Source: a bacterium (GTDB lineage: Bacteria > BMS3Abin14). From it: a stretch of 35,681 nt of DNA. The notes under the pieces are model-generated. The model saw only the letters and a list, made by a program, of their open reading frames with translations. It was not told the origin of the DNA and searched no databases. Location of the stretch: contig JARGFZ010000009.1 in NCBI GenBank assembly GCA_029210965.1, positions 57,907 to 93,587 on the forward strand, given 5' to 3'. The position numbers were made by a program, and so were the translations under genes. Positions 1 through 35,681 of this stretch are shown here, one piece after another (within the stretch, counting starts at the first letter, position 1; each line of letters opens with the position of its first letter).

Positions 1-64
1 ACAAATCAATGACATACAGTTCAAGTCATTGATTTGGGCACCCCACACGGGGTGCGTTGATGCT
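1..64 (-). repeat. Multi-hairpin dispersed repeat, copy A (partial, cut by window edge)
   Basis: Read on the minus strand this is the start of the element seen at 16718, 25086 and 28155: a GC hairpin (GCACCCC/GGGGTGC) followed by the AAATCAATGAC/GTCATTGATTT hairpin. The GC stem carries A-T where other copies carry G-C, a compensating change. It starts 14 bp or less after the rplU stop, so it sits where rpmA would usually begin. The rest lies outside the window. Confidence 0.8.
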
Positions 65-77
65 CTATGTTATTCCA

Positions 78-389
78 TCAACTTTTGATGTTGTCGATAA
101 GAACGCCAGTGTAATCCTGACGATGACCCTGCTTCCGGCGGTAGTTCTTCCGGCGCTTCATCTTGAACACGATGATCTTGCGGTGGCGGTCATGTTCTAC
201 CACGGTGCCGGATACACTGGCACCATCCACGATCGGGCTGCCTACCTTGACGTCAGCTCCCTCTCCTACGAGGAGTATGCGATCAAAATCCACCTTCTCC
301 CCTACATCGGCAGTGAGCTTTTCCACCTTGATGATATCACCCTGATTGACGCGATACTGCTTACCGCCTGTTTCTATAACTGCGTACAT
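78..389 (-). CDS. rplU: 50S ribosomal protein L21
   Basis: Structural protein of the large ribosomal subunit that binds 23S rRNA. The 103-residue product has the normal length of L21, opens with [14 protein letters not shown] and has the basic C-terminal stretch [16 protein letters not shown] with the usual YTGV ending. A strong ribosome binding site (GGGAGG) lies about 9 nt before the ATG. In related bacteria rpmA (L27) and obgE follow, but here a hairpin repeat follows at once and the window ends. RNase G lies 640 bp upstream on the same strand. Identification is secure. Confidence 0.98.
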
Positions 390-444
390 GACTTCCAGCC
401 TCCCTTTATTGCTGCAAAAGTAGCTTCTTTAATAGGAACAGAAA

Positions 445-473
445 TAACTACCAGAAGGGGCGTTTATTGTCAA
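445..473 (-). promoter_or_regulatory. Probable sigma-70 promoter of rplU
   Basis: On the minus strand a perfect -35 TTGACA (468-473) is followed after exactly 17 bp by TAGTTA (445-450), about 55 bp upstream of the rplU start codon. This suggests rplU has its own promoter instead of depending on read-through from rng across the long repeat-filled spacer. It is a sequence match only. Confidence 0.55.
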
Positions 474-1030
474 TAAGAAGGCTGGAAGATCGTGTTCGCT
501 CCGCGAACGTAACAAAGTGTCGGGGTGTCGGCGTAACGGGGAGAAAGCCTGTTCGCTTCCGTCTTCGCTTTCAGCTACGACGTGACAAGTCGCGAACGAA
601 ACGGGGAACCGGGGAAACGGAGAAACGGGGAAAGATCCGCCGCCCACTCTGTCATTGCGAGGCCCGAAGGGCCGCGGCAATCTCGAAGTTCAAAAGCTAA
701 TTTATTGCAGCGCGACCGACTGAAGGCCGCTCCGAAGGGTTTTCAACACCCTTCGCTCTACCTTACTGGATACTTGCTCCAGTCCTTCTTCAAACCGGGA
801 TTGCCGCGTTACCCTCGGTTACCTCGATGCGCCTCGCAATGACGCTGGCCTGTGGCCGGAGTTCCAGGTTCCGGGTTCTGGGCTATAGGCCTTTTCGTAA
901 AGTCGCTCCGTCGCACAGTCAGGATATTCCTACTGGCTCCTGGCTCCTGGATTCCGGCTCCTGCCCTATAAGGATTCCCGAAGGGTGATAACGCAGCGGA
1001 TGGCGTGCTATTGAGGGCCGCCCCCTCCCA
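474..1030. other. Non-coding spacer between rng and rplU
   Basis: No credible gene is present. The stretch holds degenerate short tandem repeats (GGGGAAAC-type near 598-635; CTCCTGG-type 7-mers near 930-965), a palindromic element (651-844) and a tail (845-925) that recurs near 24730-24815. Any reading frames across it are built from these repeats. Confidence 0.7.
651..844. repeat. 194-bp palindromic repeat with GTCATTGCGAGG ends
   Basis: The element begins GTCATTGCGAGG and ends with the exact reverse complement CCTCGCAATGAC, giving 12-bp perfect terminal inverted repeats. A second inverted pair lies inside (GCGGCAATC near 674-682 and GATTGCCGC near 800-808). Related half-copies occur at 24693-24730 and 32979-33027. 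It resembles the MITE-like palindromic repeats found in many bacterial genomes; no protein is encoded. Confidence 0.75.
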
Positions 1031-2536
1031 TCAGAGTCCCATTATTTGATACTGCTCCTGATGCAGGTTATAGTCCGTTTTGAGAACCACCTTCTTCTTG
1101 ATACGCTTCTCCAACGACTCCAGATACTCACTCTCCTCCTCATACAACAGGTCGGCCACCTTGGGATGCACCATAAGGACGATCCTCTTCCCCTCCAACA
1201 TCGACGATTCTCTTTTCACCTGGCGAAAAATGTCGTAGACGATAGTGCGCAGAGATTTGATAAGACCCTTCCCATCGCAGTAGGGGCAGGGCTCAGTCAT
1301 GATAGAGGCCAGGTTATCCCGGGTCCTTTTGCGAGTCATCTCCACAAGACCCAGTTCCGATATCTGGAGGATAGTAGTCTTGGCCCGATCTCCCTTGAGC
1401 GCCTCCTCCAGAGAAGAGAACACCTTTTTCCTGTTGGAGAACTTTTCCATGTCGATGAAGTCGATGATGATAAGTCCACCGATGTTTCGCAGCCTCACCT
1501 GGTAAACAACTTCCAGAACCGCCTCCATGTTTGTCTTGACGATGGTATCTTCCAGGTTTCGCCGCCCCACAAACCGCCCGGTATTGACATCGATGGCAGT
1601 GAGAGCCTCGGTCTGGTCGATGACTATATACCCCCCGGACTTGAGCCAGACCTTCTTGCCCAGGGCTCGGTTGATCTCCATTTCCACACCAAAATGTTCA
1701 AATATAGGCTCATCGTCCTCATACAGGGTCAGCGCCTCCTTGAGGTCAGGCATGAACTTCTTGGTAAAATCGGAAAGTTTCTTGAATTCGTCCTTGGAAT
1801 CGACGTAGATGGCATCGATATCGGCATTGTAAAGGTCTCTGAGAACCCGGAAGGCGAGATCCAGTTCTGCGTAGAGCAGGCTTGGAGCCCGAGACCTGGG
1901 CCGGCGTTTCTTGATCGTATCCCACACGCGCACCAGGAAATCCATGTCCTGACTGATCTCCTCATCGGTGGCCCCTTCTGCTGCGGTCCTTACAATCAAC
2001 CCCACACCTGGGGGTTTAAGGTCGGTGATGACACTTCGCAGCCTCTCCCTCTCCCTGGGATCCTGAATCCGGCGGGAGACCCCCACCTTTACAAGGTTGG
2101 GCATGAGCACAAGCATTCTGCCCGGTAAGGTGATGTAGGCGGTAACTCTCGCCCCTTTTGTACCGATGGGTTCTTTGGTGACCTGAACGAGAACTTCCTG
2201 TCCTTCTTTCAGAAGGTCCTCAATGGCGTGACCCGACGAGGTCATCACAGGGAAATCATCGTCCCCGTTGATCTCATCCTCGCTGAGCATCTCGGCGTAC
2301 TCCCCCATGTCCAGAACGATGTCTGACGCATGGAGGAAGGCAGCCCGGTCATGGCCGATCTCTACAAAGGCAGCCTGCATTCCAGGCAGTACCCGGACAA
2401 CCTTACCTTTGTAGATGTTCCCCGTGACTCCGCGGTCCTTGATCCTGTCCACGGAGATCTCCGAGACCTGGCGGTTCTCCAGAAGAGCCACCCTCATCTC
2501 GAATTCGTTGGCATTGATAATAAGATCCGTTCCCAT
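1031..2536 (-). CDS. rng: Ribonuclease G (RNase E/G family)
   Basis: Endoribonuclease that processes rRNA 5' ends and initiates decay of some mRNAs in the cytoplasm. The 501 residues show an N-terminal S1 RNA-binding domain (about 35-125, VTGNIYKGKVVRVLPGMQAA), then the catalytic core with the two metal-binding aspartates (D316 in AIDVNTGRF and D359 in LIIIDF) and the zinc-link motif CPYC (C417, C420) that joins subunits. There is no long C-terminal scaffold, so RNase G fits better than RNase E. Length is normal. A GAAAGG ribosome binding site lies about 8 nt before the ATG. Its usual upstream partner, the radical SAM/DUF2344 gene, is now separated from it by an IS630 insertion. Confidence 0.96.
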   Translation of the reverse strand: MGTDLIINANEFEMRVALLENRQVSEISVDRIKDRGVTGNIYKGKVVRVLPGMQAAFVEIGHDRAAFLHASDIVLDMGEYAEMLSEDEINGDDDFPVMTSSGHAIEDLLKEGQEVLVQVTKEPIGTKGARVTAYITLPGRMLVLMPNLVKVGVSRRIQDPRERERLRSVITDLKPPGVGLIVRTAAEGATDEEISQDMDFLVRVWDTIKKRRPRSRAPSLLYAELDLAFRVLRDLYNADIDAIYVDSKDEFKKLSDFTKKFMPDLKEALTLYEDDEPIFEHFGVEMEINRALGKKVWLKSGGYIVIDQTEALTAIDVNTGRFVGRRNLEDTIVKTNMEAVLEVVYQVRLRNIGGLIIIDFIDMEKFSNRKKVFSSLEEALKGDRAKTTILQISELGLVEMTRKRTRDNLASIMTEPCPYCDGKGLIKSLRTIVYDIFRQVKRESSMLEGKRIVLMVHPKVADLLYEEESEYLESLEKRIKKKVVLKTDYNLHQEQYQIMGL

Positions 2537-2601
2537 TGTGTAAACCTTTCAATTTCGAAGAAAAATTATTAACGCGCGGAATGCGCGTTGGTTTTAAAAT
2601 A

Positions 2602-2636
2602 CAGAACGCAGAACGCAGCACGCAGGACGCAGGAGG
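2602..2636. repeat. Degenerate 7-bp tandem repeat (CAGAACG type)
   Basis: Five successive 7-bp units: CAGAACG twice, CAGCACG, CAGGACG, CAGGAGG. It lies in the rng 5' spacer and is one of many 7-bp-periodic stretches in this window. Confidence 0.75.
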
Positions 2637-2781
2637 GAAGAAACCAGGACCCACAACTGATGCATGAAGAGCTGCCTCGCTAAAATCCCGGGGAAGTTCA
2701 CTATTGGCAGTCTTCGTGCTGAAGTATATTCGAAGGTATCTCATAACTTCCGGTGCTCCCTACTGAGCAGTCTATTATTTA

Positions 2782-3882
2782 TTAACCCGGCGACCCATTA
2801 GAGTAATTATGCCGCATATGCAATCCTCGGATGTTTGAAATAGCTGCGAACTCTTGCTGGTTTTTTTTGCAGCATTCTCAAATGCGAAATCGCTTTTGCC
2901 CTCAATTTATTTCCTGATCTTGCTGGTGTTCCAGAGTGTACTCCTGCTTTCAAATCGCAGTTGGGATATTCGTCCGGGTTAAGCTCTGGAGAGTATGACG
3001 GTAGGTAGAATACTTCTATTTTTTTAGTGTTTTTTCCCAGCCAGGTTTTGACAACTTTGCTGTGGTGAACGCGAAGGTTATCCAGAATCAAAAACACCTT
3101 CCTACCAGCGTCTTTTTTCAATCTTTGCATAAAGCGGATGAGTTGCTTACCGTTCATACTCCCCCTGTAGGTCATAAATCTCACTTTACCCTGGTTGGTG
3201 ATAGAAGATATGAGGCTAATTGATTCTCGCTTGGCGTTTAGCCGTAATACCGGAGTTTTCCCCTTGGGTGCATACCCTCGACCGTGCTGACTATCGTTCC
3301 TTAACCCTGTTTCGTCTCCCCAATGAATCTCGGCACCTTCAGCTTTGGCCCTTTTTTTGATCATTGGATATTCTTTGTTCAGCCACTCATTTACTGCGGC
3401 AGGTTTTTGCTCATAGGCTTTTTTCAAAGGTTTTTGCGGTGTGAACCCCCAGCGTTTCAAATATTCACCGACTGTCCGAATAGGCATTTCAATCGACCAT
3501 TTCTGGCGAATCAATACCTGGACCGCACCACGTGTCCAGAGTGCGAAATCCATCTTTAGCTGCTCTGGAGATTTATCCGTGATAGTTTGCATTAGTTCAG
3601 CCTCACGCTCTGGGGTCAAAGTTCGTCGCTCACCCCTTTTAGTTCCTCGAGGCTTTAATTTAATTCCTTTTTCTCCCTCTCTTTCGTAGGTTTTGTACCA
3701 GGTGCACACGGTCGTTTCGTGGACTCCAACTATTTCCGCGATTTCCTTGTATGCGCGCCCTGCTTTGCGGAGTCGGACCGCTTGATTCCTTAGTTGCTGT
3801 TGGGCCTCTCGACTAATACTGCGAGCATCGAATTTATTCATGCCAACATTCTAGCACTTTCTCTATTGATTTGCCAGGTTAA
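2782..3882 (-). mobile_element. IS630-family insertion sequence, about 1.1 kb
   Basis: Imperfect terminal inverted repeats were found by eye: 2782-2803 and the reverse complement of 3861-3882 match at 17 of 22 positions, both beginning TTAACC. A TA dinucleotide flanks each end (2780-2781 and 3883-3884), as expected for the TA target duplication of IS630/Tc1-mariner elements. One transposase gene fills the element. It interrupts the spacer between the radical SAM/DUF2344 gene and rng. Confidence 0.85.
2807..3841 (-). CDS. IS630-family transposase
   Basis: DDE transposase of 344 residues. The N-terminal 120 residues hold helix-turn-helix DNA-binding domains (AYKEIAEIVGVHETTVCTWY). The DDE core shows the first Asp in HWGDETGLR, the second in FLILDNLRVHHS, and the Glu in the SPELNPDEYP segment. 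The last segment reads LNPDEYPNCDLK where many relatives have LNPIEYFWSWLK-like sequence, and the C-terminal tail is basic. The frame is open over full length and both ends of the element can be seen, so it may be active. I cannot judge activity further. Confidence 0.93.
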   Translation of the reverse strand: MNKFDARSISREAQQQLRNQAVRLRKAGRAYKEIAEIVGVHETTVCTWYKTYEREGEKGIKLKPRGTKRGERRTLTPEREAELMQTITDKSPEQLKMDFALWTRGAVQVLIRQKWSIEMPIRTVGEYLKRWGFTPQKPLKKAYEQKPAAVNEWLNKEYPMIKKRAKAEGAEIHWGDETGLRNDSQHGRGYAPKGKTPVLRLNAKRESISLISSITNQGKVRFMTYRGSMNGKQLIRFMQRLKKDAGRKVFLILDNLRVHHSKVVKTWLGKNTKKIEVFYLPSYSPELNPDEYPNCDLKAGVHSGTPARSGNKLRAKAISHLRMLQKKPARVRSYFKHPRIAYAA

Positions 3883-3936
3883 TAATAGAAACATAAATAA
3901 CAATTATTTTGAATTAAGTCAGGGAAATAGTACAGG

Positions 3937-4042
3937 GTGAACCGTGAAAAGTGAATCGTGAATAGCAGGATACTTTTGAAATCGTTCCCTCTGTTCACCG
4001 TTCACGGTTCACAATTCACTCTTCACAATTCACTCTTCACTG
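3937..4042. repeat. Inverted, degenerate GTGAATC/GATTCAC repeat
   Basis: The stretch 3937-3965 is built of GTGAACC, GTGAAAA and GTGAATC words, and 3993-4042 of the complementary TTCACGG and TTCACAA words, so the two halves can pair. It ends 6 bp before the stop of the radical SAM gene and could serve as its 3' structure. The words belong to the same family as the perfect GCGTGAA array at 11982. Confidence 0.65.
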
Positions 4043-4048
4043 CCAGTC

Positions 4049-6664
4049 TCAATCCCAGATCCTCGCCCACCCCGGCCGGCCGCCGGCCTTATCATTTTCC
4101 ATGGCGAAGGTAAGGCTGGTGCGGGTCAACCGCACATCGGCAGGAACCTCCCCATCAGTGCCCATAAGGGCTTCGAGCACTTCCTGGGGTCGGGCGCTGC
4201 CCTTTTCACCCTTCAGTGCAAGGGTGAAGATCAGTGTCCTTTCATCAAACACCTTCATATCGGTGAGGTATTCCTTGAGATCGAGAGTCCGCTCTTTACC
4301 CTTTTTCACACGGATAACAGGCACGGAGGGTCGGCTCATGAGGTCCCGGACCTTTTCCTCCAGCCCTTCGAGGGGGTCGGGGAGAAGGGCCTCGTAAGTG
4401 ATGAACCTTACCCTTCCGTTCAAGGCAGGAACATCCACGGAAACCTTCCAGGAATCAATGACCCTGATACCTGCAGGTAACTGTTCGTTGAGACTGTTCA
4501 TGACCTCCTCCGGAGACCACGCTTCACCCAGCTCCAGGTCCAGCCACTCCGCCAGCGCCTCGGTGCCTGTGGGCAGCGAAAGGGCAAAGGTGATCCGGGG
4601 TTTGGGACTGTAACCTCCCGTGAAGGAGAGTGGAATATCTGCCCGGCGACAAGCTCTTTCGAACATCCGGGCCATCTCAAGGTGCCCCAGGTACCTCAGA
4701 TCTCCCTTTTTACTGAAAACGATCCTGATCCTTCGCAGGGACCTGTCAGCTTCCTGCATTTCCTGTTGGGGAGGAAGTTTAATGTCCGGGTCTGCCAGAG
4801 CCAGGCGCAGGGGCGGTAGAGCGTCCATCTGTTCGGGAGTGCAGACTCCGCAGGCGAAGCACCCCGCCTTGCGGCAATCAGGGGTTACCTCTCCAGCCAG
4901 ACCTTTCCTGTACTCCAACAGTTGAAAGTCCCGGCTCACACCGCAAGATATGTGGTCCCACGGCAGGATCTCTTTCGTATCCCTCTCCCTGGAAGCGTAC
5001 CATTGAGGCTCCAGGCCCTCCTGTATGAAGGCTTCGCTCCAGATCTTCCAATCAAAGTGCTCGTCCCATCCGTCCATGGCAGCACCGGCACGCCATGCTG
5101 ATTCGATCACCCGGGCGGTTCGTCTGTCCCCCCTGGCCAGTGTGGCTTCCAGAAGAGCCTGGTCGGTCCTGCTCCAGCGAACCTGTATTTTGCCTCCCCG
5201 GAGCTTCTTATGGAGGTGATCCAGCTTCCTTTTCAGCTCCGGTTCAGGATCCTGTGCTACCCATTGGAAAGGTGTATGTGCCTTGGGAACGAAAGGAGAT
5301 ATGTTGACTGTTACCTTTGCCTTGCCGGGAGCCTCACCGGCAATTGTCCTGACCAGCTGAACGATCCCATCGAGATCCTCATCTTTTTCCGACGGCAGTC
5401 CGATCATGAAATAGAGCTTCACCGCTTCCCAACCGTGACCGAACACCCATCGGGCAGTCTGAATGATCTCCTCGTCGGTAAAGTCCTTGTTAATAACCTT
5501 CCTCAGCCGCTCGGTACCTGCCTCCGGAGCGATCGTAAAACCGGTTCTGCGCACTCTCAGGATCTGTTTCGCCACAGAGGGCGTCAGTCCGCCGATGCGC
5601 ATGGAGGGGAGTGAAATGGACACCCGGTCCTGCCCATGACGGTCCATGACAGTCTCGAGAACCTCATCGAGGGGTCCGTAATCCCCGATGCTGAGACTGG
5701 TGAAAGCAAGATCCTCGTAGCCGGTCAGCTTCAGAGCCTCTTCCACAGCCTCCAGCAGAGACCGGGTTTCCCTTTCACGGGTGGGTCGGTAGACCATCCC
5801 CGCTTGACAGAACCGGCAGCCCCTGGTGCATCCCCGTGTAGCCTCAATATTGATCCGATCGTGAATGGGGGAAAGGAAGGGCACGATGAAGGAAGCGGAC
5901 GGGAGCGAAACATCCAGAGATTCGATGATGGACGGTCCCACACTTCTTGGGACCCCCTTTGATATGACCTCTTCGATAGTGCCGTCCGCCTGGTAACGCG
6001 GCTCGAAATCCCCGGGGCAGTAGACTCCGGGCATTCCCTTTAAGGCTTCGATCCTTTGCGCGCGGTTGGCCCCCGACAGGATCTGTCCCTTGAGAACACT
6101 GAGCATTTCGGTCCACTGTCTTTCCCCGTCCCCGAGGTAGAAAAGATCGAAGAACTCTGCCATGGGCTCGGGGTTAAAAGCACACGGGCCACCTCCCATG
6201 ATGACAGGGTCATCATCAGAACGGTCCCGTGCGTAAAAAGGTATGCCCGCGGCATACAGGATCGTCAGGATGTTGGTGTAGGTAAGTTCGGACTGCAGAG
6301 TGAAACCAAGGATGTGACACTGGGCGAGAGGGGTTCTGGATTCCAGGGTGGGAAGAGAAATGTTTTTCTCACCCAGGAGCGCAAGAAGATCCTCACCCGG
6401 GAGAAATACACGTTCCACCTGGACTCCCTGCAGATCATTGCCAAGGCCGTAGAGGATCCGGGTGCCGAGATGTGACATCCCCACTTCATACAGGTCTGGA
6501 AAAACAAGGCCCGCCCTCAGGATCACATCTGCGGGGTCCTTGTGGACCGAGTTGATCTCCTGACCAAGGTACCGGGACGGCTTTTCCACCTGCCCTAAAA
6601 GAATGTCCCACCACCCCTGAGACATTCTTTTAGCTGATGTATTGCCACTTCCCATTTTATTCAA
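4049..6664 (-). CDS. B12-binding-type radical SAM protein fused to DUF2344 (TIGR03960/TIGR03936)
   Basis: Large fusion protein of 871 residues. Residues about 20-200 resemble a cobalamin-binding-like N-terminal domain. The radical SAM domain follows with the cluster motif C279-TRG-C283-RF-C286. A Cys-rich stretch (CRKAGCFACGVC, near 625) precedes the C-terminal DUF2344 domain, which begins near 660 (RIVFSKKGDLRYLGHLEMAR). In deltaproteobacteria this gene usually sits directly upstream of rng, which matches the order here apart from the IS630 insertion. The exact reaction is unknown to me; the conserved link with RNase G and L21 hints at RNA or ribosome maturation, which is inference. The first ATG has no clear ribosome binding site, and a second ATG lies three codons in. 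Confidence 0.93.
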   Translation of the reverse strand: MNKMGSGNTSAKRMSQGWWDILLGQVEKPSRYLGQEINSVHKDPADVILRAGLVFPDLYEVGMSHLGTRILYGLGNDLQGVQVERVFLPGEDLLALLGEKNISLPTLESRTPLAQCHILGFTLQSELTYTNILTILYAAGIPFYARDRSDDDPVIMGGGPCAFNPEPMAEFFDLFYLGDGERQWTEMLSVLKGQILSGANRAQRIEALKGMPGVYCPGDFEPRYQADGTIEEVISKGVPRSVGPSIIESLDVSLPSASFIVPFLSPIHDRINIEATRGCTRGCRFCQAGMVYRPTRERETRSLLEAVEEALKLTGYEDLAFTSLSIGDYGPLDEVLETVMDRHGQDRVSISLPSMRIGGLTPSVAKQILRVRRTGFTIAPEAGTERLRKVINKDFTDEEIIQTARWVFGHGWEAVKLYFMIGLPSEKDEDLDGIVQLVRTIAGEAPGKAKVTVNISPFVPKAHTPFQWVAQDPEPELKRKLDHLHKKLRGGKIQVRWSRTDQALLEATLARGDRRTARVIESAWRAGAAMDGWDEHFDWKIWSEAFIQEGLEPQWYASRERDTKEILPWDHISCGVSRDFQLLEYRKGLAGEVTPDCRKAGCFACGVCTPEQMDALPPLRLALADPDIKLPPQQEMQEADRSLRRIRIVFSKKGDLRYLGHLEMARMFERACRRADIPLSFTGGYSPKPRITFALSLPTGTEALAEWLDLELGEAWSPEEVMNSLNEQLPAGIRVIDSWKVSVDVPALNGRVRFITYEALLPDPLEGLEEKVRDLMSRPSVPVIRVKKGKERTLDLKEYLTDMKVFDERTLIFTLALKGEKGSARPQEVLEALMGTDGEVPADVRLTRTSLTFAMENDKAGGRPGWARIWD

Positions 6665-6690
6665 ATTCCATAGACAGTGATTTCATTTTC

Positions 6691-6797
6691 AACAATCAAT
6701 GACTCGCACTGTAAGTCATTGATTTGTAAGGAAAGGGAAAACGACGCTTTTCCCTTTCCGTGGAGCGAAAAATCCCGGATTGGATTTTTTGCGACTT
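6691..6797 (+). repeat. Multi-hairpin dispersed repeat, copy B (lacks the 5' part)
   Basis: Contains three of the hairpins of the family: ATCAATGACT/AGTCATTGAT, GGAAAGGGAAAA/TTTTCCCTTTCC and AAAAATCC/GGATTTTT, ending TTTTGCGACT. The GC hairpin and the 5' terminal repeat are absent. It lies between two minus-strand genes in the opposite orientation to them. Small open frames through it are products of the repeat. Confidence 0.88.
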
Positions 6798-6813
6798 TAT
6801 CAACAATGACCAG

Positions 6814-6855
6814 ACAAATAATTCTGGATACCATTATATTTCCAGAATTATTTGT
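6814..6855 (-). terminator. Long hairpin across the stop codon of the CbiR-like gene
   Basis: A perfect 15-bp stem (6814-6828 with 6841-6855, ACAAATAATTCTGGA and its complement) with a 12-nt loop. One arm codes for the last residues of the CbiR-like protein and the stop codon lies in the loop. There is no T run after it on the minus strand, so it may protect the 3' end or terminate weakly. Confidence 0.5.
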
Positions 6856-7607
6856 TGGAAGTTCAAAAGTGACCGTTTCGTCTCCTCCATGGAGTGATGT
6901 TCCAAAACGGCAACCGGTTCAAGGCCCCTGGCCTCTATCTGGCTGCACAGGGACTTGAAATCAAAAGTACCTTCACCAACTGGCTGATGCAGATCCCGGA
7001 GGCCGTTGTTATCGTGAAGGTGCAGTTCGCAAAGCCCATCCGAGAAAGCGTCCAGCCACTGCCCGAGAGTTACCTGGGAGAAGATCAGCAAATGGCCTAT
7101 GTCGAGGCAAAATCCCAGTTCTTTACCGAGCTTTTCCCTCAACTTTGCGAAGTGATCGGGTCGGGTGTCGAAAACATTTTCCAGGCAAACCCGGGTATTG
7201 ACCCTGTTTGCCACTTCGAGGAGCTCGCCCCACACCCGGAGGCTGTTTTCCAGCCACAGCTCCTCCCGGAAGGCGAATCGAAACTCATCGAAACCGGGGT
7301 GGAAAACGATCTGTCGCGGCCCCACCTGGCGGGCAAGTTCCATAACCTGGGAGAAACGAAGTCTTGTGACCTCGAGGACCCTGGGATCGAATCCGCCGGG
7401 TGCAAGGTCTACAAAAGGAGCGTGGAAGGTGAGTTCCTTGCCCTCTTCCCGCCATCTGATCATCGTGGAGATATGGTCCTCGGCCATGGAGTCGAGAAGT
7501 TCTCCCGGCAGGTAGATCTCAGGGTAAAGGCCGCAGCTGTCCAGAAATTCGAGGTTCTGGTCTAAATCCTTAAGACTTGCCTTGCCATATAGGGAGGAAC
7601 AGGTCAT
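6834..7607 (-). CDS. Sugar-phosphate isomerase/epimerase-like TIM barrel, CbiR-like
   Basis: Protein of 257 residues with the pattern of an AP-endonuclease-2/xylose-isomerase-type TIM barrel: metal-binding candidates occur in LTFHAPFVDL, IVFHPGFDE, VCLENVF, FCLDIGHL, LHLHDNNGLRD and AVLEHHS. The overall pattern resembles CbiR, a phosphodiesterase that cleaves the cobamide nucleotide loop during cobamide salvage; no other cobamide gene is nearby, so this is tentative. The start codon overlaps the stop of the upstream K+ channel gene (ATGA, 7604-7607), implying translational coupling. A hairpin spans the 3' end. Confidence 0.75.
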   Translation of the reverse strand: MTCSSLYGKASLKDLDQNLEFLDSCGLYPEIYLPGELLDSMAEDHISTMIRWREEGKELTFHAPFVDLAPGGFDPRVLEVTRLRFSQVMELARQVGPRQIVFHPGFDEFRFAFREELWLENSLRVWGELLEVANRVNTRVCLENVFDTRPDHFAKLREKLGKELGFCLDIGHLLIFSQVTLGQWLDAFSDGLCELHLHDNNGLRDLHQPVGEGTFDFKSLCSQIEARGLEPVAVLEHHSMEETKRSLLNFQQIILEI

Positions 7608-8665
7608 GAGCTTCCAGGGGCCGAACTCAGCTTTTCGAGATCATCTCCTCGTACGAGGATCACGAGAGTGTCGCCCGCTTTGATCTCTGTGTTAAACGGG
7701 GGGTTGAAATCCATGGAACCGGTGGCGCTCTTTATGGCCAGGATGATAATATTATAGTCCTGTCGGAGCCCGGAGGTAGCCAGGGTAGTCCCGACGAGTT
7801 TCGATCCGGAAGCGATGTGCATCTCTTCCAGAACGAGGTCCATCTCCTTGTTCTGGATGATGTTCTCCAGAAAATCCAGGACCGTAGGGCGCATGATGGC
7901 CTGAGCTATCCTGTGGCCGCCCAGAAAATATGGGGATATCACCTTGTTGGCCCCTGCCCTGACAAGTTTCTTGATGGTCTCTTCAGCCGCGGACCTGGCC
8001 ACGATCCTCAGTTTCGGGTTCAGCCCGCGGGCCGTCAGGACGATAAAAACGTTCTGGGCATCGTCGGTCACAACCGAGACCACCCCCGCTGCCCTGTCTA
8101 TGCCCGCAGCCAAAAGCTCTTCATCGCTGGTGGCGTCCGCTTTCATGTAGAGATATCCAAGCCTGTCGAGCTCATTGAGGACCTCGTCGTCGTTCTCGAG
8201 CACAACCAGGGGGATGCCCTTATCCGTAAGTTCCTCGCAAATGATGCGGCCCATCCGGCCAAAACCACAGATAATGTAATGGTCCCGCAGTTTCTGGATC
8301 GACTTCATGGATCTCCTCCCGAGCACTGCCCTGATACGGTTTTCCAGAATGAGCCTGCTCGCCGTGCCGACGGCAAAACCCAACGAACCCACACCAAGCA
8401 GGATAATGAGGATACTTAGGAACTTACCGGTTACAGAAAGGGGATGTACTTCTCCGTAGCCAACGGTGGAAATAGTGAGGACAGTCATGTAAAAGGCGTC
8501 TAAAATATCCCAGCCTTCTACTACCATGTAGCCGACAGTTCCGCCGGCGGCCACCAGAACAGGCAGGGCGAGGGCAACCCTCAAGTGGATCAACATGGAG
8601 CCGTGATGACTTCCTCCACCCAAAGGGTCCCGTTCCCCTTTTCCCCTGACCCGGCCGCCTGTCAC
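7604..8665 (-). CDS. Two-TM potassium channel with RCK (TrkA-N/TrkA-C) domain
   Basis: Inner-membrane K+ channel gated by a cytoplasmic ligand-binding ring. The first transmembrane helix is near 26-47, the pore loop and selectivity filter are T67-VGYGE, and the second helix is about 80-102. The RCK N domain starts with YIICGFGRMGR (about 130-140), a Rossmann nucleotide-binding loop, and the protein ends in a TrkA-C domain (about 265-345). Residues 1-23 are polar and glycine-rich and may not be translated; an internal ATG at 8596 would begin MLIHLRVALALP. It lies 17 bp after the FmdB gene and overlaps the CbiR-like gene by 4 bp, so the three are likely one transcript. Confidence 0.9.
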   Translation of the reverse strand: MTGGRVRGKGERDPLGGGSHHGSMLIHLRVALALPVLVAAGGTVGYMVVEGWDILDAFYMTVLTISTVGYGEVHPLSVTGKFLSILIILLGVGSLGFAVGTASRLILENRIRAVLGRRSMKSIQKLRDHYIICGFGRMGRIICEELTDKGIPLVVLENDDEVLNELDRLGYLYMKADATSDEELLAAGIDRAAGVVSVVTDDAQNVFIVLTARGLNPKLRIVARSAAEETIKKLVRAGANKVISPYFLGGHRIAQAIMRPTVLDFLENIIQNKEMDLVLEEMHIASGSKLVGTTLATSGLRQDYNIIILAIKSATGSMDFNPPFNTEIKAGDTLVILVRGDDLEKLSSAPGSS

Positions 8666-8682
8666 ATGCTCATCCGCAGGTA

Positions 8683-8952
8683 TCAGCCAGATTTAGCGGC
8701 CGGACATCCCTGGCAGGACGGCTTATTCTTTTCAGTTCCGCATGACGGTGTTTCAGCCTTGGAGGGCACTGCCGGCCGCGCATAGTCGCTCTTGTACCAG
8801 CCGCTTCCCTTGAGAATGAAGTTTGTGGCAGCAATAAGACGCTCAACCGGTCCGCCGCACTTCGTACACTCCTTTACAGGATCATCGGTTATCCTCTGGA
8901 CAACCTCAAACTCTTTTTTGCACTTGCTGCATCGATATTCATAGGTGGGCAT
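8683..8952 (-). CDS. FmdB-family zinc ribbon protein
   Basis: Small protein of about 89 residues beginning MPTYEYRCSKC, the typical start of FmdB/regulatory zinc ribbon proteins, with two CxxC pairs (CSKC and CTKCGG). A family-typical ILKGSGWYKSDYA segment and an extra C-terminal Cys cluster (CGTEKNKPSCQGC) follow. I chose the ATG at 8952 because AAGGAG lies 10 nt upstream of it; an in-frame ATG 21 bp earlier would overlap that site. The precise role is not known. It is the probable first gene of the FmdB, K+ channel, CbiR-like transcript. Confidence 0.9.
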   Translation of the reverse strand: MPTYEYRCSKCKKEFEVVQRITDDPVKECTKCGGPVERLIAATNFILKGSGWYKSDYARPAVPSKAETPSCGTEKNKPSCQGCPAAKSG

Positions 8953-8980
8953 TGAAATGACACTCCTTATCATTTGGTGA

Positions 8981-9069
8981 AAAGTAAAAGGTGAATCCCG
9001 CCAATGGCGGGACTATTCACGATTCACGATTCACTGTTCATCCACCTTCGCATAAAGCTTCGGTGGACA
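8981..9069. repeat. Short palindromic repeats between FmdB and PHP genes
   Basis: First a hairpin with CCCGCC/GGCGGG (about 8997-9010) flanked by GTGAATC and ATTCACGATTCAC words, then a TCCACCTTCGC/GCTTCGGTGGA palindrome (9041-9067). A relative of the second palindrome lies at 21259-21297. Both recall palindromic intergenic repeats that are widespread in bacteria. Confidence 0.6.
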
Positions 9070-9113
9070 GGCTGTTCACTGACTACTGAATTTAGGCACT
9101 ATTATCCCCTCTG

Positions 9114-9965
9114 TCAACGAGGGGAACCTTTCTGGTGCAGTTGTTTCAAATCGTCAGCCACTGACCTGGGGATATTCAGGTTGCCGACACCAACTCCCAG
9201 ACGCGTCTCCAGCATCCCAGGACCGTGAAAATCGCTGCCCCCGGTGAGGATGAGACCGTACTTTCTGGCCAGGGAACAATAGAGGGCCGTCTCCTCCTTT
9301 GAGTGGCTGTAATAATAGGCTTCGACACCGGCGAGCCCCATGGAGGCAAGGCGGGAAAGGAGTTCAGACAGTTCATCCTCCGTCAGTGAAAGTGTCTGGG
9401 GATGGGCAAGAACCGGAAGTCCCCCCGCAGACCGAATACGTTCAATGGAAAATTCCGGTGTCATCTTGTCGCGATCGGCATAGGCGGCGGCCCCCTTGCC
9501 CAGGTAGCGATCGAAAGCTTCCTTGAATGTGGCTACGTAACCTCTGTTCACCATGGCGGTAGCAATATGGGGACGTCCCATGCTCTCACCGCCCGCGAGA
9601 GCGGCCACCTCATCCCATTGGAGCGGACATCCCAGTTGGGCCAGTTTGGACAGTATAATGTGATTTCTGTCGTCCCTGCCGCCCCGGAGCCAGGACAGGG
9701 TTTCCACAAGTTCGGCATCCGACGGGTCAACAAAATATCCGAGCATATGCAGCGTACCGGGGTTGTTCTCAGCGCTGATCTCGATCCCTGGAATGAGCTC
9801 TATACCTAACTTTGCCGCCTCCTCGGAGGCTTCCGCCAGACCCGAAAGGGTATCGTGGTCGGTAAGGGCTATAACCTGGATACCCATGGCATGAGCGTGG
9901 CGCATCAACTCGGCAGGAGAAAGTTTCCCGTCAGAAGCGTTTGAGTGGGTGTGGAGGTCGATCAT
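9114..9965 (-). CDS. PHP-domain phosphoesterase (YciV/RNase AM-like)
   Basis: Protein of 283 residues with the PHP metal sites in order: MIDLHTHSNASDG, ALTDHDTLSG, IPGIEISAE, VLAHP and LTGGSDFHGP. This matches the YciV family of 3',5'-nucleoside bisphosphate phosphatases, some of which trim RNA 5' ends (RNase AM). It probably acts in the cytoplasm on nucleotides or short RNAs. A good ribosome binding site (GGAGG) lies about 10 nt before the ATG. It is upstream of the FmdB gene on the same strand but separated by repeats, so it may be transcribed alone. Confidence 0.9.
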   Translation of the reverse strand: MIDLHTHSNASDGKLSPAELMRHAHAMGIQVIALTDHDTLSGLAEASEEAAKLGIELIPGIEISAENNPGTLHMLGYFVDPSDAELVETLSWLRGGRDDRNHIILSKLAQLGCPLQWDEVAALAGGESMGRPHIATAMVNRGYVATFKEAFDRYLGKGAAAYADRDKMTPEFSIERIRSAGGLPVLAHPQTLSLTEDELSELLSRLASMGLAGVEAYYYSHSKEETALYCSLARKYGLILTGGSDFHGPGMLETRLGVGVGNLNIPRSVADDLKQLHQKGSPR

Positions 9966-10406
9966 GTGTTGCGATCCTCCGCAATAGTACCCAGGAGCCA
10001 GTACCCGGTATTCAGAAAAAAAACTTAGTTCATAACCAACTGGAAATATTACCTTTCAGGACTATTTAAGTCAACGCCTTGACACGCCTGGCGCACCTGA
10101 CGGCGCTTGCTTTTTGTTTCATTCCAAAACCAAGATGAAGAGGATAAAAGGGATTGGTTTCTCACTTACCAGGATTAAACCCTTATGTTCAGGTTTTCTC
10201 TGCGGTCCTATGCCATAAATACGACTGGATTCCGGATCATTAAGCCGATGGCATGACATCCAGAATGACGTTTATTGAAGTTTTTACCTAGACACCTCGA
10301 TACCTGGATACCGCTTTTCTCCCCCTCGCGTCTCGTGGTTATCCAAAACTTCTGGCTCCTAGATTCTGACTTCTGAATTCCTGCCGTTTCTGCTACCTTT
10401 CCTCCT
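9966..10406. other. Spacer between divergent PHP and kinase genes
   Basis: I see no gene. A diverged TGGATTCCGGATC...GATGGCATGAC-type palindromic repeat lies at about 10225-10270, CCTAGACACCTCGATACCTGG words at 10288-10312 (related to 22561-22690), and short GATTCTGACTTCTGAATTC words near 10360. Promoters for both neighbours should lie here but none is clear enough to call. Confidence 0.5.
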
Positions 10407-11966
10407 ATGGAACGTTCTTTCGGGAATTACATCCTCCACGAACGAGTGGGCATCGGAGGCATGGGGGAGGTCTTCAGGGCTACAAAACACGGACCTGACG
10501 GGTTCGAGGTACAGGTGGCCCTAAAAGTCATCCTTCCTCACCTTGCCAGGGAAGAGTCGTTCAAGAAGAGGTTCTCCCGCGAAGCAAACCTGGCAGCTTC
10601 CCTTCAACACCCGAATATAGTCAAGGTCAACGGTTTTGACATCATCGATGGAACCCCCGTTATCGAAATGGAATATGTACCGGGGGCTGATCTCCGGAGG
10701 ATCCTGCGCCTGTCTTCCCCCAGGGAAAAGCTTTCCCTGAATGAATCGATCGCGATCCTCTATGCAGTGGGAAGAGGGCTTAACCATGCACATCGTCAGG
10801 GGGACGGGGAAAAGGGTGAAGGAGGGATCATCCACTGCGATCTCAACCCTCACAACATTCTCATATCCACCCTGGGAGAGGTTAAAATCGCCGATTTCGG
10901 GATCGCACGCGCCATGCTCGGTGATATAGCCGCCAGCGCCACCATAAGGGGAAAGCTGGCCTATATGTCACCAGAACAGATGGAAGGCAGGGAACTGGAC
11001 CAGGCCACGGATCTTTTCTCCCTGGGCATCATCGCTTATCAGCTGTTATCGGGAAACCACCCTTTTGATCGGGGAAGCGAAGCCGCAACCATCTCTGCCA
11101 TCGGGAAGGCTGAACATATTCCTCTGCGCAACGCAGCCTCTGGGCTGCCCTCTTCCCTCTATGAACTGGTGGACCGGCTTCTCACGCTCGATCCGGCCGA
11201 AAGACCTCCCAACGCCGCTTCGGTCCTGGAAGCCCTGGAACCGCTTGTCCTGCCCTCTGCCGTCACTTCACTCGCCAGTCGGGTACGCTCCCTGGTGCCT
11301 GAAACACACCACGCAGCTGGTATCGTTTTAAACAGTTCACTGACGGCACCGACGATCCCGCGATCCAGAAGGTCACGTCTCTGGCCATATCTGGCCATGG
11401 GTACAGCAGGCATTGCTCTCGTCGCAGGTGTTTTTCTTCTCCCCACAGGCATGGAGTCGAACACCGCTCTCCCAATGCAAATAAAGGCTGTGGCGCCGGA
11501 ACCGGTCTCCACACCATCCCCCCAGCCTGAAGCACTTCCTCTCGAACACACCATAACTCTGGGATCAGTGCCTCCTGGAGCCAGCATCCTGGCTGACGGT
11601 ATCCCGGTTGGGACCACCCCGGTGTCGATCAGGAGCGGTTTTGATGACTCCACAGTGAACATGGAGGCCAGACTCTACGGATACAGGGATGAACCTTTTC
11701 GGATCCCACCCGGAGTGGATGAGCAGTACGTTGTCACCCTGGTCCCTTTGCCCACAGGCACCGTCAGGATCAGCGCCAACCCCTGGGCCAGGGTGATCTT
11801 CAGGGGCGAGGAAAAGGGCTATACACCCGTAACCATCCCGGACGTTCCCGTGGGAAAGCATACCTTTATCTTGAGTTACGATCCCCTGGGCGTGGAGCGG
11901 AAAGTCGGCAAGGAAGTCAGGGAGGGGATGAATACAGTCAGTGTGGATATGGGGGAAATTCCGTGA
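10407..11966 (+). CDS. Membrane-anchored Ser/Thr protein kinase with PEGA domains
   Basis: Hanks-type kinase of 519 residues. The N-terminal domain (10-275) has the Gly loop (GIGGMG, 15-20), the ATP lysine K40, the helix C glutamate E59 and DFG at 163-165. The catalytic loop reads H143-C-D-L-N-P-H-N150: the aspartate and final Asn are kept, but the usual Arg before the Asp is Cys and the usual Lys is Asn. A single transmembrane helix (about 325-345) follows, then two PEGA-like beta repeats (about 385-450 and 450-519), probably periplasmic. The kinase would thus sense or bind something at the cell wall. Catalytic-loop variants of this kind are known in other bacterial kinases, so activity is not excluded. 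No cognate phosphatase is nearby. Confidence 0.93.
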   Translation: MERSFGNYILHERVGIGGMGEVFRATKHGPDGFEVQVALKVILPHLAREESFKKRFSREANLAASLQHPNIVKVNGFDIIDGTPVIEMEYVPGADLRRILRLSSPREKLSLNESIAILYAVGRGLNHAHRQGDGEKGEGGIIHCDLNPHNILISTLGEVKIADFGIARAMLGDIAASATIRGKLAYMSPEQMEGRELDQATDLFSLGIIAYQLLSGNHPFDRGSEAATISAIGKAEHIPLRNAASGLPSSLYELVDRLLTLDPAERPPNAASVLEALEPLVLPSAVTSLASRVRSLVPETHHAAGIVLNSSLTAPTIPRSRRSRLWPYLAMGTAGIALVAGVFLLPTGMESNTALPMQIKAVAPEPVSTPSPQPEALPLEHTITLGSVPPGASILADGIPVGTTPVSIRSGFDDSTVNMEARLYGYRDEPFRIPPGVDEQYVVTLVPLPTGTVRISANPWARVIFRGEEKGYTPVTIPDVPVGKHTFILSYDPLGVERKVGKEVREGMNTVSVDMGEIP

Positions 11967-11981
11967 TCTGTGATCCGCGGT

Positions 11982-12058
11982 GCGTGAAGCGTGAAGCGTG
12001 AAGCGTGAAGCGTGAAGCGTGAAGCGTGAAGCGTGAAGCGTGAAGCGTGAAGCGTGAA
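11982..12058. repeat. Perfect 7-bp tandem array, 11 units of GCGTGAA
   Basis: Eleven identical GCGTGAA units without interruption begin 16 bp after the kinase stop codon. The array is in the kinase-to-ABC spacer. A 7-bp unit does not keep reading frame, and long perfect arrays usually vary in length by slippage. Confidence 0.97.
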
Positions 12059-12213
12059 ATCGAACAAGGTGTGCGGTGCTTTGTCAAGTGTGGTAAACGT
12101 GATCAGGGATCCCGGATTCCGGATTGAGAATTCTGGATTTATATCAATGAATTTTGTTCCGTTTTAATCCTCAATGCTCAATTCGGAATTCTCAATACAT
12201 TTGGGAGCTTTTC

Positions 12214-12960
12214 TTGATAAATCTCAACAACATCAGTGTCACATATCAAACCGACGCCGGGGACCACAACGCCCTGAACAATGTGGACTTTTCCCTTGAA
12301 ACCGGTTTATCATGCGTCTTTATTGGCCCAACCGGCTGCGGGAAATCCTCCCTTCTGTACCTTCTTGCCGGCCTGCTCAAACCTACCTCCGGACAGGTGA
12401 TCGTAAACGGTGAACCGCTGGTCTCGGTGCGCCTTTCCACCAGCCTTATCCTTCAACAGCACGGCCTCTTTCCGTGGAAAAATACCTTTGAAAACACCTC
12501 CCTGGGACTTACCTTGCGGGGGGCGGAAAAAGAAGGAAGATCGGCGACTATCAAAGCTCTTATGGAAGATATGGGCATCTGGGATGTCCGCGACAGTTTC
12601 CCGGGTCAGCTCTCCGGCGGACAAAGACAGCGTGTAGCCATTGCCCGCTCTCTTGCCACTGAACCTGACCTTCTCCTCATGGACGAACCTTTCTCCGCCC
12701 TCGACTCCATGACACGGGAGTCCCTTCAGAACCTGGTCCTCGGCCTTTGGAGAAAACGGTCCTTCACCTTTGTCCTCGTCACCCACAGCATCGAAGAGGC
12801 GGTGTTCCTGGGCAGGCGGATCGTCATCCTTTCCCCCCGTCCGGGCAGGATAATTTCCATACTGGACAACCCTGGCATGGGTGAGGGATCATATCGCCTC
12901 AGCGAGGAGTATCATTTAAAGTGCCGGGAGATCCGTCAAATTGTGGAAGGAATATCGTGA
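12214..12960 (+). CDS. ABC importer ATPase, nitrate/sulfonate/taurine type (SsuB/TauB-like)
   Basis: Cytoplasmic ATPase of about 248 residues with Walker A GPTGCGKSS, signature LSGGQRQR, Walker B LLLMDEPFSALD and the switch His in VTHSIEEA. Sequence and its pairing with an SsuC/TauC-type permease place it in the nitrate/sulfonate/taurine/thiamine-precursor importer group. I chose the TTG at 12214: GGGAG lies 6-7 nt before it and the conserved core begins just after, while the ATG 60 bp upstream would add residues from a repeat-rich spacer. It overlaps the permease by 4 bp. No binding protein is nearby, so the substrate is unknown. Confidence 0.9.
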   Translation: MINLNNISVTYQTDAGDHNALNNVDFSLETGLSCVFIGPTGCGKSSLLYLLAGLLKPTSGQVIVNGEPLVSVRLSTSLILQQHGLFPWKNTFENTSLGLTLRGAEKEGRSATIKALMEDMGIWDVRDSFPGQLSGGQRQRVAIARSLATEPDLLLMDEPFSALDSMTRESLQNLVLGLWRKRSFTFVLVTHSIEEAVFLGRRIVILSPRPGRIISILDNPGMGEGSYRLSEEYHLKCREIRQIVEGIS

Positions 12961-13706
12961 AATACGAGAAGGGGAAAACAGGGCCCTACCTGCTTGCCCT
13001 GACGTTTATTTTCCTCCTCTGGCAGGGGGCAGCCCTGGTGCTCAGGACTGAAGCTCTCCCAGGGCCAATATCCGTTATGGCCGCATTTGTTGAGGAGATA
13101 AGTGGATCCCTTGGCAATCACTTTTTTATCTCCACCTACAGGGTCCTCGCAAGTCTGCTTCTGGCCCTTGTCACTGCCGTCCCGATAGGGATCGCCATGG
13201 GACGCATCAAGGGGGTGGACTCTTTGGCATCCCCTCTTGTCTACCTCACATATCCTGTTCCCAAGATCGCATTTCTTCCACTGGTCTTACTCGTCTTCGG
13301 AATAGGCGACAGCTCCAAGATCTTTCTTATCGCTTTTATCCTTTTTTTTCAGATCCTGGTTACCACCCGTGATGCCGCACGTGAGATCCCTAAAGAGTAC
13401 ATTCTGTCCATGCGAAGCCTGGGAGCCAACAGGGCGCAGAAAGCGGTTCACCTCGTTTTGCCGGCGGTGCTGCCCAGCATTCTGACCAGCCTGAGGATCG
13501 GCATCGGCACTGCCATAGCCGTTCTCTTCTTTGTCGAATCCTTCGCAACCAATCAGGGGCTGGGTTTCTTCATCCTCGATGCCTGGAGTCAGCTGGATTA
13601 CGAAAGTATGTACGCGGGGATCGTCGCCATGGGGCTTCTGGGAGTGGTACTGTATGAGGGGGTTGAGGTCCTGGACCGGACGCTGTGCAGGTGGAATAAG
13701 ATCTGA
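12957..13706 (+). CDS. ABC importer permease (SsuC/TauC-like)
   Basis: Inner-membrane permease of about 249 residues with six probable transmembrane helices and the EAA-like coupling loop (about MRSLGANRAQKAVHLVLPAVLPSI) that contacts the ATPase. It starts with GTG at 12957, overlapping the ATPase stop (GTGA), with GGAAGG about 10 nt upstream. The two genes form a translationally coupled pair. A periplasmic binding protein must be encoded elsewhere or lost. A strong hairpin follows 34 bp downstream. Confidence 0.9.
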   Translation: MKYEKGKTGPYLLALTFIFLLWQGAALVLRTEALPGPISVMAAFVEEISGSLGNHFFISTYRVLASLLLALVTAVPIGIAMGRIKGVDSLASPLVYLTYPVPKIAFLPLVLLVFGIGDSSKIFLIAFILFFQILVTTRDAAREIPKEYILSMRSLGANRAQKAVHLVLPAVLPSILTSLRIGIGTAIAVLFFVESFATNQGLGFFILDAWSQLDYESMYAGIVAMGLLGVVLYEGVEVLDRTLCRWNKI

Positions 13707-13740
13707 TCTCAAATCTCAGAGAGAGTTTAAAGCCTTTTTA

Positions 13741-13774
13741 AAAGAGCTGCCCATCCGAGGAAGGGCAGCTCTTT
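13741..13774. terminator. Terminator hairpin between convergent permease and gdhA
   Basis: A perfect 12-bp stem (AAAGAGCTGCCC, 13741-13752, with 13763-13774) and a 10-nt loop, placed between the 3' ends of two convergent genes. T runs on both sides are short, so it probably works for both strands, more strongly for the minus strand where TTTT follows. Confidence 0.75.
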
Positions 13775-13802
13775 GGATTGAACGTTTTGTTAAAGGTGCA
13801 GA

Positions 13803-15499
<1,697 letters not shown>

Positions 15500-15527
15500 T
15501 GGACAGTCGTTTTTTTTGTACTATCAT
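15500..15527 (+). promoter_or_regulatory. Possible promoter of the ChaN-like gene
   Basis: TGGACA (15500-15505), 16 bp, then TATCAT (15522-15527), ending 4 bp before the ATG at 15532. If used, the transcript would start at or next to the start codon (leaderless), which agrees with the lack of a ribosome binding site. Confidence 0.35.
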
Positions 15528-15531
15528 ACGT

Positions 15532-16428
15532 ATGAATTATTGCACCCCCGAGATCAAACGGCCCTTCAAAGAAACCTTTTTAATCCTTGCATCCATTACC
15601 CTTGTACTGATCCTCGCGGGAGCCCTTCCCACTGCGGCAGAGCCTTACGGAGACCGCATACTGATGTTGTCCGAGGGGAAGGCTCTCGGCCTTGGACAGA
15701 TCCTGTCAGACCTGAAAGGGGCATCCCTTATCTTTGTGGGTGAGCAGCATGGTGATACAAGGCATCATGATCTCCAGTTGCGGGTTCTGAGAACACTTCA
15801 CAATTTGGGGATCCCTGTTGCTATTGGCCTGGAGATGTTCACCGCAAGAGACCAGGAGTACCTTGACTCCTGGATCCAGGGAACTCTTTCGGAAAAGGCG
15901 TTTCTTCGGGCCCACGAGAGAAATTGGGGGAATACCTGGCACCTGTACAGCCCCATCTATCGCTATGCCCGGGAAAAAAATATCCCCCTGGTTGGCCTGA
16001 ACGTTCCGGAGGAGATCACCACCCGGGTGGCCCGCCGGGGTTTTTCATCCCTATCTCCTGAACAGCGAGCCCAACTGCCTCTGGTCAGCTGCGATATTGA
16101 CGAAAAATACAGGTCCTTCATCCAGATGGCCCTGTCCGCCCATGAACCGTCAAAAAGCAGCAGCGCCTTCGAGAGTTTCTGCGAAGCACAACTCGTATGG
16201 GATACCACGATGGCCTTCAGACTGGTCCGGCACCTTGAACGCAACCCGGGCATAACCGTGATTGTAATGGCCGGCAATACCCACTCCTGGAGACCCGGTA
16301 TCCCGGAACAGCTCAGCCGGTTCGCAGACGGGATCGACTACCGGATCATCCTCCCGGAAATTCCTCCAGTACAGACACGACAGTTCATCGACAGTAGTGT
16401 GGCGGATTATCTGTGGCTGCTTCAGTAG
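15532..16428 (+). CDS. ChaN-like (Cofac_haem_bdg/DUF399) exported protein
   Basis: Protein of about 298 residues with an N-terminal signal peptide (hydrophobic ILASITLVLILAGAL, likely cut after PTAA). The family core is visible: LIFVGEQHGDTRHHDLQL, GLEMFTARDQEYLD, and MAGNTHSWRPG near the end. ChaN of Campylobacter binds haem and is linked to iron uptake; other relatives share a TIKI/erythromycin-esterase-like fold. Haem binding here is inference. I chose the ATG at 15532 because the residues after it form a clean signal peptide; an ATG at 15478 would add 18 residues. The stop codon lies inside the first unit of the 7-bp array that follows. Confidence 0.85.
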   Translation: MNYCTPEIKRPFKETFLILASITLVLILAGALPTAAEPYGDRILMLSEGKALGLGQILSDLKGASLIFVGEQHGDTRHHDLQLRVLRTLHNLGIPVAIGLEMFTARDQEYLDSWIQGTLSEKAFLRAHERNWGNTWHLYSPIYRYAREKNIPLVGLNVPEEITTRVARRGFSSLSPEQRAQLPLVSCDIDEKYRSFIQMALSAHEPSKSSSAFESFCEAQLVWDTTMAFRLVRHLERNPGITVIVMAGNTHSWRPGIPEQLSRFADGIDYRIILPEIPPVQTRQFIDSSVADYLWLLQ

Positions 16429-16507
16429 AACGTAGAACGTAGAACGTAGAACGTAGAACGTAGAACGTAGAACGTAGAACGTAGAACGTAGAACGTAGAA
16501 CGTAGAA
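16425..16507. repeat. Perfect 7-bp tandem array, 11.9 units of GTAGAAC
   Basis: Eleven GTAGAAC units plus a partial one, without errors. The first unit supplies the TAG stop codon (16426-16428) of the ChaN-like gene, so the array was expanded from, or grew into, the end of that gene. Confidence 0.97.
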
Positions 16508-16717
16508 AAAGTGTTGTTTTTTACCTACTATGGTTGTCAAGTGGTTTTGGGCCTTTATTCTGTGTTCCGTGTTCAGTTTTCTGTTTTAAATTTCCACCTT
16601 TCCTCATGACCCAGGTGGATCATATTATGAAGGATCTATTGGAAGACAGTCTGAAATAGGCGGTGATCGATGACCGGTAATCGGTAATCGGTATAAGATG
16701 AGAGTCGAGGATGAACA
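16508..16717. other. Spacer after the GTAGAAC array
   Basis: I see no gene. A short 7-bp-periodic stretch (CGGTAAT words) lies near 16672-16692. The rest is unassigned. Confidence 0.5.
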
Positions 16718-16874
16718 TTGATGACTTCGCAAAAAGTCATCAATGCGCCCCGCGCGGGGAGCCCAAATCAATGACTCACTCCGTAAGTCATTGATTTGTA
16801 AGGAAAGGGAAACGAACGCTTTTCCCTTTCCGTGGAGCGAAAAGTCCCGGATTGGACTTTTTGCGACTCGATCA
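16718..16874 (+). repeat. Multi-hairpin dispersed repeat, copy C (complete)
   Basis: Complete copy. Terminal inverted repeats are 12-bp perfect: TCGCAAAAAGTC (16727-16738) and GACTTTTTGCGA (16855-16866). Between them are a GC hairpin, the AAATCAATGAC/GTCATTGATTT hairpin, the GGAAAGGGAAA/TTTCCCTTTCC hairpin and the AAAAGTCC/GGACTTTT hairpin. It lies between the ChaN-like and LolA-like genes. Confidence 0.92.
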
Positions 16875-16897
16875 AAATTAGAAAGTGGAAAGTGGAA

Positions 16898-16937
16898 ACC
16901 CTTCGACAAGCTCAGGGTCCCGAGCCCGGTCGAGGGA
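16898..16937 (+). repeat. TTCGACA-GCTCA-GTCCCGAGC repeat
   Basis: CTTCGACAAGCTCAGGGTCCC followed by GAGC and GTCGAGGGA. The same words occur on the minus strand in each 759-bp nuclease unit (34103-34147), so this short repeat is shared by two places in the window. Confidence 0.7.
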
Positions 16938-16990
16938 GTGGAAAGTGGAAAAAAATGAAAGAGCAAAGGGCGTAAAAGGCCTTAAATATT

Positions 16991-17063
16991 CCGTCATTCC
17001 GGAAATTTCTCGTGAGAGAGATTATCCGGAATCCATGGATTCCCGCATTCGCGGGAATGACGG
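16991..17063. repeat. 73-bp palindromic repeat with CCGTCATTCC ends
   Basis: Perfect 10-bp terminal inverted repeats (CCGTCATTCC and GGAATGACGG) enclose two inner palindromes, GGA...TCC around 17001-17030 and TCCCGC/GCGGGA (17041-17056). Related partial copies lie near 10225 and 33037. This type of repeat is common in bacterial spacers. Confidence 0.75.
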
Positions 17064-17171
17064 TGTTGTGGGCACATGTACGGGGGAACTGACGACTGAG
17101 CGACAAGATGGCCAGGTGACTGAGCGAAAAGTTGAACACAAGCAATGAATGGCAAAAAGGGACAGATGATA

Positions 17172-17942
17172 ATGACAAGTTTAAAGTGGAAACCGGTTTT
17201 TTTAGTTCTTCTCATTTGTCTTTTCAGCTCCAGAATTTCCAGCGCAGCCACTGCCAAAGAAATTCTGGAGAAAGTGGACGATCTATGGCGGGGGGAATCC
17301 AGTTTTGCCGAAATGACCATGGAGGTCGTAACGGAACATTACGAAAGATCCATGAAGCTCAAGGCATGGTCCCTCGGCAAGGAACACTCCCTGTTCGTTA
17401 TCACCTACCCTCCCAAAGATCGCGGTGTAGCCACCCTTAAAGCCGAGAAGGACATCTGGAACTATTTGCCACGAGTTAATCGTGTCATTCGTGTCCCTAC
17501 CTCCATGATGATGGCCAACTGGATGGGCAGCCATTTCACTAACGATGACCTGGTCAAGGAAAGCCGCATGTCGGAAGATTATGATGCCGAAGTCACTTTC
17601 GAGGGTGAAAAAGACGGCACCAGTGTTTACGAGATCGCCCTTCTGCCCAAACCTGAGGCACCTGTGGTCTGGGGGCGCATCGAGATCACCGTCATCCAGG
17701 AAACGTTGATCCCCATACGGTCCCTTTATTATGATGAGGATGGGATTCTTTCCAGGACAATGCTCTTTGACGACGTTAAAAAGCTGGGCGGCAGGCTTGT
17801 TCCCGCCACAATGGTCCTCGTGCCGGAGGACAAACCTGAGGAAAAGACTGTCATCACCTACGATTCCCTCGAACTCGGTCTCGGACTTAAACCCGAATTC
17901 TTTTCCCGCAATACACTGACCCGGAAGGATCTGGTCCGATGA
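17172..17942 (+). CDS. LolA-like outer-membrane lipoprotein-sorting protein
   Basis: Periplasmic protein of about 256 residues. An N-terminal signal peptide (KPVFLVLLICLFSSRISSAA) is followed by a LolA/LolB-like fold typical of COG2834: AKEILEKVDDLWRGESSF, then IWNYLPRVNRVIRVPTSMMM and a conserved GSHFTNDDLV. Such proteins are thought to carry a hydrophobic cargo between membranes. I chose the ATG at 17172 (GGG about 10 nt upstream); an ATG at 17166 is also possible. Its stop overlaps the start of the first permease (ATGA), so it is the first gene of the transporter operon and likely the periplasmic carrier for it. Confidence 0.87.
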   Translation: MTSLKWKPVFLVLLICLFSSRISSAATAKEILEKVDDLWRGESSFAEMTMEVVTEHYERSMKLKAWSLGKEHSLFVITYPPKDRGVATLKAEKDIWNYLPRVNRVIRVPTSMMMANWMGSHFTNDDLVKESRMSEDYDAEVTFEGEKDGTSVYEIALLPKPEAPVVWGRIEITVIQETLIPIRSLYYDEDGILSRTMLFDDVKKLGGRLVPATMVLVPEDKPEEKTVITYDSLELGLGLKPEFFSRNTLTRKDLVR

Positions 17943-19168
17943 CACTCATAAAGATGGCCTGGCGGAACCTCTGGAGAAACTCCAGACGGACCTTTATAAC
18001 CATCTTTTCCATGGCCTTTGGCCTTACCATGATGATCGTGGGTTATGCTCTCATGGACGGAATGCTCAACCAGATGGTCCACTACGCCACAGTCCTTGGA
18101 ACCAGTCACGTGCAGGTTCACCACCCAGACTATCTCGAAGACCACTCCCTCTACGACACAATAAACGCTCCCGGAACCCTTCTGGAGGACATTTCCGGAA
18201 CGGGCCTTGGGTCGGCTGCCCCCAGGATATTCGCCACCGCCCTGGTCAGTTCCGGACAGCAGTCAGCCGGCGGCCAGCTTTGGGGGATCGATCCCGCACT
18301 GGAAAATTCAGTCACTGAGCTTTACAAACACCTTGAAACAGGCACATGGCTGGCACCGGATCCCATGGGACAGATAGTCCTGGGACGGAACCTTGCCAGG
18401 ACCCTTTCAGCCGGACCTGGTGATGAGGTCGTCGTACTCACCCAGGCCGCAGACGGCTCCCTGGGTAATGCTCTTTACACCGTATCAGGAACCCTCAAAA
18501 GTATCGGGGAGGCTCTGGATCGGGGCGGCGTTATCATGCATATCAAGAACCTTTCAGATCTTCTGGTAATGGACAGCAAAGTCCACGAGATCGCCATAAG
18601 GTTGAACGACCCTGACGCATTGGACACGGCCTCTAGCACCCTGAATGAAACGCTGGACCAGAAAACCTACAAAGTCGAAAACTGGAAACAGCTGTTCCCG
18701 GAATTGGCCGAGTACCTTCGGGTGAGTTCCAGCAGCATGACCATTATCCTTTTCATCATTTTTGCCGTGGCGTCCCTGGGTATCGTCAACACCCAACTCA
18801 TGTCTCTCTTCGAACGCACCAGAGAGGTGGGCATTATGAGAGCCCTGGGGTTGAGCCCCCTTTCAGTGGCGGTTCTCGTTCTTTTCGAAACCCTGTTTCT
18901 CGCAATGATCGCTGCCGTGGCAGGAGGAATTGCAGGCGTGTTGTGGTCCCTGCGGCTGGAGAGTGTCGGTTGGGACATCTCCTGGATGGGTGGGAGCTTT
19001 GCCTTCGTAGGAGTCGCTTTCGACCCCCATATGTACGCCACCCTGACGCCCGCCGCCGTGATCGATTCCATTGTCGTTATGGTGATCGTCGTCCTGATAG
19101 CAAGTCTGTACCCGCTTTTCAGGGCCGCGAGGATCTCACCTGTCGATGCCATCGGGAGGGGGCGCTGA
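17939..19168 (+). CDS. ABC exporter permease, FtsX/LolE-MacB type (first)
   Basis: Inner-membrane protein of 409 residues: one N-terminal transmembrane helix (MAWRNLWRNSRRTFITIF region), a large periplasmic domain (about 45-265) and three C-terminal helices forming the FtsX domain (SMTIILFIIFAVASLGIVNTQLMSLFERTREVGIMRALG region). This is the layout of LolC/LolE and MacB permeases that lift lipoproteins or lipids out of the inner membrane. It overlaps the upstream LolA-like gene by 4 bp and the next permease gene by 1 bp. Confidence 0.92.
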   Translation: MTLIKMAWRNLWRNSRRTFITIFSMAFGLTMMIVGYALMDGMLNQMVHYATVLGTSHVQVHHPDYLEDHSLYDTINAPGTLLEDISGTGLGSAAPRIFATALVSSGQQSAGGQLWGIDPALENSVTELYKHLETGTWLAPDPMGQIVLGRNLARTLSAGPGDEVVVLTQAADGSLGNALYTVSGTLKSIGEALDRGGVIMHIKNLSDLLVMDSKVHEIAIRLNDPDALDTASSTLNETLDQKTYKVENWKQLFPELAEYLRVSSSSMTIILFIIFAVASLGIVNTQLMSLFERTREVGIMRALGLSPLSVAVLVLFETLFLAMIAAVAGGIAGVLWSLRLESVGWDISWMGGSFAFVGVAFDPHMYATLTPAAVIDSIVVMVIVVLIASLYPLFRAARISPVDAIGRGR

Positions 19169-20397
19169 TGGTTATAAAACTGGCTTTCAGAAATTTGAGA
19201 AGACATCTGCGCAGAACGATCATCACCGTTGCGGCCATCGGTTTGGGAACAGGTCTTGCGCTTTTTTCCATCGGGCTCGGGGATGGCGGCCATCAGCAGA
19301 TGATCGAGAACGGTGTCCGTATCGGACAGGGGCACCTCACTGTCCAGCGGGACGGGTTCCTGGAATCGCCCTCATCTTCCTTGTACATTGAGGACCCGGA
19401 CCCATTTATGGCTATTATCTGGGATTCTCCCTATGTGGACAGGGCCTTCCCCAGGATCAGAGGAGAAGGGATCCTGGCCACGGCAGCGGGAGCGGAGGGC
19501 GTTATGTTCCAGGGGATCGACCCATCCGCACCTGGCGAAGCGGCGATCTTCAAAGACAGCCTTTCCGAAGGTGAATTCCTTACTGACTACAACGCCGCCC
19601 GCGTCTATCTTGGAACCAAGCTCGCTGACAGGCTGAAGCTTAAACTGGGCAAGAAGGCGGTCCTCACCACCCAGGACGCCGCCGGAGAGATCACCAGCAC
19701 TCTTCTGAGAGTGCAGGGTATTTTTAAAAGCGGGTCCGGGACCATAGATGGAAGCATCTGCATCATTCCCATCGGATTTCTCCAGGAAGCGCTCAGCATG
19801 GGGAGAGGTGTTACCTCCATTGCCATCTACCTGAATAATCCCTTCAAGCAGGAACATGCCTTTGAAGAGATAGGCTCGCAATTGCCTCGGGGACAGACTT
19901 ATCTTTACAAGTGGCAGGTGCTTCAACCAGACCTCAGGGATTATGTCGTTATCGATGATGCCTTCGGCTATATGATCTACGCTGTCATCTTGCTCATCGT
20001 TGCCATCGGTGTGCTCAATACCGTACTCATGTCTGTCATGGAGCGGCGCAGGGAGATCGGCATCCTGACTGCCCTGGGTATGGAAAACAGGCATGTAATG
20101 CTAATGGTCCTGGTGGAAACAGTTTTTATCACCCTTCTGGGCATCCTTTTTGGTTTAGCAATAGGCCTTGGAGTGAACTGGTATTTTTCTACCTACGGCC
20201 TGGATCTTTCCCAATGGTCACCAGAGGAGTGGAGTCTGGCCGGGACCGTTATCGATCCAGTCCTCAGATCACACCTCAGGCCCCATAGAGCCTTCGGGCT
20301 GTGTTTTCTCGTGTTCCTGCTGACAGTGACCATGGGCATCTACCCCGCCTGGAAAGCGTCGAGGACCCTGCCGGTGGAGGCGATGGAGAAACCGTAA
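19168..20397 (+). CDS. ABC exporter permease, FtsX/LolE-MacB type (second)
   Basis: Protein of 409 residues with the same layout as its neighbour: N-terminal helix after MVIKLAFRNLRRHLRRTIIT, periplasmic domain, and three C-terminal helices with VLNTVLMSVMERRREIGILTALG. The start is the ATG sharing its A with the upstream TGA stop (19166-19170). Two unlike permeases plus one ATPase match a LolCDE-type heterodimeric exporter. The pair probably arose by duplication. Confidence 0.92.
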   Translation: MVIKLAFRNLRRHLRRTIITVAAIGLGTGLALFSIGLGDGGHQQMIENGVRIGQGHLTVQRDGFLESPSSSLYIEDPDPFMAIIWDSPYVDRAFPRIRGEGILATAAGAEGVMFQGIDPSAPGEAAIFKDSLSEGEFLTDYNAARVYLGTKLADRLKLKLGKKAVLTTQDAAGEITSTLLRVQGIFKSGSGTIDGSICIIPIGFLQEALSMGRGVTSIAIYLNNPFKQEHAFEEIGSQLPRGQTYLYKWQVLQPDLRDYVVIDDAFGYMIYAVILLIVAIGVLNTVLMSVMERRREIGILTALGMENRHVMLMVLVETVFITLLGILFGLAIGLGVNWYFSTYGLDLSQWSPEEWSLAGTVIDPVLRSHLRPHRAFGLCFLVFLLTVTMGIYPAWKASRTLPVEAMEKP

Positions 20398-20404
20398 ACA
20401 AAGC

Positions 20405-20492
20405 CCAACGTCCAATGTCCAAAGTCCAAAGGGAGTCCAGATCTTTTTGAATTCTGTATCTTGGATCTTGGACCTTGGATTTTAGATCTATA
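20405..20492. repeat. Degenerate 7-bp repeats between permease and ATPase genes
   Basis: GTCCAAT, GTCCAAA, GTCCAAA words (about 20410-20430) and the roughly complementary TTGGATC, TTGGACC, TTGGATT words (about 20460-20482), so the two parts can form an imperfect hairpin inside the operon. Confidence 0.6.
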
Positions 20493-20503
20493 GGAGACCT
20501 GCC

Positions 20504-21208
20504 ATGAGTATCATCAGAACCGAACACCTCTCCCGCTACTACAAGCAGGGGCCTGTCCAGATCCACGCCCTTCAGGATGTGAACCTGACCATCGAAAAGG
20601 GCGACTTCGCGGTCCTCGCAGGACCCTCAGGGTCCGGGAAAACAACCCTTCTCAACATGATCGGGGCCCTGGACAAACCCTCAGAGGGCAAGGTGTGGCT
20701 CGATGGACACGAGATAACAAACCTGTCGCGCCGGCAGACGTCTCACCTCAGGAGAGACCGGATCGGCTTCGTCTTCCAGTTCTACAACCTGATCCCTGTT
20801 CTAACCGCCTACGAGAATGCTGAATTCGTCCTCCTGCTCCAGGGAGTCGATCACGATATCAGGAAGAGGAAGGTCATGGCCCTTCTGAAAAAGGTGGGCC
20901 TTGAGGGGCTCGAGAAAAGAAAACCCCACGAACTTTCCGGCGGTCAGCAGCAAAGAGTGGCCGTAGCGAGAGCTCTTGCCTCCGATCCGGTGGTGATCCT
21001 TGCAGACGAACCGACAGCCAACCTGGACAGCCACACTGAAGAGGGGCTCATGGACCTCATGGAAAACCTCAACCGGGAAATTGGAACCACCTTCCTGTTC
21101 TCATCCCACGATCCTGACGTGATCAAACGGGCCAGGAGGCTCATTGTACTGAGAGATGGGGAGATCCTTTCTGACGAAAGGATCAGCCCAAGGCCCAATG
21201 ACCCATGA
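20504..21208 (+). CDS. ABC exporter ATPase, LolD/MacB type
   Basis: Cytoplasmic ATPase of 234 residues driving the FtsX-type permeases just upstream. Walker A GPSGSGKTT, signature LSGGQQQR, Walker B VILADEPTANLD and switch His in SSHDPDV are intact. GGAG lies about 8 nt before the ATG. Family members export lipoproteins (LolD), macrolides or peptides (MacB), or work in cell division (FtsE). The LolA-like partner favours a lipid or lipoprotein role. Confidence 0.94.
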   Translation: MSIIRTEHLSRYYKQGPVQIHALQDVNLTIEKGDFAVLAGPSGSGKTTLLNMIGALDKPSEGKVWLDGHEITNLSRRQTSHLRRDRIGFVFQFYNLIPVLTAYENAEFVLLLQGVDHDIRKRKVMALLKKVGLEGLEKRKPHELSGGQQQRVAVARALASDPVVILADEPTANLDSHTEEGLMDLMENLNREIGTTFLFSSHDPDVIKRARRLIVLRDGEILSDERISPRPNDP

Positions 21209-21258
21209 CCAAAGTAGAGATTCATAAGCGTGCCCATCTTTTGGCTTTATACTTCTTG

Positions 21259-21297
21259 TCCACCATCTTGTCCGCCGTAGCCTTGTGCGAAGGTGGA
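21259..21297. repeat. TCCACC...GGTGGA palindromic repeat
   Basis: TCCACC at the left and GGTGGA at the right, with TCCGCCGTAGCC in between; related to 9041-9067. It lies between the LolD-like ATPase and the first good start of the barrel gene. It argues that an upstream in-frame ATG at 21205 is not the real start. Confidence 0.5.
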
Positions 21298-21357
21298 AGC
21301 TCGAAGAGCGACGGTGGATGGGCTTTGGCCTCCCACCCATGCCGGACATTACCTAAA

Positions 21358-22527
21358 ATGAAGAGTAACTCCAGGCGCATAGTTCTACTCACACTGACGA
21401 TGTGGCTTCTGCTCGTGCCGCCAGTGGAATGTCCGGCATGGGTGGGCCTCGAACTTGACGGCAAAATCGCAGGGGTCCGGGACCCCTACGGAGCAACGGG
21501 GACGGAGGGCAGCGGCTCCTTGTGGGAATTTTCAGGCCGGGCAATGTATCAGGAGAGCTTCGGCCATCTGGACACCGAGTTTCACTGGCTAGGCCAATAT
21601 CTCCACTCTACCGGCGAAATCCGGTTTGCACCGGTTTCCTCAGAATCACCCTTTCGCAGCCTTGATCTGGAAAAGGTACACAGCCAGGACGAGAGCACAA
21701 CCCTGATCTCCGAGGTTGACCGTCTTTCCCTGACATGGACAACTCCCGGTCTCAGCCTGACAGCTGGACGCCAGGCGATCAGTTGGGGAGAAGCTTTTTA
21801 TTTCAACGTAGGGGATCTCTTCGGCGCCTTTCCCATCACTGAGACCAACCGGCGCTACAAACCGGGCATCGACGGTGTGGCCGCTACCGTGAACCTGGGT
21901 CTTTTTTCCGGCCTGTCCCTGGTTGATATACCGGTTGAGGATGAGAGTGACAGCGTTGCCATCCATACCTACTTTCCACTGGGTTCGGGAACCTGTTCCC
22001 TTACAGGGGGCCACATACTCGAAGACGACAAAGCCGGCGCCGGCTACACGGTGGACATCGCCGGGACACAGGTCTACGGTTCCCTGTTGTTGACCAGGAC
22101 ATCTGTCAGGGATGAGTATTCCCAGGCTGTTTTGGGAGCCGAAAGACAGGTTGGCCCCTACACCTTATTGGTTGCAGAGCTTTACCGCAACGGGTGGGGC
22201 ACCGGGGATCCGGACGATTATCCCGCGCTGATATTATCCGATGAATATATGTCAGGAAATGTTTTTACACTGGGAAGATACAATATGGCCTTCCAGGTAT
22301 CGCGCCAGATAAATCCCCTCATGACCCTGACACCAGCCATTTTCGCAAACCTGTCTGACGGCAGCGCACTACTGCGCCTGGACGGTTCCTGGTCCCTTTC
22401 GGACCTGACGGGTCTTACCGGCGGGCTATTTTTTGGGATGGGCGAACGGCCGCATGCAGGGATACCCCGGAGCGAGTACGGAAGTATACCGATTTCGATC
22501 TACGTGGAGATCGTACATAACATCTAG
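21358..22527 (+). CDS. Putative outer-membrane beta-barrel protein of the exporter operon
   Basis: Protein of about 389 residues. I chose the ATG at 21358 because it begins a clear signal peptide (MKSNSRRIVLLTLTMWLLLV, likely cut near ECPA); an ATG at 21205, overlapping the ATPase stop, would add 51 residues that run through a dispersed repeat. The rest alternates short polar and aromatic strands (such as SLTAGRQAISWGEAFYF, TLLVAELYRNGWGTG), has no long hydrophobic helix and ends in a strand-like stretch finishing in Ile, all suggesting a barrel. I do not recognise the family. Placed last in the cluster, it may receive the cargo moved by the ABC exporter and LolA-like carrier. Confidence 0.7.
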   Translation: MKSNSRRIVLLTLTMWLLLVPPVECPAWVGLELDGKIAGVRDPYGATGTEGSGSLWEFSGRAMYQESFGHLDTEFHWLGQYLHSTGEIRFAPVSSESPFRSLDLEKVHSQDESTTLISEVDRLSLTWTTPGLSLTAGRQAISWGEAFYFNVGDLFGAFPITETNRRYKPGIDGVAATVNLGLFSGLSLVDIPVEDESDSVAIHTYFPLGSGTCSLTGGHILEDDKAGAGYTVDIAGTQVYGSLLLTRTSVRDEYSQAVLGAERQVGPYTLLVAELYRNGWGTGDPDDYPALILSDEYMSGNVFTLGRYNMAFQVSRQINPLMTLTPAIFANLSDGSALLRLDGSWSLSDLTGLTGGLFFGMGERPHAGIPRSEYGSIPISIYVEIVHNI

Positions 22528-22560
22528 AAGCCAGTAACCGGAAGGAAGATCGGTATGTAA

Positions 22561-22690
22561 GTATCTAGGTGTCGAGGTGTCTAGGTAACGGCAAAACGAA
22601 GAAAACATTAACGTAGGATCACGCAGTTGTAGCGAACAAATAACGGAAGTTAGAAGTTTTCACCTAGATACCTAGAAACCTAGATACCGG
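22561..22690. repeat. Inverted pair of CTAGGTGTC/ACCTAGATA repeats
   Basis: Two short arrays of about 8-bp words face each other (22563-22587 and 22661-22689) in the spacer between convergent genes. They could pair to form a large imperfect hairpin that ends transcription from both sides. Similar words occur at 10288-10312. Confidence 0.6.
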
Positions 22691-22700
22691 GACACAGCCT

Positions 22701-24206
22701 TTATTCTTCCAAATGTATCCTGGGAAGTTTTATAGTGAAAACGGTACCACCCTCGGTACCGGGACGGAAGGTGATCTCTCCCATGTGGAGATTGACGATG
22801 CGGCTTACGATGGTCAGGCCCAGACCCGTCCCGACATTTCCCTTGTCCCTTGCCAGGGAGGTTCGGTAAAACATATCGAAGATCTTTTTCGAATCCTCCT
22901 CTTTAATACCTATCCCCGTGTCAGAGATCTGGATACATGTCACATCACCCTCTTCCCAGGCGTCCAAAGTGACCTGACCACCCTTCGGTGTGTACTCAAT
23001 AGCGTTGGACAGTATATGCCGCATGGCGCTATAGAACAGTTCGCGATCAGCTTCCAATGGTGAAAGGTTGTCTTTGTACCTGAGCGTCAGTGATATCCCC
23101 TTGTCATCCGCCTTGAGCTGAAACTGTTCCTTGACCCTGGCAAGCTCTTTCACCAGGTTCTGGGGAGTAATGTTCAGCTCACAACCGCCTGAGTCCAGGA
23201 TCGCCAGCTCCTTTACATCGTCAATGAGCCGTTCCAGCATTTTCGAATCATGGTTCGCCTCTTCAAGGATCCTCTCCAGGTCAGGGTTATCGGCAATGGG
23301 AAGCTCATCAGAAAACCTCTGGAGTACGGTCCGTATCCTTATCAAAGGTTCCCTGAGATCGTCTGAAACAAGGGTAAGGAAGTGCCGCCTCCCATCGAGG
23401 GCCCTCCGAAGGTCTTCAGCCTGGACCCGGGTCCCATCCGCGAGAATACTGTTATGAATGATCTCGCCGAAATGGTGTCCAAGCATGGTGAACAGGTCCA
23501 GTTCCTCTTTAGTGAAGATGTAAGGATCCGTAGACACGACCCCCATCACACCCAGTACAGTTTCCTTGGAGGACACAGGGAAAAGAGCAACTGACGCGAT
23601 ACCGCTGATGTTCAGCGCTTGAATAAGGGAATCAGGCATGCTGTCCGTCTGCTGAACCACCATGGGCTTCCTGGTTATGAGCACTTCACTGAGGATCGTA
23701 TCCTCAATGTTCAGCAGCTCCAGTTGAGCGGAGAACTGTTCCCAGCCTTCCCATCGCATTTTGATGTTGACCAACCTGTGATCCTCGGATGAATTGATAA
23801 AACCACCGTCAAAACCCATGATGCTGATGACCCGCCCCAGAAGGTCAGTCCACAGCTCCTCAGGCTTGATACCTGCCTGCATATTCTCCGTTATGGTGTG
23901 GATAGCCATGAGAACCCTGTTCCTTGAACTGAGGGCCTTCTCACTCTCTTCAAACCTGACGAAGGTGAATACAAGGAAAAACGCGGCTGAAACAAGAAGC
24001 TGAATGTATTCCTCAAAAGGCTCTACAAGTGTCTCATAACCGGCCCACTCCATAAAATTGAAAATGGCGTTTAGCAAAAACAGAACAATGAGAAGCATCA
24101 GGGGTTGGAATAACCTCTTCTGCCTGACTGGTGGACGGAGGACGATCCACAAGGCATAGGCAAGAAAGAGAACGCCCAGGAGATCCAGGAAGCTGATGAG
24201 GTTCAT
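22701..24206 (-). CDS. Sensor histidine kinase with GAF domain and atypical H-box
   Basis: Membrane protein of 501 residues: three hydrophobic segments (about 4-23, 33-50 and 66-84), a GAF domain (about 105-250), a dimerization region and a GHKL ATPase domain. The ATPase motifs are intact: N401 in HILSNAIEYTP, DTGIG at 429-433, and GTGLGL at 459-464. The H-box, however, reads S281-D282-D-L-R-E-P-L, so the normal phospho-accepting His is Asp. It may act as a partner or regulator of another kinase, use another His (such as H275), or not phosphorylate at all. No response regulator is next to it. It overlaps an upstream small membrane protein gene by 4 bp. Confidence 0.9.
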   Translation of the reverse strand: MNLISFLDLLGVLFLAYALWIVLRPPVRQKRLFQPLMLLIVLFLLNAIFNFMEWAGYETLVEPFEEYIQLLVSAAFFLVFTFVRFEESEKALSSRNRVLMAIHTITENMQAGIKPEELWTDLLGRVISIMGFDGGFINSSEDHRLVNIKMRWEGWEQFSAQLELLNIEDTILSEVLITRKPMVVQQTDSMPDSLIQALNISGIASVALFPVSSKETVLGVMGVVSTDPYIFTKEELDLFTMLGHHFGEIIHNSILADGTRVQAEDLRRALDGRRHFLTLVSDDLREPLIRIRTVLQRFSDELPIADNPDLERILEEANHDSKMLERLIDDVKELAILDSGGCELNITPQNLVKELARVKEQFQLKADDKGISLTLRYKDNLSPLEADRELFYSAMRHILSNAIEYTPKGGQVTLDAWEEGDVTCIQISDTGIGIKEEDSKKIFDMFYRTSLARDKGNVGTGLGLTIVSRIVNLHMGEITFRPGTEGGTVFTIKLPRIHLEE

Positions 24207-24499
24207 GGTGTATCCCTGCTCTCATCTGCGCTGCCCAGCAATATGCGGCGGCAGCCAACAGCCACATACATAGCGCCTGCCGCCGACAGGGAATGCTCCA
24301 TAATATTGATCAGGTCTTCAAGGAAGAACTCTTCAAGATTAGTGAGGAAAAAACTGCCGACTATACAGAAAAACCCATAGGTGATGAAGGCGTAATTGCC
24401 ACCAAGGAGAGTCCTCCTGTTGTAGATCACGTAAAGGAGAACCAGGAGACAAAGGGAAAGCCCCAGCGCTTCGGATGTGTTGAGTGTTACACCAGACAT
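24203..24499 (-). CDS. Small membrane protein coupled to the sensor kinase
   Basis: About 98 residues with two or three hydrophobic segments (ALGLSLCLLVLLYVIY; AFITYGFFCIVGSFFL; and a weaker one near MEHSLSAAGAMYVAVG). The start is judged to be the ATG at 24499 because GAGGGGG lies just upstream; an ATG 12 bp earlier is possible. It overlaps the kinase gene by 4 bp (ATGA), so it is probably made with it and may form part of its membrane sensor. I do not recognise the family. A perfect 7-bp array lies about 70 bp upstream. Confidence 0.7.
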   Translation of the reverse strand: MSGVTLNTSEALGLSLCLLVLLYVIYNRRTLLGGNYAFITYGFFCIVGSFFLTNLEEFFLEDLINIMEHSLSAAGAMYVAVGCRRILLGSADESRDTP

Positions 24500-24570
24500 A
24501 TACCCCCTCATTTCCGCTATTCTAAACAGAATCAGGGAGGAAAAAAACCTTTTTTAACAATGTGTAGAAC

Positions 24571-24626
24571 CGGGGAGCGGGGAGCGGGGAGCGGGGAGCG
24601 GGGAGCGGGGAGCGGGGAGCGGGGAG
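24571..24626. repeat. Perfect 7-bp tandem array, 8 units of CGGGGAG
   Basis: Eight identical units upstream of the small membrane protein/sensor kinase operon, about 70 bp from the start codon on the minus strand, in the region where its promoter should lie. Length changes could alter promoter spacing or leader structure. Confidence 0.96.
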
Positions 24627-24692
24627 CGTGGGAGCGAATGACCTGCGCAGAAATGCTGTCAAGTACGAAAGTCAATTGACGGAAGCGACCCC

Positions 24693-24900
24693 GGGATTGC
24701 TTCGGCATATACCATGGCCTCGCAATGACGCCGACCTGTGGCCGGAGTTGCGGGTTTCAGGTTTCAGGTTCCGGGTTCCGGGTTATGGGCCTTTTCGCCA
24801 AGTCGCTCAGTCGCCAAGTCGCAACGTTCTATCATCGGCTTCCCCCCGTGTCTCCGTGTCTCCGTGTCCCCGCGTCTCCGTGTCCTCGTGTCCTACCGCT
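24693..24900. repeat. Repeat module shared with 780-930, with 7- and 8-bp word arrays
   Basis: Starts with GGGATTGC...CCTCGCAATGACG, then CTGTGGCCGGAGTT, then GGTTTCA/GGTTCCG 7-bp words, then GGCCTTTTCG-CAAGTCGCTC. The same order with different numbers of 7-bp words occurs at about 800-925. A GTGTCTCC-type 8-bp array follows at 24845-24895. Confidence 0.75.
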
Positions 24901-24934
24901 TGCATTCCTGCCCCCCCACCGCTATTATTAACAA

Positions 24935-25141
24935 ATGGATAGGGAGAGACCGGCAGCGGAGTGCACACCGTGCCTGAAGTGCCAGGGATCGGGTTACCAG
25001 GCCATGGGGTGCAACCTCTTTCCTTGTCCGGAATGCCACGGGAAGGGAGTCGCCGCGCCCGAAAGAATAGTCCAAAGTCCAACCTTGATGACTTCGCAAA
25101 AAGTCATCAATGCGCCCCGCGCGGGGCGCCCGAATCAATGA
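24935..25141 (+). CDS. Small protein with two CxxCxGxG zinc motifs
   Basis: Protein of 68 residues. Residues 12-40 hold CLKCQGSGYQ and CPECHGKG, two CxxCxGxG motifs like those of the DnaJ zinc finger and other small zinc-binding proteins. The C-terminal part from about residue 51 (MTSQKVINAPRAGRP) is translated from the 5' end of dispersed repeat copy D, so the natural C-terminus was probably lost or replaced when the repeat arrived. No ribosome binding site is obvious. Function is unknown. Confidence 0.55.
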   Translation: MDRERPAAECTPCLKCQGSGYQAMGCNLFPCPECHGKGVAAPERIVQSPTLMTSQKVINAPRAGRPNQ

Positions 25142-25236
25142 CTGCGGGTGTAAGTCATTGATTTGTGAGGAAAGGGAAAACCACGCTTTTCCCTTTCCGT
25201 GGAGCGAAAAGTCCCGGATTGGATTTTTTGCGACTC
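25086..25236 (+). repeat. Multi-hairpin dispersed repeat, copy D (complete)
   Basis: Complete copy with TCGCAAAAAGTC at 25094-25105 and GATTTTTTGCGA at 25222-25233 (one mismatch). Two stems contain G-T (G-U in RNA) pairs, CGAATCA/TGATTTG and AAAAGTCC/GGATTTTT, at positions that are A-T or G-C in other copies. Confidence 0.92.
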
Positions 25237-25240
25237 TGGT

Positions 25241-25641
25241 AACGTCCAAGGTCCAAAGTACCAGGTCCCAGAATTAAAACACTGTGGACCGTTTATTCAG
25301 CAGGCGAGGATAATACTGTTCCTTCAGATTAGAAGTTTTTCTCCGGTATCTTTCATAGCTTATTCACATCAGCTGGTCCTATCAAACCGACAAGACATCG
25401 ACCAACAGATTCATATCCATTCCCCTCTCCTGCATTAGCCCGCAACCAGTTTGCGGCAGGAGGAGCAGGGCTTATGGATCGAAGTACATTGACGAGACCC
25501 GGTTCCACGCCGATAGTGGGCCTGCGCAGACCGGGGGGCCTTCCCTGGATACCCTGGCGATGGATCAGAAGACGCTACTCTCCTGGAGCATGGGAAGGGC
25601 TTGCGTCCCTGTTTAATGGCTATCATTACATCCATTCCATT
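25241..25641. other. Spacer upstream of the YkgJ-like gene
   Basis: Starts with 7-bp-type words (GTCCAAG, GTCCAAA, near 25245-25275). I see no convincing gene or promoter. An AGGAGGAG site (about 25459-25466) precedes an in-frame ATG at 25474, see the next gene. Confidence 0.4.
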
Positions 25642-26022
25642 ATGGACATCGAGAAGATCAGGTCAAAGATCCCACCTCGTTCCGGTAATGATGCATGCCT
25701 CCGGTGCGGCCAATGCTGCGCGGAGCTCATCCCTGAACCGATATCCGACGAAAAAATGCTTCGTTGGGCAGATGCCGGGAACCCGGCTCACATGTTCCAT
25801 GCCCCCATCACGGAAGGTCCTCGCGCGGGAAGGTTTTACACCGGCTGGTATTACCAGGGTGTGAGGCTTAAGATGTGTCCACTACTGCTCCGCGATCCCG
25901 CCACCGGCGACAAGTACTGTGTCGTTTACCATATGGGCCCGGGGCATCGCCCCCCCGGCTGCGAGGGGTTCAAACCGAACTGGCCACACTGTGAGGTGAG
26001 CCAGAGGCCGCTTGTTCCCTGA
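25642..26022 (+). CDS. YkgJ-family Cys-cluster protein
   Basis: About 126 residues. CLRCGQCC (near 20-27) is the hallmark of the YkgJ/CxxCxxCC family, thought to bind zinc or an iron-sulfur cluster; further Cys lie in KMCPLLL, KYCVVY and PPGCEGF. The precise role is unknown. I chose the ATG at 25642 (MDIEKIRSK) because the conserved core begins soon after. The upstream in-frame ATG at 25474 has a better ribosome binding site but would add 56 residues rich in Arg, Gly, Pro and Trp that do not look like a natural domain. Confidence 0.8.
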   Translation: MDIEKIRSKIPPRSGNDACLRCGQCCAELIPEPISDEKMLRWADAGNPAHMFHAPITEGPRAGRFYTGWYYQGVRLKMCPLLLRDPATGDKYCVVYHMGPGHRPPGCEGFKPNWPHCEVSQRPLVP

Positions 26023-26052
26023 AGGAGTTCAGGGAACGAGGTACAAACCGTT

Positions 26053-26158
26053 TGACACGGAGACACGGGGACTCGGCGACCCGGAGAATTTTCACACCCC
26101 CGTCTCTCCTCCATCGCGTCACCGCGTCTGGTTTCTCCCCGCGTCGCCGCGTCCTGTA
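26053..26158. repeat. Degenerate 8-bp repeats (GACACGGA / CGCGTC words)
   Basis: GACACGGAGACACGGGGAC at the left and CGCGTCACCGCGTC and CGCGTCGCCGCGTCC at the right; the two parts are roughly complementary. Same type as 24845-24895. Confidence 0.55.
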
Positions 26159-26261
26159 CGTATTTAGCTCTTCCCCTGTTTACTCCCCGGCCGCTCACGG
26201 TCAGTATTCTTTAAATCTGATCCCACATTACAATGAATAGACCCATTTCCCGAGGTATGCC

Positions 26262-28123
26262 TTGACCCAAAACAGCCCCCCGGGACCTGACCGGGCCCCG
26301 ATAAAAACCGGCCAGGACATACAAGAAAGAGACATTCCCAGAACAATGGGACGCCAGATATGGCACCTGCTGCCCTTCGTCCGGCCTTACAGGAAAAGGG
26401 TGGCAGTTGGTCTCGTTTCCAACGTTTCAGCAAGGGCATTCGACCTTCTGCCCATCCTCGTCGTCGGGCAGGCGGTGGACCGGCTGGCGGCCGGAATCTC
26501 GGGCCATGAGACCGCCCAGCCCATCATTTTTCTCTGGTATGCTCTGGTCATTTTTGCCACCTTCCTCGGTCTGGCACTGTCCCAGACTACAAGTGATTAC
26601 GCCTGGGACACCCTTGCCCAGAAGGTCCGTCACGACCTGAGGGTGAGCCTCTATGACCACCTGCAGAAGCTGGACTTCTCCTTCTTCGACGAACGGCAGA
26701 CAGGCGATCTTATGAGCGTTCTGTCTAACGACGTGGATAACCTTGAAAGTTTTCTCTCAGATGCCACCACAAGCATGGTCAGGATCACGATCACCTTTGC
26801 CGGGACCCTGGCTGTCCTTCTCTTTCTGGACTGGAGGCTGGCGCTCCTGTTGTTTTTGCCCCTTCCCTTCGCCTTCCTCGCCATCCGATTTTTCGTCACC
26901 CGGGTTCAGCCCCAGTACAAAATGGCCAGAAAAGCGGTAGGAGACATGAACGCTATACTGGAGAACAACATCCAGGGAATGGGAGTCATTCAGGCCTGCA
27001 CAGCCCAGTCCGACCAGTCCGGCAGGATTTAAAGGCAATCGGCCAAATACCGGGACGCCGCCGTAGCCGCGGCCGGCTCAAGGGCCCGTTTCATACCCCT
27101 GATCTATGTCATCGCCGGGGCCTCCTACGCAACCCTTATCGGGGGGGTGCCTGGCTCACCTTCACCGGACACGGGCCTTCCATAGGTGACTACACGAGCT
27201 TCGTTCTTTACGCCATGCGGCTCATCATGCCCCTTTTCGTTTTCGGGGTGCTCATCACCCAGATCCAGCGCAGCGAGGCAAGCGCCCAGCGTATTACGGA
27301 CTTACTGAAGACCGAGCCGTCCATAAAGGACAAACCCGACGCCATTCGTCTCGAGAAAGCGCCATCAGCCATTGAGTTCAAGGATGTACACTTTGCCTAT
27401 CCCGGCAGAAAACCGGTGATCCACGGTGTGAACTTCACCCTCGAAAGGGGCAAGGTCATCGGTGTTGTGGGGCCCACCGGGGCCGGAAAATCCACCCTCA
27501 TCAAGATGCTGCTGCGCTATTACGACCCCGTGAAAGGGCAGATCCTGGTGGACGGCCGTCCCCTTGCGGACATGGCTGTGAACACCTGGAGGCAGCACAT
27601 AGGGTATGTCAGCCAGGATGCGTTCCTGTTTACGGGCACCATGACGGAGAACCTTCTCCTGGGACGGCCCGACGCGACCTTTGACGAGATCCGGGAAGCC
27701 GCCGGGATCGTGGGCGCCAGGGAGTTCATAGAAAGCCTGCCGGAAGGCTACGACACCACTGTCGGCGAGCGGGGCATGAAACTCTCGGGAGGCCAGCGCC
27801 AGCGGATCTCCCTGGCCCGCGCGGTCCTTCGCAACCCCACGGTGCTGGTCCTCGCCGAAGCCACCTCCGCCGTGGACACCCGCACCGAGGAGGCCATCCA
27901 GGAGAACCTCCACCGGTTCCGGAAGGGCCGGGCCACCCTTGCGGTGGCCCACCGCCTCTCTACAGTGCTAAAGAGCGACGAGATCCTGGTACTGGTGGAC
28001 GGCCTGGTTGTTGAGCGGGGCGACCACCAGAGCCTTCTCATAGCAGGGGGCGTCTACGCTGACCTGTGGGCGGTGCAGAGCGGCCATGCTGAGGAAGCCA
28101 ACCACAACTCCATTAGCGAGTAA
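26262..28123 (+). pseudogene. Broken ABC exporter (MsbA/MdlB-like, permease-ATPase fusion)
   Basis: If repaired the frame would encode about 620 residues, a normal half-size exporter: six-helix transmembrane domain (from about 40), then Walker A GPTGAGKST, LSGGQRQR and H-loop VAHRLST. Three lesions are visible. An in-frame TAA (27030-27032) replaces what is probably a Glu codon. A one-base loss follows in a run of seven G (27141-27147); eight G would restore IGGGAWLTF. The Walker B aspartate is changed to Ala (LVLAEATSAVD, codon 27854-27856). The run of G could be a sequencing error, but not all three. The likely start is TTG at 26262, with GAGG about 8 nt upstream. Alternatively the two halves may be made separately, which I consider unlikely. 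Confidence 0.85.
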
Positions 28124-28154
28124 TCGTTCAACAATCATCTAACAGATCATTAAT

Positions 28155-28280
28155 AGTCCGCGCCCCGAGGGGGGCGCCCGGATCAGTGACTGTCGATATA
28201 AGTCATTGATCCGTGAGGAAAGGGAAAACCACGCTTTTCCCTTTCCGAGGAGCAAAAAGCCGATAACGGACTTTTTGCGA
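28155..28280 (+). repeat. Multi-hairpin dispersed repeat, copy E (5' end diverged)
   Basis: GC hairpin GCGCCCC/GGGGCGC, then GGATCA...TGATCC (both arms changed relative to AAATCA/TGATTT), the GGAAAGGGAAAA hairpin and AAAAAGCCG/CGG-A-CTTTTT. It ends CTTTTTGCGA. It lies between the broken exporter and tRNA-Ala. Confidence 0.9.
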
Positions 28281-28396
28281 CCCTGTCAAAAGTTGATGGA
28301 AGGGATGGGAGCTTGCTTTGCTCGAGTTCCGTGTTCCAGGTTCCAGGTTAAATATTCCAATCTTTAAACTTCAGACGCAGCCTGTCTGGTGCAGCC

Positions 28397-28425
28397 TTGT
28401 CATATATGGAAAATTGCGCTAGATT
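28397..28425 (+). promoter_or_regulatory. Promoter of tRNA-Ala
   Basis: TTGTCA (28397-28402), 17 bp, TAGATT (28420-28425). Transcription would start about 28432, some 16 nt before the mature tRNA. A 12-bp inverted repeat (28406-28417 with 28434-28445) spans the promoter spacer and start region. Confidence 0.6.
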
Positions 28426-28447
28426 TGCTCCTTGCAATTTTCCATGT

Positions 28448-28522
28448 GGGGGCGTAGCTCAGTGGGAGAGCACCTGCTTCGCATGCAGGGGGTCGGGGGT
28501 TCAAATCCCCCCGTCTCCACCA
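28448..28522 (+). tRNA. tRNA-Ala (anticodon CGC)
   Basis: A full cloverleaf can be drawn: acceptor GGGGGCG/CGTCTCC, D arm GCTC...GAGC, anticodon stem CCTGC/GCAGG with loop TTCGCAT (anticodon CGC, codon GCG), T arm GGGGG TTCAAAT CCCCC, and encoded CCA (28520-28522). The G3-U70 pair that identifies tRNA-Ala is present. Confidence 0.97.
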
Positions 28523-28523
28523 T

Positions 28524-28565
28524 CGAAAAAACTTAGGGACCTATAGGGTCCCTTTAGTTTTTTCG
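28524..28565 (+). terminator. Rho-independent terminator of tRNA-Ala
   Basis: Just after the CCA end, AAAAAACT and AGTTTTTT flank an AGGGACC/GGGTCCCT stem; the whole region is nearly a perfect palindrome and ends in a T run. Confidence 0.85.
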
Positions 28566-28570
28566 ATGCC

Positions 28571-28608
28571 ACGGCGTAGCTGATCGACAGGCGTTAGCGA
28601 AGACGGGC
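28571..28608 (+). repeat. ACGGCGTAGC...GCGAAGACGGGC repeat (left)
   Basis: Bounded by ACGGCGTAGC and GCGAAGACGGGC. A second, longer copy lies at 28931-28985 and a partial one inside the GIY-YIG remnant (near 28815). Confidence 0.6.
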
Positions 28609-28676
28609 AACCTTGGCAAGCCATTTTTCTTTTTGTGCTCCCCGGGGTTGGACCTGGATTTGCACTTGAACATCTC

Positions 28677-28856
28677 ATGACAAACTCAGATCCAAATTTC
28701 TATTACGTCTATATCTTAAAATCCACTGGCGATCCCACACATCACTACACCGGATTAACGAAAAATCTCAAATCAGGCCCTGGCTCGCCGCGGCGAAGTT
28801 GTGTCTTTGGTACAGCGAAGACGGGCCAAGTCTTTCTCCGGCGTCATTCCAGATAA
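28677..28856 (+). pseudogene. GIY-YIG nuclease remnant
   Basis: Residues 7-26 of the product (NFYYVYILKS...YTGLTKNLKS) match the first strands of GIY-YIG endonucleases: YVYIL and YTG correspond to the GIY and YIG motifs. After LKS the frame leaves the family: it runs through a GCGAAGACGGGC repeat and ends after about 60 residues, where family members have 80-100. The catalytic Arg/Glu region is missing. An internal deletion is the simplest explanation. It lies just after tRNA-Ala and between two related repeats. Confidence 0.6.
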
Positions 28857-28880
28857 CCAGACACCACATCGAAGTGCACC

Positions 28881-28925
28881 ACACAAACAAAACGGGACCC
28901 CCTAAGGTCCCGTTTTTGTTTGTGT
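28881..28925 (+). terminator. Long-stem terminator after the GIY-YIG remnant
   Basis: ACACAAACAAAACGGGACC (28881-28899) pairs with 28906-28925 over 19 bp with one bulged T; the GC part CGGGACC/GGTCCCG is followed by a T run. A classic intrinsic terminator with an extended stem. Confidence 0.85.
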
Positions 28926-28930
28926 TTGTC

Positions 28931-28985
28931 ACGGCGTAGCCGAGGCACCCCTGAATCTGTGTTTTTAGCCGAGGCGAAGACGGGC
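28931..28985 (+). repeat. ACGGCGTAGC...GCGAAGACGGGC repeat (right)
   Basis: Second copy of the repeat at 28571, here 55 bp long because of a different middle part. The two copies bracket the GIY-YIG remnant. Confidence 0.6.
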
Positions 28986-29086
28986 ACCATTCACGAACAG
29001 AAGTCTTTATTGATTTGCCATTTCAAGCTGAAGTCCCAGTATTCAACGAATCAATATGAGTTTGCTTAACCATAGAATAAGAAGGC

Positions 29087-29707
29087 CTAAAAACCGTACT
29101 TTTGTTGCCTGAGTAAGAATGCTTTTTCTCCGCCTTCCATAACATCCTGAATAGCAATTCGTATTTCTTGAACGTCTATAGCACCTTCATTGGCAATCTG
29201 TCCCTTTGTCCGACCCTCTCCCTCCAAGTAATCACAGTGAACAACAAGTTCAGAATCACCATTAACAACAATGTTGGCATTATGACTGCTGAAAATAATT
29301 TGTCGGTGCTGTTTAGCTTCCCACAACTCCTCAGCTATCTCAAGAATAGTGGCATTATCCAAGTCATCCTCTGGTTGGTCAATGATTAGTGGACCTGAAT
29401 CTTCTTTCAACAAAACCTTTAATAAAGCTGTAGCTTGCTGTCCTGCAGACGCATCTTGAAACGAAATTTCATCTGTGCCCGGCGATGGTTTGTAAGAGAA
29501 TTCTGGTTTGTCACCTAAACTTGTAAGTGCAACTTCAAGCCATATTCGAGGTGAATCTGTACGCTCAACAATACTTCTTCGCACACCAGGCGTTAAAGAC
29601 CAATTAACGATTTGAGGAGGCTCCTCTCCGGTCGTTAAGTCCTCAGATCTCATCTCAACTAAAGTTTTCAATGATTCCATCAACTCCATCCACCTAGTGG
29701 CAGGATC
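29087..29707 (-). pseudogene. C-terminal fragment of an SMC/ABC-type ATPase (TrlF-like)
   Basis: About 207 residues are left. They hold the second half of an ABC ATPase head: signature DASAGQQATALL, Walker B PLIIDQPEDDLDN, switch His in FSSHNANIVV, and a C-terminal EGGEKAFLLRQQKYGF typical of long AAA/SMC-like proteins such as the TrlF group. The Walker A half is absent. Reading upstream past the ATG at 29689 the frame stays open (residues DPATRW) to the IS3 end near 29711, so the element removed or displaced the 5' part. The missing part is not found beyond the insertion. TrlF-like ATPases are linked to defence, but this assignment is tentative. Confidence 0.75.
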
Positions 29708-29710
29708 TAG

Positions 29711-30409
29711 AGGTGGTCCCCAAAAATTGGACAGTGGTATAAGGTGGAAATTACACCAAAGGAGGAACCATGTCCAAGTCGAAGCGGAAGCGTTATTCAG
29801 CTGAGTTGAAGGCCAAGATTGCCCTTGAAGCTCTGAAGGGCGAGGAGACAGCAGCCCAGTTAGCGTCTCGTTACGGCGTCCACCCCAACCAGGTTGCCCA
29901 GTGGAAGCGTCAGGCCAAGGAAGGCATGTCGGAGGTGTTCCTGGGCAAGGCTGACCGCAAGGAGAAGGACCACGAGTCCGAGGTCAAGGATCTTCACGCC
30001 AAGATCGGTCAGTTGACGGTGGAGCGTGATTTTTTGGCCAAAGCCTTCGGTCGTTAAGCCATAGCCGGAGGCAGGCGATGGTCGATCCTGACCATCCCGG
30101 GCTCAGTATTGTCTGTCAGTGCTCGTTGCTGTCGATCAGCCGCTCGTCGTTTTATTACGAGGCGTTGGGAGAGAACCCGTTTAATCTCCTGCTCATGCGT
30201 TTGATCGACGAGCAGTTCCTGGAGACGCCGTACTACGGGTCTCGTCAGATGGCTCGCCATCTTCGCCGTGAGGGGTTTTGTGTCAGTCGCAAGCGTATCC
30301 GCCGTTTAATGCGAAAGATGGGGCTGGCACCCATTTACCAGCGTCCTAACACGAGCAAACCTCATCCTGAGCACAGGATCTACCCCTACCTGCTGAAGGG
30401 GCTCAAGAT
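29711..30409 (+). mobile_element. IS3-family element 1 (truncated at right)
   Basis: Begins about 29711-29714 with TGGTCCCCAAAAATTGGACAG, carries orfA and the first half of orfB, and stops where a second IS3-type element begins (AGTGGACCCC, 30410). The catalytic half and right end are missing from the window. It abuts the truncated ATPase. Confidence 0.85.
29770..30057 (+). CDS. IS3 element 1 transposase OrfA
   Basis: 95 residues with a helix-turn-helix (AAQLASRYGVHPNQVAQWKRQ) and a C-terminal heptad-rich region for pairing with OrfB. AAAGGAGG lies just before the ATG. A TTTTTTG slippery run (30030-30036) comes directly after the last stop in the -1 frame (30027), the usual arrangement for making the OrfAB fusion by -1 frameshifting. 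Confidence 0.93.
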   Translation: MSKSKRKRYSAELKAKIALEALKGEETAAQLASRYGVHPNQVAQWKRQAKEGMSEVFLGKADRKEKDHESEVKDLHAKIGQLTVERDFLAKAFGR

Positions 30410-30440
30410 AGTGGACCCCTTAGATGGGACAGTTTGTTAA
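30078..30440 (+). pseudogene. IS3 element 1 transposase OrfB, truncated
   Basis: Only the N-terminal HTH_21-like part remains (SRSSFYYEA, YYGSRQMARHLRREGF, KRIRRLMRKMGL). Homology ends after YLLKGLKI, where related proteins go on with the first catalytic Asp. The last 11 residues are read from the left end of IS3 element 2. No DDE residues are left, so it cannot catalyse transposition. Confidence 0.93.
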
Positions 30441-30473
30441 AGTGTAACAGACTCGTTCCGAAAGGGGATATGG

Positions 30474-30764
30474 ATGAAGAAGCGTCGCCGCAAGTTCACC
30501 AAGGATTTCAAGGCGAAGGTCGCCTTAGAGGCAATCAAGGGTCAGCGTCCGATCAACGAGTTGGCCCAGGAATTTGGAGTTCAGCCTAACCAGATCGGCA
30601 TCTGGAAGAAGCAGTTATTAGAGGCCGCCCCGGAGGTCTTCAGTCGAGGCAAGGACCGTGATGCCGAGGCTGCTGAGGTTGAACGGGACCGTCTCTATCG
30701 TAAAGTAGGCCAGCTTCAGGTGGAGGTGGACTGGCTTAAAAAAAAGACCGGTCATCTGGACTGA
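30474..30764 (+). CDS. IS3 element 2 transposase OrfA
   Basis: 96 residues with a helix-turn-helix (INELAQEFGVQPNQIGIWKKQ) and a coiled-coil-like C-terminus. An A8-G run (30738-30746) read as AAA-AAA-AAG lies immediately after a TAA in the -1 frame (30737), so -1 frameshifting into orfB is expected. Confidence 0.94.
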   Translation: MKKRRRKFTKDFKAKVALEAIKGQRPINELAQEFGVQPNQIGIWKKQLLEAAPEVFSRGKDRDAEAAEVERDRLYRKVGQLQVEVDWLKKKTGHLD

Positions 30765-30766
30765 CG

Positions 30767-31615
30767 GTGCCTGCGAAGCGTGCCATGGTTGAGCCCGACA
30801 ACCCTGTCCTCAGCGTCCGCCGCCAATGTGATCTTCTCGGTTTGTCACGGTCGAGCTATTATCGGTCGCCGGTATTCGAGACACAGGAGACCCTGAAACT
30901 CATGCGGATGATAGACGAGGAGTATACGCGTCATCCGTTCTACGGGAGCCGGAAGATCCGGGACTACCTTTTCCGCAAGGGGCACAAGGTTAACCGGAAG
31001 CGCATCCAGCGCCTGATGCGTCTCATGGGGTTGGAATCTCTCGCGCCCCGTAAGCGTACCAGCATTCCGCATCCTGACCACAAGGTGTATCCGTACCTGC
31101 TGCGCGGGTTGGATATCAATCATGCTGACCAGGTTTGGTGCAGCGACATCACGTACATTCCCATGGCGCATGGATTTGTGTACCTGACGGTGGTGATGGA
31201 TTGGTACAGCCGTTATGTGCTCTCCTGGGAGGTGTCGGTGACGATGGACGACAGCTTCTGTGTAAGCGCGCTGGAACGGGCTCTCAGGCGTTATCCCGGG
31301 CCCGAGATATTCAACACGGATCAAGGCTCCCAGTTCACAGGCACGGCTTTCACCGATGTGCTCAAGGACCACGAGATAAAGACCAGCATGGATGGCAAGG
31401 GCAGGGCAACGGACAACATCATGGTCGAACGGTTATGGCGCAGTGTGAAGTACGAGGATGTGTACCTGAAGGATTACGAGACAATGGGGGATCTCATTGC
31501 CGGGCTGCGGGAATACTTCGAGTTCTACAACAACGAACGGCCTCACCAGTCTTTCGGAGTAAGAACCTCGGCTGAAGTGTACCAGGGCATCTCAATGTTC
31601 AAGGAGGCGGCATGA
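30767..31615 (+). CDS. IS3 element 2 transposase OrfB (complete)
   Basis: 282 residues with an N-terminal HTH_21 part and an integrase core. DDE residues are present: Asp in WCSDITYIPM, Asp in NTDQGSQFT and Glu in MVERLWRSVKYE, the last spaced as in D-D-35-E enzymes. It starts with GTG at 30767 or, more likely, is made as an OrfAB fusion through the A8-G frameshift site. Appears functional. Confidence 0.95.
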   Translation: MPAKRAMVEPDNPVLSVRRQCDLLGLSRSSYYRSPVFETQETLKLMRMIDEEYTRHPFYGSRKIRDYLFRKGHKVNRKRIQRLMRLMGLESLAPRKRTSIPHPDHKVYPYLLRGLDINHADQVWCSDITYIPMAHGFVYLTVVMDWYSRYVLSWEVSVTMDDSFCVSALERALRRYPGPEIFNTDQGSQFTGTAFTDVLKDHEIKTSMDGKGRATDNIMVERLWRSVKYEDVYLKDYETMGDLIAGLREYFEFYNNERPHQSFGVRTSAEVYQGISMFKEAA

Positions 31616-31621
31616 GAAGCG

Positions 31622-31765
31622 CTCCGCCTCTTACACAGAGAAAATACACCTTAAGTTCAAAGGAAAGTGGTCTTGACATTGGGGTCCACTGCACTCCGCC
31701 TCTTACACGGAGAGGATACACCTTAAGTTCAAAGGAAAGTGGTCTTGACATTGGGGTCCACTGCA
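31622..31765 (+). repeat. Tandem duplication of 72 bp including the IS3 right end
   Basis: 31622-31693 and 31694-31765 are identical except for three A/G differences near the left of each unit. Each unit carries GGGGTCCACT, so the element has two alternative right ends. Confidence 0.93.
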
Positions 31766-31860
31766 CTAAGCATTCGAAATTATATGCGTTTTGGTTGTTT
31801 TATTGAGTCGAATTTTGACAATTTCCCGACCCCCTCGGTTCTCTGACAGATCAAGTTGTC
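31766..31860. other. Spacer between IS3 and repeat copy F
   Basis: AT-rich, with no gene seen and no sign of the missing right half of IS3 element 1 or of the missing ATPase N-terminus. Confidence 0.5.
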
Positions 31861-32189
31861 CATCAACGCGCCCCGGACGGGGCGCCCGGATCAATGAGAA
31901 GCCGCGCCCGGGAGAGGCGCCCGGATCAATGAACAGCCGCGCCTGGGAGAGGCGCCCGGATCGAGTGCCAAAGGCTGTGTGTTCGATCCGTGAGGGAACC
32001 GAAAACCACGCTTTTCGGTTCCCGTTGAGCCAAAGTCTCGCACAGACTTTGGTGATATATAAGTACCGTGAGGAAAGTGAAAACCACGCTTTTCCCTTTC
32101 CGTGGAGCAAAAAGCCGATAACGGACTTTTTGCGACCCTGTCAATATTAGTGGGTCACGAAAAGTCCCGGATTGGACTTTTTGCGACTC
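31861..32189 (+). repeat. Multi-hairpin dispersed repeat, compound copy F
   Basis: Three GC-hairpin units in a row (about 35 bp each, from 31861), then GGATCGA/TCGATCC (31958-31964 and 31983-31989), GGGAACCGAAAA/TTTTCGGTTCCC (31994-32005 and 32012-32023) and CAAAGTCT/AGACTTTG (32031-32038 and 32044-32051). A second set follows: GGAAAGTGAAAA hairpin, AAAAAGCCG hairpin and AAAAGTCC/GGACTTTT, ending TTTTTGCGACT. Two copies appear joined, the first with a differently built but still paired set of stems. Confidence 0.9.
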
Positions 32190-32315
32190 TATCTATAGTT
32201 AAACCAGGTCTATAATCCTTCATGGTTTTTCACCAGTTTTCATCCCATGTTCAGGTAATTTTCGTGCCACCGATTTTGTTCCAGCCCAGGAAAACTTTCG
32301 GGTACAATCATCTTT

Positions 32316-32954
32316 ATGTCATCAGATTGCGTTTCACCAAAAGCATCCGACTTGAGCGACGCGGAGCTTGTCCAGCGCGTTCTCTCAGGGGATAGTGATG
32401 CTGGCAATGAGTTCGTGGACCGCTGCGAAAAGCTCATCTACTCCGTCCTTGTGCGCCAGTGCGGGATCCCGACGGACCACCAGGAGGATGCCTATCAGTA
32501 CGTGTTTGTGAAGCTGTTCGAGGACGACTGTCGCAGGCTAAGGCTGTGGAGAGGTGAAAGCGCCCTGTCCTCCTTCCTCTTTGTAGTGGTGAGGAACCTG
32601 GGCAGGGACTACAGGGAAAAAGAGTTCCGAAAGGACAAATGGGAGATGCCGGACGAGGACTGCCCCGAAAACGGGGCCTCTGATGGAACTTACCCAACCC
32701 CCGAGGATGAGACCATCATAAACAGGATGGGTAAGGTCGTTCGGGATCTGGTAGAAAGTCTGGAGGACATCTGCCGGAAGATCATCGACCTGAGGTTCAT
32801 GGAGGACCTGTCCTATAAAGAGATCGCCCTGAAGGCGGGCATCACGGTGAGCAACGTCGGTGTCCGCCTGCACCGTTGTCTGGATTCACTGGCATTGTTG
32901 ATGAGGAGGGAGTTCCCGGACCTGTTCGAGGACCGGTTCAACCTTGACCTGTGA
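32316..32954 (+). CDS. ECF-like RNA polymerase sigma-70 family factor
   Basis: 212 residues. Region 2 spans about 15-100 (DAELVQRVLSGD; DAYQYVFVKLFED; SALSSFLFVVVRNLGRDY) and region 4 about 145-200 (EDICRKIIDLRFMEDLSYKEIALKAGITVSNVGVRL, in two helices of a helix-turn-helix). Regions 1 and 3 are absent, as in ECF sigma factors. The linker is acidic (DEDCPENGASDG). A zinc-finger protein likely to be its anti-sigma factor lies 176 bp downstream. Before the gene TACAAT lies 12 bp from the start codon, but I could not find a clear -35. There is no obvious ribosome binding site. Confidence 0.92.
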   Translation: MSSDCVSPKASDLSDAELVQRVLSGDSDAGNEFVDRCEKLIYSVLVRQCGIPTDHQEDAYQYVFVKLFEDDCRRLRLWRGESALSSFLFVVVRNLGRDYREKEFRKDKWEMPDEDCPENGASDGTYPTPEDETIINRMGKVVRDLVESLEDICRKIIDLRFMEDLSYKEIALKAGITVSNVGVRLHRCLDSLALLMRREFPDLFEDRFNLDL

Positions 32955-32978
32955 TCCATTCAGACGCAGGCAGGAACT

Positions 32979-33065
32979 GTCATTGCGAGGAACGACGAGA
33001 AAAGCGAGGGTGACGAAGCAATCTCGAGGCTTATGTGTCATTCCGGACGCCGATCCGGAATCCAG
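32979..33065. repeat. Two palindromic repeats inside the sigma/anti-sigma spacer
   Basis: GTCATTGCGAGG...GCAATCTCGAG (32979-33027) is related to the ends of 651-844. GTCATTCCGG...CCGGAATCC (33037-33063) is related to 16991-17063. Both lie between the sigma factor and the zinc-finger gene. Confidence 0.75.
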
Positions 33066-33130
33066 TATTTTTAGATGATGTTGTAATAAACGAGGCTTTT
33101 AAGGCGTCTGATGGAGTGTGAGAACGAGAT

Positions 33131-34072
33131 ATGGCTAACCTATCATCAATGCATCTGACACCCGATGAGCTGACGCAGTATTTTGAGGGAACCCTGGACG
33201 ACAGGAGGGTCCGCGAGCACCTGAGTACCTGCTCACGGTGCCGATCCCGGCTCAAGGACCTGGCATTGACGAGGATCTCCATGTCTCCGCCGAGTTCCGC
33301 GTTGCCGGGTAAGCATGTCCCTCCCGAGATTCTCGCACAGTATGTCGAAGACACCCTTTCCATGGAACAGAACAGGGCCGTCGAGGAGCACCTTGGAGAA
33401 TGTCGCCGGTGTCTGGGTAACCTGGTGAGTCTCCGAAAAGCTGCGGGTATGCCGTTGGACCAGGCGCCTCGGGAGGCAGCTTCAGCGAGGGTGAAAGAAA
33501 GCCTTGATGACTATCGCCGGGTCACCCCCTTGGGATCTGTTTCTTTCAAGAGGTTCCGGGACCGGGTCAACCTTGCCTACAAACCGGCTCCGGAAGCCGA
33601 TGACCCGGAGGCCTACACCGAGAGAACGGCAAAGTACCGGTATCCCTTCAGCAGGGCCGACCTGAGATCTCGTATTGAGGACATGGCTCCCGAGGACAGG
33701 TTTGAGGCTTCGGCGGATATGGATGCTATGGCCGAATTGGAATCGGTGCTCAGCTACGCGGCGGGTGAAATGCTTCACCGCCACGCACCGTCCGAACCGT
33801 CAACCAAGACCGTCATTACAGATGATGCACGAATATTTTTCTCCCTGGATGAACGGGACGGAAAACAGGTTCTCACCGTTGAGATCGGCGATGTGGAGGG
33901 TGTCAATCCCATCTCTGACATTGAGATAGAACTCACACCCCTCAAAGGCGAACCCGTGACCGTGACCACCGACCCCGCCGGCAAGGCGGTCCTTCAGATC
34001 CCCCCAGTACCTTCGACTCTACGGATTCGTCTTGAGAGAATTTACGAAATCGATTTAAAAACACTTCTGTAG
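33131..34072 (+). CDS. Double zinc-finger (zf-HC2-like) candidate anti-sigma factor
   Basis: 313 residues. Two anti-sigma-type zinc motifs, H30-x3-C34-x2-C37 and H87-x3-C91-x2-C94, lie in two similar helical units, each preceded by a TxDELxQYFEGTL- or PPEILAQYVEDTL-like helix. There is no transmembrane helix; the middle is acidic and the C-terminal 90 residues look like a beta-sandwich (LTVEIGDVEG, VTVTTDPAGKAVLQIP). This suggests a soluble anti-sigma or sensor protein for the sigma factor upstream. The downstream gene, if there was one, is replaced by the tandem repeat that starts 15 bp after the stop. Confidence 0.8.
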   Translation: MANLSSMHLTPDELTQYFEGTLDDRRVREHLSTCSRCRSRLKDLALTRISMSPPSSALPGKHVPPEILAQYVEDTLSMEQNRAVEEHLGECRRCLGNLVSLRKAAGMPLDQAPREAASARVKESLDDYRRVTPLGSVSFKRFRDRVNLAYKPAPEADDPEAYTERTAKYRYPFSRADLRSRIEDMAPEDRFEASADMDAMAELESVLSYAAGEMLHRHAPSEPSTKTVITDDARIFFSLDERDGKQVLTVEIGDVEGVNPISDIEIELTPLKGEPVTVTTDPAGKAVLQIPPVPSTLRIRLERIYEIDLKTLL

Positions 34073-34182
34073 AAGCGGTAAGAGCAGCCTCTCGCAGAGG
34101 CGTCCCTCGACGTGTTTCACTTGCTCGGGACCGTGAGCCTGTCGAACGGCAAAGCGGCAAAGTAGAGCGCTAAAAAGGAACG

Positions 34183-34316
34183 GCTTCTCCCTCACCTGAA
34201 TGGTTGAGTCTCTCTGACCGTGACCAAAGCTTGCTTTTGTCCCGAGCAGAGAGACTCAACAGTCTGATTTCGGAGAAATCCCTGTCCTTGCCGGGACAGG
34301 TCAGGTGAGGGGAAGC
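34183..34316. other. Predicted four-way-junction structure, unit 1 (again at 34942-35075)
   Basis: An outer stem (34183-34199 with 34301-34316, including CCTCACCTGA/TCAGGTGAGG) encloses three hairpins: GTTGAGTCTCTCT/AGAGAGACTCAAC (34203-34215 and 34248-34260), GATTTC-GGA-GAAATC (34266-34280), and CCTGTCC/GGACAGG (34281-34287 and 34294-34300). The last two hairpins and the outer stem follow one another without a gap. Drawn by eye; it may act as RNA or as DNA. Confidence 0.7.
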
Positions 34317-34360
34317 AAAGAAGACTTCCTTTGTTATTTCTTAGGGTCTTGGCGTCTTGA

Positions 34361-34387
34361 GCTCATCCTGCCTATAGCAGGATGAGC
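34361..34387 (-). terminator. Hairpin after the first GxxExxY gene (again at 35120-35146)
   Basis: Perfect 11-bp stem GCTCATCCTGC-CTATA-GCAGGATGAGC, 14 bp after the gene's stop codon on the minus strand. There is no T run, so termination is uncertain; it may stabilise the mRNA end. Confidence 0.5.
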
Positions 34388-34400
34388 GGGCGAGAGGCTT

Positions 34401-34781
34401 TTAAAGTCCGTTGACGATCCTCGTGATTCCGTTCTTGATCAGGCTTTCTCCGAAGTTGATCAAAAGTCCCAGCTTCATTCCTGACAGACGAAGGTAAGTA
34501 AGCAGCTGTCTCTTGTGGGCGTCAGTCGCATGGTCGATCGATTTGAGTTCGACAAGCAGTATGTTGTCGACGACAAGGTCGGCGCGAAATCCCGTATCGA
34601 AGATCCTGCCATCGTACTTGATCGGCATCAGAACCTGGGTTTCTACCGGGATGTCCCTGTTCCGTAATTCATAGATCAATATCTTTTCGTAGGCTGATTC
34701 AAGCAGCCCAGGCCCCAGTTTGCAGTGAATCTGAAATGCAGCGTCCACTACCTCCTTTGATAGTGCGTTGTGTACTTCCAT
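34401..34781 (-). CDS. GxxExxY protein, PD-(D/E)XK nuclease-like (unit 1)
   Basis: 126 residues. The family signature is G25-LLES-A-Y31 in a conserved N-terminal helix. A nuclease-like core follows: D68 and D72 (FRADLVVD) then E78-L-K80 (VELK), the D...ExK pattern of PD-(D/E)XK enzymes. GGGAGG lies 6-7 nt before the ATG. It is carried in a 759-bp repeated unit with a four-way-junction structure downstream. The true role of the family is not known to me; the repeated setting suggests a mobile or selfish element. Confidence 0.9.
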   Translation of the reverse strand: MEVHNALSKEVVDAAFQIHCKLGPGLLESAYEKILIYELRNRDIPVETQVLMPIKYDGRIFDTGFRADLVVDNILLVELKSIDHATDAHKRQLLTYLRLSGMKLGLLINFGESLIKNGITRIVNGL

Positions 34782-34941
34782 TGTTCACCTCCCTTCGAAT
34801 GTTATTTTCCAGGTTCAAAATCCGTGCCATGGCATTACAGGGCTTGCCTCTCGCAGAGGCGTCCCTCGACGTGTTTCACTTGCTCGGGACCGTGAGCCTG
34901 TCGAACGGCAAAGCGGCAAAGTAGAGCGCTAAAAAGGAACG

Positions 34942-35075
34942 GCTTCTCCCTCACCTGAATGGTTGAGTCTCTCTGACCGTGACCAAAGCTTGCTTTTGTC
35001 CCGAGCAGAGAAACTCAACAGTCTGATTTCGGAGAAATCCCTGTCCTTGCCGGGACAGGTCAGGTGAGGGGAAGC
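34942..35075. other. Predicted four-way-junction structure, unit 2
   Basis: Same structure as 34183-34316, shifted by 759 bp. The only change I found (A at 35012) turns a C-G pair of the first hairpin into a C-A mismatch. Confidence 0.7.
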
Positions 35076-35159
35076 AAAGAAGACTTCCTTTGTTATTTCT
35101 TAGGGTCTTGGCGTCTTGAGCTCATCCTGCCTATAGCAGGATGAGCGGGCGAGAGGCTT

Positions 35160-35540
35160 TTAAAGTCCGTTGACGATCCTCGTGATTCCGTTCTTGATCA
35201 GGCTTTCTCCGAAGTTGATCAAAAGTCCCAGCTTCATTCCTGACAGACGAAGGTAAGTAAGCAGCTGTCTCTTGTGGGCGTCAGTCGCATGGTCGATCGA
35301 TTTGAGTTCGACAAGCAGTATGTTGTCGACGACAAGGTCGGCGCGAAATCCCGTATCGAAGATCCTGCCATCGTACTTGATCGGCATCAGAACCTGGGTT
35401 TCTACCGGGATGTCCCTGTTCCGTAATTCATAGATCAATATCTTTTCGTAGGCTGATTCAAGCAGCCCAGGCCCCAGTTTGCAGTGAATCTGAAATGCAG
35501 CGTCCACTACCTCCTTTGATAGTGCGTTGTGTACTTCCAT
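35160..35540 (-). CDS. GxxExxY protein, PD-(D/E)XK nuclease-like (unit 2)
   Basis: Identical in protein sequence to the gene at 34401-34781, with the same strong ribosome binding site and the same hairpin after the stop. Two identical intact copies argue that the gene is still under selection or that the duplication is very recent. A further copy may lie beyond the window, because a third unit begins at 35605. Confidence 0.9.
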   Translation of the reverse strand: MEVHNALSKEVVDAAFQIHCKLGPGLLESAYEKILIYELRNRDIPVETQVLMPIKYDGRIFDTGFRADLVVDNILLVELKSIDHATDAHKRQLLTYLRLSGMKLGLLINFGESLIKNGITRIVNGL

Positions 35541-35681
35541 TGTTCACCTCCCTTCGAATGTTATTTTCCAGGTTCAAAATCCGTGCCATGGCATTACAGG
35601 GCTTGCCTCTCGCAGAGGCGTCCCTCGACGTGTTTCACTTGCTCGGGACCGTGAGCCTGTCGAACGGCAAAGCGGCAAAGT

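Follow-up and report, generated by a model that had tools for sequence, protein, structure and literature searches.

BOX, ERIC, and Correia are small, intergenic, strongly folding noncoding elements that live in other hosts and have other transposase partners where these are known. The same description fits QMITE of another host (PMC10969869), and the repeat family analyzed here shares this form with all four. Chunjie, a MITE of Geobacter uraniireducens, measures 178 to 235 bp, has conserved TIRs and direct repeats, occurs in many intergenic copies, and sits in an operon (PMC10969869). It is likened to our family by that description, not by TIR sequence. Another close described system is archaeal. 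In Methanosarcina acetivorans, ISMac2-partnered MITEs of 160 bp carry 26-bp inverted repeats and 4-bp direct repeats (PMC3852290, Table 4). They resemble the family described here in approximate size, in the 4-bp repeats, and in having an IS1182-family partner, but there are 14 copies, and their description in that source reports no interior covariation. ISPse1, an IS1182-family element of Paracoccus (about 1.65 kb, with 16-bp ends), makes a 4-bp target duplication like the one seen here (PMC3281130). However, ISPse1 is autonomous, and it is set beside our family by description rather than by end sequence. IS1182-partnered MITEs with 4-bp duplications are therefore already known, and the present family is a new one. 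Text searches of the literature turned up no description, whether for Desulfo- MITEs or for its TIR sequence. Two features are unusual here: a wide distribution in which the hairpin interiors are unrelated, and covariation that survives correction for the tree.

The window that we analyzed is the whole 35,681-bp stretch of contig JARGFZ010000009.1. A sequence-only reading of it had described a family of intergenic multihairpin elements at six places, and nhmmer and blastn found the element at all six (Table 1), with zero matches in a shuffled window. The stem variants that it described were also borne out, as were its G-T pairs in copy D. Copy C alone combines full length with two clean TIRs. 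The multihairpin form of the family held up, but the chain is not limited to the four hairpins that had been proposed. Copy C has five local hairpins, because H0 at the left end had been overlooked. It folds with a z of −7.8 (DNA) or −8.1 (RNA), and 0 of 200 shuffles folded as well. The TIRs and the target-site duplications had gone unnoticed too and, together with the fifth hairpin, they change the interpretation. We consider it highly probable that the repeats are a new family of gene-less MITEs, moved by an IS1182-like DDE transposase, with interior hairpins that are held by pairing.

Table 1. Parts of copy C and the six element copies, in window positions
Feature	Position	Strand	Description
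Target-site duplication, left half	16715..16718	.	ACAT
Left TIR	16719..16738	+	TGATGACTTCGCAAAAAGTC
Hairpin H0	16719..16742	+	TGATGACTT/AAGTCATCA; overlaps left TIR; covariation not beyond null
Hairpin H1 (GC hairpin)	16745..16762	+	Weak covariation
Hairpin H2	16764..16798	+	CAAATCAATGACT/AGTCATTGATTTG; covaries
Hairpin H3	16802..16831	+	GGAAAGGGAAA/TTTCCCTTTCC; clearest covariation of the hairpins
Hairpin H4	16840..16861	+	AAAAGTCC/GGACTTTT; overlaps right TIR; covariation not beyond null
Right TIR	16855..16874	-	TGATCGAGTCGCAAAAAGTC, reverse complement
Target-site duplication, right half	16875..16878	.	AAAT; matches left half ACAT at 3/4
Copy A	1..62	-	Truncated, H2 and H1; spacer downstream of rplU; runs on into N gap beyond window
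Copy B	6694..6802	+	Without left third
Copy C	16719..16874	+	Full-length 156-bp MITE; blastn 96% to consensus, TIR to TIR
Copy D	25086..25241	+	Near full length; diverged right end (TCTGGTA)
Copy E	28159..28288	+	Left 25 bp missing
Copy F	31861..32194	+	Composite, at least 4 element fragments

The 20-bp TIR pattern of the element, TGATNNNNTCGCAAAAAGTC, had 293 matches with at most two mismatches in the 3.19-Mb genome, whereas the reversed control pattern had 1. These TIR ends correspond to about 147 copies. Therefore, the earlier count of at least six was real as far as it went but a large understatement. The element is noncoding and, like other MITEs, short (<500 bp), with a modal length of 155 to 156 bp. 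Copies were gathered by search and by stretches of genome, and they are a sample rather than an exhaustive set. When they were aligned with their flanks, the target duplication proved to be exactly 4 bp and mostly A-N-N-T. It was exact in 111 of 276 candidates, compared with a mean of 7.8 and a maximum of 16 in 1,000 shuffles of the right flanks, although 47- to 48-bp candidates enter this set once per orientation and some of its short members are false. The neighboring duplication lengths 3 and 5 gave only 2 and 11 matches among the same candidates. In the clean set, which consists of 147 full-length copies and spans 11 genomes, an exact 4-bp duplication was present in 79, and in 42 of the 55 that belong to the window's genome.

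Insertion is polymorphic at orthologous sites, as judged from two loci. At the first, G001, a genome of the same genus in which the neighboring gene is 94% identical, lacks copy B, and so do the other relatives that we examined. At the second, the rplU-rpmA spacer, element sequence is present in the window's genome (G000) and in G002, whereas G005 and G010 have short remnants and G003, G004, G006, G008, and G009 have none. Therefore, insertions are tolerated inside this conserved operon. The elements at L377 and L388 are in tandem; those of G000 follow rplU, and those of G002 separate rplU from rpmA.

A search of transposase loci for the TIR yielded a 1,667-bp element in G006 (L233:1240-2906) that has a 520-amino-acid reading frame and TIR-like ends and directly adjoins a MITE. 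Searching with its protein revealed further fragments in G005, G009, and G010, and in G006, G009, and G010 a TIR-like sequence precedes the transposase start by about 87 bp. The G006 reading frame is still open, but the protein is without roughly 80 to 90 residues, including the YRWRAGVEAT motif that we take to carry the catalytic glutamate. With this region deleted, no intact partner is seen in the family. Outside the family, six full-length IS1182-like ISs from six genomes were all bounded by the TIR (1,893 to 1,908 bp), and IS1182-like loci contained 39 TIR matches (reversed control, 0). The partner proteins score over the cutoffs for PF05598, PF13751, and PF01609 (DUF772 and transposase DDE domain). 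Their best NCBIfam model is IS1182 (NF033551), but at 116 to 160 bits they are below its equivalog cutoff of 270, and so we refer to them as IS1182-like rather than IS1182.

The length of the partner ISs fits the IS1182 range (about 1.6 to 1.9 kb), and one of seven has a 4-bp duplication (L351, AACT), as the MITEs do. L348 has a 5-bp duplication. Some results count against the partnership: five of the seven full-length ISs are without an intact target duplication, the partner proteins fall short of the IS1182 cutoff, the protein search had no transposase match in the window's genome, and among 50 genomes of other families with such MITEs only 13 had one, leaving 37 without. Also, the MITE interior has no visible derivation from IS sequence, so that direct deletion is at most a possible origin. 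On balance, the IS1182-like ISs with the same TIRs are the likely autonomous partner, and from these shared ends we infer that the MITE would have been mobilized in trans by their transposase. The enzyme is no longer found in the window's genome, so the copies there are now probably immobile relics. Other candidates were rejected. The rve (IS3/IS21/IS481), DDE_Tnp_1, and Y1 families were each not present in all MITE-bearing genomes. The IS3-type element at 30474-31615 (orfA, 30474-30764; orfB, 30767-31615) adjoins copy F and has no MITE TIR at either end; a 72-bp tandem duplication (31619-31762) directly follows it. Long TIR spacings at L092, L102, L106, and L168 enclose ordinary genes and no transposase.

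The sequence-only reading had also claimed that the stems change in both arms together. We placed 147 full-length copies from 11 genomes in one orientation, aligned them, built a tree with FastTree, and compared pair scores with two tree-aware nulls of 200 runs each. Null 1 keeps the changes per branch and randomizes the columns, and null 2 keeps the changes per column and randomizes the branches; recombination between copies is outside both models. The summed score for H0 to H4 was 541, compared with 152 ± 61 (maximum, 385) for null 1 and 65 ± 42 (maximum, 227) for null 2, and it was 8 to 131 when the partners were slid. The signal comes from H1 to H3, with H2 and H3 above every null run and H1 above most (P = 0.01, null 2), whereas H0, H4, and TIR-TIR pairing scored within both nulls. 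Only one single pair, in H3, reached an E value of <0.05, and it did so under null 1 only. The covariation of H1 to H3 is genuine under two tree-aware nulls, which bears out the claim. A lack of excess covariation, or copies in this window only, had been named as grounds for giving it up, and neither was found. Because H1 to H3 covary and H0, H4, and the TIRs do not, it is sequence that is conserved at the ends and pairing that is conserved in the interior. The top-scoring column pair overall is in the H3 loop (alignment columns 100 and 104, C-G or T-A), which suggests a further closing pair that leaves a bulge.

In the phylum of the window's genome, we searched 12 genomes, all of one family. 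The element was in 10 of the 11 others, and in 0 of 49 genomes of other families at the search sensitivity used. When species-representative genomes were scanned with a looser TIR, TTGATGRMYTCGYAAAAAGTC, it matched in at least 118 stretches. Among the matches listed, most are Desulfobacterota and a few are labelled Nitrospirae or Neomarinimicrobiota. The elements at these loci are mostly 95 to 325 bp, with 4-bp duplications like those of the window family. Their interiors had no clear match to the window family interior, and most are strong folders (median z of −4.4, n = 68, versus −0.3 for 61 random segments). By eye, several of these interiors resemble other common palindromic repeats, and the same-TIR elements at L094, L117, L122, L131, L173, and L205 have interiors of this sort (GTCATTCCGGCGAAAGCCGGAATCCAG and similar). 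Between the same TIRs, these other genomes appear to carry other repeats as cargo. We tentatively propose that, across at least two phyla, one transposase system may have repeatedly joined protein-recognized ends to unrelated interiors, and that a hairpin interior as such, whatever its sequence, might be needed for spread or tolerance. If so, structure would be the trait under selection in a DNA parasite that carries no gene. Ends, a target rule, and a candidate enzyme are now supplied for a MITE system widespread in Desulfobacterota, and the need of a hairpin interior for mobility becomes a directly testable question.

In the mechanism that we favor, an IS1182-like DDE transposase would have recognized the element by its 20-bp TIRs and integrated it, mostly at A-N-N-T sites, giving the 4-bp duplication. 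Protein recognition would fix the sequence of the ends, and H1 to H3 would be held by base pairing, not by sequence, most likely at the DNA level. We infer DNA-level upkeep as the cause of the covariation, whether by selection, at the level of the element, for an interior that forms hairpins or by hairpin-templated repair together with whole-module exchange. There is not quite an even chance that the MITE is as described and that its covariation arose solely from hairpin-templated (quasipalindrome) repair and hairpin swapping, with no structural selection. Templated repair is a known mutational mechanism, 36 double changes map to single branches, and recombination between copies does occur, with modules exchanged in the composite copies F and L224. 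However, repair and swapping should have made H0 and H4 covary too, which they do not (TIR recognition may fix them), and hairpin interiors recur among the unrelated interiors of the looser-TIR elements.

The sequence-only reading had ascribed the covarying stems to selection on RNA or on cruciform structure. Covariation is commonly read as strong evidence for functional RNA, and that of H1 to H3, which goes beyond phylogeny, and the strong folds would both suit a structured or cis-regulatory RNA family under host selection. Changes reconstructed from the paired state gave 108 G-T and 78 A-C mismatches (P = 0.03). The G-T excess is located in H2 (40:15), which would also suit an RNA, but mismatch types are balanced without it (68 G-T to 63 A-C; P = 0.73). 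The elements are intergenic (3 of 129 are inside a long reading frame). Their orientation relative to tandem genes is random (40:39), and they are not enriched where genes converge or at gene 3′ ends, with genes defined by a simple rule (longest ORF). Around copy C, no promoter- or terminator-like site was predicted, and a search of the window against Rfam matched only a tRNA. The elements may still be transcribed, but none of these results indicates a strand-specific RNA. RNA function also fits poorly with mobile elements that have target duplications and with the unrelated interiors of same-ended elements in other lineages. Therefore, with random orientation and near-balanced mismatches, a host RNA function is unsupported and we consider it improbable. 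The cruciform half of the earlier proposal fares better: DNA structure is possible, and the interior pairing is probably maintained at the DNA level. Tree-corrected covariation in randomly oriented mobile DNA makes this a warning case for RNA discovery pipelines.

A further reading, in which a REP-associated Y1 transposase (RAYT) mobilized REP/BIME-type palindromes, is very unlikely. Even though the elements are intergenic, palindromic, high in copy number, and mosaic in the composites, and several of the genomes have Y1 genes, the 4-bp target duplications already contradict it (Y1 transposition is not known to leave them), the TIRs are those of DDE insertion sequences instead, and no Y1 gene was found in MITE-bearing G001, G008, G009, and G011, whereas MITE-free G003 has one.

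The window contains other repeats. At the very end of the contig (34087-35681), a 759-bp unit occurs twice head to tail, followed by the beginning of a third copy. The 300-bp and 77-bp stretches compared between units are 100% identical, and each unit has a 126-amino-acid reading frame. This tandem repeat is possibly an assembly effect. Intergenic arrays of 7- or 8-base units (CGTGAAG, GTAGAAC, GGGGAGC, and CTCCGTGT) are located at 11962-12058, 16425-16520, 24564-24625, and 24836-24894.
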